NCBI RefSeq assembly: GCF_030436115.1
Contig: NZ_CP129407.1
Coordinates: 62,001-126,000 of the forward strand
Direction of reading: 5' to 3'
Length of the DNA stretch: 64,000 nucleotides
Source: Borrelia sp. P9F1
GTDB lineage: Bacteria > Spirochaetota > Spirochaetia > Borreliales > Borreliaceae
The position numbers were made by a program, and so were the translations under genes. Below the pieces are notes generated by a model. It was not told the DNA's origin, ran no database searches, and saw nothing but the letters and a program-made list of their open reading frames with translations. Shown here piece by piece: positions 1-64,000 of this stretch (its first letter is position 1; each line of letters opens with the position of its first letter).

Positions 1-3
1 ATT

Positions 4-12
4 TGTTATAAT
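4..12 (+). promoter_or_regulatory. Extended -10 promoter for the HAD phosphatase gene
   Basis: A perfect TATAAT lies at 7-12, preceded by TGT, which gives the extended -10 form TGnTATAAT. The -35 region falls outside the window. The first gene starts 32 bases downstream with an AAGGA ribosome site between, so this is probably the start of the + strand operon. Seen by eye only. Confidence 0.5.
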
Positions 13-44
13 CTGGATCAAAAGTAAAGTTTTAAGGATGCAGT

Positions 45-932
45 ATGGAAAATATTAAGGCCATTGTTTCTGATCTTGACGGAACGCTTTTGCTTTCAAA
101 AAGCCAGTTGGGAGCTTTTAGTGAGCTTGTAATAAAAAAACTAACAAGAGAGAAAAGAAAGTTCATTATTGCAACAGGAAGAAGCAGAAGCGAGATAATG
201 CCTTTTACAAAAAATTTGGACTCAAGTGTTTCATTCTTCATAACATTGAATGGTGCTAGGGTTTATGATAGTGAGTGGAGATTAATAAACAGATATGATC
301 TGTCCCCTGAGGTTGTAAATGAAATCTTAAACCTTAGAGAAAGCAAGTACAGCGACATACCTCATTTTTTACAAAAATCTGATGGCGTGGATGATAATCT
401 TTATACTGACGAAATAACTAAAGACGCTGTTAACAAGAAGATAAGAGAATATGAATTATCAAGAAAACAGAAATACGTGGAGAAAGAACTAAAAGACAAA
501 AGCATAAAATTTCATGAAGTCAATCACTTCAGAGAGCTTAAAAACTTCAACAATGTAGCAAAAATTCTTTTGTACGATGAAGAGCCAAATCTAATAAAAT
601 ATGAAGCTATGATCTTGGAGAAATACAAACCAGAAATAAATGTTTATTTATCAACACCTCATTCACTTGAAATTGTAAATAAAAAAGTTTCAAAGGGAGG
701 TGCATTAAGGGATGTTTTAAAAATTGTTAATATTGACCTGAATGAAGTAATTGCATTCGGAGATGGTTTTAATGATGTTGATATGCTGGAAAGTGTAAAG
801 AAAGGACTGCTAATGGGAAACGCAAACTATAGGCTTAAAGTGATGTTATCCTACTTGGAAGTAATAGGCACAAACGATGATGAGGCTGTTGCTCATTACA
901 TTAATGACAATATTTTAGAAGAGCCTGTATAG
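45..932 (+). CDS. HAD-superfamily (Cof-type) phosphatase
   Basis: A 295-residue cytosolic HAD hydrolase of the Cof/YidA class, which usually removes phosphate from sugar phosphates or small phosphometabolites. Motif I is DLDGTLL, with nucleophile Asp10 and Asp12. Motif III plus IV is the KGGALRDVL lysine region followed by GDGFNDVDM near residue 239, whose acidic residues bind Mg2+. The length fits Cof proteins, which carry a type II cap between these motifs. The ATG at 45 has an AAGGA site just upstream. The next gene begins 8 bases after the stop, so the two are cotranscribed. The substrate cannot be read from sequence. Confidence 0.9.
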   Translation: MENIKAIVSDLDGTLLLSKSQLGAFSELVIKKLTREKRKFIIATGRSRSEIMPFTKNLDSSVSFFITLNGARVYDSEWRLINRYDLSPEVVNEILNLRESKYSDIPHFLQKSDGVDDNLYTDEITKDAVNKKIREYELSRKQKYVEKELKDKSIKFHEVNHFRELKNFNNVAKILLYDEEPNLIKYEAMILEKYKPEINVYLSTPHSLEIVNKKVSKGGALRDVLKIVNIDLNEVIAFGDGFNDVDMLESVKKGLLMGNANYRLKVMLSYLEVIGTNDDEAVAHYINDNILEEPV

Positions 933-940
933 GAGACAAT

Positions 941-2179
941 ATGGAAGAGGATTTAATCAAATATGCAGAACTTATTATTTTGAAAGGGATTAATTTACAA
1001 GAAAATCAATGCGTATTAATTACGGGTTCCATTGAAAACTATGAATTTTTAAAAATTCTTGCAAAAAAAGCTTATGAACATGGCGCGAAATATGTGGAGC
1101 TGAATATTGAAGATGTTGATATTTTAAGAACCAGACTGGGATACTCGTCAGAAGATTTGTTGGAATTTATCCCAAAGTTTAAGCACGAGTTTTTCAAAGA
1201 AATGATAGATGAAAAGTGGGCAAAGATACGAATTGATGATACGGAAAATTTAGATGGCCTGAAAGGTATTGATAGCAAGAAAATATCAAAATATTTTACG
1301 CAGTTAAGGCTGGCGTCTAGGAATGTTTCAACTGCAACGATGAATAATGAACTATCTTGGTGCGTGGTTTGTGCACCGGGTCCAAAGTGGGCATCAAAAG
1401 TTTTAAACAAGCCTAATAGTCAGCAAACTCTGGAAGAATTTTTTGAAATTCAGAAAATGATACTACTACTTAATGCAGAAAATCCAATAAAGGCTTGGGA
1501 AGATCATAATGCAAAACTTCACCAAAGGTGTGCATTTTTGAATAGACTTAAACTAGAAAAATTGATCTTTAAAAATCAGAAGACAAATTTAGAAGTATAT
1601 CTTCTAGAAGCTTCTATCTGGACGGGAGGAAGCGAAAGGATAAAGGGCACAGAGCTTGAATTTAATGCAAACATACCTACGGAAGAAGTTTTCACAACTC
1701 CAGACTACAAAAAAACTAAGGGAATTGTGTATGCGACTCGACCAGTTATGATACTTGGCAACTTAATAGCTGGGATATGGATAAAATTTAGTGAGGGAAA
1801 AGTAGTTGACTTTGGATGTGACGATGAGCACTCAAGAATGATACTTAAAAGACATATAGAAACCGATACGCAGTCAAAATACATAGGAGAGGTTGCACTG
1901 GTGGACAGCAGTTCTCCGATTTATCAAAGTGGACTTACATTCTACAGTACACTATACGACGAGAATGCAAGTTGTCACATTGCACTGGGTAATGCTTACT
2001 CTTCTTGCTTAGGTAATGAAGAAAAATTAAAAACTGATGTTGAAAAATTGGATTATGGATGTAACGTTTCTCTAATTCATGCCGATTTTATGATTGGGAG
2101 TTGCGACATGGGAGTTGTTGGGATTGATAGGAAGGGAGCAGAGCATGTAATAATGCAGGATGGAAGGTTCGTAATATGA
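941..2179 (+). CDS. M29-family (thermophilic type) metalloaminopeptidase
   Basis: A 412-residue protein with the layout of M29 aminopeptidases (AmpS/aminopeptidase II), cytosolic zinc or cobalt enzymes that trim N-terminal residues from peptides. The C-terminal half has the family landmarks: TGGSERIKGTELEFNANIP, then EEVFTTPD, a HIALGNAY block and DFMIGSCDMGVVGI, which supply the Glu, His and Asp metal ligands. It is full length for the family. It has no signal peptide. It follows the HAD gene by 8 bases and probably serves peptide salvage in an organism that imports oligopeptides. The exact specificity is unknown. Confidence 0.9.
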   Translation: MEEDLIKYAELIILKGINLQENQCVLITGSIENYEFLKILAKKAYEHGAKYVELNIEDVDILRTRLGYSSEDLLEFIPKFKHEFFKEMIDEKWAKIRIDDTENLDGLKGIDSKKISKYFTQLRLASRNVSTATMNNELSWCVVCAPGPKWASKVLNKPNSQQTLEEFFEIQKMILLLNAENPIKAWEDHNAKLHQRCAFLNRLKLEKLIFKNQKTNLEVYLLEASIWTGGSERIKGTELEFNANIPTEEVFTTPDYKKTKGIVYATRPVMILGNLIAGIWIKFSEGKVVDFGCDDEHSRMILKRHIETDTQSKYIGEVALVDSSSPIYQSGLTFYSTLYDENASCHIALGNAYSSCLGNEEKLKTDVEKLDYGCNVSLIHADFMIGSCDMGVVGIDRKGAEHVIMQDGRFVI

Positions 2180-2202
2180 TGTGTGGGTTGGAGTGATTGG
2201 TA

Positions 2203-2670
2203 ATGATAAAGGAATTATTTACAAATGACCTTTTCTTGTCTTGTTTCATTTCAGGAATTGTTGCGCAAGTCATTAAATATGCTATTCAGACAATGAAAAC
2301 GAGAAGACTTAAGTTGAACCCAACATATCTAATAAAAAGTATCTTTTTAGAAACGGGGGGGATGCCTAGCAGTCACTCTTCAACCGTTACAGCTCTTGCA
2401 ACTTCAATATTTATAACAGAGGGAATAAATACGAGCTTCATTATCGCCCTTGCTTTTGCCTTAATAACAATAAGAGATTCCTTTGGGGTCAGGTACATGG
2501 CAGGTGTACAGGCAGAATATCTTAATGATTTATCCGAACAATTAAGGGTTGCAATTGAGATCGAACCCCTAAAAATCAAGGTAGTCAAGGGCCACAAGAA
2601 AAAGGAAGTATTTACGGGAGTGGTTATTGGAATAGTTTCCGCATGGGCAGTATGTTATCGAGTAATATAG
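2203..2670 (+). CDS. DUF212 (divergent PAP2-like) membrane protein
   Basis: A small membrane protein of about 155 residues in the DUF212 family, which is distantly related to PAP2 phosphatases. The family signature GGMPSSHSSTVTALA follows a first hydrophobic segment, and RDSFGVRYMAG lies further on. Three or four membrane segments are visible, the last at the C-terminus. The likely start is the ATG at 2203 behind GGAG. A TTG two codons earlier is also open. The biochemical role is not established for the family; a lipid-phosphate function is only inferred from the PAP2-like motif. The stop codon sits inside a tandem duplication described separately. Confidence 0.8.
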   Translation: MIKELFTNDLFLSCFISGIVAQVIKYAIQTMKTRRLKLNPTYLIKSIFLETGGMPSSHSSTVTALATSIFITEGINTSFIIALAFALITIRDSFGVRYMAGVQAEYLNDLSEQLRVAIEIEPLKIKVVKGHKKKEVFTGVVIGIVSAWAVCYRVI

Positions 2671-2689
2671 ACATCGAGTAATATAGACA
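2658..2689 (+). repeat. Perfect 16-bp tandem duplication across a stop codon
   Basis: TCGAGTAATATAGACA occurs twice back to back, at 2658-2673 and 2674-2689. The first copy holds the last codons and the TAG stop of the DUF212 gene. The second repeats that stop in the 38-base gap before the next gene. It looks like a recent slippage duplication and has no obvious function. Confidence 0.9.
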
Positions 2690-2708
2690 GCAAGTTACAA
2701 GGGTAAAA

Positions 2709-4145
2709 ATGAATCCATTCAAGCTTTTATGTATATTAACACTTCTATCTTCTTGCAGTATGGCAGAGTTTGGGGATTACAAGCCAGTGTACTTTAAAGG
2801 AGAAGAAGATTTAAAGATTGCAAATGATTATATAAACTCACTGGGATACAGAACAATATCTGAATACACAACAAAAGTGAAAATACTAGATTTTCCAGAT
2901 TTCAAGGAAATGACAATCCATGAACTAATAAAGCTTAATGATCATGATCTAAGAAAGGATCTGTTTTTAAAAAACCTCCCTAATCTATTCAACCTATCCA
3001 ACAGAAAAATACTCTATGTCGATTCATCATTTACAAGTAACGACTTAAAGAAGCTTAAACGAGCCAAAAAAGTTGAAGGAGAATTACACTCTTTTAACTA
3101 TAAAACCAAAATTAACTATTTTTCAAACACAGTATTCATAGTAATGATAACACTTTTACTACTGTTAAATATTCAATATTCACCTTTCATATTGTTATTT
3201 TTAATAAGTTCATGCACTGTTCTGTTGTTTAACAATGAAATGTTATACTTCTATCCTTTAACTATTCTTTCTTACCTACTGTTTGTGCTAATCGACAATT
3301 TCAATAAAAATTACAACAAAATATGCTTGCGAGACATCAGCTTTTTATCGCTAATTAAAAGAATAAAATTCCCAATCTTCTTGTTTTTATTTATGGTTTT
3401 ATACTACATTGTGATAATTAATTTTCTAACTACTAGTCTTGAACCATTTTTTATTATTTTTGTATCTGCAACAACTCTTTGCATTTTCTTAATATTCACT
3501 TGGATCAAAACTGAAAGAAACTTTAAAAATACATTCTTGTTTTTAATTGAAATAAAAGAGCAAAATCGAAAAGCAAGAATTATAAAGTTACAAATTATCA
3601 CGCATCTAATGCTATTTATAGCTTCTATGATGCCCTTTTTTTATTCTCAATACATGCTAACTTCTTACCAAAGATCAAGTTATCTTTACAGCAAAAAATT
3701 AAACTATTTTGATTATTTAAACCCTAACAGCATTTACTTAATGGTGGGATACAAAGAAGAAATTCCAAACATTATGGGATACATGTCTCATATTATTTAT
3801 CAAAATGAGCTTAAATATAAAATAACATCTAAATATGGTGAATCTACCAAAAATGTAGAGGAAGACTATTTTGAAATAAAGAATAACAAAATAACTATCA
3901 GTCCAAAAACTGTATATAAAGTAGACAAAGAATTCATGTCTAAACATCTCAATCAGGGGCTTTCAAAATTATTTTTATACAACGGAAATCCCATATTAAT
4001 ATACAAAGAAACAGATAGTAGCATTTTAACGGACAAGGACAATTCTACAATTTTATTTGTTCTTTCTCTGCCTTTTTTCTTATTGCTATTCCTATTTAAG
4101 GCAATAAGATTTACAATTCTTCTAAATATTAACAAAAAAATATAG
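2709..4145 (+). CDS. Unrecognised multi-spanning membrane protein, possible lipoprotein
   Basis: I do not recognise the family. The 478-residue product starts with a hydrophobic stretch ending in LLSSC, a plausible borrelial lipobox with Cys16. A polar region of about 110 residues follows, then several strongly hydrophobic segments between about 140 and 320, a soluble loop of about 110 residues, and a final membrane segment near 440-465. The gene lies 31 bases before the Rnf-like fusion gene and shares its strong A/C bias on the + strand, so it is probably part of the same membrane operon. No enzymatic motif was found. It could be an accessory subunit of that module. Confidence 0.65.
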   Translation: MNPFKLLCILTLLSSCSMAEFGDYKPVYFKGEEDLKIANDYINSLGYRTISEYTTKVKILDFPDFKEMTIHELIKLNDHDLRKDLFLKNLPNLFNLSNRKILYVDSSFTSNDLKKLKRAKKVEGELHSFNYKTKINYFSNTVFIVMITLLLLLNIQYSPFILLFLISSCTVLLFNNEMLYFYPLTILSYLLFVLIDNFNKNYNKICLRDISFLSLIKRIKFPIFLFLFMVLYYIVIINFLTTSLEPFFIIFVSATTLCIFLIFTWIKTERNFKNTFLFLIEIKEQNRKARIIKLQIITHLMLFIASMMPFFYSQYMLTSYQRSSYLYSKKLNYFDYLNPNSIYLMVGYKEEIPNIMGYMSHIIYQNELKYKITSKYGESTKNVEEDYFEIKNNKITISPKTVYKVDKEFMSKHLNQGLSKLFLYNGNPILIYKETDSSILTDKDNSTILFVLSLPFFLLLFLFKAIRFTILLNINKKI

Positions 4146-4176
4146 AAATACATTAAGGACTAGAGGATGCATCTAA

Positions 4177-6498
4177 ATGCCCGACTCAGAAGATTCAGCG
4201 ATAAAAACAGCAATTAAGATAAAGTACATAGTAAATATAGACGAAATTCAAATTCCTGAATATGTTTTAATTCCACTAGAAACAGAAAATTCAATATCTA
4301 AACTGTATGTAGTCGAGCACCAAAGAATTGAGGAAGGTCAAATATTATCAAAAAATATAAATGTAGATTTATACACATACTCTCCAATATCTGGAATAAT
4401 AGAGAAAATATATGTTGCTAATCTTCCAAATGGACAACAATTAAAATCAGCATTAATACGATTTCAGGGAAGAATCAAAAATGAGAAAAAACAATCAGAT
4501 GAAATAGAATCAAGAGAAAAAACACTAGAAAGATTGATCAGATTAGGAATTCCTTGGTTTAATGACAATTCACTATTTCAATATGTAAGCAAATGCAAAA
4601 AAATAGATAAAATGATTTTATTAATAAATGGAAGAGATTCATTTACTAACATCTCAGAAATACTTATAAAAGAAAAGTTAGATGAAATTCTTTATGGACT
4701 TGAAATAGTCGACAAAATCTTTAAGTTCAAAGAAATATTGATAGCGCTAAGCAATTGTAACTTAAAAAAAGAGCTTGAAAACTTAATTGACTGTCAAGAC
4801 AAAAGATTAAGAATTAGACTCATTCCAAATATCTCGCAACCGTATTCAAATCACGAAATGATAATGCACTTTTTGTATAACGAAAAGAATATTCAAGAGA
4901 GCATAAACCCAAACAAAAACATACTTTTAGCAAATGTTGAAGACCTTTGTAATGTGCACAGCGCAATTAAAACAAATATTCCGTATAAAGAAAAGTTCAT
5001 AACCATAAATGGTAATCAAAAAATAAAAAGCAAAATAATAAAAGTCAAAATTGGAACATCAATCCGACAAATAATAAATGAAGATATTGACACAAAAAAA
5101 TACGATGTATTCTTAAACAACCCAGTAAATAAAATAAAAATAAATAATCTAAACGTCCCTATAACAAGAGACATATATAGCATTACAATACTTAAAAAGA
5201 AATCAATGTTATTTAATCTAAAATTTTTTAAGATACCCAGTTTCTCCCCACTACACATTGAAGAAGTTATTCTCTCAAAAATCAAGGGTAAAAATGAACA
5301 TGAGAATAAAAAGTTTCAGTTCCTACAATACACTGAAGCTGAAATAGAAGAAGAAATAAGCAAGGTTCAAAGAGAAATAAAGGAAAAAATATTAAATATC
5401 ACTCCAAAAAATGAGCCAATATACACTGAAAATAATCTAAAGGATATCTATTTAACCATTATACTAGCTCTAGTTCCTAGCCTAATTTTTTCTTTTTCAA
5501 ATAACACAAAATTTTTAATTGATACTTTCATACTAACAATAGTAAGCATGGTGGCTTACTCTCCAGTAATGTTTAAAGCAAAACATAAATGTCTATCATT
5601 CTTTATATATACTGCATTAATTACTAGCATGATATTTCCCTTAAACCTCTCTATCATATTAAAGATCATCTCGCTACTTTTTACATTTTTAGTATTTTTT
5701 TATTTTTCTAAACTTTCCAAATTCCTTGTAAATCCCATATTAATTTCCTTTATGTTTTTATTACTAAATTTTCCCTCAAGCTTCAAACAAACATATTCTG
5801 GAGAGCTATCAAGGCAAGAAGATATGATCCCCACTTGGGATAAGGCGATGCAGAAAAACCCGAATATTAAGGGATTAGAAGGCTTAAAAGAAGCTAAAAG
5901 AAATGAAAACAAGTATATTAATATGATTGAAGAAGTTACAAATAAGCAAATATTATCTCACTTAAACATCATCATACCGAGATTTCATATTGAAAGCTTG
6001 TTTGGACTGCAAAATGAAAAATATTTATCTCCTATCTTGCTTTATATTGGATTTTCATTCATTCTTGGAAAATTCATACTAAATAAATTAATACCATTAT
6101 CTTTTTATGCAAGCCTTCTCCTACTTGCTTATGTCTTTAAAAATATGAATATTTATAGTCATATTACTCTTGACATGTTGTCCCTGGCAACCTCTCCAAT
6201 TCTAATGCTCTTAATATTTGCAATAAGCACAGAACTACAAACGGCACCCTCATTTAAATTTGAACAAATACTATACGGATGTATGCTCTCTATGTTATAC
6301 CTTATGATCCTAGGTCATATCCCATTCGAGACTCTATCGGCTGTAATATCCATTTTCGTACTACAGATAAGTTCAACTTTAATTAAAAAGTACAGCATAA
6401 CATTTCAAATCAAAAAAATATTGCATCATTTAAGCATAAACAAAGAAAAAGCAACAGAACACAAAAATGAAAATGGAGAAGAAATTATAAAATTATGA
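4177..6498 (+). CDS. RnfC-RnfD-like fusion protein lacking Fe-S and FMN motifs
   Basis: The 773-residue protein reads as RnfC fused to RnfD, two subunits of the ion-pumping Rnf ferredoxin:NAD+ oxidoreductase. Residues 28-95 resemble the RnfC N-terminal barrel (PLE, EEGQIL, SPISGII). Residues 147-300 follow the RnfC nucleotide-binding region (LLING, a PYSNHEMIM block where RnfC has PQGGEKQLI, and VKIGTSIRQII). Residues 326-340 (NVPITRDIYSITIL) match the stretch just before the RnfC 4Fe-4S domain, but no CxxCxxC follows. From about 421 the protein is hydrophobic and RnfD-like, with FAISTELQTAPS near the end where RnfD has FxxTDPVTSPT. The SGAT flavinylation site is not visible. It overlaps the next gene by 4 bases. 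The family call is by eye. Confidence 0.7.
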   Translation: MPDSEDSAIKTAIKIKYIVNIDEIQIPEYVLIPLETENSISKLYVVEHQRIEEGQILSKNINVDLYTYSPISGIIEKIYVANLPNGQQLKSALIRFQGRIKNEKKQSDEIESREKTLERLIRLGIPWFNDNSLFQYVSKCKKIDKMILLINGRDSFTNISEILIKEKLDEILYGLEIVDKIFKFKEILIALSNCNLKKELENLIDCQDKRLRIRLIPNISQPYSNHEMIMHFLYNEKNIQESINPNKNILLANVEDLCNVHSAIKTNIPYKEKFITINGNQKIKSKIIKVKIGTSIRQIINEDIDTKKYDVFLNNPVNKIKINNLNVPITRDIYSITILKKKSMLFNLKFFKIPSFSPLHIEEVILSKIKGKNEHENKKFQFLQYTEAEIEEEISKVQREIKEKILNITPKNEPIYTENNLKDIYLTIILALVPSLIFSFSNNTKFLIDTFILTIVSMVAYSPVMFKAKHKCLSFFIYTALITSMIFPLNLSIILKIISLLFTFLVFFYFSKLSKFLVNPILISFMFLLLNFPSSFKQTYSGELSRQEDMIPTWDKAMQKNPNIKGLEGLKEAKRNENKYINMIEEVTNKQILSHLNIIIPRFHIESLFGLQNEKYLSPILLYIGFSFILGKFILNKLIPLSFYASLLLLAYVFKNMNIYSHITLDMLSLATSPILMLLIFAISTELQTAPSFKFEQILYGCMLSMLYLMILGHIPFETLSAVISIFVLQISSTLIKKYSITFQIKKILHHLSINKEKATEHKNENGEEIIKL

Positions 6499-7064
6499 CA
6501 AACAACTTAACGATTTACTTATTAATTAATAATTTATTACTAATACACTTTATCGGTATTGAGGATGTAAAAATAAAAGATAACCGGAAGCTAGCTAAGA
6601 AATATTTAACAATAGTAATAACTTCTTTAATAATTTACTCGTTTCTTTTTTATTTTTATAAGTTATTTGTAGAACACGAGTTATTGTTCATAATGCCGAT
6701 CATATATGCAATATTAATCTATGTAATAATAATGGGCCTTAAAACGCTGAATAGTATACTAATTGTGTACAACAAAAAATCGAAATATTCAAATGACTTT
6801 CTATTATCCAACAGTGGGTTAGTAGCAATAGTATTTTTTGCTCTAGATAAGAGTCATGGTTTCCTTGAAGGCCTTGGGATAATTGTTCTATCTTCATTAA
6901 GTGTCTTAATATCCCTTATGTTAATAGTCTTAATAAAGAGAAACTTTGAAAAAAGAGTAACATCTAAAATATTAGAAAATGAGGCAATGTATTTTTTTAT
7001 AATGTTCGTTTTATCTTTAATTCCAAATATAATTATATTAATGAATAATGGCGGAAATTTATAA
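6495..7064 (+). CDS. RnfA/RnfE (NqrD/E)-like membrane protein without cluster cysteines
   Basis: A 189-residue protein with about six membrane segments, the length and shape of RnfA or RnfE. The N-terminal LINNLLLIHFIGIEDV matches the family NNxxLxxxLGLCPF, but the cysteine position is Glu23. The second family site TTNC corresponds to LSNSGL, with Ser107 in place of Cys. In Rnf and Nqr these cysteines hold a membrane Fe-S cluster, so this homologue cannot hold it in the usual way. The ATG overlaps the end of the RnfC-RnfD-like gene (ATGA). The stop shares a base with the prfB start. I infer a subunit that pairs with the upstream fusion. Confidence 0.65.
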   Translation: MTNNLTIYLLINNLLLIHFIGIEDVKIKDNRKLAKKYLTIVITSLIIYSFLFYFYKLFVEHELLFIMPIIYAILIYVIIMGLKTLNSILIVYNKKSKYSNDFLLSNSGLVAIVFFALDKSHGFLEGLGIIVLSSLSVLISLMLIVLIKRNFEKRVTSKILENEAMYFFIMFVLSLIPNIIILMNNGGNL

Positions 7065-8150
7065 TGAAAGAAAGAATTAATGAATTGATGGAACAAGTTG
7101 AAAATGTTTGGAGGAATCTTTGACAGCCATACGATTAAGGCACAAATCAAAGAATACGAAATACAAAAGAATGATGAAAATTTCTGGAATGACAACAAAA
7201 AAGCACAGGAAATTCTTAGAAAGCAAAATGTTTTGAAAAATAAAGTAGAACCTTGGGAAGATTTAATATGTAAGCTTAAAGACTTGAAAGAGCTCTGCGA
7301 GCTTGCGGAGAGTGACGAGGACATAAGACTATTAGAATGCGATTTTAAGACAATAAGAGATACGTTTAAAACCCTTCTCACGTTATCTTATTTTAAAGAA
7401 GAAATTGATATAAATAATGCGTTCTTGACAATACACTCAGGCGCAGGCGGTACAGAAGCATGTGATTGGGTAAGTATGCTGTATCGAATGTACTCAAGGT
7501 ATGCAGAAAGACGAGGATATAAGACGGAACTTATAGACTTACTTGAAGCTGAGGGGGGAATTAAATCTGTTACAGTTGAAGTAAAAGGAGAATACTCGTA
7601 TGGTCTTTTAAAAAGCGAAGTGGGAATACATCGACTCGTAAGAATTTCTCCTTTTGATACCGCTAAAAAAAGACACACCTCCTTTGCTTCTGTTTTTATT
7701 GCTCCTGTAATTGATGACAAAATTGAAATAATAATTAAACCAGAAGACATTAGAGTAGACACATACAGGGCCTCTGGTGCTGGGGGACAACATGTTAATA
7801 AAACATCATCAGCAGTAAGAATTACTCATCTTAAAACAGGAATAGTAACTCAGTCTCAAAGCGATAGAAGCCAACATAAAAATAAAGAATTAGCAATGAA
7901 AGTACTCAAATCAAGGCTTTATGAACATTACAGAGAAATTGAGCAACAAAAAAATAAATCTGAACAAGAGGAAAAAAAAGATATCTCTTGGGGCAACCAA
8001 ATAAGATCTTATGTATTTCAGCCTTACAATTTGGTAAAGGATCACAGAACAAAATTTGAAAATCCTAATGTTATATCTGTTATGGACGGAAACATTGATA
8101 ACTTTATAGAAGAATATCTGAAGTGGAAAAATTTAAGCTCAATACAATAG
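7064..8150 (+). CDS. prfB: Peptide chain release factor 2, expressed by programmed +1 frameshift
   Basis: RF2 ends translation at UGA and UAA on the ribosome. The reading frame starts at the ATG at 7064, sharing one base with the previous stop, and runs 19 codons to an in-frame CTT TGA C at 7118-7124. A GGAGG sits just upstream. Slipping +1 there joins the leader to the main frame, which begins DSHTIKAQ. The downstream part has the UGA-reading SPF tripeptide (RISPFDTAKKRH) and the catalytic GGQ (GASGAGGQHVNK). The frame break is the standard RF2 autoregulation site, not an error. A naive ORF call would start wrongly at the internal ATG at 7104 or a nearby codon. Confidence 0.95.
7109..7124 (+). 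promoter_or_regulatory. RF2 programmed +1 ribosomal frameshift site
   Basis: TGGAGGAATCTTTGAC combines an internal Shine-Dalgarno-like GGAGG (7110-7114), three bases of spacing, and the slippery CTT-TGA-C. When RF2 is scarce the ribosome pauses at TGA and shifts +1 on CUU, making more RF2. The arrangement matches the well-known bacterial prfB recoding element. Confidence 0.95.
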
Positions 8151-9532
8151 TATTATTTTTAAGTTTAACAGCAAGTCTACTCTATTCTCAAAACAACATT
8201 GAGTACGGCTTCTCTTACATAATCAATGCAAAAGACAAAGACGAAAATCTTAAGGTGGGAATTGAAAAAATTCTAGATAAAATCTATGAGACAATAAATG
8301 AACATGTTGTTAATGACAAGGACAAGGATTCTATCAGAAATCTCCACATACGCCAACATATAATAAACAAAGAAAGAGAAATTAGTAATCTTAGAGAAGA
8401 AATGGATAAAAAAAGGCTTCAAAATTCAATAAGTTCAAGAGAAGAAAACAGCACAGAAATAAAGATTAATGATCTTAAGCAGGATATTGAAAATATTAAA
8501 ATTAAACAAAAAGAACTTGAAGAGTACCTTAGTAATTTAAAAAAAATGAAAGCAACATACAAGAAAATGAAAGAAAAAGTCAACTTGTTAAATCTGAACA
8601 CAGAATTTTTAATAAGCCAAGAACTGTTTTTTATAAACTATATCAACTTTAAAAGAGTAGAAAAGTATTATATTCTTGAAATTAATAACATCACACCCAC
8701 GGAAGTCAAGGTTAAAAGGGAAGTTTTCAAACTATCAACATCCGTTGATGAGATTGCACACAGGATAGCAGAACTTAGTCTTGAAGAAATATTGGGAAGA
8801 GAATTTATTAGACTTAGGATAAATGTTCCAAATAATCTAGATGCAAAAATATATATAAACGAAAAATTTGTATCAAAAGGAATATACAACGATGATATAT
8901 TCGATATTTCGGAATTAGAAAAAAAAGAAATTAATATCCACATTACAAGTGCATCTTTTAAACCCCACTCAGTAAATTTAAAGGTAAAAAATGGAGATAC
9001 AATTAACTTAAATATTGAGTTACAAAAAGAAAACTCTAGGAAAGTATTAGTCACAAGTAATGTAGAATCTAGGGTATTTAGAAAAGGAATCTTTATAGGA
9101 GAGACCCCTCTTGAGATTGAGGAGCCTAAAGAAATAGAATATATTTTATTTCAAGCTGAAGGATACAAAAACATGTTTAAATTACTAAATAAAGAGGATA
9201 AAGAAATACATGTGGAAATGATGAAGGATAATAAAAGCAAACTTACTATTGCCAGAGACATATTTTATATAAACCTTGGCGTTTTCACACTAAGTTTAAT
9301 AGGCACTGTATTTGCAGGTACTCTGTACAGCGAATCATCAGAGCTTTACAATATGGCATCAAACCACCTCATTAGCAAAAAAATAACACCCCAAGACCTG
9401 TATAAGGCAAAATCAGAACAAATGATCACGACATTTTTATTAGGCACAGGCATAACCCTATCTATTGGCAGCTTTATTCCACTAGTGATACATTTAGTGC
9501 AATACATTCAAGAGGCCAGCGAAGGTGAATAA
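8123..9532 (+). CDS. Secreted coiled-coil protein with PEGA-like repeats and C-terminal membrane anchor
   Basis: The 469-residue product has an N-terminal signal sequence ending near YSQN. Residues about 75-160 form a charged coiled coil. Residues about 235-350 hold two beta-rich repeats that look like PEGA domains: LRINVPNNLDAKIYINEKF, then VLVTSNVESRVFRKGIFIGETPLEI. Two membrane segments close the protein (about 380-400 and 435-460). PEGA domains are usually surface or periplasmic beta modules that contact wall or envelope partners. The GTG start lies inside the 3' end of prfB, overlapping it by 28 bases, so translation is probably coupled. The function is unknown. Confidence 0.75.
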   Translation: MEKFKLNTIVLFLSLTASLLYSQNNIEYGFSYIINAKDKDENLKVGIEKILDKIYETINEHVVNDKDKDSIRNLHIRQHIINKEREISNLREEMDKKRLQNSISSREENSTEIKINDLKQDIENIKIKQKELEEYLSNLKKMKATYKKMKEKVNLLNLNTEFLISQELFFINYINFKRVEKYYILEINNITPTEVKVKREVFKLSTSVDEIAHRIAELSLEEILGREFIRLRINVPNNLDAKIYINEKFVSKGIYNDDIFDISELEKKEINIHITSASFKPHSVNLKVKNGDTINLNIELQKENSRKVLVTSNVESRVFRKGIFIGETPLEIEEPKEIEYILFQAEGYKNMFKLLNKEDKEIHVEMMKDNKSKLTIARDIFYINLGVFTLSLIGTVFAGTLYSESSELYNMASNHLISKKITPQDLYKAKSEQMITTFLLGTGITLSIGSFIPLVIHLVQYIQEASEGE

Positions 9533-9569
9533 ATTATTGTAAAATTATTTAAGTAGGAGGACGGGGTTT

Positions 9570-10421
9570 TTGGGAATTTTTACAAAGGTAAAGAACCTAT
9601 TTAAAGATAAAAATAAAGAAGAGACTAAAGTACTTGAAGATTTGCAAGATATCCTGTTAGAAGCAGATATTAACCGTAATATAGTAACTGAGATAACAGA
9701 AATAATCAAAAAAATGAAAGTTAGAGGGAAATCTGAAATAATTCTTAAGCTAAAAGAGTTATTGAGGGGCTATCTAAATCAAAAAACCCTTAATTTAGAG
9801 CGTGAGAGTTTAAATATATTATTAATCATTGGAGTAAACGGCGTTGGAAAGACCTCAAGCATTATTAAACTTGCAAACAAACTCAAAATTGAAGGCCAGC
9901 ATGTATTAATAGCAGCGGCAGACACATTCAGAGCAGCAGCAATAGAACAAATTAAAATACAGAGTGAAAAAATTGGTGTCAAGGTCGTGTCTCAAACTCA
10001 AGGTAGCGATGCAGCATCAGTAGTATTTGACAGCATTTCAAGTGCAAAGGCCAAAAATTATGATACATTACTCATTGACACGGCAGGAAGACTCCAAAAT
10101 AAGGATAATTTAATTAAGGAACTTCAAAAAGTGGACAATGTAATTAAGAAACAAATAGCTCAAACAAAAGCCAATTATAAAAAAATACTGGTAGTAGACT
10201 CTACCTCTGGAAAAAATACGAGCAATCAAGCAGAAATATTTAACAAAGCAATAGAAATTGATGGCATCATAACTACAAAGTTTGACTCATCCTCTAGAGC
10301 TGGTGGAATAATAAACATTTCAAAGTTATTTAGAAAACCAATATATTTTTTTACATTTGGAGAAGAAGTAGAACACATCAAAGAATTTAATATCGATGAA
10401 TACTTCGATAAACTACTATGA
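9570..10421 (+). CDS. ftsY: Signal recognition particle receptor FtsY
   Basis: The SRP receptor GTPase that docks ribosome-SRP complexes at the membrane. The 283-residue protein has a short N-terminal helical N domain and the SRP-type G domain: GVNGVGKTS (G1), DTFRAAAIEQ (insertion box), DTAGRLQ (G3), and TKFDSSSRAGG where most homologues have TKLDGTAKGG. The C-terminus is the FGEEVEHIKEF helix region. The acidic A domain of E. coli FtsY is absent, which is common. The TTG at 9570 is the likely start, with AGGAGG at 9555-9560. The stop overlaps the next gene by 4 bases. Confidence 0.93.
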   Translation: MGIFTKVKNLFKDKNKEETKVLEDLQDILLEADINRNIVTEITEIIKKMKVRGKSEIILKLKELLRGYLNQKTLNLERESLNILLIIGVNGVGKTSSIIKLANKLKIEGQHVLIAAADTFRAAAIEQIKIQSEKIGVKVVSQTQGSDAASVVFDSISSAKAKNYDTLLIDTAGRLQNKDNLIKELQKVDNVIKKQIAQTKANYKKILVVDSTSGKNTSNQAEIFNKAIEIDGIITTKFDSSSRAGGIINISKLFRKPIYFFTFGEEVEHIKEFNIDEYFDKLL

Positions 10422-11464
10422 CAAAAAAGGTATTGATCTTATTCTTAATGCTAACAACTCCCTCATATGGAAAGAGCTATTTTTTGTCAGATGTGTTTTT
10501 TAATCAATATCAGGAGATATACGAAATCCCAGAAACAGGGTTTTATATTGAATATGAAAAAATCCACGAGACAGAAAAATTTAGCCTATTCAGAGACCTA
10601 CAACTGGTGAAGTATAAAACAAAAGAAATGATAGAGGATGCTCAAAGGGTAATACACTACAATGAGAAAGAAATTAAAATAAAAGAGGAAATATATGACA
10701 ATTCACACAATAAGACCCAAGAAATACGATATGGCAATAAGGGAATAATACTTGAGTCCGTGAAGTACTTTTATAAAAATAACGATTTAATTTACAAAGA
10801 AATTAAATTCTTAAATCAAAAGCCAAGAACACTCCAGTACATGAGAAACACAGATGGAAGACTTTTAAAAATAACTGGATCGAATTTTCAAGTTTGGAAT
10901 TATGACGTTAATGGAGAAATAAAATCAACATACTTTGACATAAACAAATCTAGTGCAAAAGCAATAAAATATGACGAAAACAAAAACCATTTAGAAAGCG
11001 TAATAACAACCGACAACCAAATAAAATCCAGGGAAAAAAATCAATACCTAGAAGATGAAACAATAAATACCATTGAAGCAGACAATATAAAAACTGTATC
11101 CAAATACAAAGGAAGTAACTTAATAAGAAGAGAAGTGTACAAAAACAACTCAATAATTAAGGTAAGTGATTTTGAATATAATGAATCTGGTTTTATTACA
11201 ACGGAAAATGTGACTGTAAAAGAAAAAAAAAAGGAGTACAATACTAAAACAGAATACGAATATGAACATGATAATAAATTAAAGCTGAAAAGAATTTATG
11301 AAGATGGCTTAATATCATTAAAAATTGAATACTTTGGTGAAAATGAGTATGAACAAGAAATATACTACGGTGGAAAGGTTATCTTTAAAGTGAGATATAA
11401 AGACGATGAAGTTATTGAAGAAGTAAATCAGAGCATTACTGGGGATGGCAATGGGACTAAATAG
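10418..11464 (+). CDS. Secreted beta-rich protein of unknown function upstream of Lol-type exporter
   Basis: No family recognised. The 348-residue protein begins with a signal peptide (hydrophobic core ending TPSYG, then KSYF) and has no lipobox cysteine. The rest is a repetitive series of short charged beta strands with Y-x-N/D turns, such as RYGNKGIILESVKYFYKN and KAIKYDENKNHLESV, reminiscent of YD or MORN-like antiparallel repeats. The gene overlaps ftsY by 4 bases and the following permease gene by 20 bases, so it is translated with the ABC exporter. That suggests a periplasmic role near lipoprotein export, which is inference only. Confidence 0.65.
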   Translation: MTKKVLILFLMLTTPSYGKSYFLSDVFFNQYQEIYEIPETGFYIEYEKIHETEKFSLFRDLQLVKYKTKEMIEDAQRVIHYNEKEIKIKEEIYDNSHNKTQEIRYGNKGIILESVKYFYKNNDLIYKEIKFLNQKPRTLQYMRNTDGRLLKITGSNFQVWNYDVNGEIKSTYFDINKSSAKAIKYDENKNHLESVITTDNQIKSREKNQYLEDETINTIEADNIKTVSKYKGSNLIRREVYKNNSIIKVSDFEYNESGFITTENVTVKEKKKEYNTKTEYEYEHDNKLKLKRIYEDGLISLKIEYFGENEYEQEIYYGGKVIFKVRYKDDEVIEEVNQSITGDGNGTK

Positions 11465-12698
11465 ATTATTACTGAAAAGACTGATACTAGATGAGAAGAA
11501 TAGTCTATCGCTTACGGTTGTAATAATCCTGAGTATAGTTCTTGGTCAAATAATTGTTATCATCATAATATCAATAATGAATGGGTTTCAAGATGACTTT
11601 TTTACAAGTGTATCTGCTTTGGAGAGTGGGAATTTAAAGATTGAGGGTAAATTAAATCAAGAGGAACTTGATTTTATTAAGAAGATGAAAGAGATAATTC
11701 ACATCAACAAAATATATGAAGCGCAGGGAATCGGAATTGAAAGCTACTACTATCCAAGTATTTTAAATATCATTGCTGTGGATACAAGGGATATCATAGA
11801 GGATAAAAATTTTCTTCTTCTAACGGGTCTTGAAAAATTTGAGCTTGAACTTAATGAGGATGAAATCGTAATAGGAGATGTACTTTCTTATAATCTAGGA
11901 TTATTTGAAGGTGATATGATGGGATTAATAGTGAGTGATGAAATACAAAACGTTAAAGCATTAGATGATCAAATCAAGCATTTTAAAATAAAATCTGTCT
12001 TTAAAAGCAATTATTCAAAAATCAATGAATCCACAGTATTTATGAACATTAGCTACTTTTATAGAAAAAAGATTATAAAGGATTCAGATATCAGTTACCA
12101 AATAAAAACACTAAACCTATACCCAAGTCGATCATTAATAAATAATATAGAAAATATCAATCCAAACATAAAGTTCAAAACATGGAACGAATACAACAAA
12201 GAACTCTATAAGGTACTAAAAATAGAGAAAAACACAATGCTCGTAATTTTAACCTGCATATTTCTTGTTATTGCCGTTAATACATATTATTTACAAAAAA
12301 GAATACTGATAAACAAAAGAAAATCAATCTCTATACTTTTATCTATTGGTCTTAAATCTCAAAAGATTAGGCAAATTTTCCTAATTCACTCAGCAATAAT
12401 TTGCACAATAGGTAGTGTTATTGGTCTTATTGCAGGTATTCTTATATCCTTGAACATTAATGAAATATTAAATTTAATAGATCTCTTGGTAAACAGTTTA
12501 ATCAATACTATTAATTACCTATTAAACTTAAGGGTACAAAATGTTGAGATCAAAATAGTAAAGGATATCATTACTCCTAAAATATTCTTAAGCGATTTAT
12601 TATTTACATCTTCTTTTGCTTGCTTCTTTACAATGTACTCTAGTCTCAGGTTAACGAGGAAGATTAAATATATCCAGAAAATAAACGGGACAATATAG
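11445..12698 (+). CDS. LolC/LolE-type ABC transporter permease
   Basis: A 417-residue inner-membrane permease of the MacB/LolCE class. It has one membrane segment near residues 20-45, a large periplasmic domain of about 220 residues, and three more segments in the C-terminal third. The loop KSISILLSIGLKSQKIRQIF is the usual cytoplasmic coupling region of FtsX/LolC permeases. With the ATPase and second permease that follow directly, it should extract mature lipoproteins from the inner membrane. The start at 11445 (MAMG) overlaps the previous gene. A second ATG two codons on is equally possible. Two non-identical permeases imply a LolCDE heteromer. Confidence 0.8.
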   Translation: MAMGLNRLLLKRLILDEKNSLSLTVVIILSIVLGQIIVIIIISIMNGFQDDFFTSVSALESGNLKIEGKLNQEELDFIKKMKEIIHINKIYEAQGIGIESYYYPSILNIIAVDTRDIIEDKNFLLLTGLEKFELELNEDEIVIGDVLSYNLGLFEGDMMGLIVSDEIQNVKALDDQIKHFKIKSVFKSNYSKINESTVFMNISYFYRKKIIKDSDISYQIKTLNLYPSRSLINNIENINPNIKFKTWNEYNKELYKVLKIEKNTMLVILTCIFLVIAVNTYYLQKRILINKRKSISILLSIGLKSQKIRQIFLIHSAIICTIGSVIGLIAGILISLNINEILNLIDLLVNSLINTINYLLNLRVQNVEIKIVKDIITPKIFLSDLLFTSSFACFFTMYSSLRLTRKIKYIQKINGTI

Positions 12699-13379
12699 AT
12701 GACAAACATACTAACTATAAAAGAAATGCACAAGACATACATCAAAAATAAGACAAGAATAAAAGTAATAGAAAATTTAAGCATAAATGTAAAAAGCGGA
12801 GACTTTATTTCTATTCAGGGAAAAAGCGGATGCGGGAAATCAACACTTTTTAACATCATATCAGGAATTGATAAGATGGATTCAGGTGAGATAATATCCT
12901 GTGGGATTTCTTTAAAAGACGCAAATGAAAAAACACTAAGTTTTTACAAAAATAAAAAAATAGGTCTTGTCTTTCAAAATCATAATTTAATTGATGAATT
13001 TAATGTACTTGAAAATGTTATTTTACCTAAAATAATTGAAGGGCAAGATCACTTTGAGACAATAAATAGGAAAGCTCTAAATTTAATGAGAATATTGGAA
13101 ATAGATTCAAGAGCAGAACACTACCCTTCAGAACTTTCGGGAGGAGAGGCGCAAAGAGTAGCAATTGCTAGAGCATTAATAAATGAACCAAATATAATAC
13201 TATGCGATGAACCTACTGGTAATCTGGATATTAACACCGCAAAGATAGTTGAATCTTTATTGATAGATACTGCTAAAAAATTTAGAAAAACATTAATTCT
13301 AGTTAGTCATAACCTAGAATTTGCCAATAAGGCAGATATAAAATATGAGCTTAAAGAAAAAAAATTGAAAAGAATATGA
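12699..13379 (+). CDS. lolD: LolD-type ABC transporter ATP-binding protein
   Basis: A 226-residue ATPase of the LolD/MacB clade. Walker A is GKSGCGKST near residue 41, the Q-loop is GLVFQNHNLIDEF, the ABC signature is LSGGEAQRVAIARAL, Walker B is IILCDEPTGNLD, and the switch histidine follows in VSHN. The length and the DEPTGNLD box are typical of lipoprotein or peptide exporters rather than importers. It begins right after the first permease stop and overlaps the second permease by 4 bases. It should power extraction of lipoproteins, which are abundant in this lineage. Confidence 0.9.
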   Translation: MTNILTIKEMHKTYIKNKTRIKVIENLSINVKSGDFISIQGKSGCGKSTLFNIISGIDKMDSGEIISCGISLKDANEKTLSFYKNKKIGLVFQNHNLIDEFNVLENVILPKIIEGQDHFETINRKALNLMRILEIDSRAEHYPSELSGGEAQRVAIARALINEPNIILCDEPTGNLDINTAKIVESLLIDTAKKFRKTLILVSHNLEFANKADIKYELKEKKLKRI

Positions 13380-14632
13380 TACATCCAAATATTAAAGAAC
13401 TCACAAAAATAGCATATACAATCTTTATAAATTCAACAAACAAAAAGGCACTAATTGGTTCTGGGATATCTTTAAGTTTAGTAATGATTCCCTTAATCAT
13501 CGTTTATTACATGTCAAATAACATCATGAACTCAACAATAAACAAATACATTGAGAGTGAAGGGTTCTCTCTACAAATTGAACATAATGAAACTCAAAAA
13601 GATGAACTTCTTAAAGAAAGATTAGAAAAATTTAAAAAAGAATATCAGCATAATACATTAAGATACTTTTTTGAAAGAAGAACTTATGGAATAATTGGGA
13701 ATCTAAAAAAACAAGGAGTCTTAATACGAGCAGTAGACTTCAGATTCATTGATGAGAATAAGCATATAAAATTAGTAGATGGAAAGAAAAGTTTAAAACA
13801 GGATGAAATACTAATATCGAAACAAATCAAAGAGAAACTTAATCTGAATATAAACGAACCTATCTACGTAGTAGTACCCAATAGTAAGAATCAAAGAACA
13901 TTACCTAGAGTAAAGCGGTTTAATATATCTGGTATCGTTGAAACAGGACTAAAAGAAATTGACAAAAACTTAGTTTTTATCTCGCTACAAGATTCATACA
14001 TAATGGCAGAGAAATTTTCTAAAGGCATCCTCGGACTTTCCCTCGATTTCGCTACCAAAGAAAAAGTTGGTGCCTTAAGGGAAATACTTGCAAAAGAATT
14101 TCCAGAATATAAGGTCAAGACATTTTACGAGCTTTACTTTAATAAATACATGAATCTAGAAACCAGCAAAAAATTATTATTGTTTATAATGGCATTTATT
14201 GTGATATTTGCAAGTATCAATATATCCTCATCCCTTTGTATGTTAATACTTGAAAATAAAAAGAAAATTGCAATATTTAAATCAATTGGAATGAGTAATT
14301 TAAGTCTTAAAATAATATTTATATTAATAGCATTCGTTTTAAGCCTTATATCTTGCATCATAGGTATAATCATTGGAAACTATATAACGATTAATATCGA
14401 ATATCTAATCAATACGATAGATATAATTACTAATATGACTTCAAAACTAGCATTTGGAGTTGAAAATACAGAACTCTTAAGCTCAGAATACAACATCTCT
14501 GAATTTAACGTTCAGATAAGCATAGAGTTTAGCCTAATTATCCTAATATCCTACACGCTATTAAGTATTGCAACGACACTTATTCCCTTAAACATTATTT
14601 CAAAGCTTAAAGAAAAAGAAATCCTGAGATAA
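13376..14632 (+). CDS. LolC/LolE-type ABC transporter permease (second subunit)
   Basis: A 418-residue permease with the same plan as the upstream one: a first membrane segment near 27-48, a periplasmic domain of about 230 residues, then three C-terminal segments with the cytoplasmic loop KKKIAIFKSIGMSNLSLKII. It is clearly homologous to, but diverged from, the other permease. Together they give the LolC and LolE halves around LolD. Which is C and which is E cannot be decided by eye. It is the last gene of the + strand operon and converges on the - strand gene 22 bases away. Confidence 0.8.
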   Translation: MIHPNIKELTKIAYTIFINSTNKKALIGSGISLSLVMIPLIIVYYMSNNIMNSTINKYIESEGFSLQIEHNETQKDELLKERLEKFKKEYQHNTLRYFFERRTYGIIGNLKKQGVLIRAVDFRFIDENKHIKLVDGKKSLKQDEILISKQIKEKLNLNINEPIYVVVPNSKNQRTLPRVKRFNISGIVETGLKEIDKNLVFISLQDSYIMAEKFSKGILGLSLDFATKEKVGALREILAKEFPEYKVKTFYELYFNKYMNLETSKKLLLFIMAFIVIFASINISSSLCMLILENKKKIAIFKSIGMSNLSLKIIFILIAFVLSLISCIIGIIIGNYITINIEYLINTIDIITNMTSKLAFGVENTELLSSEYNISEFNVQISIEFSLIILISYTLLSIATTLIPLNIISKLKEKEILR

Positions 14633-14660
14633 GCTGATATTTACGGCTAACCGCTAGCTT
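14631..14660. terminator. Weak hairpin between convergent genes
   Basis: AAGCT at 14631-14635 pairs with AGCTT at 14656-14660, and an inner CGG-CTAA-CCG forms a short second stem. The element spans the 3' ends of the convergent permease gene and the - strand gene. The stems are short and there is no long T tract, so termination is only possible. Confidence 0.25.
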
Positions 14661-15943
14661 GAATACACATTAACAATCCTAATAGAAGACAATTCTTCCT
14701 TAATATTAGGATAGATCTCTGTTGGGAAAATAGTCTTTAATACAAAACTTTGTCTAGAATGTTTCTTAAGAGAAGAATTTGATTCAGAAATTAATCTTCG
14801 TCGTAAAGATCTAATAATCAAACCTCCCTTATTAAGATAAGCAACCTCAATTTCCAAACTTTTAATATCATCTCTTAAGTTATTAAACACCTCTATTAAA
14901 GAATTAGCTTCATAAATTCCAAAAGATTGTTTGAAATAACTTCCAAGATATTTAAAACTTAAAATTGAAGAATCTGTATTCAAATTAAAACCAGAAACAT
15001 TTTCAATTTCACTAAAAAATTCAACTAAAAGTATATCAAGAACTATCCTCTTAGGGTGCCCTTTAATTTCTCTGGAAATGTTCCATACAAAATCAAGTGG
15101 AACATACACCCCCTTACCCCATCTATTGGGAAAATCACTTACCTTTTCAAAAACTTTACTCAACATAGTTTTATCTAAATCATCATAAACAGTAATACCA
15201 TAAGAAATCTTTTTAATAGGTTCTTTATTAGAAATAACCCCTGCTTTCAGTTGATAGGAATGCGCGTCCTCAAAAACTAATACCTTAGCTCCCTCAACTT
15301 CAACATGGTATAAAGCATAAAGATCTGAGGCAAGATTAGCAGATTCAACGACTAAATCAGATGCCCTTGTAATGGAAGGCAAGCCCTGCTTTATGGCAGC
15401 CTCCGATACTTCCTCCTGTTCTTTGCCAAAATCCTCTTCCCCACCAATAAAGGAATGTGCCATTGTATACGTGAAAAAAGAGACAATACCTATTAATATA
15501 AGACCCAACAACAATACTAGTATTACATGTTTAAATTTTCTATTCTCATCATAAGAGCTTAAGTCAATTCCTACCGCTATGCCAAATTCCCTAGCTTGTA
15601 ATCCTATATGTACTAATCTGTTATTCCCGCCCCTACTATTTAATTTACTTACAACCTTCTCATAAAGATTTAAAAATGAAGTAAACATGTTCTTATTATG
15701 AAAGGCATATAAATATATATCCTCAAGTTCTCTTAAAGAAGAATTAAATTGCCCAGCACGTTCCAATCTCTGTGCTCTATCATATCCCCTAGAAAAATGT
15801 ATTTTAATATTTTCAATATCATTATCGGACAAATCCGCCCGTAAAATAATATCTTTCATATTCTTTTCTTTTAATATCCTACTCCTGTACTTACCTAGCC
15901 TAGATAAATAAATCTTAATTCGTTCTTCAGAAGTCTTACTCAT
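14654..15943 (-). CDS. Unrecognised single-pass membrane protein
   Basis: No family recognised. The 429-residue product has a charged N-terminal region of about 135 residues, one strong membrane segment near residues 139-160 (VILVLLLGLILIGIVSFF), then an acidic linker and about 260 residues of mixed alpha/beta sequence, probably outside the cytoplasm. There is no signal peptide or lipobox. It is the second gene of a two-gene - strand unit and overlaps its upstream partner by 8 bases, so the two may act together. The N-terminal part would lie in the cytoplasm. Confidence 0.6.
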   Translation of the reverse strand: MSKTSEERIKIYLSRLGKYRSRILKEKNMKDIILRADLSDNDIENIKIHFSRGYDRAQRLERAGQFNSSLRELEDIYLYAFHNKNMFTSFLNLYEKVVSKLNSRGGNNRLVHIGLQAREFGIAVGIDLSSYDENRKFKHVILVLLLGLILIGIVSFFTYTMAHSFIGGEEDFGKEQEEVSEAAIKQGLPSITRASDLVVESANLASDLYALYHVEVEGAKVLVFEDAHSYQLKAGVISNKEPIKKISYGITVYDDLDKTMLSKVFEKVSDFPNRWGKGVYVPLDFVWNISREIKGHPKRIVLDILLVEFFSEIENVSGFNLNTDSSILSFKYLGSYFKQSFGIYEANSLIEVFNNLRDDIKSLEIEVAYLNKGGLIIRSLRRRLISESNSSLKKHSRQSFVLKTIFPTEIYPNIKEELSSIRIVNVYSS

Positions 15944-16253
15944 TATCCTCTAACTCATCAACCTTCTTTAAAAGCCAATAAGCAATATTTTTAGCAGTAT
16001 CTTTTGTAATAGAAATTCCAACGAAAGAATTTATTAAAATCACCCTCTCCTTAGAACCCTTCGGCCCTCCTGTTATTTTTTCCAAAGCCCCCTCTTTAGT
16101 CTTAGTAAACACAATCTCCTCCGGTATTTCTGTGGATTCAAAAACAAGATCACAAAAAATCTCTCCCGTATTAGTTACATTTCCGTAAATATTATTAACA
16201 GGTACTAACTTGTAGTCCTCAGCCTTTTCAAATTTATAAATTATCTCTTTCAT
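15936..16253 (-). CDS. Small unrecognised protein, first gene of a two-gene unit
   Basis: A 105-residue soluble protein. Its C-terminal ISITKDTAKNIAYWLLKKVDEL helix and preceding beta strands faintly recall DUF3467-type proteins, but I would not assign it. The ATG at 16253 lies only 10 bases from a perfect TATAAT on the same strand, which suggests a leaderless or nearly leaderless mRNA. It overlaps the downstream membrane protein gene by 8 bases. The divergent neighbour is sufS. Confidence 0.6.
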   Translation of the reverse strand: MKEIIYKFEKAEDYKLVPVNNIYGNVTNTGEIFCDLVFESTEIPEEIVFTKTKEGALEKITGGPKGSKERVILINSFVGISITKDTAKNIAYWLLKKVDELEDNE

Positions 16254-16263
16254 AACAACACGA

Positions 16264-16291
16264 ATTATAACACAAAGATATACTCAATGAA
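16264..16291 (-). promoter_or_regulatory. Extended -10 promoter for the two-gene - strand unit
   Basis: On the - strand TATAAT occupies 16269-16264 with TGT directly before it. A weak -35, TTCATT, lies at 16291-16286 with 16 bases between. The ATG of the small gene is 10 bases past the -10 box, so transcription would begin within a few bases of the start codon. Confidence 0.5.
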
Positions 16292-16363
16292 GGCTAGCGC
16301 GTCTTTAAAAGTAAAATACCAATTGCAAAATGATTTTCATTACAAAAATAAAATAATAAATAA

Positions 16364-16372
16364 TGTTATAAT
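16364..16372 (+). promoter_or_regulatory. Extended -10 promoter for sufS
   Basis: TGTTATAAT at 16364-16372 is a perfect TGn-extended -10 box in an A/T-rich region. No good -35 is seen at the expected spacing. The sufS start is 54 bases further on, with AAGGA in between. It is back to back with the promoter of the divergent unit. Confidence 0.5.
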
Positions 16373-16426
16373 CTTTAAAATAAAAACTTTTACTTTAAAA
16401 TGAATAAGTAAGGAAGCTTTTTAAAG

Positions 16427-17695
16427 ATGGGACTTAGTCCAATAGGCAATACAAACGAAAAAGCTAAAATTCTGAGGAAAGATTTTCCAATTTTAAATAA
16501 AACTATAAACAATAAAAAAATTATCTACTTCGATAATGCTGCTACTTCTCAGAAACCACAAAATGTAATTTTATCTGAAGTTGAGTATTACGAGAATTAT
16601 AACGCAAATGTGCATAGAAGTGGACATGCACTTGCAATTCAATCCAGTTTAAAAATAGAAGAGACAAGAAAAATTGTAAAAAAATTTATTAACGCAGAAT
16701 CTAGTGAAAATGTAATATTTAATTCTGGAACAACAGATGGAATAAACACAATAGCAAATTCATTGCTTTTTTCAAAAATTTTAAAAAAAGACGATGAAAT
16801 CATTGTAACAACTCTAGAGCACAACAGCAATTTACTCCCTTGGATTAATATCGCCAAATATTTAAATCTAAAAATCAAACTTGCAAAGTTTAATGAAATG
16901 GGCATAATTCCACCTTTGGAAATAAAAAGCTTAATTACAGATAAAACTAAAATTATTACTATATCGGGTATAAGCAATATGCTGGGTACTACTCAAGATC
17001 TAGAAGAGATTGGGAAAATTGCTAGAGAAAACAAAATTATCTTTTTTGTAGATGCAGCTCAAATGGCACCCCACACAGAAATAGATGTACGTAAAATAAA
17101 CTGTGATTTTTTAGTATTTTCAGGACACAAAATGCTCGCCCCAACAGGAATAGGAGTATTGTATATATCTAATAAAATGATAAATAAACTCAATAGTTCC
17201 AAACTAGGCGGGAATACTATAGAAGATATTTTTATAGAAAATGAAGAGATTTCCTTTAAACCTCTTCATTCACCAAATAAATTCGAATCAGGAACACCCA
17301 ATATTGCAGGCATCATTGGTCTTGGCAAAGCAATAGAATACATCAATAACATTTCAATGAAATTTATTAAAGAGCATGACGGAGGGCTGGTTAAATATTG
17401 TGTTGAAAGATTAAAAGAAATCGATGAAGTTGAATTTCTTCTAAATCAAGATATTAAACGAAGGGCAATAATATCATTTACAGTAAAAGATATCCATTCA
17501 CATGATATTGAAACATATCTTGATACAATGGGCATTGCAATCCGATCCGGAAGGATTTGTTCCTACCTTGCATTCATCTCAGAAAACATAAAAAAAAATC
17601 ATCTCCTAAGAATGAGTTTCTATTTTTATAACACAAAAGAAGAAATTGACACCTTTATATTTTCTCTGAAAAGGACAATAAAAGCATTTAGCTAG
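16427..17695 (+). CDS. sufS: SufS-type cysteine desulfurase
   Basis: A PLP enzyme that takes sulfur from cysteine as a persulfide for Fe-S cluster or thiolation use. The 422-residue protein has NAATSQKP near the N-terminus, TTLEHNSN (the PLP-stacking histidine), VDAAQMAPH (the cofactor Asp209 and Gln212), FSGHKMLAPTG (Schiff-base Lys235) and RSGRICSYLAF, which supplies the persulfide Cys378. This is the group II (SufS) active-site arrangement. The sufU gene follows 55 bases downstream, the usual partner in organisms without SufE. It may feed tRNA thiolation as well as Fe-S proteins. Confidence 0.92.
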   Translation: MGLSPIGNTNEKAKILRKDFPILNKTINNKKIIYFDNAATSQKPQNVILSEVEYYENYNANVHRSGHALAIQSSLKIEETRKIVKKFINAESSENVIFNSGTTDGINTIANSLLFSKILKKDDEIIVTTLEHNSNLLPWINIAKYLNLKIKLAKFNEMGIIPPLEIKSLITDKTKIITISGISNMLGTTQDLEEIGKIARENKIIFFVDAAQMAPHTEIDVRKINCDFLVFSGHKMLAPTGIGVLYISNKMINKLNSSKLGGNTIEDIFIENEEISFKPLHSPNKFESGTPNIAGIIGLGKAIEYINNISMKFIKEHDGGLVKYCVERLKEIDEVEFLLNQDIKRRAIISFTVKDIHSHDIETYLDTMGIAIRSGRICSYLAFISENIKKNHLLRMSFYFYNTKEEIDTFIFSLKRTIKAFS

Positions 17696-17750
17696 ATTCC
17701 TTCTAAGAATCACCATTGATTTAATTAAATAAACTCCTTAAAATTGAACT

Positions 17751-18152
17751 ATGCTATCAGAAAAAGTAAAAAAAGAACTAATAAGGCTTAGCAGAATAAG
17801 CAAATACACATTTAAAACAAATGAAAATCAAGATTTAGTATATCAATCCAAGTGCGGCGATCAAATAGCTTTTCAAATAAACATGAAGAACAATAAAATC
17901 AAATTAAGATACAATGCATCTGGGTGCATAATTCTCCTTGCAAGCGCTCATACACTAACTAGAATATGCAATAACAAACCCAGAGAAAAAATATTAGAGA
18001 TCATAACAAAAGCAATTGATAAAAATTTTGAAAAGTTAGAAGAAATTGACTCAAGTCTTAAAACTTTTACAAGTTTCATACATACAAATAGACAAGATTG
18101 CTTCATACTACCTTATAGAGCCCTAAATGAAAGCCTAAACACAATTAAATAA
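17751..18152 (+). CDS. sufU: SufU-type sulfur acceptor / Fe-S scaffold protein
   Basis: A 133-residue IscU/SufU-fold protein. The three ligand cysteines and the aspartate are in place: SKCGDQI (Cys35, Asp37), ASGCIILLASA (Cys59) and NRQDCFILPYRAL (Cys117). The last block is the SufU form of the third cysteine motif. In Gram-positive bacteria SufU is a zinc-dependent sulfurtransferase that takes persulfide from SufS; a scaffold role is also possible. It lies between sufS and comM in the same direction and has no recognisable SufBCD partners in this window. Confidence 0.85.
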   Translation: MLSEKVKKELIRLSRISKYTFKTNENQDLVYQSKCGDQIAFQINMKNNKIKLRYNASGCIILLASAHTLTRICNNKPREKILEIITKAIDKNFEKLEEIDSSLKTFTSFIHTNRQDCFILPYRALNESLNTIK

Positions 18153-18173
18153 CTTTAAATAAGGAGAATTTAT

Positions 18174-19703
18174 ATGAAAATATACTCCCACTCATCCATA
18201 GGATATGATGGCGAGCTAATTGAAATTGAAATAGACATTAGAAAAGGAATTCCGGGGATTGACATTGTTGGGCTCGCTGGAAGTGAAATTAAAGAATCAA
18301 GAGAAAGAGTAAAAGCAGCCATTAAAAATTCGGAATTTAGTTTTCCAAAAGACAGAATATTAATCAACCTTGCACCGGCAGGTATCAAGAAAATTGGAAC
18401 AGCTATTGACCTCTCAATTGCAACAAGCATTATCACCATAAATGCAAATAAAAATAATAGTTTAGAAATTCTAATATTAGGAGAATTACAACTAGACGGC
18501 AAAATAAGGGCGATTAAGGGAGTATTACCCGCTATCTCACTTGCAAAGGAGAAAGGCATTAAGTGTATCATAATACCTTTCGATAACATAAAGGAAGGTC
18601 TTCTATTGGACAATCTAAATATTTGGGGAGTTAAAACCTTAAAAGAAACGCTGGAAATAATAGAACACCTAAACAATAATACATTTCCAAGAAAACAAAT
18701 AATTGATACCACAATAGAAGATATCACAGAAATATCTGAAGAAGGGTTTGAATATGATTTTAACAACATAAAAGGACAGCATAGAATAAAAAGAGCACTT
18801 GAAATAGCAGTTGCAGGAGGGCACAATCTCATGCTCTTTGGCCCACCTGGTAGTGGAAAAACTCTAAGCATTAAATGCATGAAATCAATCTTACCACCGC
18901 TTACAAATAAGGAGTTGATTGAAACAAACAGAATTTGGTCAGTAGCAGGCAAGTTAATAGATACAAAAATAATAAAACAAAGACCGTTTAGGCAACCTCA
19001 CCACACTGCAAGCAAAGAAGGTATAATTGGAGGGGGTTCTAATGCGTTGCCTGGAGAAGTATCGCTGGCTCACAATGGAATTTTATTCCTAGATGAAGCT
19101 TTGGAGTTTCAAAAATCAATTTTACAATCATTGCGCGAACCCATTGAAGATAAAACAATCTCAATTGTAAGGGCAAGCTCAAGATCCTTTAAGTATCCTG
19201 CAAATTTTCAATTAGTTATTGCCACAAACCCTTGTCCCTGTGGTAATCTTGGTAAAAAAGATATAGAGTGTTTCTGCTCCCAACAAGAAGTTTCAAATTA
19301 CTGGAAAAAACTCGGCGCAGCAATGCTTGATAGAATTGATATTAGAGTACCAACCAAACCAGTAAACAACGAAAAATTATTCCAAGAAGAAAGGGAAAAT
19401 TCAAGTGAGATAAGGAAGAGAATACTGAAGGCAAGAGACATCCAAAATAAAAGATATGAAAATACTGAAAGTATACACAAAAACTCTGATCTTAAGCCCG
19501 AGCAAATCTCTATATACTGTGAATTAGACAAAATACTACAAGATGAACTGATATACATTTTAAACAAACTTAACATATCATCAAGAGCCACCCATTCAAT
19601 ACTAAAAATTGCAAGAACAATCTCCGACCTAAAGGAAGAAGGAAACATTTCAAGAGAATCACTGCTAGAGGCCATTGAACACAGAAAAAGCGGTGAACAG
19701 CTT

Positions 19704-19715
<12 letters not shown>
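18174..19715 (+). CDS. comM: ComM/YifB-family Mg-chelatase-like AAA+ ATPase
   Basis: A 513-residue AAA+ protein. Residues 1-165 are the ChlI/Lon-like N-terminal domain, with PGIDIVGLAGSEIKESRERVKAA. The ATPase core has Walker A GPPGSGKT near residue 222, LFLDEALEF as Walker B, and the zinc-type cysteine cluster NPCPCGNLGKKDIECFC. The C-terminal Mg_chelatase domain ends with a four-helix region. ComM is a helicase that extends recombination during DNA uptake in other bacteria, and its role here is unproven. A strong GGAG site precedes the ATG. The last codons lie in the arm of a hairpin shared with ldh. Confidence 0.92.
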
Positions 19716-20702
<987 letters not shown>

Positions 20703-20721
20703 TTAACATCAATAAAATAAT

Positions 20722-20749
20722 CTTATAACATTTCAAAATACTTTTCCAA
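20722..20749 (-). promoter_or_regulatory. Promoter of ldh
   Basis: On the - strand TTGGAA (20749-20744) and TATAAG (20727-20722) are 16 bases apart, with TGT directly before the -10 hexamer (extended -10). The leader to the ldh ATG is about 40 bases and contains GGAG. Confidence 0.55.
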
Positions 20750-20871
20750 TATTTTTAAAAAGAACTAAATACCCCATAACCTACTAAAAATGCAATAAAA
20801 GCAACTCAAAGAGAAAATCATAAAGATAAATAATCTAGATAACGAAAAAATTAAACAAGCTTAATAAAGTT

Positions 20872-21870
20872 TTAATCAAAACCAACATTATCATAACTTA
20901 ATTTTATAAGTCTTTTAACATCTTCAAATCTAGATCCATTAAAAACAATTTCGACATTGCCATTGCCATTATGACCGATACCATTCATAGCACGAGTAAA
21001 GCCTTCCTCCATAAACACCTTTTCCAAAGGAAGTGTAACAGTAATCAGTATTACATTCCTTCTAGGTCTAAATATCAAATCTGCAAAAAGTTTACCCCCA
21101 ACAACCCTAAATCCTGTGTAATGCTTAGTCTCATATTTTTCAACATCGCCTAAGGTAAAAATAAAGTTCTCCAATATTTTATTTAAATTCTGTAATTCAG
21201 CATTTGATTTTGCCAATTTTTCCAGATTCTTTGTTGATAAAAGATTCTTGTCATTTTTTTGAGGCACTATATCTCGTAGCATTGTCGCCTGAGCCACACC
21301 CTTATTTTTTTTATTACTAGAAACTTTAGTATTGTTAACACCAGCAGCAGGGTAAGTAGTTAATTTTAATGTTATTAAATTATCTTCATACATATCATAT
21401 TCTACAAGAATAATTTCCGAAGGATCTCTTTTAGCCTGATTCTCAGCCGCTACCTCGAATTTTCTAGCCACACAAATAAGCTTAGTTGAATCAAAATCTA
21501 CATTATTGTATCTCTCCGTTATTTGACCAAACTTCTCCCTCATCACATACAAAAAATCACGCTTTCTATCTTTCAATACCTCATCATATCCAACAGCCTG
21601 CAAAACATGCATAGGGCTTTCATCTTTCTTATATTCAAATATCACAGGGACAACACGATCATTTGTTTCCATAATTCCAAGTGTATCTATTCTTTTATTT
21701 CCTATTTTAAATTCAGTAGCTATTAACTTCACTTTGAAAAAAACTTCTAAATTAGACTCAAATATTTTTTGTATATCTTTTTCAGATTTAATATGTAAAA
21801 TTTCTAACTCCACCGCTTTAGACTCAGAGAAAAGCTTAAAAAGTTTAGTTGTACGCGTCAATTCTTTCAT
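20872..21870 (-). CDS. PD-(D/E)XK nuclease-like protein with C-terminal DUF5655 domain
   Basis: A 332-residue solitary protein. Residues about 25-120 look like a restriction-type nuclease fold: a leading KDIQKIFESNLE helix, then RIDTLGI (Asp62), VIFEYKK (Glu79 and Lys81 as the ExK pair) and a following QAVGYDEVL helix. This is the pattern of DUF91/NucS-like domains. Residues about 230-332 match DUF5655, with the signature GIGHNGNGNVEI near 298. Such proteins occur in defence or DNA-repair settings, but their function is not established. It is not part of the B. burgdorferi order as I recall it. A decayed copy of the C-terminal part lies just upstream. Confidence 0.75.
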   Translation of the reverse strand: MKELTRTTKLFKLFSESKAVELEILHIKSEKDIQKIFESNLEVFFKVKLIATEFKIGNKRIDTLGIMETNDRVVPVIFEYKKDESPMHVLQAVGYDEVLKDRKRDFLYVMREKFGQITERYNNVDFDSTKLICVARKFEVAAENQAKRDPSEIILVEYDMYEDNLITLKLTTYPAAGVNNTKVSSNKKNKGVAQATMLRDIVPQKNDKNLLSTKNLEKLAKSNAELQNLNKILENFIFTLGDVEKYETKHYTGFRVVGGKLFADLIFRPRRNVILITVTLPLEKVFMEEGFTRAMNGIGHNGNGNVEIVFNGSRFEDVKRLIKLSYDNVGFD

Positions 21871-21878
21871 ACCCGTAA

Positions 21879-21884
21879 ATTATA
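21879..21884 (-). promoter_or_regulatory. -10 box adjacent to the nuclease-like gene start
   Basis: A perfect TATAAT reads on the - strand at 21884-21879, only 8 bases before the ATG at 21870. Transcription would begin almost at the start codon, giving a leaderless message. No convincing -35 or Shine-Dalgarno is seen. Confidence 0.4.
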
Positions 21885-21937
21885 TACACATTTAACACAT
21901 AAATCCACAAATCAAAACCCAATCTTAGAATCCTCCC

Positions 21938-22085
21938 CCTTCAAATTCCGATTCATTAAAGCAACTCGATATTTCCATTTCCATAAACCCAATATTGCTA
22001 ACAACACACTAACACCACGAGTAAAAACTTTCTTTAAGTCACTATTTGACCTTGAAAAGCCCTAACTAAACATTTACTACGATTT
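21938..22085 (-). pseudogene. Decayed C-terminal fragment of a second DUF5655-type gene
   Basis: The stretch is similar, base by base, to the 3' part of the intact gene (compare 20922-21060), including CTTCAAAT, CATTAAA and CACGAGTAAA in the same order and spacing. Translated with frame changes it gives FTRG and then MEMEIS-CFNESEFE, against FTRAMNGIGHNGNGNVEIVFNGSRFE in the intact protein. The 360-base gap between the nuclease gene and lepA is otherwise empty of genes; 22086-22230 shows nothing I can assign. It suggests a former tandem pair of which one has decayed. Confidence 0.6.
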
Positions 22086-22230
22086 AGCATCCAATGACAG
22101 TAACTTCTTAAAGTCAATTCTTACTAATTCTTATATTTATAAATCTAATAAATTATCAAGAAATAAACCCTCTTTTATTCCCATTACAGATGACTTCACC
22201 ACTCGTACTTCATAACTTTTTATATTATCC

Positions 22231-24060
22231 CTACTTATCATCTGACTTAAGCACAGAAAGAAAAGCACTTTGCGGTATCTCAACATTTCCGATCATCTTC
22301 ATTCGCTTTTTACCTTCCTTTTGCTTTTCCAAAAGTTTTCTCTTGCGAGTAATATCACCACCATAACATTTAGCAGTAACATCTTTTCTAACAGGTGAAA
22401 TTGTCTCACGTGCGATAATATTTGAACCAATGGCTCCTTGAATCGCTATTTTAAATTGTTGTCTTGCAATCTCTTCTTTCAATTTTTTACAAATACTTGT
22501 AGCCTTTGCTCTTGCATTATCCCTAAAAACTAATTGCGACAATGCGTCAACTCTATCCCCATTGACCAAAATATCCAATTTAACTAAATCTGTGGCCTCA
22601 TAACCCAATAGTTCATAGTCAAAAGAAGCATACCCACGACTCACAGATTTAATTTTATCGTAAAAATCAAAAAGTATTTCTGCAAGAGGCATCTTATAAA
22701 TGATCTCAACTCGTTTTGTATCAAGGTAAATTAAGTTTTCTTGTACTCCTCTCTTAAGTAAACAAATACTCATAACATTACCCAAAAACTCTGTAGGAAC
22801 GATAATATTAGACCTAATATAAGGCTCAAGAGCATATTCAATATGATCATTTCCCAAAAATTGCTCAGGACTCTCAATAAAATAAGGATCTCCCTTTTTA
22901 GGAACTATTTTATAACGAACCGAAGGAGAAGTTAAGATTACATTAAGATCAAACTCACGCTCAATCCTTTCCTGAATTACCTCCAAATGCAGTAACCCCA
23001 AAAACCCACATTTAAAACCATGACCAAGTGCAGCTGAAGCATCTTTTTCAAAGGTGAGTGATGCATCATTGAGCTTAAGCCTGTCCATCGCCTTTAAAAG
23101 GTCATCATACTGATTAGCATCAACTGGATAGACAGAAGAAAACACCACAGGCTTAACTTCCTTAAACCCCTCAAGAGGAAAATTTGCCGGTTCGTCGAAA
23201 AGAGTTACAGTATCCCCAATCTTAACATCTGATATATTTTTTATTCCCGCAATGAAATAACCAACATCACCAGCTTCCAAAAAATCTCTTTTTTCGAGCA
23301 GTATTTTAAAGATTCCAATCTCTTCGACCAAATAATCTCTATCTGCATGCATAAATTTAATCTTGTCGCCCGTCTTGATTCGCCCCTCAAAAATTCTAAA
23401 ATGAACAATAACACCGCGATAAGAATCATAATGTGAATCAAAAATTAAAGCCTTTAACGCGTTATCAACACTGCCTCTAGGCGAGGGAACATACCTACAA
23501 ATAGACTCAAGCAACTCATCAATTCCTACCCCATTCTTTGCAGATATTGCTACAGCAATACTTGAGTCCAGACCTAAATCACGCTCTATTTGTTCCTTTA
23601 CAAAATCAACATTCGCACTCGGCAAGTCTATTTTATTAATGACAGGAATAATTTCAAGATCATGCTCAAACGCCATATAAAAGTTAGAAACAGTTTGAGC
23701 CTCTATCCCTTGGCTCGCATCAATAAGCAAAATTGCTCCCTCACAAGATGAAATTGCCCTTGAAACTTCATAAGAAAAATCGACATGTCCCGGTGTATCT
23801 ACAAAATTAAGCTCATAAGTACTTCCATCACTACTCTCATACTCAATAGTAACAGCCTGACTCTTAATCGTAATACCCCTCTCTCTTTCAATATCCATGC
23901 TATCGAGCATCTGGCTTTTAAAATCCCGATCTGAAACTATTTTGGCCTTTTGTATAAATCTATCTGCTAAGGTCGATTTACCATGATCAATATGAGCAAT
24001 AATGCAAAAATTTTTCTTATAAGAACTAATCCCAAACTCCCCAAACTTCTTCAGAAACAA
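22231..24060 (-). CDS. lepA: Elongation factor 4 (back-translocase LepA)
   Basis: A ribosome-bound GTPase. The 609-residue span has IAHIDHGKSTLADR (G1), RGITIKSQAV (G2), DTPGHVDF (G3), NKIDLPSA (G4) and SAKNG (G5). The EF-G-like domains follow, and a LepA-specific C-terminal domain contains GGDITRKRKLLEKQKEGKKRMK. The open frame can start at a TTG at 24060. The family normally begins at the SSYKKNFCIIAH position, where the preceding codon here is ATT at 24030-24028, with GGGGAG 6 bases before it, so an ATT start is possible. The gene lies 5 bases after the TPR-like gene. Confidence 0.93.
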   Translation of the reverse strand: MFLKKFGEFGISSYKKNFCIIAHIDHGKSTLADRFIQKAKIVSDRDFKSQMLDSMDIERERGITIKSQAVTIEYESSDGSTYELNFVDTPGHVDFSYEVSRAISSCEGAILLIDASQGIEAQTVSNFYMAFEHDLEIIPVINKIDLPSANVDFVKEQIERDLGLDSSIAVAISAKNGVGIDELLESICRYVPSPRGSVDNALKALIFDSHYDSYRGVIVHFRIFEGRIKTGDKIKFMHADRDYLVEEIGIFKILLEKRDFLEAGDVGYFIAGIKNISDVKIGDTVTLFDEPANFPLEGFKEVKPVVFSSVYPVDANQYDDLLKAMDRLKLNDASLTFEKDASAALGHGFKCGFLGLLHLEVIQERIEREFDLNVILTSPSVRYKIVPKKGDPYFIESPEQFLGNDHIEYALEPYIRSNIIVPTEFLGNVMSICLLKRGVQENLIYLDTKRVEIIYKMPLAEILFDFYDKIKSVSRGYASFDYELLGYEATDLVKLDILVNGDRVDALSQLVFRDNARAKATSICKKLKEEIARQQFKIAIQGAIGSNIIARETISPVRKDVTAKCYGGDITRKRKLLEKQKEGKKRMKMIGNVEIPQSAFLSVLKSDDK

Positions 24061-24065
24061 AACAA

Positions 24066-25052
24066 CTACGCACTTTTATCGACTAAAAAAGCTTTGATCT
24101 GATCCTTTGATTTTAATACATAAGGCGAAGATTTAGGCGCAAGATCAACAATTAATTTCCAAGTATCTACAGCCCTAAATTTGTTTTTATGATTATCATA
24201 CATGTAGGTGGCATACGCAACTCTATATATCACTTCCCAAAAATCCACAGATTCAAAGCTAGCTTTAATGTCCTTATACCCATTTATCTTGTAAACAAAA
24301 GACCTTAAATTTTTAAACTTATGAAGAGGCTCATGATAACTAACATACTCATCCATCCTAGTCAAGATACCAACAGCAGCAATAAGCCCGTGAGTAATTG
24401 CAAGCTCATAAGCACCTATCTTTAGGTACACTTTAGACAATAACTTATGAGTATCAATAACACTATAATTCTTAAATCTGTAAAGATTAAAAGTAAAATC
24501 AAGACCAGAAGTCCCTCTTACATTCTTTAAGTAAGAATCTAAATAAAACCCCATGCTAAATTTATCACTCGACACGTTTTCACGTTTACGAGTAACATAA
24601 TGATACTTATAGTAATCATCATCACTTGAAAACTTATCTAAAACTTCATTTAAGTAATCAATCACGTCTACATAATTATTTTCAAACTCAGCCAGTCTAG
24701 CCAAAGAAAAAAGTATATTTTTCTCAAAAGATCGATCCAATAAATAATCTTTATCCTCCAAAGCTTTCTGAAGGTGCAATTTTTCAAGGACAACATTACC
24801 AGTCCTGCCATAAACTACTGATAAATAATAATTAGCCTCGGGATATATTCCCTTTCCAAGCAAAGCCTCTTGTAAATAACTAATAGCAACAGTAAGATTA
24901 GATTGAATGAATTTCTCCTTAGAGTAAATAAGCTGCCTTGCTCTCTCGAGCAAAATCCAATATGGCAATTCTTTACCCACAGACGCACTTAAATTCAAGA
25001 TAAAACTGAAACCCAAAAAGGGCAAAAAAAACCTCATCATATTCACAAACAT
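24066..25052 (-). CDS. Secreted TPR-like protein of unknown function
   Basis: About 328 residues with an N-terminal hydrophobic signal or anchor segment (FFLPFLGFSFILNLSAS) and then helical repeats that resemble tetratricopeptides: AISYLQEALLGKGIYPEANYYLS, KLHLQKALED, VDVIDYLNEVLDKF and AYELAITHGLIAAVG. It probably faces the periplasm as a protein-protein adaptor. The ATG at 25052 is preferred because GAGGGG lies 7 bases before it; an ATG 5 codons earlier is also open. It sits between the end of the V-ATPase operon (45 bases away) and lepA, and may be read through from the ATPase. Confidence 0.7.
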   Translation of the reverse strand: MFVNMMRFFLPFLGFSFILNLSASVGKELPYWILLERARQLIYSKEKFIQSNLTVAISYLQEALLGKGIYPEANYYLSVVYGRTGNVVLEKLHLQKALEDKDYLLDRSFEKNILFSLARLAEFENNYVDVIDYLNEVLDKFSSDDDYYKYHYVTRKRENVSSDKFSMGFYLDSYLKNVRGTSGLDFTFNLYRFKNYSVIDTHKLLSKVYLKIGAYELAITHGLIAAVGILTRMDEYVSYHEPLHKFKNLRSFVYKINGYKDIKASFESVDFWEVIYRVAYATYMYDNHKNKFRAVDTWKLIVDLAPKSSPYVLKSKDQIKAFLVDKSA

Positions 25053-25097
25053 ACTAAATCCCCTCATAAATTACGAGGAAACTTAACATTCAACTTC

Positions 25098-25529
25098 TCA
25101 AAATTTAAATATCATCAAGAATACCATTACAAAAAGGGCAACAGACTCGATTAGTCCTAAAACCAAAAGATTGGTCGCAAATCCCTTACCAGTCTCGGCA
25201 AACGCATCGCAAGCACCAGCAGCCGCTCTCCCCTGTGCAAAAGCAGAAATAGAAATGGCAAGCCCGCCTCCAAAACCCGCTCCAAATAATAACCAAGGAT
25301 TTACTTGAGTCATTATCCCCGATAAAGTATTCATCAATATATACCCATATATTATCTGAGTCAAAGGAGCTGAAACAAAAACAATTAACAAAAATGGCGC
25401 CGGCTTTCCCTGCACATAACATCTCTTCCACGCTCCAATAGCAGCACTACCTGCAGCTCCCATACCCAAGGCTGACCCTATTGCAGATACTGTTAAAGCC
25501 GAATTTACTCCTATTAAACCTATATCCAT
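25098..25529 (-). CDS. atpK: V-type ATP synthase subunit K (membrane rotor proteolipid)
   Basis: The 143-residue ring subunit that carries ions through the V-ATPase. Four membrane helices form two hairpins. The ion-binding residues resemble the sodium type known from Enterococcus hirae NtpK: Thr57-Gln58 in APLTQIIYG, Gln99 in SAFAQGRAAAGA and the carrier Glu128 in LGLIESVALF. The subunit is the last gene of the ATPase operon, 10 bases after subunit I. Its position at the end matches other spirochaete V-ATPase operons as I know them. Confidence 0.93.
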   Translation of the reverse strand: MDIGLIGVNSALTVSAIGSALGMGAAGSAAIGAWKRCYVQGKPAPFLLIVFVSAPLTQIIYGYILMNTLSGIMTQVNPWLLFGAGFGGGLAISISAFAQGRAAAGACDAFAETGKGFATNLLVLGLIESVALFVMVFLMIFKF

Positions 25530-25539
25530 ATGTATCTCC

Positions 25540-27366
25540 TTATTTATTTTTTATTTTTCTAAAGGGCTTATAAGAACATCCATTCCACTCTTGACCCAAA
25601 TGGTTTGAAAATTCAAGCATATTAAGTCTTACTCCATGAACAACAACGGATAATAAAGATAAAACTATGTTTAAAACATGTCCAAACAGTATTACAACAA
25701 CGCCACCTATTATAAGACCAATATTAGATGATTTTAATAAAGATGCCGACATACTATTAAAACTGTCAGAAATTGCAAGTCCGGCAAGCCCAACAGCGAA
25801 AAGCCTAATGTAAGATATTATGTCCGCAAACCCTGCTACCGTAGTCAAAAATTGTTCTATGATCCCCCCAAAGCTCCTCAACACACATATAAAAAAGTTT
25901 GAACCATCCTGTTTCTGAAAAATAAAAACAAGAGCAACTCCAATATATATCATGTTTAAAACACTACCTCCCATAGGAAATTTATCCTCACCAAGTATCA
26001 AATTCAAAACTAGATAATAAAGCCCAGCAATACCAACGAGCCAACCAATTTGAGAGATTGAATGTATATATGGCCTTTCTTTTATTTGTCGGATAAAATT
26101 CCATATATGGGCTATCGATATTTGCAAAAGACCTATTGTAAAACATATAAACATAATATTTTGCATACTATTGCCACCTGTTAAATATTCAAGCTGAAAA
26201 ACCCTCAAAGCAGGAAATAACTCAATAACAAAAGAACCACTCCCAAACCAAGTTCCAGTCATAGATCCATATATAATCGCTGATGTACTCAAATAAAATA
26301 TTAAAGCATGTATGGGTTTTAACGGCTTCTTCTTTATAAAGTTACGCAAACTCAACACAACCCCTACTGCTAAAAACAGTACACCATAAGCCGCATCACC
26401 AACTATCATTCCAAAAAATACAAAGAAAAATAACATGAAAATAAAACTAACATCCCTTTCTTTATATCCAGGAATTGTATCTAAAACATCAAAAATAGGC
26501 TTAGCAAGTCTAGCTAGACCCCTCCTTCTCACATAAGTCGGCACAACACCCCCATCTGGATCTGCAAATTGCACAACAAATCTATCCCCAGCCACCCTCT
26601 TAAGATCATTTTGTTTATCTTCCGGAATAAATCCTGTAATATAAACAAAATCATGACACTCTACCCTCATGTCAGCCATAACCTGTTCAAACTCAATAAT
26701 CTGATTATATTCCTCTATTTCATTTCCTAAAACATCCCTATACTTATTTAAAAGTGCTAACTGAGTTAATTTTTGCTCCAAAATTTCATCAACGATCCTT
26801 AATTTATTCTCAACCAAGGCAAGGTCAAATTCAAACTTATACTCTTCCGCCGTCTCTATCATTTGCATAGAATCATTAATAGCTACAAAATAAGCTGCAC
26901 CTTTCACATTACTAATAAGAGCAACCTTAACCTCAGAAGACAACAATAATTTCCTATATTCACCAATCTGAGTCTTAAAAAATTGTACATAAACATTTCT
27001 ACCCCTCAATTCATTTACCAAATCAAGAGAAAAATATCCCCAAGGGGATATCATATTCTTCTTGTGCAATAACTCCTGTCTCGTATCTTTAAGATCTTTG
27101 ATCTCAGCACCCAAATTAACTATATTTTTTGCAATATCTAAAAAATTCTCACTCGAAGATTTTAAAGTTTTTATCTCGTAATCATCTTCAAGCAAGGATA
27201 AAGCCTGAATAAAAATTCCTCTAGTTTCAACAACCTCTTCTAAAGACTTTGAAACTTTGTTGTAAAGATCAACATGAACGACCCCCACCTCTCTTAAAGT
27301 TTCAATAGCCTCTCTCTTATATTTTAACAAAGTCAAAAGTAAAACTTTCTTCATTTTCACAATCAT
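25540..27366 (-). CDS. atpI: V-type ATP synthase subunit I (membrane stator)
   Basis: The a/I-type stator that provides the ion half-channels next to the K ring. The N-terminal half (about 300 residues) is cytoplasmic with long coiled coils, and the C-terminal half has about seven membrane segments. Landmarks include FMLFFFVFFGMIVGDAAYG, then FADIISYIRLFAVGLAGLAIS, which carries the essential membrane arginine, and VHGVRLNMLEFSNH near the end. The ATG at 27366 is preferred over one 8 codons upstream, because GGATGAG sits right before it. It lies between subunits D and K. Confidence 0.92.
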   Translation of the reverse strand: MIVKMKKVLLLTLLKYKREAIETLREVGVVHVDLYNKVSKSLEEVVETRGIFIQALSLLEDDYEIKTLKSSSENFLDIAKNIVNLGAEIKDLKDTRQELLHKKNMISPWGYFSLDLVNELRGRNVYVQFFKTQIGEYRKLLLSSEVKVALISNVKGAAYFVAINDSMQMIETAEEYKFEFDLALVENKLRIVDEILEQKLTQLALLNKYRDVLGNEIEEYNQIIEFEQVMADMRVECHDFVYITGFIPEDKQNDLKRVAGDRFVVQFADPDGGVVPTYVRRRGLARLAKPIFDVLDTIPGYKERDVSFIFMLFFFVFFGMIVGDAAYGVLFLAVGVVLSLRNFIKKKPLKPIHALIFYLSTSAIIYGSMTGTWFGSGSFVIELFPALRVFQLEYLTGGNSMQNIMFICFTIGLLQISIAHIWNFIRQIKERPYIHSISQIGWLVGIAGLYYLVLNLILGEDKFPMGGSVLNMIYIGVALVFIFQKQDGSNFFICVLRSFGGIIEQFLTTVAGFADIISYIRLFAVGLAGLAISDSFNSMSASLLKSSNIGLIIGGVVVILFGHVLNIVLSLLSVVVHGVRLNMLEFSNHLGQEWNGCSYKPFRKIKNK

Positions 27367-27376
27367 AAACTCATCC

Positions 27377-27973
27377 CTATCCCCTATCAATCAAGCTAGC
27401 TTTGGCCATCTTCCCTCTTACAACAGCCGCTGTTTGCTGATCTCCAAGATACACATTAATCTTCTTTATATTGATTCTAGCAACAGGTATCATAACCTTC
27501 TCAAATAGATTTACCCTCTGAGAAGTAGTATTAAGCTCTTTTTCTAACAACCTGACCTGTTCGCTTAAAACCCCAAGCTCCGCTTCTATCTGAACTACAC
27601 TCTTAATAACTTCTATCCCTCTATCTACCCAATAAGGGGTAGATAAAAGGTCATGTTTAATATCCCAATACTCAACAGAATTAAAAACAGGAATAGAAAT
27701 GCCTGCAACATTTGCAAGCCCTCTAACTACTCTCTTAACCTGAATCCAATCCTTGAAAGGAAACTCTTCACCAAACAAAGAAACCCAAGAACCAATACTC
27801 TCCCTTACTCTATCTTTCTCAAGCTCAAGCTCTCTCTTAATCCCCTCGATCTTTATAATTTCCAAATGAAGTTGTTGTTTCTTAAGCTGCAACGTAGGCA
27901 AGTATCTATTAAACATCTTAAGACTATCTTTCTGCTTCTTAAGTTCATTCTTGGTTAACTTAACTTTAGCCAT
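27377..27973 (-). CDS. atpD: V-type ATP synthase subunit D (central stalk)
   Basis: The central shaft of the V1 sector, coupling catalysis in A3B3 to rotation of the K ring. The 198-residue protein is almost wholly helical. It opens with KVKLTKNELKKQKDSLKMFNRYLPTLQLKKQQL, the family signature of a long N-terminal helix, and closes with a second long coiled-coil helix ending RVNLFEKVMIPVARINIKKI. It follows subunit B by one base. No separate subunit F or C gene is visible in this operon. Confidence 0.92.
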   Translation of the reverse strand: MAKVKLTKNELKKQKDSLKMFNRYLPTLQLKKQQLHLEIIKIEGIKRELELEKDRVRESIGSWVSLFGEEFPFKDWIQVKRVVRGLANVAGISIPVFNSVEYWDIKHDLLSTPYWVDRGIEVIKSVVQIEAELGVLSEQVRLLEKELNTTSQRVNLFEKVMIPVARINIKKINVYLGDQQTAAVVRGKMAKASLIDRG

Positions 27974-27974
27974 C

Positions 27975-29276
27975 CTAAGCCTCTTTTTTGGGCCAATACT
28001 TCTCTACAAGCTCTGTCTTAATTCCAGTCTCCCTCGGCTCAAAACAACTAGAGAGTATCTCCCACCCTAAATCTAAGGCCTCTTCTAAAGGAATATTAAC
28101 AGACAAATCCATCAATTTGCCCTCAAACATACCACTATACTTAAGTAGCTTTTCATCCCACTCTGTCATATTAAATCCCATAGCCTTTTTTTCCATAGAT
28201 TCCCTTGAAGATGCATAAAGCTTAATCATTGAATCCATAATTACCCTGTGATCATCCCTCGTCTTACCATTAACCATCTGCTTAAGCCTTGAAAGAGATC
28301 CAAAAGGCTCAATCCTGCCTCCCCTTAAATAATACTGCCCCTCGGTAATATACCCTGTATTATCAGGCACTGGATGAGTAACATCATCCCCAGGCATAGT
28401 AGTAACCGCAAGTACAGTAATAGACCCAGCCCCCTCAAAATCAATAGCCTTCTCGTACCGAGATGCAAGCTGTGAATACAAATCACCGGGATAACCCCTA
28501 TTAGAAGGAACCTGCTCCATAGTAATAGCAATTTCTTTCATGGCATCAGCAAAATTAGTCATATCAGTCAACAATACCAAAACCTTTTTCCCTTGAAGGG
28601 CAAACTTCTCAGCAACAGCAAGAGAAATATCAGGAACAGTTAAAGACTCAACAACAGAATCATTAGCCATATGAACAAAAAATATGGTTCTGCCCAACGC
28701 TCCTCCCTTCTCAAGAGAATCTTTGAAAGTTAAATAATCATCATTCTTAAGCCCCATCCCCCCTAGAACAATCAAATCAACTTCAGCCTGAAGAGCTATC
28801 CTTAAAAGCAGTTCATTATAAGGCTCCCCAGATACAGAAAATATCGGCAACTTTTGCGATTCAACAAGGGTATTAAATACATCTATCATCGGAAGTCCCG
28901 TCCGTATCATATTCCTAGGAATAATCCGCTTAGCCGGATTAGCAGAGGGCCCTCCAATTTCAATCAAATTATCCTCAAGACTAGGCCCTCCGTCCTTTGG
29001 ATTTCCAGCTCCATCAAAAACTCTGCCAAGCAAATTCTCAGAAAATGCAACCCGCATCGGATGCCCTAAAAACTTAATTTGATCTGCAGTCGAGACACCC
29101 CTTGTTCCATTGTAGACCTGAAGAGAAACCTTATCCCTATCCAATTTAATAACCTCAGCTAAAGAACTCATATCCTTCGTCTTTACAATAGCAAGTTCCC
29201 CATACTTGACATCGCACGCCGTAACAGTTATCACATTCCCTACAATAGACTCTATCTTACTGTATACCCTTTTCAT
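27975..29276 (-). CDS. atpB: V-type ATP synthase subunit B (non-catalytic)
   Basis: A 433-residue regulatory subunit of the A3B3 hexamer. It begins with the beta-barrel domain ([14 protein letters not shown]). The nucleotide-fold region reads [18 protein letters not shown] in place of a functional Walker A, as expected for subunit [21 protein letters not shown] and SRRGYPGD-like [19 protein letters not shown] follow. The C-terminus is helical. It lies 2 bases after subunit A and 1 base before D, so expression should be tightly linked. Confidence 0.94.
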
Positions 29277-29278
29277 CT

Positions 29279-31021
29279 TTAACTAACACCTCTAAAATTT
29301 AATTTCCTAGAATCGATTAAACCCGTTAAAGCAGATTCCAATCTATTAAACCTTTCTTCTTTAAAGGGTATGAGGTTCATATCTAAAATATTTTGCCTTA
29401 ACTCATTAACAAAATTTCTAGCCTCTAGCTTATTCTCAAATTTAAAATCCGACTTTAAAACATTGTAAATTATATTAAACATATAATTCTGTCGCTCCGG
29501 ACTCACCGCCGCATCAACACTATCAAAAGAATTTTGCTGTAAATAGCATGCATCCAAAAGCTCCGACTTCAAATAAACCAAAAAGTCAGCATTACTTATC
29601 CCTTCCTCACCAACAACCTTCATCATTTGATTCACCTCATTACCCTTAACCAAAAATGATCTTGCATATTCTGTCTTCTCCGCCTCGACAACCCCCCCAT
29701 ATTTACTCCAAGATTCAAGAGGACTAATAGCTGGAAACTTCCTAGCATCCGACCTCTCTCTTGTAAGACCATGAAATGCCCCCACAACCTTTAAAGTCGC
29801 CTGAGTCACCGGCTCTTCAAAATTACCCCCAGCAGGACTTACAGAACCACCCACAGTCACAGAACCAACACCACCATCTCTTAAAACAACAATACCTGCT
29901 CTCTCATAAAAAGATGCAATAACAGATTCAAGATAAGCGGGAAACGCCTCCTCCCCCGGAATTTCCTCAAGACGTCCTGACATCTCTCTCATAGCCTGAG
30001 CCCACCTCGAAGTTGAGTCTGCCAATAAAAGAACATCAAGCCCCATCTGTCTGTAATATTCACCGATAGTAATAGCCGTATAAACCGAGGCCTCCCGCGC
30101 AGCAACTGGCATAGAGGACGTATTGCAAATAATACATGTTCTCTCCATCAATGACTTACCTGTCCTCGGATCTGTTAGCTCAGGAAACTCCTTAAGAGTC
30201 TCCACCACCTCCCCTGCTCTTTCTCCACAAGCAGCAATAATTACAATATCAACATCAGCATTACGACTCGTAACCTGCTGAAGGACTGTCTTACCAGCAC
30301 CAAAAGGCCCAGGAATACAAAACGTCCCACCCTTTGCAACTGGGAAAAACGTATCTATTATCCTTGTTTGAGTCACCATGGGTTCACTAGGAATGATCCT
30401 CTCCCTATAATTCGTAATAGGAATCTTAACGGGCCAATGAAATGACATAGTCACAACATGCCTATCTCCAGCATCATTCTCAATAACCGCTATTTTGTCG
30501 TCTATAGTATAATTGCCCTCTTCAACAATTTCCACAAGAATATAAGAGTCTCTTCTATCAAACGGAACCATTATCTGATGGTTAATAGTACCCTCAACAA
30601 CAAACCCAAGATAATCACCCGCAGTAACAACGTCCCCCACGCTAGCAGTTGCCTTAAAATTCCATTTCCTTTTCTTATCAAGAGCTCTTAAATACAAACC
30701 CCTTTCTAGAAAAAATCCACATTGAGCCGCAAGCTCCGGCAAAGGATTCTGAAGCCCATCATACACCTGGGTTAAAAGCCCAGGTCCAAGCTCAACTGTT
30801 AAGAGCTTATTTGTAAACTCAATATCATCCCCAACAGAAATTCCCCTAGTCATCTCAAACACCTGAGCATCAATTTCCCCGTCCCTAACACGAATTACCT
30901 CAGCTTTCAAACTCTTCCCGGCACTCTTAACAAAAATAACCTCATTCATGGCAACAGTACCAACAACCTCAATAGTAACCAAATTCCCAATTACCCCTAC
31001 TACTTTTCCTCTAGTTTCCAT
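29279..31021 (-). CDS. atpA: V-type ATP synthase subunit A (catalytic)
   Basis: The catalytic ATPase subunit of V1, about 580 residues. The Walker A is [11 protein letters not shown]. The characteristic V-type insertion lies before it. Further landmarks are [18 protein letters not shown], the Walker B region [30 protein letters not shown] and a conserved SGAITMPGG-like [13 protein letters not shown]. The ATG at 31021 has GAGG 8 bases upstream; a TTG one codon earlier is open. The DUF2764 gene precedes it by 23 bases and subunit B follows by 2. Confidence 0.95.
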
Positions 31022-31044
31022 CAAAATTCCTCTTCTAAAACTTC

Positions 31045-31581
31045 TTATTCATAATCAATTCTTAATTGTTGACAAATATCTGCAAAATTTCTCTCGCCTA
31101 TCTCATCCACAAACAGGTTCCTTCTTGAGACTAACATTAATTTCAAAAAGTAGATCACCAACCTTTCAAAGTTAAATTCATTCCCCACTTCAAGATCTGT
31201 CAAAAATTGCCACTTCAACATATCAAGCCCTAATTCCACCTCAAAAGGAGTTTCCTTAAGACAAATAACTTTTAAAAGTCCTAAGAAATAACCTGAAAAA
31301 TAAGAAGACTCCAAATAAACATCCCTTGGCAGCCCCAACTTTTCGGCTCTAATACAGGCTAATGCACATTTCATTTTTTCCTCAAAATCAAGAAAACAAT
31401 CAACAACTCCCAAGCTTCCTCTGGCAGGACCAAACTCTGACAAATTTTTCAAAAAGACAAAATCTTGTCGACCCAAAGCGTTTTCAACATTTTTGAAAAA
31501 ATCTGACACACCCCACACATTACCACTCTTTATATCAAGATAAGGCAACGACGACAGAACATAGTAATACGGACTTAGCAT
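31045..31581 (-). CDS. DUF2764 protein of the V-ATPase operon
   Basis: A 178-residue soluble, mainly helical protein. Its start, [13 protein letters not shown], is the typical opening of DUF2764 proteins, which sit between subunits E and A in many bacterial V-ATPase operons. The C-terminal helices include [19 protein letters not shown]. The family may take the place of the missing C or d-type subunit or help assembly, but I know of no firm assignment. Spacing is 11 bases from atpE and 23 bases to atpA, which supports a structural or assembly role in the same complex. Confidence 0.8.
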
Positions 31582-31592
31582 ACCACCTCTCT

Positions 31593-32189
31593 CTAAACCA
31601 CCTTAATTAATTCCTTAAACCTTGGATTTAAATACTCAAAAAGGATGTCAGAAATAGTCTCCGAAGTGAAATCATAATGCAGACTACCATCTCTTTCCTG
31701 GACTTTAAATCCTTTGTTTATCCCTTTGAAGGGCTTAACTTCAACATCTCCCTTAAGCTTCTCTCCCACCTCTGCCCTCAGAAGAGCCAATAAATCAGAA
31801 AGATCAGACTCGTTAAGCATAACATCTATCCTATCTCCTCTACTCCACCCATCTACAACCTTAACAATAAGCTTGCTTATAAAGTTATTATCATAACTCC
31901 TAGAAACAGAATCCTTTAACGCGTTTTCAAACAAAGACTTAATGCCTTTCTCAGTACCAATAATCAAATCCCTAACCGCCTGGCGCGATGCCTCAAGAGC
32001 ATGCCTCCTATAATCGCTAATTTCTCTCTCCACCCTTATTTTTAACTCCCTAGCGTCATTCTCGGCCTTCAAAACAATAGCCTCAGCTTCCCTCTTAGCA
32101 TTATCAACGACCTCACTAGCCAACCTATCAGCTTCCTCAAGCCCATCCTTCTTAATCCTACTTATCAAATCCTTAACTTCAAATTGCAT
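31593..32189 (-). CDS. atpE: V-type ATP synthase subunit E (peripheral stalk)
   Basis: A 198-residue peripheral-stalk protein. Residues 1-100 form a long charged helix rich in alanine and glutamate ([20 protein letters not shown]), and the C-terminal part is the globular head with [19 protein letters not shown]. It is the first gene of the ATPase operon and holds A3B3 against rotation. A separate subunit G, with which E usually pairs, is not visible here. A candidate promoter lies about 90 bases upstream. Confidence 0.88.
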
Positions 32190-32278
32190 GAAAACCCCTT
32201 AGGCAAAGATAAAATAATTGAAAACATTCAATAAACAAAAAAACAGAGAAATTATTACTAACAAATTTCAACTCTAAA

Positions 32279-32307
32279 ATAGTAATACTAATACTTAAAA
32301 TATTCAA
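32279..32307 (-). promoter_or_regulatory. Candidate promoter for the V-ATPase operon
   Basis: On the - strand TTGAAT (32307-32302) and TACTAT (32284-32279) are exactly 17 bases apart, inside the 223-base gap upstream of atpE. Each hexamer has four consensus matches. The gap is very A/T-rich, so other start points are possible. Confidence 0.35.
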
Positions 32308-32412
32308 GCTCATCTCACGTATATCAAGTATAAACCAAAATTAAATTTTTAAAATAAATGTAATTTTAATTATTTGATTCCTTTTAAACTCAACAGTTAA
32401 TAAATTCAAAGA

Positions 32413-32805
32413 TTAATTACTAAAAAAGTCTCCAACAATTTTGTACACATTAATATCATACACTATGCAAAGTTTTTTACCTGGAAATTTTTCCCTTAAT
32501 TTCTCCTCAAAAATTTTAATACCTCTCTCCGTAGCTCTTTTACTAAATTCAACATCAACTACATCAAGAGTTATTATTTCAATAATAACCAAATATCCTC
32601 TTCCAAAATTAGAACCATATCCAGGAGTAAAAGATGTAGTCACACGAAAAAGCCCATCCAAAATACCGTTGGCCGCTTTACCCCTAGGAGGTCTGTTTGG
32701 ATGTACCTCATAAGCACTACCAAATTCATCCTCAAGGACAGAATCAACATCAAGACATATATTGAACAATACATTTTCAAGTTCTTCGAACCTCGCTATG
32801 CCCAT
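32413..32805 (-). CDS. Small conserved-looking protein of unknown function
   Basis: A 130-residue soluble protein that I do not recognise. It has a helical start (FEELENVLFNICLDVDSVLEDEF), a Gly/Pro-rich loop with HPNRPPRGKAANG, a beta strand pair around FRVTTSFTPGYGSNFGRGYLVIIEI and a C-terminal alpha/beta part ending VYDINVYKIVGDFF. The loop of basic residues could bind nucleic acid or phosphate, but that is a guess. It starts right after mutS2 stops (no gap) on the same strand and precedes the V-ATPase promoter region, so it ends the murI-rsgA-mutS2 unit. Confidence 0.65.
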   Translation of the reverse strand: MGIARFEELENVLFNICLDVDSVLEDEFGSAYEVHPNRPPRGKAANGILDGLFRVTTSFTPGYGSNFGRGYLVIIEIITLDVVDVEFSKRATERGIKIFEEKLREKFPGKKLCIVYDINVYKIVGDFFSN

Positions 32806-35145
32806 TTAAATCTCTACTATTGTCTTCCCAGCCCCTCCATCACTAGGATGAGAAAAATAATACTTTTTAACGAACTTTAAGCTCTTCAAAAACTCATGAA
32901 CACCGGCCATAAGAAGACCCTCCCCTTTGCCATGAATGATTTCAAATTTACCAACATTGCTTATTAGCATAGTATCTATTTTCTTACTCAAAAAATCTAT
33001 GGCCTCAACTACCCTCATTCCTCTAATATCAAAAGTAAACCCCAACAACTCATTATCTTCGTACTTTAAAGAAAAGCTGAAGTCTCTCTTTGAAGTATTA
33101 CCAACTTCCTTTTCAGCTAATACCCTATCTAAATTAGAAGACAAAACTGTAATATTAAAAACACCAGTATTTACAATAAATCCCTTTTTGGTAACGCCCA
33201 CTATTTCTCCTAAAATACTTGAATTAGATACCCTAACTTTATCGCCCACTCTAAATTCAGCATCACTAGCAACCTCATTAGCTAGAAGTTCAACCTTGGA
33301 CGTCTTTTCCGCTATCCTGTCTGTAACATTGCAAATAAACTCTTTATTCTTGCTCAAATCGACCTTTCCTTCTTTTATCTCTCTAACCAAATTTTCTAAA
33401 GTTCTCCTTGAATAATTTAAAAATTCTTTTTGCTCATTTAAAAGCGTTTCTTCCATATCCTTCTCTTTAAGAATAATATTCTCCTGTAGGCCACTGAGTT
33501 CAATCTCTTTAAGTTCAATAAGTTTAAGCTTCCCTTTCAATTTTTCTTCAAGCGAATATATTTCTCTCTCCTTATTCGTAAGTCTTTCAATTATTTCATT
33601 TACCTCCGTCTTCTTAGATGAATAAATCTCTTGGGCTCTGAGTATAATATCAGGATGAATAGAAGAATTGCTTGCTACACTGAAGGCAAAACTTTCCCCT
33701 GGAAGGGAAAATATCAAATTATAATCGGGCTCCATTCTTTCTAAATTCATCTGCATAGATGCATTAATAACGCCTTCGTGCGTATATGCGAAATACTTAA
33801 GAGAATTGTAATGAGTTGATATAATTACATAACAGCTAATGTTAATTAAATACTCAAGGATAGCTATTGCCAATGCTTGTCCTTGCTCAGTATCCGTCCC
33901 AGAACAAAATTCATCAAATACCGCAAGACTATCTACCGTTGCTTGTATTAAAATACAAGAAATGTTCCTCATGTGACTTGAAAACGTTGAAAGCGAATTT
34001 TCAATTGATTGTTCATCTCCAATATCGATGAAAATATTATCAAAAATCTTAAAAGTACTATTCTCATCAACCGGAACAGGTATTCCAAACTGGAACATAG
34101 CACTCAACAGAGCAACAGTCTTCAAAGTCGCAGTCTTTCCACCAGCATTAGGGCCCGTAATAACTACAACTTTATTCTCTAGTGGACAAAAATTTATTTC
34201 CTTTGCATTCTTTATTAGAGGATGGCGTGCGTTTAGGATGTTAAGCCTAGAACCAATATTGGGAAATATTCCTCGAGTCTTCATGCCATAAATTGCCCTA
34301 GCCTTAAGAGAATCGTAGTATAAAAATTTATTATAAAGCTCTTTTAAAAGAACAACTTGTTTTCGAATTTCATCTGAAAGCGTATGCAGTATTCTTAAAG
34401 TTATGCGAGTCTTTTCTAACCTTAAAAAAGCCAAGCGACCGTTTTCACTTACTACCTCACTTGGTTCAATATAAAATGTCTCACCGGAAGATGAAATAGA
34501 TATCACATTTCCCTTAATTTTATTTTTAAAACTAGCTCTAAGTGCAACAGTGTATCTATCTGATTTATAATAAACAAGGGTTGATGTTAAATATTCCGAA
34601 TTTAAAGCTATTATTCTTTTTACCTGTTTTTCGATTCTTTTGTCCAAATTTTTAAGCTCAAAATCAATCTCATCATAATCTTTAGCAACGCCTCTCCTTA
34701 TCTTAAGCTCATCAGTATCAATATACCCAGACAAAACCTCCAGCAAACGCCTAAGACTTGAATCTAGAAACAACAAAGCTTTCAAACTTTCATTTTCATT
34801 CTTGGCTTTAAATTCATTCTTATCAAGGAAAAAATTTATTCTTAAAACTTCTTGAAGAAAAAAAATAATATTACTAATTTCTTCAATAGACACCCTCGAA
34901 TTTTCCTTAAAAAGCAAACTAATAGAATCGCCTATACTCTTTAAATAAGAATTTGGATATTCATCATAAGTTTCAACGAGATTCTTAATTACTTTAACAA
35001 GAAAACATACTTTATTAAGCTCTTCTTCATTTTTCAGTATTTTCTGGCTGTTTAAAAGATTAATAGTATCTGTAATGCTAACATAAGAAGAAACTGAGGA
35101 TAATATTTGATAAAAATTGATTTTTTCTAAATATTTATCTTGCAT
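32806..35145 (-). CDS. mutS2: MutS2 (Smr-domain ATPase/endonuclease)
   Basis: A 779-residue MutS2 homologue. Residues about 330-345 hold Walker A ([12 protein letters not shown]). The ABC-type signature region with STFSSHM and Walker B-like [11 protein letters not shown] follow. A coiled coil spans about 510-620. The C-terminal Smr domain has LDLHG-like [11 protein letters not shown] and [10 protein letters not shown], the nuclease region. There is no MutS mismatch-binding domain, as expected. MutS2 is linked to suppression of recombination or ribosome rescue in other bacteria. It overlaps rsgA by 11 bases. Confidence 0.93.
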
Positions 35146-36058
35146 AGCTTTTATATCTCCTAAGCTCCTCTAAAATTTTTGAGTAACTTTTATATCTAGC
35201 TTCTGAAACTTTAAATCCAATTTGACCTGCTACAAAGCAATTTGGCTCATTTATATGCAAACAAGAATTAAACCTACACAAATTATTCAAATCCCTAAAC
35301 TCTCTGAAACAATGTTTGAGTTTTAAGTAGTCTAGTGTCTCAATCCCAAACTCTTTAATACCTGGAGTATCCATTACTATCCCATCATCTGAATGAAAAG
35401 CCACAGCATAGACCGTAGTGTGTCTTCCCCTAGCATATTTATAAGATATTTCATTTATAGCCTGTGCCGCATCTAAACTAACTAAATTTATAAGTGAAGA
35501 TTTTCCCACACCAGATTGTCCAATAAAAGAAGCTTTGGAGCTTTTAACAATTGATTTTAATTCTTCAATACCCTGTAAAGTAATAGCAGAAGTTTGAACA
35601 ACCCTATATCCTAAATCTTCATAAACTTTAATCAAAGTTTGAACCCTACTACTTACACCCTCATCCACTTTATTTATCAAAATAATCGGAGTAATTTCTT
35701 GCTCTTCAGCAACTATTAATACCCTATCAATAAATGAATTCTTGATCTCAGGGAGGCTAGCAGAATTAACAATCAAAATACTATCAATATTTGAGACAAT
35801 AATTTGCCTGATATCAGCTTTTCTGTTGTAACGCCAAAAAATGTTCTTACGTTCTAATCTCTCCTTGATATACACCTTGCATTCATCATAAACATCTCCT
35901 ACCACGAAATCTCCAGGCACTAAAGGACTATATTCTTTATTTTGAACATCCAAGATCTTGCCCTTAATAACCCCTTCATAAATTAAATTGGTGTTAACAT
36001 CGATAATAGAATAAATATTGTTTACACCCCAAAGAACTTCAAATTTAAGGTCATTCAA
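35135..36058 (-). CDS. rsgA: Ribosome small subunit-dependent GTPase A
   Basis: A circularly permuted GTPase that checks late 30S maturation. The 307-residue protein has an N-terminal OB fold, then G4 (INKVDEG), G1 ([12 protein letters not shown]) and G3 (DTPGIKEFG) in permuted order, and a C-terminal zinc knuckle whose ligands are the Cys and His of [14 protein letters not shown]. The start ATG overlaps the murI stop by 4 bases and the 3' end overlaps mutS2, so all three are coupled. Length and motifs are typical. Confidence 0.95.
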
Positions 36059-36816
36059 TCAATTATCCCCTTAAATTTAAGCCCATATTTCTCACAAAAA
36101 TTTTTATAAAAGCACAAATTTTCATCTTTTGTTAAGTAAAATGAGTTTATAAAATCCCCACCATCGCTAACCTTAGGAGCAGTCCTAGCAAGCTCATCTG
36201 TTACAAATGCACGATTTTCGTAGACAGGAATTCCTAAAAAATTTTCAATCATATCTTTAATATGTAGATAATGAGTACAGCCTAAAAAAATCACATCTCG
36301 TTTGCTAGCTTTAACCTCTAGTTTTAATGATTCTAGACACCTAAACGCATCCTCTTTAAACCTATCCCCATACTCTACAAAATTTATAAGCTCTCCAGCA
36401 GACTTTAAAACTAAATCGCCGTGCAATCTCTTTTCGTTCCTTACAAAAGCGCTATTAACAGTAGTGTCTGTTGCTATTAATAGCACCTTTCTAGATGCTA
36501 GGCTCTCTATTAAACTAATTGAGGGCAAGGTGTATATTATAGGAAAAGCAAAACTTAACTTACCGTATGTGCTAACAGACGCTGTGTTGCAAGCAAAAAC
36601 CAATGAGGAAATGTTACAAATTTTTTCCAATTTTAAAATTGATTCTAGAATCTCTTTTAAAAGGAACTCTATGGTTTTCTCGCCATAGGGAAAGTTTTTA
36701 TTATCTACAACATACAGATAGTTTCTTCTGCCAAGCCGCTTTCTTATATATTCAAAATAGGAAAGGCCACCGATCCCTGAATCAAAAATCACTAGCATAT
36801 CTTTTAAATTGCTCAT
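36055..36816 (-). CDS. murI: Glutamate racemase
   Basis: Makes D-glutamate for peptidoglycan. The protein of about 253 residues has [12 protein letters not shown] at the N-terminus, the first catalytic cysteine in FACNTASV, and the second in FLGCTHYLH; the paired acid-base cysteines are therefore intact. It acts in the cytosol. The ATG at 36816 gives a normal N-terminus (MSNLKDML); a TTG four codons upstream, next to AGGAT, is the alternative. It is the first gene of the murI-rsgA-mutS2 unit and is divergent from asnS. Confidence 0.93.
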
Positions 36817-36928
36817 AGTCTTGTTCAAATCCTAGTATGGATTATTAATTTTGTTCGCTTTCAATAATATCAACAAATACTTAAACCACCATACGCTACC
36901 ACATTCTAAAACTATTATATGTTTAAGA

Positions 36929-36934
36929 TATAAT
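36929..36934 (+). promoter_or_regulatory. -10 box upstream of asnS
   Basis: A perfect TATAAT at 36929-36934 lies 31 bases before the asnS ATG, in the 137-base divergent gap with murI. No good -35 is seen at 16-18 bases, so the promoter call rests on one hexamer. Confidence 0.35.
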
Positions 36935-36965
36935 AATTATAAATTAAGTTATATTGAGAGGAGCT

Positions 36966-38351
36966 ATGTACAAAAGTATAAAAGACATTCTGAATAACCC
37001 CATAGTAGAAAGTAAAGTTACAGTAAGAGGGTGGGTTAGAACAAGGCGCAGTAGTGGTAAAATTTCATTTGTCGAAATCAACGATGGTTCAAATATTAGG
37101 GGAATTCAAGCTGTAATTGATGAAGAAAATTCTAACTTTCAGGAAACAGAGCTTAAAAAACTTACGACAGGAGCCAGCATATCCTTAACAGGAATTTTAA
37201 TTTTAAGTCCTGCAAAGGGTCAAACACACGAAATTAAAACTATAAATTTCAATATAATCGGAGAAGCAGACCAGGAAACATATCCTTTACAAAAAAAAAG
37301 GCACTCCTTTGAATTCTTAAGAGAAATTTCTCATTTAAGAATACGTACCAACACATTTGGAGCTGTTGCCAGGGTTAGGAATCAAGTTTCTTATAAAATC
37401 CATGAATACTTTCAAAAAAATGGATTTTTATATGTAAATACTCCAATAATCACATCGAATGATGGAGAAGGATGCGGTGAAATATTTCGTGTATCCACTC
37501 TAGATCTTAACAACATTTCGAAAGGCAAAAAAATTGACTTTAAAGAAGATTTTTTCGGGAAAGAAGTATTCCTTGCTGTGACTGGACAGCTACATGGAGA
37601 AGCTTATGCGATGGCATTGTCAAGAATATATACTTTTGGCCCAACATTTAGAGCAGAAAATTCTAACACAACACGACATGCTTCAGAGTTCTGGATGATT
37701 GAACCCGAGGTGGCATTTTTTTCCCTTGAAGACAATATTAAATTGGCAGAAGATTTTCTTAAGTATATCCTAAAAGGAGTGTTAAATAGTTGTAGCCAAG
37801 ACATGGAATTTTTTGAAGACTTTATTGAAAAGGGACTAATCAACAAAATTGAAAATGTCATAAACTCAAACTTTGAGGTTATCACTTATACTCAGGCCAT
37901 TAAAAAACTTGAAAGTACAAATAAAGTATTTGAAACAACACCTCGTTGGGGAATAGACTTGCAAACAGAACATGAAAGATATCTAACAGAAGAGATCTTT
38001 AAAAAACCTATAGTGGTTATTGATTATCCCAAAGAATTTAAAGCATTTTATATGAAAATGAATGAAGACAACAAAACTGTTAAAGGAATGGATATTTTGG
38101 TTCCACGCATCGGGGAAATTATTGGAGGCAGCGAAAGAGAAGATAATCTAGACAAGTTGAATAAACGAATAAAAGAGCTAGACTTGGAAGTTGAGACTCT
38201 TAATTGGTACCTAGATTTGAGGAGATTCGGTTCAACTCCCCACTCTGGGTTTGGGCTGGGCCTTGAGAGGTTGGTTCAATATGTGACGGGGATGGCCAAT
38301 ATTCGAGATGTGATACCGTTTCCAAGGACCCCTAAAAACATTTGTTTCTAA
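36966..38351 (+). CDS. asnS: Asparaginyl-tRNA synthetase
   Basis: Charges tRNA-Asn. A class IIb synthetase of about 461 residues: an N-terminal OB-fold anticodon-binding domain (VTVRGWVRTRRSSGKISFVEINDGS) and a class II catalytic core. Motif 2 is in the FRAENSNTTRHASEFWMIEPE block and motif 3 is GFGLGLERLVQYVTGM. The ARHxxEF-like arrangement and length favour AsnRS over AspRS. The ATG at 36966 is preferred, with GAGAGGAG before it, over the TTG at 36954. The gene is separated from the next by 24 bases. Confidence 0.94.
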   Translation: MYKSIKDILNNPIVESKVTVRGWVRTRRSSGKISFVEINDGSNIRGIQAVIDEENSNFQETELKKLTTGASISLTGILILSPAKGQTHEIKTINFNIIGEADQETYPLQKKRHSFEFLREISHLRIRTNTFGAVARVRNQVSYKIHEYFQKNGFLYVNTPIITSNDGEGCGEIFRVSTLDLNNISKGKKIDFKEDFFGKEVFLAVTGQLHGEAYAMALSRIYTFGPTFRAENSNTTRHASEFWMIEPEVAFFSLEDNIKLAEDFLKYILKGVLNSCSQDMEFFEDFIEKGLINKIENVINSNFEVITYTQAIKKLESTNKVFETTPRWGIDLQTEHERYLTEEIFKKPIVVIDYPKEFKAFYMKMNEDNKTVKGMDILVPRIGEIIGGSEREDNLDKLNKRIKELDLEVETLNWYLDLRRFGSTPHSGFGLGLERLVQYVTGMANIRDVIPFPRTPKNICF

Positions 38352-38375
38352 TGAAGGGTTTGGGAGTGAGTAAAA

Positions 38376-38960
38376 TTGAAATTTCTGTATGCAGCAGCAT
38401 TTTTACTGTCTTCTCTTTTGATACTTCCTTCAGGGAGAGCAGAAGACATTCTGAAACTGTCCTCGGATGTAGAGAGGGAACTTTCGGGTAGAGGGACGGG
38501 GAAAAATAAAAGCGGTGTCATCATTAATCAATCAACTAGGATCAAGTATCCACAGTCACGTGGAGTTTACGGACATGGACATAGCTTTGAGTCAAAAAAT
38601 GGCTCTAGGAAATTAGATAGGAATCCATCCTATATCAAAAACGAGAACTCGGGTATTAATGAAACCGGCAACATAGAAATAAGGCAGTCAGATAAAATAC
38701 AGTACCCACGGGACACTACGAATATAGGGAAGGAAAAATCAGAAAGGAATACATGGTATAACATCAAAATTTATCCAAATTATACTAATGATAAGTTCGA
38801 AAGAATAAAAGCGATAAACGCGATTAACAGAGAAATGAAAACACAAGTAAATAAAAATTTTGCTTTAATTGGCCCCATATCAGAGGGCAATCTGGGAATG
38901 ATAACGAAAACACTAGTTACAAAAGGATACAGTGAGTTAGAATACATAAAGATCAAGTAA
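38376..38960 (+). CDS. Small secreted protein of unknown function
   Basis: A 194-residue product with a classic signal peptide (LYAAAFLLSSLLILPSGRA, cleavage before EDIL). A low-complexity basic and glycine/asparagine-rich middle follows. The C-terminal 70 residues (WYNIKIYPNY, then ALIGPISEGNLGMITKTLV) weakly resemble a SPOR peptidoglycan-binding fold; that is inference. The start is TTG at 38376, well supported by GGGAGTGAG a few bases before it. The 3' end overlaps the stop of the convergent phosphoribosyltransferase gene by 8 bases. No lipobox. Confidence 0.65.
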   Translation: MKFLYAAAFLLSSLLILPSGRAEDILKLSSDVERELSGRGTGKNKSGVIINQSTRIKYPQSRGVYGHGHSFESKNGSRKLDRNPSYIKNENSGINETGNIEIRQSDKIQYPRDTTNIGKEKSERNTWYNIKIYPNYTNDKFERIKAINAINREMKTQVNKNFALIGPISEGNLGMITKTLVTKGYSELEYIKIK

Positions 38961-39555
38961 GCTTAGTCTTTTTCGATAAAAATTTTAATATTCTACTCAA
39001 TTCGCCATCTACATTCTCGAAATTTAGCTTGTGTTCCTCTTCTGTTAGTCCCGCAAGCTCGTGATTGCGGTAATGGATCCAAGTGTTTACTTCTGTGCTT
39101 GAATATTTATTAACGTAGTAATCCGGCCCATGTTTTACACCTCCCCGTTCTTTGTAATCATAAACAGCGATTTTAATGTTTTGACTATCTATTCCTCTAT
39201 TTAGAACCTCTTCCCGCAAATGGATGATTGTACGTCCAGTATCAAAAACATCATCAACGAACAACACATTATCCCCTGTTCTTAAATATTTGGGATCATA
39301 AGTCCACCCATCTATCATTATCTTTTTTTGATCATTACAAACATCATAAGACCTTGCTACAACAGCAGCGTAAAGAAGTGGTTTTTCAATCTTAATAAAT
39401 TTAAAGAACTCACTAATAATATTACCAAGATAAGCCCCGCCCCTCAAAGAGACATAGATAATATCAGGAATAAATCCATCTTTATACATCTTATAAGCAA
39501 GCTTAAACCCGTTTACTCTTATTTCTTCATAAGAAATGAACTTTTTCATCAACAC
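38953..39555 (-). CDS. Purine-type phosphoribosyltransferase
   Basis: A 200-residue type I phosphoribosyltransferase. The PRPP loop is VLFVDDVFDTGRTI, with the two aspartates, and IYVSLRGGAYLGNIIS is the earlier pyrophosphate loop. The hood region contains a YYVNKYSSTEVNTWIHY stretch. It resembles xanthine/hypoxanthine-guanine phosphoribosyltransferases more than pyrimidine enzymes, so purine base salvage is likely, but the base cannot be read here. It is convergent with the secreted-protein gene. A 12-bp inverted repeat lies between it and htrA. Confidence 0.8.
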   Translation of the reverse strand: MLMKKFISYEEIRVNGFKLAYKMYKDGFIPDIIYVSLRGGAYLGNIISEFFKFIKIEKPLLYAAVVARSYDVCNDQKKIMIDGWTYDPKYLRTGDNVLFVDDVFDTGRTIIHLREEVLNRGIDSQNIKIAVYDYKERGGVKHGPDYYVNKYSSTEVNTWIHYRNHELAGLTEEEHKLNFENVDGELSRILKFLSKKTKLT

Positions 39556-39650
39556 GGCTCCTAAAATAACCCATTATCATACCAAGCTTCATATGCTACA
39601 CATATACCAAATAACAACACCTAAACAGTATGGTATTTACATAAAATCCA

Positions 39651-39684
39651 AATTGACGTAAATAAACAATTCTTTACGTCAATT
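39651..39684 (-). terminator. Perfect 12-bp inverted repeat downstream of htrA
   Basis: AATTGACGTAAA (39651-39662) pairs with TTTACGTCAATT (39673-39684) around a 10-base loop, within 20 bases of the htrA stop. On the - strand the stem is followed by TGGATTTTATG, a modest T-rich tail. It may act as an intrinsic terminator for htrA, or as a protein-binding palindrome before the phosphoribosyltransferase gene. Confidence 0.5.
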
Positions 39685-39701
39685 CTTGAAATAAAGTCTA
39701 T

Positions 39702-41129
39702 TTAAAAAGATACCTTTATCGTTTGGCCACCCCTTAATACACTGTATGTATTCTTTCCAAGCTCAATAGCATCGTAAAAATCCCTTAAGCTCTTAATATT
39801 TTTTGAATTAACGGCCGTAATCACATCTCCTGTTGAAACTTTAGCACTCTTCTCTATACTCTTATCAATACTGTCAACAACAACTCCATTGATCCAATTT
39901 CTTAACCCAAGTTGTGCCTTAGCTTCACTAGTTAAAGGATAAACAACAAACCCTGGAATCAACTTACCATTTGTTAAAATTTCTTTGTCATCGGGTCTCA
40001 CGGCCAGCACAATATCTATTTTTTTCTTCTCTCCCTTTCTTAAAACCTCAATTTCAACCTTCTCTCCCGCATAAAAATCGCTAAGATAATGAATAACATC
40101 TCTAGAAATATTCATTGCTACCCCATTTACCTTAAGCACTATATCGCCAGGTTTAAGCCCCGATTTTATGGCAGGTGAACCTACATAAACGTTTACAATA
40201 ATTGCAGATGAAACAGACTCATCATCATAACCTAAGCTTTCAAGAACCGCCATGTCCTTGTCTTTATAATTATAAAAAGAAACACCAAGCCAAGCTGATT
40301 CAATATTTTTCCCAACCATAAAGGCATCCACAATATTTTTAGCGTTATTAATAGGAACGGCAAATCCAAGACCAACATTACCACCAGAAGGGGAAGATAT
40401 CCATGTATTAATCCCAATAACTTCGCCTCTAATATTTACAAGAGGTCCTCCAGAATTTCCACGATTAATGGCTGCATCTGTCTGAATAAATAGATTTCTA
40501 GCCTTTAAATTAGGATTTGCTGAACGATGGAGCCCGCTAACAATACCTGCAGTCACCGTAAAACTAAATTGATGGGGACTTCCAACAGCTATGACCCAAT
40601 CCCCTACTTCAAGCCCATCACTATCACCAAGTTCAGCTATTTTAATTTCAGCATCATCGGCCTCAAAGCTAATAAGTGCAAGATCTTTCTTATCATCTTT
40701 ACCTACCAGTTTTGATTTATAAGTTTTATTACTATAAGTTCCAATCTCAAACTCAATAGCCTTATCTACAACATGACTATTGGTAAGAACATAAAATAAA
40801 TTTGACTTCTTAGAATCCTTCCCAATGATTATACCAGAACCAGCCCATTTAGCCTTCCTTTCAACATTAAACCCCGGCATATCGAAAAAGAAAAAATGAA
40901 AAGGATCCCTTTCTTTAATCACTCCAGTAGCATAAACTTCTACGGTAGACGGCAAAATCTTTCTAGACGCCTTTCTAAAAGAATCTTGAAAAGACTGTAA
41001 AGCATCTCCCTTCTCTTGTGCAAAAACAATAGTATTCCTATCGGGTTTTAAATAATGTATTCCAATAAAAAATCCAATACCTAAGGCTAAGAAACTAACA
41101 AAAAATACAGAAAAAAAATTTTTCTTCAC
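39702..41129 (-). CDS. htrA: HtrA/DegP-family periplasmic serine protease
   Basis: A surface or periplasmic protease/chaperone of about 475 residues. After a signal anchor ([19 protein letters not shown]) comes a trypsin-like domain with His in TNSHVVDKA, Asp in KDLALIS and the nucleophile Ser in GNSGGPL. Two PDZ domains follow, the second short. The GTG at 41129 is preferred because GGAGG lies 8 bases upstream; upstream ATG and TTG codons at 41144 and 41153 are in frame. The upstream gene map is 31 bases from this frame's first codon. Borrelial HtrA is known to degrade envelope proteins. Confidence 0.93.
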
Positions 41130-41183
41130 TTTAAACACCTCCATAATATTCAACCAAATCTTTTAAATAACTTTTAACACTAA

Positions 41184-41942
41184 TTAAACTTCACTTAAAA
41201 TTAGAGGAAATCCATCTACAACGGCAACAGTATGCTCAAAATGAGCAGAACAACTTAAATCAGATGAAAAAACAGTCCAACCATCTTCCCTAACAGAAAC
41301 CTCATGACCCCCTAAATTCACCATTGGCTCAATTGCCAATACCATTCCCTCCCGAACTCGAGTATTCTTAAAAAAAGGAACATAATAATTAGGAACACTA
41401 GGCTCCTCATGCAAAGCAAAACCAACTCCATGCCCCGTGTAATCTCTAACTATGCCAAAACCAAATGGTTTAATATGATTCTCTATGGCTCTTGAAATAT
41501 CTAAAATTCGATTACCAACCCTCATCTCGGAAATCCCTCTATAGAGAGCCTCTTCTGTTACTTCTAATAACTTACTAATCTCAGGCCTTACCTGCCCCAC
41601 CTTGAATGTCTTAGCCATGTCGCTATAAAACCCATCCAAAATAACCCCACAATCAATACTAACAACATCGCCTTCCCTAAGCTTCCTCGCTCCTGGCACT
41701 CCATGAATGACCTCTTCATTTACAGAAGCACAAATAACTCCCTTAAAACCATTATACCCTTTAAAAGCAGGCTTAGCTCCCTTGCTATTAATAAAATCAC
41801 CAGCAATAAAATCAAGATCCTTAGTACTCACCCCAGGTGCAATACCCCGCTCAATCTCTAAAAGAGTTTGTGCTAAAAGACTTGCCGATGCCTTTACTTT
41901 TTCAATATCCTCTCTACACTTTAACCTTACCCCCAAATTCAA
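41184..41942 (-). CDS. map: Methionine aminopeptidase type I
   Basis: Removes the N-terminal methionine from new proteins in the cytosol. The 252-residue protein has EVIHGVPGARKLREGDVVSIDCGV, the Asp ligands in SIDCGVILDGFYSDM, the His ligand in GHGVGFALHEEP and the Glu ligands in LAIEPMVNLG and REDGWTVFSSD. All five metal ligands are in place. The start is a TTG at 41942 that overlaps the stop of the TPR gene (TTGA arrangement), with GGAAGGGAA just before it. It lies in the nusB-TPR-map-htrA series. Confidence 0.94.
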   Translation of the reverse strand: MNLGVRLKCREDIEKVKASASLLAQTLLEIERGIAPGVSTKDLDFIAGDFINSKGAKPAFKGYNGFKGVICASVNEEVIHGVPGARKLREGDVVSIDCGVILDGFYSDMAKTFKVGQVRPEISKLLEVTEEALYRGISEMRVGNRILDISRAIENHIKPFGFGIVRDYTGHGVGFALHEEPSVPNYYVPFFKNTRVREGMVLAIEPMVNLGGHEVSVREDGWTVFSSDLSCSAHFEHTVAVVDGFPLILSEV

Positions 41943-43594
41943 TTCCCTTCCTTAACAACTTCTATCATATTCATATAAATCTTGCTCTCATTAGTTTCAT
42001 AAAAACCATGAGAATCTAAAATGGCCTCTCGTCCCCTTTCAAACTCACCCAAATAGAGATAATTAATTCCTCTCTTTAAATAGATCTTTGCCGCACTCTC
42101 TCGTTCTTCCAGACTCATTCTACTTTTATCATTAAGAGTAAAAGGCAGAAAAGAAATTGCCTTATTAAAATACTCCTCAGATTCTCTATAACTCTTTTGA
42201 TAAAGTTTCAAAATTCCAAAATTGTAATACACACCATATAAATATTTTTGCACTTTTTTCTCAAAAATTACCTTCTTTGAAAAGTCAAGGTCTTTCTTAA
42301 GAAAATCATAGTAAAACCTATAGAAATAATACCAATCATGTGCCTTATCAAAAGGACTATAAATTTTGAAAAATAAATCTAAATCCCTTAAATCAAAATA
42401 AAGAAGCAAATTCCAAGCTAAAAGCTGAGCAATATCTGATCTATAATTTGACCTATAAAACAAGCGCCACAAAAAAGATTTTTTAGCCTCATAATCAAGG
42501 TTTGAATAATTTAATACAAAGTAAATCTTAAAAAATAAAGGGTCGTCTTTATATTTTCTTGCAATTTCATTCGCACTAAAATAATCATTAGCTTCAAAAT
42601 ATGTATTAGCTAAATAATAGTTCATCATTTTACTATCTTTAAACTTGCTATTCGCTTTATTCAAATAAGTAATCGCCATTTTAAGATCGTTTTCCTTCCT
42701 TGCAATAAATGCCAAGCCAAGATAAATCATCATACTGTGATCCGGAAACTTAGTATAAAGCTTTAAATATTCAGCCTTGGCATTATGAATGTCGCCCCTC
42801 TTAAGATATGCATCCGCTAGTAAAAACATCAAATTCGGTTCTTTGTCATCATTGATAAGGTTAAGGTTAGCAATAGCAAAATCCAAATTACCAAGACCGT
42901 AGGAAATATGGGCAAGTTCCCTAGCAAACTCTTTATCTTCCCTTATTTTTAAAAGTATCCTCTTAGCAGAAGATAAATCTTTTTTCTCTAAGTACAAAAG
43001 CATTGCATTAATTAAAAACGCATTATTCTTAAGACTTAAACCTATGTTTTCAAACGTAAAAGCATCCTTTTCTTTAGCTATTTTAACCAGGAAATCTTTA
43101 ACACTTCCCAAACCATAATTCAAAGACAAACCCCTAATAAAAGCCTCTTCGTATAAACTCCTATATTCTTCATGTCCAATAAGATATTGCTTTGCAACAT
43201 CGCAAGCCTCTGCGACAGAACCCGATTTTAGTTTAGCATATACCTCAAGAGCCCTAAGCTTTAAATTTCCAGGCAAGATCTTAACCCCCGAGTCAACAAC
43301 ATCTTTCATCAGCGAATAATCCTTAACCCTAAGGGAGTAAAGCTTTACTCTCTTGATTAAAGAAATCCATTTAAACTCAGTATCCGCATAAGATGCAGAT
43401 ACCCTCATGGCTCTACCCGCACTGTATAAATCATTCCTCAAAAGATAATTGTCAACTTCCACAATAAGCCTATTAAAATCCCTTTTCCCTTTTAACATAT
43501 ACAAAAGAGACAAATTTGAGCTAAGGTAAAAAACACCCAATGAAAGAATGGTTAAAAAAGCAAGAACAAATATCAATTTTTTATTTGCTTTCAA
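41939..43594 (-). CDS. Membrane-anchored TPR protein
   Basis: A 551-residue protein with one N-terminal anchor (LIFVLAFLTILSLGVFYLSSNLSLL) and then a long run of TPR-like helical pairs, for example GDIHNAKAEYLKLYTKFPDH, NDLKMAITYLNKANSKFKDS and KSYRESEEYFNKAISFLPF. It should expose a large solenoid to the periplasm and could be a scaffold for envelope complexes. No enzymatic motif. It overlaps nusB by 14 bases and map by 4, so all three are translated in series. Confidence 0.75.
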   Translation of the reverse strand: MKANKKLIFVLAFLTILSLGVFYLSSNLSLLYMLKGKRDFNRLIVEVDNYLLRNDLYSAGRAMRVSASYADTEFKWISLIKRVKLYSLRVKDYSLMKDVVDSGVKILPGNLKLRALEVYAKLKSGSVAEACDVAKQYLIGHEEYRSLYEEAFIRGLSLNYGLGSVKDFLVKIAKEKDAFTFENIGLSLKNNAFLINAMLLYLEKKDLSSAKRILLKIREDKEFARELAHISYGLGNLDFAIANLNLINDDKEPNLMFLLADAYLKRGDIHNAKAEYLKLYTKFPDHSMMIYLGLAFIARKENDLKMAITYLNKANSKFKDSKMMNYYLANTYFEANDYFSANEIARKYKDDPLFFKIYFVLNYSNLDYEAKKSFLWRLFYRSNYRSDIAQLLAWNLLLYFDLRDLDLFFKIYSPFDKAHDWYYFYRFYYDFLKKDLDFSKKVIFEKKVQKYLYGVYYNFGILKLYQKSYRESEEYFNKAISFLPFTLNDKSRMSLEERESAAKIYLKRGINYLYLGEFERGREAILDSHGFYETNESKIYMNMIEVVKEGN

Positions 43595-44009
43595 ATGAGC
43601 TCTCCATGTCCTTCAACAAACCATCAAGTATTCCATTAACAAATTTATAAGAATTCTTACTTCCGTACTTCCTGGCAATTAAAACAGCCTCATCTATTAT
43701 GGCTCTCTTAGGTACTTCCAGATTTTGAAATTTAAGCGAAAACACACTCATCCTCAATATAGCAAGATCAACTTTATCCATACGTTCCAAACGCCAATTA
43801 AGGGAGACATCACTGATCAACCTGTCAATAGGCTCCAAATTTTCACAAGTACCATTAACCAAAACAGAATAAAATAATCTCAACTCTTCGACATCCAACA
43901 CATCCTCAAGGCTAAAAATATCATAGATATCGCTCCCCGAATTGCGATTAATATCGATACTGTAAATCTTTTTGAAGGCTAATTCCCTAGCCTTATACCT
44001 CAAATCCAT
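43581..44009 (-). CDS. nusB: Transcription antitermination factor NusB
   Basis: A 142-residue all-helical RNA-binding protein of the rRNA antitermination complex. The N-terminal RYKARELAFKKIYSIDI and the C-terminal PKRAIIDEAVLIARKYGSKNSYKFVNGILDGLL are typical of the family; the latter is the conserved NusB helix with ELAKK-like sequence. With NusE and BoxA RNA it protects rRNA synthesis. It is the first of a close group with the TPR protein and map, 22 bases after the parvulin gene. Confidence 0.9.
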   Translation of the reverse strand: MDLRYKARELAFKKIYSIDINRNSGSDIYDIFSLEDVLDVEELRLFYSVLVNGTCENLEPIDRLISDVSLNWRLERMDKVDLAILRMSVFSLKFQNLEVPKRAIIDEAVLIARKYGSKNSYKFVNGILDGLLKDMESSFESK

Positions 44010-44031
44010 AACTAAATAGTAAACATTCCCT

Positions 44032-45042
44032 CTATTTTAAGTCAGAATCCAAAATTTGCACATTGGCAGATTTATTAAGTTTATCGTACATCTCCTGCTG
44101 CACCCTAGCAACAATTTGTTGCTGCTGAGCATTAACCATATTATTCCTTATAGCATCCCTTACAGTCATATCTACATTGGGAGATATTTTATCCTTGAGT
44201 CCCAAAAATTTTTGAGAATATGTCTCAGTGACTTTAACTATATGGAACCCCTCTTTTGAAGATATTGGCTGGGAAATATCTCCCTTCCTGAGAGCAAAAA
44301 CTTCTCGAATAAAATCCACCCCAAGTACATTTTGTGCATTCTGCTCACCTCTTGCCAAAAATCCAAGATCCCCATTCTTAGACTTAGACCCCTCATCTTC
44401 CGAATACTTCCTCACAGCTTCCTCAAAGGTAATCTTTTTTGTCTTTATCTGACCTGCAATATCCTTCGCCTTAGCAAGAACATCAGACCTCTTCTTATCC
44501 TTAGAAGTAAAGAAAATATGACTCACCCTTGTTATATCTGGATTAACAAATTTAGTCTTATTAGCCTCATAGTACTCAACCACATCTTTCTCCTCCGGAG
44601 TCTTTACTTCCGAAAACTTAGGCTGAGCAACTTTTAAAACTAATTTTTGCGCAGAAAGAGACCTCTTCATCGAAGATAAAAGACTATCCCAATTAGTGCC
44701 CTGATTTTCTATCATCTGTTTAATCTGTTCATCCGTAAGATTCGTAAGTCCAAATTGAGCTCTAATAGTTTGCATAACCTCAGCCTCTTCAACTTTGATC
44801 CCCTGCTTTAAAGCTTCCTGACCAAAAAGAATATCGGCTATTAAGACCTGTAAAACCTGCTTCCTTTCAGCGATATTTAAATCCCTCCCTTGCGTCTTCT
44901 TCAATGTATTAACCCTAGAATCAAACTCTGTTCTAGTAATAATCTCATTACTGTGCAAATTAACAACAACAACAGGAGCATTTTGAGCAAAAGAAACCAT
45001 CCCCACAAAGACAACCAACAGAAAACATAAAAAATCACGCAT
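44032..45042 (-). CDS. Secreted parvulin-type peptidyl-prolyl isomerase / SurA-PrsA-like foldase
   Basis: A periplasmic protein of about 336 residues with a signal peptide (FLCFLLVVFVGMVSFA, cleavage before QNAP). Residues about 25-165 are SurA/PrsA-like helices. The parvulin (PpiC) domain at about 170-275 has VSHIFFTSKDK, EDEGSKSKNGDLGFLARG and SKEGFHIVKVTET. It should help outer-membrane protein folding. The ATG at 45042 fits the signal peptide and an AAGG site. An upstream codon at 45069 is open but gives an odd N-terminus. Confidence 0.85.
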   Translation of the reverse strand: MRDFLCFLLVVFVGMVSFAQNAPVVVVNLHSNEIITRTEFDSRVNTLKKTQGRDLNIAERKQVLQVLIADILFGQEALKQGIKVEEAEVMQTIRAQFGLTNLTDEQIKQMIENQGTNWDSLLSSMKRSLSAQKLVLKVAQPKFSEVKTPEEKDVVEYYEANKTKFVNPDITRVSHIFFTSKDKKRSDVLAKAKDIAGQIKTKKITFEEAVRKYSEDEGSKSKNGDLGFLARGEQNAQNVLGVDFIREVFALRKGDISQPISSKEGFHIVKVTETYSQKFLGLKDKISPNVDMTVRDAIRNNMVNAQQQQIVARVQQEMYDKLNKSANVQILDSDLK

Positions 45043-45121
45043 AAAAACCAACCTTACATCAATAGTCAAAATTCTAGCAAAACATTAAATTTAAATCTAG
45101 TTTTAAAATAACTAACACAAC

Positions 45122-46315
45122 TTATCTATAAAGATAAGAAGCTATGCCCTGACCTCCTCCTACGCAAAGAGATGAAATTCCTTTATGCTTGTTATTAATC
45201 TTCATAAGGCGCGCCAAAGTTAATAAAATCCTTGCCCCACTGACCGCAAATGGATGTCCTATCGCAATAGCCCCCCCCTTAACATTAACAATGTTATCTT
45301 TCATGTTATAATTCTCATGCAGAGCTTTCAAAACAGTTAGAGCTTGAGCTGCAAAAGCTTCATTTGTTTCAACAAAACCAATTTCACTAGGGATTAAGCT
45401 GAACTTCTTTATGATCTCGTCAATAGCAAGATATGCCCCAAACCCCATGTGAAGAGGACTAAGACCAATACTCTTAAACCCTCCAACATAGGCTAAAGGT
45501 TCAATTCCCATTTTTTGAATAATATCTTCGCCCGCCAATATTAAAAAACAAGCTCCATCGTTTAGACTAGAAGAATTGCCTGCGGTAATTGTACCCCCCT
45601 CTTTAAAGATTGGTTTCAAATTTGAAAGCTTATCTAGGGTCAAATCATCTCGTATCTCCTCGTCGCTAGATACAATACTCTTGCTATTCGTTTTCTTATC
45701 AACAAGAGATAGTGGATATATTTCATCATCAAAATATCCACTATCTCTTGCTACTATCGCTTTAATATGCGAATTATATGCAAATTCATCCTGCATCTCT
45801 CTTGTAATCTCATGCATTTCTGCCAAATACTCTGCTGTAAGTCCCATAACAGTACCGCTCAGAGTATCTACTAGAGCATCTTTATATATTGAATCCTCTA
45901 TCTTAAAATCTCCGAATTTTAAACCATCAAATCTCACACCTCTTGGTAAAAGATAAGGTGCATTACTTAAATCTTCAACTCCTCCAGCCAAAACAACATC
46001 ACTATTACCAAGAGCAATCGCGTTAAAAGCAAATTCTAAAGATTTAAGACCTGAACCACAAACCTTATTTACGGTACAAGCAGGTATATTTTCACTCAAC
46101 CCAGCCTTTAAAACAATTTGCCTAGCTATATTTTGACCAAGCCCTGCTGATATTACACTCCCAACAATAACCTCATCTACCTCATCAATATTGTTTCTCC
46201 CAAGCAAAGCCTTAACAATGTCTGAGGATATATTAACAATATCCATACCCTTCATTGCACCTCCAAACTTAAAAATTGGTGATCTAAGTCCATCAATAAT
46301 TGCTACTTTTCTCAT
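45122..46315 (-). CDS. Acetyl-CoA C-acetyltransferase (thiolase)
   Basis: A 397-residue thiolase. It has the nucleophile Cys in NKVCGSGLKSLE, the FVETNEAFAAQAL block, His in GGAIAIGHPFAVSGARI and the second Cys in LCVGGGQGIASY. The usual reaction joins two acetyl-CoA to acetoacetyl-CoA. In an organism with no fatty acid oxidation, its likely role is the first step of the mevalonate pathway to isoprenoids, which also feed UppS in this window. It is the first gene of its unit and has a plausible promoter upstream. Confidence 0.92.
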   Translation of the reverse strand: MRKVAIIDGLRSPIFKFGGAMKGMDIVNISSDIVKALLGRNNIDEVDEVIVGSVISAGLGQNIARQIVLKAGLSENIPACTVNKVCGSGLKSLEFAFNAIALGNSDVVLAGGVEDLSNAPYLLPRGVRFDGLKFGDFKIEDSIYKDALVDTLSGTVMGLTAEYLAEMHEITREMQDEFAYNSHIKAIVARDSGYFDDEIYPLSLVDKKTNSKSIVSSDEEIRDDLTLDKLSNLKPIFKEGGTITAGNSSSLNDGACFLILAGEDIIQKMGIEPLAYVGGFKSIGLSPLHMGFGAYLAIDEIIKKFSLIPSEIGFVETNEAFAAQALTVLKALHENYNMKDNIVNVKGGAIAIGHPFAVSGARILLTLARLMKINNKHKGISSLCVGGGQGIASYLYR

Positions 46316-46348
46316 TTAAAACCTCAAACAAAAATGTTACTCAACTAT

Positions 46349-46378
46349 ATAATAACAAAACATCATCACAAAAAACAA
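46349..46378 (-). promoter_or_regulatory. Candidate promoter for the thiolase gene
   Basis: On the - strand TTGTTT (46378-46373) and TATTAT (46354-46349) are 18 bases apart, in the divergent gap. The -10 lies 33 bases before the thiolase ATG. Confidence 0.4.
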
Positions 46379-46463
46379 AGCTTAAATAATTAGTGATAAT
46401 TGGAAAAAGTCATCCCAAATGCTACTCCTTTATACTCAAATATGATACAATTATCCGCCAAGT

Positions 46464-47816
46464 GTGCTCAATAGAATTCTTGTAATTATACTAATGACAA
46501 TATCGGCGGTTGATGCTTGTCCTTACAATCATTCAATAAGGTATAAAAATGACAGAGTTGACAAGTACCATTTTGAAACACTAAATGACGGCTTTGGGTT
46601 CTCATTTAGTGACTTTTTTGATGACCTTAGGAGTGGTTCTTTAATATTTACTCATGAATCAAAATATAATTTCATAATAAATGCGGAAGCTCATATGTTG
46701 ACCTTTAGAGGATACAAAGATGACCCAGAACAAGTTAGAAAAAGAGTTGATCTTTTTGAGGTTGGCTTCATGTATTATTTCCCATTCTTAATGCAATCAG
46801 GGGAAAAATATTTTGGAGAAATTAACCTAGGCGTTGGTATTAAAAATTTACTTTATGGAGACTGGAGTGGCAGATTGATGCAGCAGTTGGTACACTTTGT
46901 CTTAAGGCAAATGAGACCATTCCCTATAAATTATGAAAAATATAACTACAGGGGATTCTTAAGTACAGCAGTAAGCTATTCCTATATGGGGTTCTTAAAT
47001 TTTGAAACTTACACTGACTTGTCGTACTTTATGGATTATTTTTTTAAAGTAAGCATCGGAATAGATCTTAAAAATGAAGCTATAGGACTTGAAGCTAAAA
47101 TATTCTATCAGACTCAAAGTAAAATACGTAGCATAGAAACATATGCAAAGGTACAAGAGGCAGAAAATGGAATAGGAATTCAATACAAACTTTACTCCAA
47201 AAATTTTTTTACAACAAATAATCTTAATTTAATAAACTTTTCAAATAAGGAAAATTTCTTAAGCGTGGGGGGCTTTGGTATATCCTTAACTCAAGAATAT
47301 GAAAATAACTGGGAGAATGATTTTCATATTGATAACCAAAATTTTTCTTTCGGATATGAGCTTATGATTCCATTACAAATGAGAAGTTTAGTATATTACA
47401 AAACTATGCCTGAATTAGAGTTTTACTTTGCTATTGCCACAAATTATGATACTGATATAACTGAAACAAATAGTTTTGCAAATAGATTTTCATCCGGAAT
47501 AAGATACGCATTATTTACAAAAAATTTATTCACACTGTACGTGGGATCTGGAATATTTTTATCTTACAATAAGGACAACAAAGATATTAAATCCATTTAC
47601 AGGCCTTTAAAAATAAGAGACACGCTCCAACTAGGACTTGAAGTTGAACCCGGTATACTGATGGAAGCATTTAAATACAACAAAGCAACATACAGCTTTA
47701 AGATTTTTACAAAAATCAACTATTCATCGCTCGTTTATAATATAGACACCAGCAAATTAGATAAACACAGACTAACCTTTCACTACATAGGAATCGGCGT
47801 GGGAATTAAAACATAA
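46464..47816 (+). CDS. Secreted protein, possible outer-membrane beta-barrel
   Basis: Not recognised as a named family. The 450-residue product has a short signal sequence (ILVIILMTISAVDA, then CPYN). The mature part is rich in aromatic, alternating strands such as GFLSTAVSYSYMGFLNFETYTDL, SFGYELMIPLQMRSLVYYKTM and, at the very end, LTFHYIGIGVGIKT, consistent with a membrane beta-barrel. That is inference from pattern only. The start is GTG at 46464, with no clear Shine-Dalgarno. The gene is alone on the + strand, between thiolase and dnaB. Confidence 0.65.
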   Translation: MLNRILVIILMTISAVDACPYNHSIRYKNDRVDKYHFETLNDGFGFSFSDFFDDLRSGSLIFTHESKYNFIINAEAHMLTFRGYKDDPEQVRKRVDLFEVGFMYYFPFLMQSGEKYFGEINLGVGIKNLLYGDWSGRLMQQLVHFVLRQMRPFPINYEKYNYRGFLSTAVSYSYMGFLNFETYTDLSYFMDYFFKVSIGIDLKNEAIGLEAKIFYQTQSKIRSIETYAKVQEAENGIGIQYKLYSKNFFTTNNLNLINFSNKENFLSVGGFGISLTQEYENNWENDFHIDNQNFSFGYELMIPLQMRSLVYYKTMPELEFYFAIATNYDTDITETNSFANRFSSGIRYALFTKNLFTLYVGSGIFLSYNKDNKDIKSIYRPLKIRDTLQLGLEVEPGILMEAFKYNKATYSFKIFTKINYSSLVYNIDTSKLDKHRLTFHYIGIGVGIKT

Positions 47817-47853
47817 ACTTCTCTACACTCGACATAGAAACCCAAATAGAATC

Positions 47854-49230
47854 CTAATACTCATTCTCATTATCCTTATTGACAAAACTAACAACATGAG
47901 GCAAAAACAATATATCAACCCTACCCGTTGGGCCATTTCTATGTTTGGCAATAATGACCTGAGTTTGTGCTACTGGATTCTCATCACTAACAGAGTTGCT
48001 TTTTAGATCTTTATCTCTGTGGAGCAGTATAACAATATCAGCATCCTGCTCTAAAGCCCCTGACTCTCTTAAACTTGCAAGATTAGGTTCTCTGCCCTCA
48101 GTATCTCTTGTCAATTGAGACAGCGCAACAATAGGAATTTTAAGCTCCCTTGCAAGCTCCTTGAGTGCCTTGCTAATTGAAGCCACTTGCTCATGCCTCG
48201 GAATATTTTTAGCCTCAAGCGAAACAAGGCTAATATAATCAATAAATATTATATCTACACCAGAAAATCTCTTAAGCTTCCTAGCTTGAGTCGCTAACGC
48301 CAACAAACTTATGTTAGCAGTATCTGCGATATAAAGCTCAGCATTACTAAGATCGTTTGCTGCATTATTTAATGCCTGAATTTCACGTCCAGACAATATG
48401 CTATTTTGAACCTTAAAGCTATCAATATTTGCCCTAGATGCCATTATTCTCTTCACCAAAGCATCTGAAGTCATCTCAAGAGAAAAAAAACCCACCTTGC
48501 GTCTTTTATCGTTCCTTAATGCTATATTTGACGCAATATTTAATGCAAATGCTGTCTTCCCAACACTAGGACGAGCACCAATAATAATAAAATCGCTATC
48601 TCTAAATCCTCCTATAAGAGCATCAACCTTTCTAAACCCGCTTAAAATTCCAAAGTTGGACTCTTTAGTTTTCATACTCCTCTCATATATTTCAGCATGT
48701 ACCCTCTCAACAACAGTTTTTGCATGATGTAAATTTTTACTAGCATAATCTAGATCGATTGAGAGAACCTGTCTTTGCGCTTCCTCTATAAATTGGTCAA
48801 CTTTTTTTGTAGAATCATTCACCAAATCATTAAGTTCTCTAGAAATTTTAGAAACATCCCTTCTAATTCGATATTCCTTAATAATTTTTGCATGCGCATT
48901 CACCGTCTTATCCGTTGGAAGATATACAGACAAAAGGCTTAAATAATCCTGAAATCCCGTTAAAGTTTTAAAATCACTCAAAATCTGAGACTTAGGAGTT
49001 AAAGCAGAGACCTCCTCAAAAACAGTTATCGGATCAATATTTTCTCTCTTTTCATAAAGAGACAACATGGCCCTAAAGATCATCTGATGTGTGTTATTAT
49101 AAAAATCATCTGCCTTTAAATACAAAGAGGTCTCTTCTAACTTCTCAGGATTATAAAATATACTAGAAATAACTGCTTTCTCCGCTCCATCATTAAAAAA
49201 AAGCATAGAAGCATTGCCTAAGGAAGCCAC
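47854..49230 (-). CDS. dnaB: Replicative DNA helicase
   Basis: Unwinds DNA at the replication fork. The 458-residue protein has an N-terminal helical domain (FFNDGAEKAVISSIFYNPEKL), a linker, and a RecA-like C-terminal domain. Walker A is GARPSVGKTAFAL, IIFIDYISLV holds the Walker B aspartate, and LSQLTRDTEGREPNLASLRESGALEQDAD is the conserved C-terminal block with the arginine finger. The DnaB-like ATPase is full length. GTG at 49230 follows GAGAGGTG. It ends the rpsF-ssb-rpsR-rplI-dnaB operon. Confidence 0.95.
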   Translation of the reverse strand: MASLGNASMLFFNDGAEKAVISSIFYNPEKLEETSLYLKADDFYNNTHQMIFRAMLSLYEKRENIDPITVFEEVSALTPKSQILSDFKTLTGFQDYLSLLSVYLPTDKTVNAHAKIIKEYRIRRDVSKISRELNDLVNDSTKKVDQFIEEAQRQVLSIDLDYASKNLHHAKTVVERVHAEIYERSMKTKESNFGILSGFRKVDALIGGFRDSDFIIIGARPSVGKTAFALNIASNIALRNDKRRKVGFFSLEMTSDALVKRIMASRANIDSFKVQNSILSGREIQALNNAANDLSNAELYIADTANISLLALATQARKLKRFSGVDIIFIDYISLVSLEAKNIPRHEQVASISKALKELARELKIPIVALSQLTRDTEGREPNLASLRESGALEQDADIVILLHRDKDLKSNSVSDENPVAQTQVIIAKHRNGPTGRVDILFLPHVVSFVNKDNENEY

Positions 49231-49241
49231 TTCACACCTCT

Positions 49242-49736
49242 CTAAACTTCCCTTTCGGCCTTCTTAACTTTCTTAAGAGTACTCTTTTGCTCTTCCCTTT
49301 TTATCTCAACCTTCACAATAGAGCTAATTCCTTCATAAAGCTTAATAGTCACCTCATGGATCCCAAAAGTTTTTAACATACCATGATGTATATCTATTTT
49401 CCTCCTCTCAATTTCAAATCCAAGCTTTAAAAGTTCGTCAGCAATATTTGAACTATTGATACTATGGAATAATTTCCCTCCCTCACTAGACTGCATCACA
49501 AACTCTAACTTAACAGCATCAAGTTTTTCCTTAAGCTCAAGGGCCGTCCGTTTCTTAGTCTCCTGTCTCTTAAGTATTGCCCTTCTCTTTTGACTAAAAA
49601 TATCAATGTTATGCTTATTTGAAAAAACAGCGAAACCCTTGGGCAATAAATAATTCCTTGCAAAGCCATCCTTCACATCAACAGTATCGCCTTCTTTGCC
49701 AAGACTGACAAAATCTTCCTTCAAAATCACCTTCAT
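49242..49736 (-). CDS. rplI: 50S ribosomal protein L9
   Basis: The protein of about 164 residues begins [36 protein letters not shown], the classic L9 N-terminus with its long central helix following. L9 binds 23S rRNA at the base of the L1 stalk and supports frame maintenance. The ATG at 49736 is chosen because GGGAGGG lies just before it and it gives the family start. It is 11 bases from dnaB. The C-terminus ends in a basic tail ([14 protein letters not shown]). Confidence 0.94.
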
Positions 49737-49756
49737 AATCCCTCCCAAACCATCCA

Positions 49757-50047
49757 TTATCCCTTCACAAAGGGAAGCAACGCCATATACCTGGCCTTCT
49801 TAATCTCTAACGCAAGGCGCCTCTGGTGCTTAGCAGACGTACCCGTAATTCTTCTAGGCAGTATTTTCCCCTGCTCCGTAATAAATTTCCTAAGGAAATC
49901 AAATTCTTTAAAATCTGGAACCCTGTCCATATCACAAAATTTACATGTTTTTTTCTTAAAAAACCTAAAATTAGGATTCTTCCTAATACCATCCTGATGT
50001 CCATCAGACCGTGAATCTCTCTGATGAAATTCTCTATCCTTATACAT
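49757..50047 (-). CDS. rpsR: 30S ribosomal protein S18
   Basis: A 96-residue protein with a basic and charged N-terminal tail. The S18 core reads [12 protein letters not shown], then [34 protein letters not shown] and [13 protein letters not shown]. The CKFC pair may bind zinc. It binds S6 in the 30S platform, and the S6 gene is in the same operon. The stop is 20 bases before the chosen start of rplI. Confidence 0.95.
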
Positions 50048-50058
50048 AACTTACTCTC

Positions 50059-50496
50059 CTAAAAAGGTATATCCTCGTTAAAACTATCATCAAAGTCAAT
50101 GTCTTTAAATGTATCTGTCTTCTTATAACCTTCAAATCCAGCACTACTCGTACTCTGAGTAGTAGTTAATGTTCCAAACATTTGAAGCTCATCCACTAAA
50201 ACGCTAATCTTACTTCTTTTGTCTCCAGTGTTTTTATCCTGCCAACTCTCATATTTTAAAGAACCACTTACCACGACCTGCTTCCCCTTCTTAAGAAAAG
50301 CACTAAGACTTTCTGCCCTCTTTGAAAAGATAACACACTCAAAAAACTGAGCATGATCAACCCATTCATCATTTTTCTTCATTCTTCTGTTATTAGCTAA
50401 CCCAAACTTAAGAATAGCTATTCCAGTCTCGGTATATGTAAGCTCAGAATCTCTAGTAAGCCTGCCAGACAACACTAACGAATTAATATCTGCCAT
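50059..50496 (-). CDS. ssb: Single-stranded DNA-binding protein
   Basis: An SSB of about 145 residues. The OB fold starts MADINSLVLSGRLTRDSEL and has WVDHAQFFECVIFSKRAESLSAFLKKGKQVVVSGSLKYESW, and the C-terminus ends DDSFNEDIPF, the acidic interaction tip that docks repair and replication partners. The ATG at 50496 is preferred, with GAGGAAG just upstream. It lies between rpsF and rpsR as in many bacteria, so its level is tied to ribosome synthesis. Confidence 0.95.
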   Translation of the reverse strand: MADINSLVLSGRLTRDSELTYTETGIAILKFGLANNRRMKKNDEWVDHAQFFECVIFSKRAESLSAFLKKGKQVVVSGSLKYESWQDKNTGDKRSKISVLVDELQMFGTLTTTQSTSSAGFEGYKKTDTFKDIDFDDSFNEDIPF

Positions 50497-50507
50497 CTGA
50501 AACTTCC

Positions 50508-50900
50508 TCAATTTTCCTTAACATCGACAACATCGGCACTAGTACTAGCTCCTGCCAAATCCTTTTCTCTACTATCCCTGAAATTCTTTCTTTTAACTTT
50601 CTTAGTACTAATCTTCTTATTGGCCTTAATCAAAATCATGTACCTTAATAAATTTTTAACAAGCTTCAATTGAACCTCAAGCTCTCTTAAATTATCACCA
50701 TCCATTTTAAATTCTATTATCTCATACCTACCACGTTCCTGCTTTTTAATAGGATACTCCAACGCTCTCTCCCCAAGAGAACTTTCAACAATATCACTAG
50801 CACCGAAAGCCTCCAACTGTTTACGCACTTCCTCTAAGGCTGCCTTGTACTCAAGCTCCTCACTCCTAAACAAAAAACAAGACTCATACTTTCTTATCAT
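50508..50900 (-). CDS. rpsF: 30S ribosomal protein S6
   Basis: A 130-residue S6 protein. RKYESCFLFRSEELEYK opens the ferredoxin-like fold, and ALEYPIKKQERGRYEIIEFKMDGDNLRELEVQLKLVKNLLRYMILI carries the conserved core. A basic and acidic tail of about 30 residues is longer than in E. coli. It pairs with S18. It is the first gene of the rpsF-ssb-rpsR-rplI-dnaB operon and has a good sigma-70 promoter 69 bases upstream. Confidence 0.94.
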   Translation of the reverse strand: MIRKYESCFLFRSEELEYKAALEEVRKQLEAFGASDIVESSLGERALEYPIKKQERGRYEIIEFKMDGDNLRELEVQLKLVKNLLRYMILIKANKKISTKKVKRKNFRDSREKDLAGASTSADVVDVKEN

Positions 50901-50968
50901 CCTAACTCCTTACGGTCTCAATCGCGCCACAAACCTTCCAAAGACCTGCGGCAAAGGTTACTTAAGTT

Positions 50969-50997
50969 AGTATACAAAAGCGCTTAACTTTTTTCAA
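50969..50997 (-). promoter_or_regulatory. Promoter of the rpsF-dnaB operon
   Basis: On the - strand TTGAAA (50997-50992) and TATACT (50974-50969) are exactly 17 bases apart, close to sigma-70 consensus. The mRNA leader is about 60 bases. The rest of the 280-base gap up to the PTS gene shows no gene. A weak GATTA-TAATC hairpin followed by TCTTTT at about 51127-51155 may end the PTS transcript. Confidence 0.7.
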
Positions 50998-51180
50998 TAT
51001 TGAGCGGAAACCCTTCTAAGATAAACCTCCCGAAACAACCAAAAGCTACTTCTTCTATACTTTCACTAAATGCTCTACAATCCGAAGTGTCTCCGAGAAT
51101 TCCACCCTCCAAAGCCTTAAAACAAACCTAAAAGAGATTACTCCAATAATCAATAGCTCTAACTACATCAAACAGTGATT

Positions 51181-52887
51181 CTACTCATTATCTTCTTTAG
51201 TAAGCTTATATCGCTTCCCTGTCTGCCCTCTCTTCTCAAGCTTGTCATCCTCCTTCATTTCTACATAGGCTTTAATTCCTTGTTTCACATGATCAGACGC
51301 AACAACAACACTAGTTCTGAAAAGCTTCCTAGGTGAATAATTTTCAATAGCTTGTTTTATATAATAAACATGAGTCCCATAAGAAATTCTGATCGTATTA
51401 CCACTAGCAATAACGTTCAAAGCTCCTGTCTCACTCAGTAAATCGCAAGACACAAGCTCAGGGCTGAACACCACAAACCTTAAGTCCGTTGACACAATAT
51501 CAAACTCCTGTATGTTATCAAGACCACCCAGCCCTTGTGCTATAAGATGCGCCACCCCAATCCCTTCGACTTTTCCCTCATTGCCTCCAAAAAATGGTTC
51601 GTCAACACCAAAAAGCTGAAAATCAAAATAATTATAAAGCCATTTAAAAGTAAAATAATACAGACCAAAAAACGCAAACCCCAAGGGCAATGCATAAATC
51701 CAATTTGTTTTATCATGTCCCTGCAACATCCCAAACATAAAGAAATCAAAAAATCCAGTAGAAAACGTAGACCCAATCGCAATACCAAAAACATTGGCGA
51801 CCAATAAAGCAAGCCCTGTATAAATAGCATGTACGAAGTAAAGCAAAGGTGCTGTAAAAACAAATAAGAACTCTAAGGGCTCTGTAATTCCCATCAAAAA
51901 GGCAGTAAGAGCACCTGAGAAAAGAAGAGATGAGACCTTATTCTTTTCTTCACAAATAATCCCCCTATAAACTCCAAAAGCAGCTCCAGGCAACCCAAAC
52001 ATAATAGAAAGATAAAACCCACCCCTGTATCTGGCAATACCTGAATAAAATTCGGTAAGCCGTGAATCGGATAACTGAGCATGAAATATATTTTGAATAC
52101 CACCGATCGCTTGACCATTAATTATTTCTGTCCCCCCTAAAGAAGTAAAATTAAAAGGAAACGTAAGAATAGAATGGAGCCCTAAAGGAACTAATATCCT
52201 GTTTAACATCCCATAGAGAAAACTACCAAAGTAATCAAACCCAGAAATAAAAAGTCCACAAGAAGTAATTACCTCATCAAGATTTGGCCAAATCAAAGAG
52301 AATATCATTCCTAAAAAAATACAAAAAGGAAATACCACCACAGGAACAAACCTAGGCCCAGAAAAAAAACCAAAAGGCAATGGCAACTTAACTCCACAAA
52401 ATCTATTGTGCAAATATCCAACTAAAAGCCCAACCGATAAAGAACCAACAACGCCCGTATTTAAAGTTTGAATGCCAAGAAAATTGACTTGCCCAATAGA
52501 AGACATCAAACTGGGTTCAACAAGTTCTGAAAACATGTCAAGAAAATAATTTTCAGTCACATTAAAGATCAAATATCCAACAATTGCCGAAAGCGCAGCA
52601 GGCCCCTTTTGGACTCTCGATACGCCAACAGCAATGCCTACAACAAACAACAAAGGAATATTTAAGGTAATAGTATTGCCCACAGCTCTCACAAGACCTA
52701 AGGCACCTTGTAAAACAACATTATCGATATAAATCAAACTAGAAGGGTTTGACATAGCAGACCCAATCCCCAGCATCAAACAAGAAATCGGCAAAACAGA
52801 AATCGGTAAATTTATCGCACTCGCAAACTTCTGCAGCTTTGCAAACCCACGCACCCTTAAAAAATTTATCACTCCCTTCCTCTCCAC
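51181..52887 (-). CDS. malX: PTS glucose/maltose-type EIICB permease with altered EIIB active site
   Basis: A 568-residue sugar permease. The EIIC part (about residues 18-430) has some ten membrane segments and family motifs FPFNFTSLGGTEIINGQAIGG and GITEPLEFLFVF, the sugar-binding glutamate loop. The EIIB domain follows at about 455-520 (NIQEFD, ISYGTHVYYIKQAIENY). The usual EIIB motif is NIxxxDACxTRLR. Here it reads NIQEFDIVSTDLR, so the phosphocysteine is Val465. A charged tail of about 45 residues ends the protein. No EIIA is attached. The start at 52887 is a GTG. I infer a transport or regulatory role needing an external EIIB. Confidence 0.85.
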   Translation of the reverse strand: MERKGVINFLRVRGFAKLQKFASAINLPISVLPISCLMLGIGSAMSNPSSLIYIDNVVLQGALGLVRAVGNTITLNIPLLFVVGIAVGVSRVQKGPAALSAIVGYLIFNVTENYFLDMFSELVEPSLMSSIGQVNFLGIQTLNTGVVGSLSVGLLVGYLHNRFCGVKLPLPFGFFSGPRFVPVVVFPFCIFLGMIFSLIWPNLDEVITSCGLFISGFDYFGSFLYGMLNRILVPLGLHSILTFPFNFTSLGGTEIINGQAIGGIQNIFHAQLSDSRLTEFYSGIARYRGGFYLSIMFGLPGAAFGVYRGIICEEKNKVSSLLFSGALTAFLMGITEPLEFLFVFTAPLLYFVHAIYTGLALLVANVFGIAIGSTFSTGFFDFFMFGMLQGHDKTNWIYALPLGFAFFGLYYFTFKWLYNYFDFQLFGVDEPFFGGNEGKVEGIGVAHLIAQGLGGLDNIQEFDIVSTDLRFVVFSPELVSCDLLSETGALNVIASGNTIRISYGTHVYYIKQAIENYSPRKLFRTSVVVASDHVKQGIKAYVEMKEDDKLEKRGQTGKRYKLTKEDNE

Positions 52888-52907
52888 TTGAAAAACTTAA
52901 AGTAGCA

Positions 52908-52933
52908 ATTATATAACTTTTTTTCAAATTTGA
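52908..52933 (-). promoter_or_regulatory. Candidate promoter and palindrome upstream of the PTS gene
   Basis: On the - strand a perfect TATAAT lies at 52913-52908, with TCAAATTTGA, a 10-bp palindrome, at 52924-52933 just upstream in the spacer/-35 area. The palindrome could be an operator for a sugar regulator. There is no good -35. Confidence 0.35.
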
Positions 52934-53011
52934 GAAGAAAATCATGTAATGGAGGCAAACTTAATCATTACACGAAACTAAAGTCTTGCATGTTTCCATT
53001 CCCGTTCTCAC

Positions 53012-53782
53012 TTGAATTATATTTTTTTTGCATTAATAATGCTGTTGGGGATAGGTTTGAATTTACAAAAAATCGGAATAGAGGGTAGGTTTATGCTTCT
53101 GAAGGACAAAGATTATGGGTCATGCGTGTGTCAAGTACCCAGAAATGAGTTATTTAGTGCGTTGTCTCACTTGTTTGGAGTTGTTTTGTCGGTGATAGGG
53201 AGTACCGTTCTTATTACCCTGTCGATTGCTTCAAGAAAGCAGTTTCATGCGGCGGTGTTTTTCGCTTATGGCCTTTCGATGGTGCTTCTGTACACGATGA
53301 GCACTTTTTACCACATTTGCTTGAAGGGCAGTAGAGTGAAAGAAATATTTAGAAAGCTTGATCATATTTCCATATTTTTGTTGATAGCGGGGACTTATAC
53401 TCCGCCTTGTCTAATTCTCATGCCCAATATTTGCGGGAAGTTAATTCTTTCGACTGTTTGGGGCCTTGCCTTGTTAGGGATTGTATTCAAATCAGTGTAC
53501 GTAAACAGTCCTGGCTGGGTTAATGGATTGATATTCATACTTATGGGATGGACGATTGTGTTTGGTGTCAAGCTTATTTACAATGCACTTCCTTTGAGAG
53601 GATTTTTGTGGCTAGTGCTAGGGGGGGTTCTTTACACAATAGGGGGTGTGGTCTACGCAATAAGCAAGAAGTTTGATCCAATAGTGAGTATGAGGGTACA
53701 CGACGTCTTCCATGTTCTGATATTGCTGGGTTCTTTTTCTCACTTTTGGTTCATGCTGGGTTATGTACTACCTGTTGGTTAA
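53012..53782 (+). CDS. Hemolysin III / YqfA-family (PAQR-type) membrane protein
   Basis: The open frame is 256 residues, and the family core (about 215) begins at [21 protein letters not shown] with the first conserved histidine. Seven membrane segments follow. The ligands S..F.H and the second histidine pair are in MSTFYHIC and the C-terminal [20 protein letters not shown], which may bind a metal as in PAQR hydrolases. The frame's TTG start at 53012 is doubtful; in-frame ATG codons at 53039 and 53093 are alternatives. Its coding strand is rich in G and T, unlike most + strand genes here. It converges with rseP. Confidence 0.85.
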
Positions 53783-53793
53783 ACCAATCGAAT

Positions 53794-55080
53794 CTATCTT
53801 AAGATGTTACTTAAATCATTAAAGAGTCCCAGAATGAGAAGTCCCAATACTAGGAAGATACCGATGCTGTAAAAGCAATAAATGGATCTAGCCCTAAATC
53901 TCCTTCCGCGTAGGATCTCAATCAGACTAATAAGAATTTGTCCTCCGTCAAGTATCGGAATTATAACAAAGAATAAGTTCATACCAGCAACTAGCAAATT
54001 AAAAATAGCTATGGTATTAAGCCAATATAAGACCCCGAGGGCAGAAGAACTAGAAATAACATTAATAACTCCGACGGGACCCACGACGTTCCTAAAGTTT
54101 TTTGTAAAATTCGTTAACAAATCAAAAATAGAATACAGAATGCTACTTAGTACACCCAAGACCTTATTAAAAGAGTTTATAATAGCAACCCTTAAATTAT
54201 CTGCCCTAACTAATCTTTCTACGCTAGGCAAAAAATAAACACCTAAAACTTTATTCGTATCTTGAAATACCAATCTTGAAGTTAAAATCTCTCCATTTCT
54301 ATCGTATTTAATCTCTGCCACGTCAGAATCGAGATTCATAATGCAATTTTGCAACTGCTTATTATTATTTAAAATAACATTATTGATACTTACTATCCTA
54401 TCATATTGCCTCATGCCCGCAACTTCTGCTGGGGAATTTGGTTCAACTTTAGAAATGACAAGGTCCACCCAAGGACCAATTTCCTTTAAAAATTTTTCCA
54501 AATTCAGATACTCTTCGAAATCAATCTTCTCATTGTTTCTTAAAACTGTGAAAGCTGTTCTAGTTTCCTCCACAGGTATAACTCTCTTCAAATCTGAAAA
54601 AGAAACTATATCCCTTTTATTAACACTTAAAATAATATCTCCATCTCTAAATTTACTTAAATTATTATTACTTACAGAGGTTATTTTGCTAGGATAATCA
54701 AGAGATATAACTCCTATGATATCTATTACAATAAAAATAACGAATGCCAAGATTAAATTAAAAAGAGGCCCTGCAAAATATATTAATATTCTCTTAAAAT
54801 TAGAGATACCGAAAAGAGAATCTCTATCTGCCTCAATTTGTCTATTCAATTTAAGCTCATTTTCCAAGTGCTCAGCTCCTTTAAGCCTGCAATACCCCCC
54901 TAAAAAAATTGGAGAAAATCTATATTCTGTATCCCTTACTTTAAATTTAAAAACGCTAGGGCCTATTCCGATAGAAAAAACTTCAACCTTAACCTTAAAA
55001 AGCTTTGCAAATAGAAAATGACCCAATTCATGGATGAATATTATTAAAGTAAAACCTAACATGCTAAGCACAATATACAT
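53794..55080 (-). CDS. rseP: RseP-family site-2 zinc metalloprotease
   Basis: A 428-residue intramembrane protease. The zinc motif is HELGH in helix 1 (IIFIHELGHFLFAKLF), two PDZ-like periplasmic domains lie between about 110 and 270, and the C-terminal membrane part has FFVIIPILDGGQILI, the LDG ligand. It cleaves membrane-bound regulators or signal peptide remnants. It ends the rpsB-tsf-frr-uppS-cdsA-rseP operon, a common order, 17 bases after cdsA. No sigma-E-type partner is visible. Confidence 0.92.
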   Translation of the reverse strand: MYIVLSMLGFTLIIFIHELGHFLFAKLFKVKVEVFSIGIGPSVFKFKVRDTEYRFSPIFLGGYCRLKGAEHLENELKLNRQIEADRDSLFGISNFKRILIYFAGPLFNLILAFVIFIVIDIIGVISLDYPSKITSVSNNNLSKFRDGDIILSVNKRDIVSFSDLKRVIPVEETRTAFTVLRNNEKIDFEEYLNLEKFLKEIGPWVDLVISKVEPNSPAEVAGMRQYDRIVSINNVILNNNKQLQNCIMNLDSDVAEIKYDRNGEILTSRLVFQDTNKVLGVYFLPSVERLVRADNLRVAIINSFNKVLGVLSSILYSIFDLLTNFTKNFRNVVGPVGVINVISSSSALGVLYWLNTIAIFNLLVAGMNLFFVIIPILDGGQILISLIEILRGRRFRARSIYCFYSIGIFLVLGLLILGLFNDLSNILR

Positions 55081-55097
55081 AAATTCCTCCTAACACT

Positions 55098-55982
55098 TTA
55101 TGATAGACACAAATAAAATATAGGACCTGCTAAAAGAAATGAATCAATTGAATCAAGGGCACCACCTCTACCAGGAATAATATTTCCAGAATCCTTAACC
55201 GATGCACTGCGCTTAAGTCCAGATTCAAATAGATCACCAACAATAGTAAAAAATCCCATTAAAATACCAAAAATCACAGCTTCCCCATAGGTTAAATTTA
55301 TAACCCCTAAAAATACTACAACTATTGCAACAAGAACGGAAAATAATATTCCACCCAAAAACCCCATTATCGTCTTATTGGGGCTAATAATAGTAGGCCT
55401 ATAGCTATTCTTTCCCCAAAAGTAACCAACAAGATAGGCAAAAGTATCATTACCACTCACCATAGAGAAAAGTATTAACAAAAGAACAGGAGCTTTCGGC
55501 AAAGTGGTAATAGCAACAATAAATGAAATCAAAATACCAGGATATATGAGTATAAAAACTATTGAGGTAGCCTGCGATAGAAAATTGACAATTTCATGCT
55601 CTTTAATGAAAACCAAATTAACGATCCAGTTGCTAAAAATTAAAGTTATTACTAAATAAAATATTATATTGATACCTAAATCAAAAATATTGAAGTGTAC
55701 ATACGTCAAAACTGGAGGCGCTATCCCTAAAAAAAATGCTAAAGTATTTGAAATAGAAGAAGACTTAGCCTTAAGTAGATCATTAACCTCTTTTGCAGAA
55801 ACTCCACTAAAAATAAAAATTAAAATATTGATAAATAAATAATCTTTGAACTCTAAAAATATCAAAAACAAAACCAAGGGCACGAAAAACAAAAATGTTC
55901 CAAGCCGCTTAACAAATGCCAGCTTTTTAGACCTAAGTTCATACAAATTTTTATTTCCCAAAATTTCTTTTCCTCTTTCCAA
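55098..55982 (-). CDS. cdsA: Phosphatidate cytidylyltransferase
   Basis: Makes CDP-diacylglycerol for phospholipids. The 294-residue protein has about eight membrane segments and the family signature near the C-terminus: a [28 protein letters not shown] block, in which the GRGGxLDxxDS acidic motif binds metal and substrate. [16 protein letters not shown] is a second conserved loop. It overlaps uppS by 32 bases, so the two lipid genes are coupled. Length is normal. Confidence 0.92.
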
Positions 55983-56643
55983 AACACATTAAATCATCAT
56001 TATAATGAGAAATAGAATATTCTGGCCATAAAATACTTGAAAAAACAAACTCGCAATAAGCAACTTTCCACAAAAGAAAATTACTTATCCTCATTTCTCC
56101 TCCCGTACGTATCAAAAGATCAAGTTCATGAAGTTCCGGATTGTCTAAAAACCTTGCAAATTCAACCTCACTCAGAGAATCAAACTTTAAATCGCTCTTC
56201 AGAATTTTTCCAACTGCCCTAACTATTTCATCCCGTCCACCATAATTAATGGCCAAGTTTAAAATAAGCCCACCAAAATTTTTAGTAAAATCGACAGCGT
56301 CAACAATTGCCTCTCTTACTTCTTCTTCCAAAGCTTCAATATCCCCAGAAACTACTATCTTTATGCTATTTTCACTATAAAAAGCAAACTCAGATCTTAA
56401 ATAGTTAGCAATCAAAAACATCAAATATTCTATTTCACTCTTATCCCTGCTCCAGTTTTCTGTGGAGAACACATAAAGGGATAAACATTTTATATCCAGT
56501 TTAACAGAATGTTGTATTATATCCTTAACTCTCCTTAAGCCTTCTTGATACCCCTCAAGTAAAGAAACACCCCTCTTTAAAGCCCACCTTCTATTGCCAT
56601 CCATTATGATGCCAACATGCATAGGAAGAGAACATCTATTCAT
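55951..56643 (-). CDS. uppS: Undecaprenyl (isoprenyl) diphosphate synthase
   Basis: Builds the C55 lipid carrier for cell wall synthesis. The 230-residue protein opens with [14 protein letters not shown], where the Asp and Arg bind diphosphate, then has the [27 protein letters not shown] and [17 protein letters not shown] blocks of cis-prenyltransferases. The WPxF-like end is LWPEYS. It lies just after frr and overlaps cdsA. The isoprenoid precursors would come from the mevalonate pathway, whose first thiolase is in this window. Confidence 0.94.
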
Positions 56644-56647
56644 AAAC

Positions 56648-57202
56648 TTAAACTTCCATGATCTCCTTTGTTTTTAAATCCAAAATTTCATCTATTCTTT
56701 TAACATAAGAATTAATACTCTTCTGTACATCATCTAAAATCCGACGTAAATCATCTTCTGTAATCTCAGATTCCTTTTCCTGGTTTTTTGCCTTATTGTT
56801 TAACTCTTGCCTAACATTCCTAGCAATAACCTTATATTCCTCAGCTATCTTCTTCGCTTGACCCGCTATCTGCTTACGCCTCTCAACAGTCAACGCAGGT
56901 ACTTTAATTCTAAGTACTGACCCATCACTTGAAGGGTTCATAGAAAGATCTGAATTAAGTATAGCCTGTTCTATTTTACCCAACAAAGTCTTGTCCCAAG
57001 GTTGAATTACAACAAGCCTTGCTTCTGGGATACTAACATTGGCAACTCTGGTTAAAGGAGTTTTTTCCCCATAATAATCAACCAATACCTTATCAAAAAG
57101 AGCACTACTTACCCTACCTGTTCTTAAAGATTTATATTCATTCTCAAGAGACAAAAGAACTTTATTCATCTTTTCATTCAATAAAGCCTTATATTCCTCC
57201 AC
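56648..57202 (-). CDS. frr: Ribosome recycling factor
   Basis: A 184-residue protein with a three-helix bundle and a beta domain. It has the family motif [26 protein letters not shown], then [17 protein letters not shown], and the C-terminal helix [25 protein letters not shown]. With EF-G it frees ribosomes after termination. It follows tsf by 38 bases and precedes uppS by 4. The standard length is conserved. Confidence 0.96.
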
Positions 57203-57240
57203 TCAAGCCTCCTTAAAATTAAAAGGACAATATCAACTTA

Positions 57241-58077
57241 TCACCCAACACACAAACACTTAAAATCAATCACCTCTATCTTGCTTAAAATCAACTTTGA
57301 AATCTCTTCAACTTTTTCTCTAACAGTAAATTTATCGTCCTTTACAAAACTTTGTTCTAAAAGAGAAATCTCTCCCAAATGCTTTTTAAGCTTCCCAGAC
57401 ACAATCCCCTTAACTATATTTTCAGGCTTTCCACTATTTTCCATCTGCTTAATAAACATCTCTTCCTGTTCCTTAATGTAATCAGGACAAATATTATCAA
57501 CACACAAATAAAGCGGAGCAAAAGCTGCCACATGTAAAGCCAAATCCATTGCAAGATTATTTAGTCTCTCATCTTCTACTTTAGAAGCATCGTCAACCCT
57601 TAATTTAACAAACACCCCTATTTTAGACTGCTCCCCGTGAAGATAACTCTTAACAAGTTCATTAGACGAAACATCTGTAATAAAAATCTTCTTTACCTGA
57701 ATATTTTCCTTTATCGTAGCCGCTAAATTTTTAATTCCATCTTCTTGTTCCTCATCTAAAGAATCTCTACCATCCTCAACTAATCTTTTTATCAAAGAAT
57801 TCCCAAAAGCCACAAAATCACTATTCATAGCAACAAAATCTGTTTCACACGAAATAAGCAAAATACCCACTCTTTCTCTGCTTGCATAAGAAAACACACG
57901 TCCCTCCCTAGCATCTCTATCGCTTCTCTTATCAGCCGATGCAATCCCCATCTCCTTAAGTTTTTTCCTAGCCAATTCAAAATCACCACCAGCAAGCTCT
58001 AAAGATTTCTTACAATCACCAAATCCAGCTCCAGTTACATCCCTCAGCTTTTTTACCTCTTGAGGACTAATACCCAT
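57241..58077 (-). CDS. tsf: Elongation factor Ts
   Basis: Exchanges GDP for GTP on EF-Tu. The 278-residue protein begins [24 protein letters not shown], the EF-Ts N-terminal UBA-like domain with the TDV-type motif, and carries [17 protein letters not shown] in the core. The C-terminal region includes [20 protein letters not shown]. It is 12 bases after rpsB, the universal order. The organism has one tsf in this position and no sign of duplication. Confidence 0.96.
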
Positions 58078-58089
58078 ACCATTCTCCTT

Positions 58090-58863
58090 TTATTCTTTCG
58101 ATTCCTTCTCATCATCATTCTTAACTTCAATTTCACTTATCAAGTCTTCTTCATTCAAGTTCTCAACTATTTGAATCCCAACTTCCTTGTCGCTCTCAAG
58201 GATAGCGTCAGATATAATCTTGGTAAATAAAGCAACAGAACGAATCGCATCATCATTTCCAGGTATTGGACAGTCAATGACATCTGGATTACAATTTGTA
58301 TCAACTACTGAAATAATAGGTATGCCAAGATTCCTTGCTTCATTAATAACTATCTGCTCTCTTTTAGGATCAATAATAAAAACCGCACCCGGAAGATCCT
58401 CCATATCCTTGATCCCCGTCAGATTCTTAGCCAGCTTTAACTTCTCACGATTAAGCTGAGAAACCTCCTTTTTGCTAATCATATCGAAAGTCCCATCAAC
58501 TTCCATCTTCTCCAATTTTTTTAGCTTCTGAACTGATTTCCTAATAGTATTAAAATTTGAAAGCATTCCCCCAAGCCACCTATTATTTACATAAGGCATA
58601 TCACTTCTTTTAGCCTCTTGTTCAATTATTTCACTTGCCTGCTTCTTAGTCCCAACAAACAACACCTTCTTACCGCTTTTTACTACACTCTGAACAAGCT
58701 CATAAGAATCCTTAATCCCTTGCAAAGTTTTTTGTAAATCCAAAATATGTATTTCATTCCTCTCAGAGAAGATAAACCTCTTCATCCTTGGATCAAGTCT
58801 CTTCACCTGATGCCCAAAATGGACTCCAGCTTCCAAAAGACTCTTCATAGTAATAACTGCCAA
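58090..58863 (-). CDS. rpsB: 30S ribosomal protein S2
   Basis: A 257-residue S2 protein, with [27 protein letters not shown] at the start, [17 protein letters not shown] in the core and [30 protein letters not shown] in the conserved C-terminal half, followed by an acidic tail. S2 bridges the 30S head and body. It is the first gene of the translation-lipid operon. No convincing promoter stands out in the 409 bases upstream. Confidence 0.96.
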
Positions 58864-59272
58864 AACAACCTCCTAAGTCCTTCTCTTTTACTCACTATCT
58901 ATATAGCGGATACTTTCATCTAGTAAGAATATCACAAAATAAAGCAATTGATAAGTCATTGGGTCCAAACGTTCACAATGATAAATAAAATTTAGAATTA
59001 GCCCCTCCTTAGAAAGTAAACACAGAAAAACTAATTCGTATCTCAACAAGGCTACCTTTCCCGTTGTCAAGACAGAACTAATGCTAGGGAATAATTACTT
59101 TTAAATTTGCTGACGCTGTTAAAAAATAAGAAGCAGGGGGTTGATTAGGTGGTAAAAATGAAAAAGGAGCTTTTTAGTATTAAAATTACACTAACCTATA
59201 TCATCGAAAAACGAAAAATGTTCTAAAAATTTTGCTGTAAAAAATTGGATATAGAGTTTCTTAAACCACTTA
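58864..59272. other. 409-base intergenic gap with no convincing gene
   Basis: This is the longest gap in the window. The - strand part nearest rpsB must hold its promoter, but I see only weak candidates (for example TTACTA, 17 bases, TATAGA). A 22-codon + strand ORF starts at the ATG at 59158, preceded by AGGTGG at a good distance; a 60-codon - strand frame covers 59070-58888. Neither resembles a known protein. On the + strand 59131-59170 is unusually G-rich. No tRNA or structured RNA was recognised. Confidence 0.5.
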
Positions 59273-59551
59273 CTATAAATCGTTCTTATTTCTCTCAGAA
59301 AATTTTAATAAAAATATAAAAGCTATTGAACCAATTATTGGAGATAAATAAAACAGAAGATTTATTTGCCTATTGTAATAATCAGAATAAAAAAAAGATA
59401 TAAAAAACAAAAACAAGACGCTACCCAAAAAACTTATAAAATAAACCAATAAAAATCCAAACCTTAATACTCCGAAAAAAACAACAAAAAAACTAACCAA
59501 GAAGGAAATAACAATGTTAGTCAAAATCAAATGAAAAAAAAATGTTATCAT
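59273..59551 (-). CDS. Small hydrophobic membrane protein
   Basis: A 92-residue, very hydrophobic protein with about three membrane segments (FFFHLILTNIVISFLVSFFVVFF, FLLVYFISFLGSVLFLFFISF and LSPIIGSIAFIFLLKF) and a short charged C-terminus. No family is recognised. It is the last gene of a - strand group, 13 bases after the lipoprotein gene, and so probably acts with it in the envelope. Its size and lack of motifs leave its role open. Confidence 0.6.
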   Translation of the reverse strand: MITFFFHLILTNIVISFLVSFFVVFFGVLRFGFLLVYFISFLGSVLFLFFISFFYSDYYNRQINLLFYLSPIIGSIAFIFLLKFSERNKNDL

Positions 59552-59564
59552 GCAGTACCCCTAC

Positions 59565-60329
59565 TTAGGCCTCTAACCTAAAACTATCCAAACTACCTAT
59601 ATCCAGAATAACACCATAAAAATCATCCTCTATCACATTACCCACAGCCATAACAAAAATCACCAAATTGTACTTAGGGGAAACATCCCTTGTGAAAAAA
59701 TCATTGCTAATATGCTTAAGATCAATCGGTCTCCTATCTCCATCCAAAACTCTACTCTTCTTAAGCGCTTCAGAAAATTCAGCATATAAGCCATCAACAA
59801 CATGAGATCTATATATGGTTTTAATATCGGTAAGGAGAGGCGCAGAAGAATCACTACCCTTTCTTACACTAATAAAGGCCGACCCAGGGGTACTCTTTCT
59901 TAAGTCCTCAAAGCTAAGTTCAAAATACAAAGGGAACTTCCCATCAATCCAACTTTTATCTAATTTTAAAGTTGGCCTCCCCGAAAAACGCCTATCGTTT
60001 AAATTTATCTTATAAAATCCCCTATTATTAAACTCAGCAACATTATTAAAAACTCCCTTCAAAGCATCAAAATCTTTCTGAACCGTCTTTGTAAAACCAT
60101 CCGAATGATAATTTGAGCCCTCAGGATAGAACTTGTAGTATATATCAAATCCCTTAATTCTGGTTGTATTTGGTTTATTAAAATACCCAAAAGGCAATAA
60201 AAAGGCAAGTGTATCTCTGGAAGCCCTACTATCAACCTTAACAGGAGAGTCAACTATAACAATATCTTCGATGCCACACCCCAAAATCAACAAAAAAAAA
60301 CTTAATAAAATACCGAAATTTTTTTTCAC
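59565..60329 (-). CDS. Putative lipoprotein of unknown function
   Basis: A 254-residue protein with a type II signal: MKKNFGILLSFFLLILGCG, where Cys18 would be lipidated. The mature part is a mixed alpha/beta, basic and acidic protein with no recognised domain; it includes FLLPFGYFNKPNTTRIKGFDIYYK and a C-terminal strand region (YNLVIFVMAVGNVIEDDFYGVILDIGSL). The lipid would place it on the inner or outer membrane. It lies 20 bases after the TPR-like gene and 13 bases before the small membrane protein. Confidence 0.7.
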   Translation of the reverse strand: MKKNFGILLSFFLLILGCGIEDIVIVDSPVKVDSRASRDTLAFLLPFGYFNKPNTTRIKGFDIYYKFYPEGSNYHSDGFTKTVQKDFDALKGVFNNVAEFNNRGFYKINLNDRRFSGRPTLKLDKSWIDGKFPLYFELSFEDLRKSTPGSAFISVRKGSDSSAPLLTDIKTIYRSHVVDGLYAEFSEALKKSRVLDGDRRPIDLKHISNDFFTRDVSPKYNLVIFVMAVGNVIEDDFYGVILDIGSLDSFRLEA

Positions 60330-60349
60330 TTCAAAAGAATAAAATCAAA

Positions 60350-60958
60350 TCACTTAAGCTGTAAAAGCTTATTCTTAGCTATATTCACATACAAATTATT
60401 TTCATAAGAAAAATTAGAAATCTGCTCATATATATCTACAGCCATATTTTTATCCTTTACCTCAACGATCAACGCCTTACTAAGCAATGCCTTAATCCTC
60501 ATAAACTCAAATTTTGTCTGCTTGATAATGTTATCATATACTAACAAGGCATCTTCCACTTGTCCCATTTTTTCATAAATCACAGCCTTATTAAGGTACG
60601 CAATTTCTCTTTCAATCCATTTTGATTTAAGCACAATATCCAAATCATCAAGAGCTTCCTTGTATAATCCCTTGCTCTGCAAATAAGTAGACCTTGCCAG
60701 ATAAAATCTGGGAAAAAATTCGTGTGCAATCTCCCCCACCTTACCTATAGATTCCTTTATTCCAAGTTCTATCTTACTTCTTTCCTCATCACCTCTTTCC
60801 CTTAAGTAAAGATTTAAATCGCCCTCAAGTTTCTCTACTATCTCTCCTCCCGTCTTAACATAATCCACATCCATAGAACTATAAAAAACAGCCACAATAC
60901 TCACAAAAACAATAACTGCAAGAATTCCTATAAAAATCTTACCCCTAAACATCAACAT
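60350..60958 (-). CDS. Membrane-anchored TPR-like protein
   Basis: A 202-residue protein with one N-terminal anchor (IFIGILAVIVFVSIVAVFY) and then TPR-like helices: YLQSKGLYKEALDDLDIVLKSK, LNKAVIYEKMGQVEDALLVYDNII and LSKALIVEVKDKNMAVDIYEQIS. The solenoid would face the periplasm. It overlaps the end of rpsA by 14 bases, with the start codons inside rpsA's last codons, so translation is coupled. Function unknown. Confidence 0.75.
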   Translation of the reverse strand: MLMFRGKIFIGILAVIVFVSIVAVFYSSMDVDYVKTGGEIVEKLEGDLNLYLRERGDEERSKIELGIKESIGKVGEIAHEFFPRFYLARSTYLQSKGLYKEALDDLDIVLKSKWIEREIAYLNKAVIYEKMGQVEDALLVYDNIIKQTKFEFMRIKALLSKALIVEVKDKNMAVDIYEQISNFSYENNLYVNIAKNKLLQLK

Positions 60959-62606
60959 TCCTCTTCAGTAAATTTGCAAATGGTTTATAAGACTCATTGT
61001 CATCTTCCTTAAACAAATAAGAAGAAATCTCCTCTCTCGATTTTTGATTCTCATACTCTCTATAAGAAAGTAAGACCAATTTGTTCCTAGAGTCAATATT
61101 TGTCAATATAACTTTAAGCTTGTCTCCGACACTCAAATTATCAAAAGTCCTCATGCTAGATTCTTTTGTATCCCCAAGTTGTATCTTACTAATAAACCCC
61201 ATTATCTTATTATAAACTCTTACCTGAAGTCCTTTAGACTTCTTCTCAACAACTTCCACCTCAAGGGAATCACCCTTCTTATAGCTCTTAGCAAAATCAT
61301 CCCAAGGATTCTCCTCCAGCTGCTTAATTCCTAGTTTAATATTTTGCTTCCTTGCATCAAATTCAATAACTTTTCCACTAACAGAACTTCCCACTTCAAA
61401 ATAATCCTCCGGATTAACATCATCTACCCAAGAAATATCAAATTTACTAATGTACGCATCTATGCCCTCTTCAATATTAACAAAAGCGCCCGTCTTTGTA
61501 ATATTTTTAACGACCCCCTGTATAACTTTTCCAACAGAAAATCTCTCAGATAAATTATCCCAAGGGTTTTCATTAACCTGCTTAATCCCCAAAGATATTC
61601 TTTGCCTTTCCTTATCTATTTCTAAAATCTTAACCTCTACAATTTGTCCAATCTTAACCACCTCTTGTGGGCTCTTCGTCACTCTTACCCAAGAAAAATT
61701 ACTTATATGAAGAAAACCCGATACCTCATTGTCAAGTTCAACAACGGCACCAAAGGGCAATATTTTAACAACCTTTCCTTTAACAATGCTTTCAACCGCA
61801 TATTTAGATTCAATAGAATCCCAAGGATTTGTCCTTAAAGCCTTAAGCGACAACTCCATCTTTGCTGTCTTCAAGTTTATCTTGATGATTTTTAACTTCA
61901 ACCTATCACCAACATTAATAAAATCTTCAATATTTTCAACACGAGTAAAGGCAATATTCCTTTTATTTAATATTCCTAGAACAAACTCCCTAACCCTTAT
62001 AATAGCTCCATATTCTATGATCTTTTCAACAACTCCATCAACTATATCCCCCTCACTGTAAGAACTAATAAACTCTTTCCTCTTTTCAAGATCCCGTTCC
62101 TTTTCCAAAGTCCGCCTATCAAGAATAAGCCTCAAACCATCAGTCTTATTCGCCTCAACAACATAAAACTCAATAATCGAGCCTCTTTTTAATTTCTCAT
62201 CTTTAGTCCTAGAGCTTAAATAAAGAGGCATAAATCCGGTAACATTTTCATTAATTTGAACCTTATACCCACTAGCCGTCTCAAACAGAACCTTACCCTT
62301 AACCACTTTCCTATCTGCAATATACTCATCAACTTTGTCTTGAAAACTCAAAGAGTCAAGCTTCTCTACGCTAAGAACCAAGCCCAACTCACCGCCTATC
62401 CTCGTAACTACCGCATCAACCCTATCCCCAATATCTGGAATGTTCTCAAATTCATCAACTCTAATAAATCCTTCAGATTTATAACCAACATCTACAAGCA
62501 CATAATCCTTCATGATATTTACAACAACACCAGAAACATTACTCCCAAGATCTACCCTTTCAAGAACCTTCAGATAATTTTCTTGCAAATCTTCTTGATT
62601 TTCCAT
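60945..62606 (-). CDS. rpsA: 30S ribosomal protein S1
   Basis: An S1 protein of about 553 residues with six S1-type OB repeats. They can be read by the recurring G-x-V-x-x-I/V and RISLGIKQ or KLGIKQLEENPWD turns, for example GKVVKILPFGAVVELDNEVSGFLHIS. S1 binds mRNA and helps initiation when leaders are unstructured or have weak ribosome sites. The ATG at 62606 (with AGAGGTGAGC just upstream) is preferred over the GTG two codons earlier. It follows cmk, as in many bacteria. Confidence 0.94.
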   Translation of the reverse strand: MENQEDLQENYLKVLERVDLGSNVSGVVVNIMKDYVLVDVGYKSEGFIRVDEFENIPDIGDRVDAVVTRIGGELGLVLSVEKLDSLSFQDKVDEYIADRKVVKGKVLFETASGYKVQINENVTGFMPLYLSSRTKDEKLKRGSIIEFYVVEANKTDGLRLILDRRTLEKERDLEKRKEFISSYSEGDIVDGVVEKIIEYGAIIRVREFVLGILNKRNIAFTRVENIEDFINVGDRLKLKIIKINLKTAKMELSLKALRTNPWDSIESKYAVESIVKGKVVKILPFGAVVELDNEVSGFLHISNFSWVRVTKSPQEVVKIGQIVEVKILEIDKERQRISLGIKQVNENPWDNLSERFSVGKVIQGVVKNITKTGAFVNIEEGIDAYISKFDISWVDDVNPEDYFEVGSSVSGKVIEFDARKQNIKLGIKQLEENPWDDFAKSYKKGDSLEVEVVEKKSKGLQVRVYNKIMGFISKIQLGDTKESSMRTFDNLSVGDKLKVILTNIDSRNKLVLLSYREYENQKSREEISSYLFKEDDNESYKPFANLLKRNVDV

Positions 62607-62616
62607 GCTCACCTCT

Positions 62617-63276
62617 CTATATCATTTTTTTCAAATTCAAAGCTTTCACAATGCTATCACACACATCTTCTAAACATTTATAACTTGTGTCAATATAAAA
62701 AACATCGTCAGCCAATTCTAGCCTGCCATACTCTTTATTCTTATCAATCTCATCTCGTCTCTCCAGCGCACGCTCCAGCTCACTTAAATCCATATTTTTA
62801 TTTCTTTGTACATGCCGCCTTAGGGCACGAACCCTAACAGAAGCATCCAAATACACCCTAAAATCCGCCTCTGAAAAAACTACGGTAGTAATATCCCTCC
62901 CCTCTATTATATAATTACCGCCTTCTAATTTAACTATTTCTCTCAACTTTTTATTCACAATATTCCTGACACCCACATAGGAGGAATAAAGCGACACCTG
63001 AAGATCTATCTTCTCACTAAAAACATGATCTACCACACTCTTGTGGTTAAGCAAAAACTCAGAACCGTCAAACTTAATATCATTTTGAGAAACAAGTTCC
63101 AAAATTTTATCCTCACCAAGCAAATCATATTCATTTAAAGTGAATTGCTGAGCAATTAAAGTTATTATTCGATAAAGATAACCAGAACTAATAAACTTAA
63201 ATCCTAGCCTCATTCCCAACTCTTTCGCAATTGAACTTTTACCCGCAGCTGAAGGACCATCAATCGCTATGATCAC
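62617..63276 (-). CDS. cmk: Cytidylate kinase
   Basis: Phosphorylates CMP and dCMP. The 219-residue protein has the P-loop GPSAAGKSSIAKELG, the LGFKFISSGYLYR nucleoside site, GRDITTVVFSEADFRVYLDASVRVRALRR with the family arginines, and a C-terminal DVFYIDTSYKCLEDV helix. The start overlaps the end of rluB by 4 bases (ATGA). The rluB-cmk-rpsA order is common. Full length for the family. Confidence 0.95.
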   Translation of the reverse strand: MIIAIDGPSAAGKSSIAKELGMRLGFKFISSGYLYRIITLIAQQFTLNEYDLLGEDKILELVSQNDIKFDGSEFLLNHKSVVDHVFSEKIDLQVSLYSSYVGVRNIVNKKLREIVKLEGGNYIIEGRDITTVVFSEADFRVYLDASVRVRALRRHVQRNKNMDLSELERALERRDEIDKNKEYGRLELADDVFYIDTSYKCLEDVCDSIVKALNLKKMI

Positions 63277-64000
63277 TTGATATTCCCCGAGAATTCAGAC
63301 TTTAATTTATTAACTGTAGATAGAGGAATAATTCTAATCTGTCCTTCTTTTAAATCATTTAATTTAATACTCCCTATTCTAACCCTGTGAAGAGTCTTCA
63401 AAAAAATATTTCTACTTAAAAAAACTTTACGAATCTCCCTGTTCCTACCTTCTGTTAAAATCAATTTAGCAGAATTCTTGCTAAGCATCACGTAAGATTT
63501 TAATCTAAATATTTCCCCGCCTATCCTTATTCCACGTTTAAAATCAACAAGCAAGCGCTCATCAATATCTTTCTTAGTCTCAACTAAATATTCCTTTTCT
63601 ATCTCACCCTTTGGATGAACAACACCATTTGCAAACTGCCCATCATTAGTGAAAAGCAAAAGACCAGAACTCTTAAAATCAAGTCTACCCATTGAAAACA
63701 ACCTCTCTTGAAACAAAGGCTGAACCAAAGATATTGCTAATTTCCTTCCACCTGGATCAAAAGTAGAACACAAATAATTTCTGGGCTTGTGTAGAGCAAC
63801 ATAAAGCCTATTTTCAATTCTTGGGCCCCTAAAAACAAATACACGTCCCTCACACTCCACTCTATCACCCAAGCTTACTTTATCTCCAAGTTCAGCAAGG
63901 ACACCATTTATTTTTACATTTTTTTTTTAATAAAATCTTCGCAACGCCTCCTTGAGCCTATGCCCTTTCCTGCTAAAAAAACGTGAACCCTAAGTCCCTT
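63273..64000 (-). CDS. rluB: Pseudouridine synthase RluB, frame broken at an A10 tract; 5' end beyond window
   Basis: A RluB/RsuA-type pseudouridine synthase of 23S rRNA. The catalytic domain (63273-63872) has the active Asp in GRLDFKSSGLLLFTNDG and the end region REIRKVFLSRNIFLKTLHRV. Upstream, the same strand encodes an S4 domain: RVHVFLAGKGIGSRRRCEDFI at 63990-63929, then VKINGVLAELGDKVSL. Between them the - strand A run at 63928-63919 is 10 bases long, and one reading frame ends KKKM-stop there. Eight or eleven As would restore a single frame. Either a base-count error, a real frameshift mutation or slippage explains this. The gene's first codons lie past position 64000. Confidence 0.8.

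Follow-up and report, generated by a model that had tools for sequence, protein, structure and literature searches.

Loss of the EIIB phosphocysteine from the MalX1 PTS permease of Borrelia sensu stricto

The malX1 locus and the domains of its product

The window, that is the whole 64,000-nt stretch analysed here (Borrelia sp. P9F1, contig NZ_CP129407.1, positions 62,001 to 126,000), carries on its reverse strand malX1, an open reading frame of 568 codons as called (51181..52887) that encodes a Glc-family PTS IICB. This ORF is the orthologue of MalX1/BB0116 and lies at the BB0116 (malX-1) locus; each of the Borreliaceae genomes searched has a BB0116 orthologue at the equivalent place on its chromosome. 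Downstream of malX1 lie genes that we take to be rpsF, ssb, rpsR, rplI and dnaB, and upstream of it presumably a hemolysin-III-like gene, a zinc protease gene, cdsA, uppS and frr. The hemolysin-III-like gene, yplQ (window 53012-53782), adjoins malX1, and its B. recurrentis copy is, like that of malX1, listed as broken (PMC2525819). Against Pfam, the ORF scored 222 bits with the EIIC model PF02378, above the cut-off of 30.7, and 20.9 bits with the EIIB model PF00367, under the curated 27-bit cut-off. In NCBIfam it falls with IICBs of the GlcB/MalX type, with all scores below the equivalog cut-offs (GlcB 351 vs. 592, MalX 318 vs. 632, PtsG 272 vs. 647 bits).

Translation probably starts at codon 6 (GTG, 52872), and the called start at 52887 would then be too early, because a probable Shine-Dalgarno site (GGAGAGG, 52879..52885, reverse strand) is well spaced from this codon and codon 6 is GTG or ATG in 29 of 30 orthologues; codon 1 is variable (ATG, GTG or TTG). 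With this start, Val465 of the numbering used here becomes residue 460. The same genome has a GlvC-like IICB near 448 kb, which only five of the genomes searched possess. An rRNA operon carrying glvA/glvC is a marker of the reptile-associated Borrelia clade (PMC10481545), and from this we infer that the window belongs to a Borrelia of that clade.

The product consists of an EIIC membrane domain (residues 14-425; 51613..52848), a linker (residues 426-446; 51550..51612), an EIIB domain (residues 447-517; 51337..51549) and a C-terminal extension (residues 518-568; 51184..51336), all encoded on the reverse strand. The linker is without the KTPGRED motif of E. coli PtsG, which is missing from MalX1 in both Borrelia and Borreliella. 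The extension, with a long predicted helix at residues 519-552, is kept in both genera and has no counterpart in PtsG. The AlphaFold model had a mean pLDDT of 73.6, with most EIIB blocks at 74-88. Its EIIC domain matched the EIIC structures of E. coli PtsG and of MalT in Foldseek searches. The EIIB secondary-structure elements are present, Val465 closing the first strand next to the catalytic turn. The EIIB domain matched the E. coli EIIB structures 3bp3, 1o2f and 3bp8 at 1.1-1.2 A (TM 0.82-0.87). As modelled, the MalX1 EIIB thus still folds like E. coli EIIB, as the initial annotation had proposed; its catalytic residues are gone.

The initial annotation had also held that the EIIC sugar motifs are kept, which proved true in part. 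Nine glucose contacts of E. coli PtsG were taken from PMC11393339; five of these (Arg203, His211, Thr297, Glu298 and Phe337) are kept and four are changed. Arg230, His238, Thr335, Glu336 and Phe375 of the MalX1 sugar site are invariant, His238 (52174..52176, reverse strand) being the equivalent of PtsG His211 and Glu336 of the GITEP motif (51880..51882, reverse strand) that of Glu298. PtsG Glu202, His212, Asn215 and Lys257 are replaced in Borrelia by Asn, Ser/Thr, Thr/Ser/Ala and Ile, and in Borreliella by Asn, Ser, Ser and Ile. Since the Cys-bearing Borreliella proteins have the same or closely similar changes, those in the sugar site and in the linker are probably older than the loss of the phosphocysteine.

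Loss of the phosphocysteine and its history

The EIIB motif encoded by the ORF reads NIQEFDIVSTDLRFVV. Alignment with E. coli PtsG places Val465 (codon GTG, 51493..51495) at the phosphocysteine Cys421, Asp468 (GAC, 51484..51486) at Arg424 and Arg470 (AGG, 51478..51480) at Arg426, all on the reverse strand. The replacement of Cys by Val465 and of the first Arg by Asp, as first read from the window alone, is therefore confirmed, and it reaches further than one genome. None of the 18 Borrelia s.s. species searched has Cys at this position. Residue 465 is Val in 12 and Ile in 5 of the 17 intact orthologues, and residue 468 is D, N or Y and never Arg in all 17; the broken malX1 of B. recurrentis retains Val465 together with Asn468. 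Residue 470 has drifted, with R in 7 and K, S, M or N in 10 of the intact orthologues; it is His in the 13 Borreliella sequences aligned and Ser in Cys-bearing Aeromonas relatives. The Lyme branch has kept the catalytic residue: BB0116 has Cys, and Cys and the next Arg are retained in 18/18 Borreliella MalX1 proteins, so that the loss is confined to Borrelia s.s. With Val or Ile seen across 18 species, we rejected sequencing error, chance or a strain oddity as explanations.

Could another residue carry the phosphate, with PTS activity kept? No substitute Cys is conserved in the EIIB or the tail of the 17 intact Borrelia orthologues: Cys481 occurs in 2, Cys518 in 2, and 13 have none, so the further conserved Cys that would have spoken against the initial annotation was not found. 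His447, Ser466, Thr467 and Asp463 are the other candidates. His447 and Thr467 are indeed invariant in the 17 orthologues, but His447 is also invariant, and Thr467 nearly so, in Borreliella, which has its Cys, and because of this they look unlike replacements. Asp463 and Ser466 are variable, and the equivalents of Arg424 and Arg426 are lost or drifting. Other Cys or His residues were accordingly rejected as replacement phosphosites, the candidates being unconserved or not specific, and we regard phosphorylation of any other EIIB residue as very unlikely. Judged from its sequence, the MalX1 EIIB of Borrelia s.s. is unable to phosphorylate in the known way.

In an IICB tree, Borrelia and Borreliella were each monophyletic (support 85 and 100). 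The outgroup IICBs comprised PtsG, both MalX2 proteins, G041 and two clostridial-type relatives, and since all of these bear Cys, the residue appears ancestral and a single loss on the Borrelia stem suffices; its ancestral absence was rejected on the same ground. At loci from other bacteria, Cys was present wherever the EIIB motif was readable (L122 gave no motif), and frequent Cys-lessness among relatives was therefore rejected as a background explanation. One gammaproteobacterial IICB relative (L129) has a second EIIB-like repeat, SVEPASSRLRIGV, with Ala at the Cys position.

We then compared branch lengths on a fixed topology. On the Borrelia stem the EIIB length was 0.386 vs. 0.076 for EIIC, about 5-fold, and EIIB exceeded EIIC there in 59 of 60 column bootstraps. 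Within Borrelia the tree length was 1.64 for EIIB and 1.60 for EIIC (ratio 1.03), and within Borreliella 0.56 and 0.49 (ratio 1.14). The stem-to-crown ratio of EIIB over that of EIIC was 5.4, with a 95% range of 1.35-32 in the 60 column bootstraps. The stem excess, together with a crown ratio that is not raised, indicates that EIIB changed fast as its catalytic residues went and has been constrained since.

An EIIB that merely drifts after loss of function would behave differently, and decay of the gene is in our judgement extremely improbable. The malX1 gene of B. recurrentis is broken, as also reported (PMC2525819), but 17 of 18 Borrelia s.s. species, from across the genus, have an intact copy, and the EIIB/EIIC rate is no higher than in Borreliella. 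EIIB dN/dS (Nei-Gojobori) was 0.05-0.32, far under 1, in diverged Borrelia pairs, for some of which dS is high; very close pairs were too noisy. These values resemble those of the MalX1 EIIC and, for matching species pairs, those of the PtsG EIIB. Purifying selection thus acts on the MalX1 EIIB in Borrelia s.s. Position 465 itself flips between Val and Ile only, while its codon varies freely; as seven kinds of codon encode just these two residues, the position appears to be kept for packing rather than left to drift.

PTS partners, MalQ and the sugar kinase

If the EIIC of MalX1 still works as a PTS permease, its phosphoryl donor has to be found elsewhere, and a separate EIIB was among the options initially put forward. 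In its simple form this option fails. A Cys-bearing EIIB of the glucose family encoded on its own was not found in the window's genome; the only stand-alone EIIB of the family found, the BB0367 orthologue (L006:1471-1737; G000:C1:377844-378107), lies between an aminopeptidase gene and gpsA, in the place of BB0367, and has Asp for Cys, so it cannot supply a phosphocysteine. This protein is encoded in all 36 Borreliaceae genomes, and among 30 inspected the Cys position is Asp in 29 and Glu in one, with the following Thr-Arg retained. It is possibly a phospho-mimic or an aspartyl-phosphate carrier. BB0367 protein is made and acetylated in B. burgdorferi (PMC6127242), and its gene is upregulated in feeding nymphs (PMC9974103).

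The fused EIIBs of paralogues are consequently the only possible donors left. Five Cys-bearing paralogues are encoded in the window's genome, namely PtsG (DCCATRLR), GlvC (SNCATRLR), a NagE-like protein (DSCFTRLR), MalX2a (SACITKFR) and MalX2b (DACASRLR), and a single EIIA-Glc (PF00358, Crr), of which there is one per Borrelia genome searched, serves them all. The two MalX2-type IICBs form a tandem pair (L045; G000:C6:10535-13939) on a contig of plasmid size (25 kb), and the upstream reading SACITKFR shows Lys for the first Arg in the first of them; such a pair occurs in several Borrelia, and Borreliella mostly has a single copy. Donation from PtsG, MalX2, NagE-like or GlvC EIIB, in mixed dimers or by collision, has a precedent in the inter-subunit phosphoryl transfer reported for PTS dimers, in which the step from EIIB to sugar is less efficient across subunits (PMC6148471). 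Yet there is no hint of an adapted docking surface, Arg at 468 and a KTPGRED-type linker are lost, and a fused dead EIIB kept by selection would compete with the donor EIIB. We consider such transfer in trans unlikely.

The same genome encodes MalQ (GH77) and a ROK kinase that lacks an HTH. The ROK gene, published as xylR2 (BB0831 orthologue; L170:536-1477; G000:C1:895750-896634), encodes a protein nearest to beta-glucoside kinase/glucokinase: its top PDB match is the beta-glucoside kinase 4htl, and the NCBIfam models are BglK and glucokinase. B. recurrentis has broken copies of malX1, malQ and the ROK gene alike, while those of B. duttonii are intact. The published list of 20 impaired chromosomal genes of B. 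recurrentis, out of about 820, contains malX, malQ and xylR2 (PMC2525819), and given malX the chance of finding both malQ and the ROK gene on it is about 5e-4 if losses are random. The genes for PtsG, Crr and the stand-alone EIIB are intact in B. recurrentis. The joint decay may nevertheless reflect a general relaxation of carbon metabolism, because unrelated genes (mutS, smf, glpK) are on the impaired list as well (PMC2525819). In another Borrelia genome (G004) only a remnant of the ROK gene is left (L169:2841-3420), with malX1 and malQ intact. MalQ and the ROK kinase are also present in Borreliella, where Cys is kept, so that the pathway does not require its loss. The Cys-bearing MalX-1 appears to matter in B. 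burgdorferi, since an insertion in malX-1 resulted in intermediate infectivity (PMC3485029).

Among the three options of the initial annotation (a separate EIIB, a facilitator or a sensor), the facilitator fits best. Tentatively, and at somewhat less than even confidence, we propose that MalX1 of Borrelia s.s. is a facilitator uncoupled from the PTS that feeds free (malto)sugar to MalQ and a kinase, its EIIB being kept for a non-catalytic role. We infer that the EIIC elevator would still bind and translocate a sugar, which is probably glucose or a glucoside such as maltose; that EIIB would have lost the ability to accept phosphate from EIIA (Crr) or pass it on to the substrate by the known mechanism, leaving the sugar to enter unphosphorylated by facilitated diffusion; and that the cell, then in need of enzymes to act on maltose and to phosphorylate sugar, would process maltose with MalQ and phosphorylate the freed glucose with the ROK kinase. 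Wild-type PTS permeases are usually poor at translocation unless phosphorylating. Uncoupled PtsG mutants of E. coli, which take up unphosphorylated glucose, indicate that uptake of free sugar through a PTS permease is possible (PMC3901232). A pure facilitator has no obvious need of an EIIB, yet the domain is strictly retained, which suggests that it has an extra role beyond facilitation; it may serve IICB stability, EIIC gating or partner docking.

Partner docking is central to the idea that MalX1 is a sensor, transporting weakly or not at all, whose EIIC binds sugar and whose always-unphosphorylated EIIB is a docking platform, as with dephospho-EIIB and the ROK repressor Mlc in E. coli or SacX and SacY in B. 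subtilis. EIICB is bound by Mlc in its dephosphorylated state only (PMC3901232). The structure matches include 3bp8, the EIIB of the Mlc/EIIB complex, and the EIIB of MalX1, with its surface and fold retained, is constrained without catalysis. All Borreliaceae genomes searched also encode another ROK protein, longer than the kinase at about 406-423 aa, which by its position we take to be BB0693/BadR; it is, however, equally present in Borreliella, which keeps Cys. SacX and PtsG signal by a switch in phosphorylation that is impossible in the known way for a Cys-less EIIB, and the joint decay with malQ and the kinase gene favours metabolism over sensing. A sensor therefore seems doubtful to us. 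A broader scheme, distinctly improbable at present, would make both proteins a non-catalytic PTS arm of Borreliaceae that ties uptake to regulation, with MalX1 (Val/Ile) as a constitutively unphosphorylated transceptor and the conserved Asp-EIIB (BB0367) either relaying aspartyl phosphate or, as a permanent phospho-mimic, acting as a decoy for Crr.

Relation to known systems

PTS permeases are annotated as phosphorylating, and yet an entire genus has retained one with an EIIB that is incapable of this in the known way; MalX1 belongs to the IICB family by descent but fails the family's defining catalytic test. Our literature search found no paper on the loss of the MalX1 Cys in Borrelia. The protein has been cited, from B. 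burgdorferi, as probably phosphorylated by Crr (PMC6148471), and annotations and metabolic models holding that crr phosphorylates malX1 are transferred from the Lyme branch to Borrelia. The loss sets relapsing-fever/reptile Borrelia metabolically apart from Lyme Borreliella. It also provides a natural setting in which to ask whether the EIIC of a PTS permease can function as a facilitator and what purpose a non-catalytic EIIB serves.

Among the closest known systems, MalX-1 (BB0116) of Borreliella burgdorferi is about 61% identical and shares the locus, domain order, linker, C-terminal helix region and sugar-site residues; it differs in keeping Cys (NITKLDVCSTRLHV) and the first Arg, and has His for the second. 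E. coli PtsG (EIICB-Glc) resembles MalX1 in its EIIC and EIIB folds and in the five shared glucose contacts, but it has Cys421, Arg424, the KTPGRED linker and the contacts E202, H212, N215 and K257, and it is without the additional C-terminal helix. SacX of B. subtilis, an IIBC-type permease paralogue that regulates rather than feeds growth (PMC6148471), is a parallel to a sensing MalX1; SacX is phosphorylated at its EIIB, whereas the Borrelia MalX1 EIIB has no Cys at the usual site to be phosphorylated. In regulators such as Type-I Mga, EIIB-Gat-like domains likewise have an EIIB-like fold, a Cys reported as replaced and a non-catalytic role (PMC11537053), and the same paper doubts an earlier alignment of this domain. 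They belong to another EIIB family and are fused to a regulator, not to EIIC. The E. coli MalX protein may be a further PTS permease able to pass unphosphorylated sugar. Both MalX and uncoupled PtsG of E. coli are, however, wild-type EIIB-bearing proteins or laboratory mutants, whereas the loss of Cys from MalX1 is natural and genus-wide.
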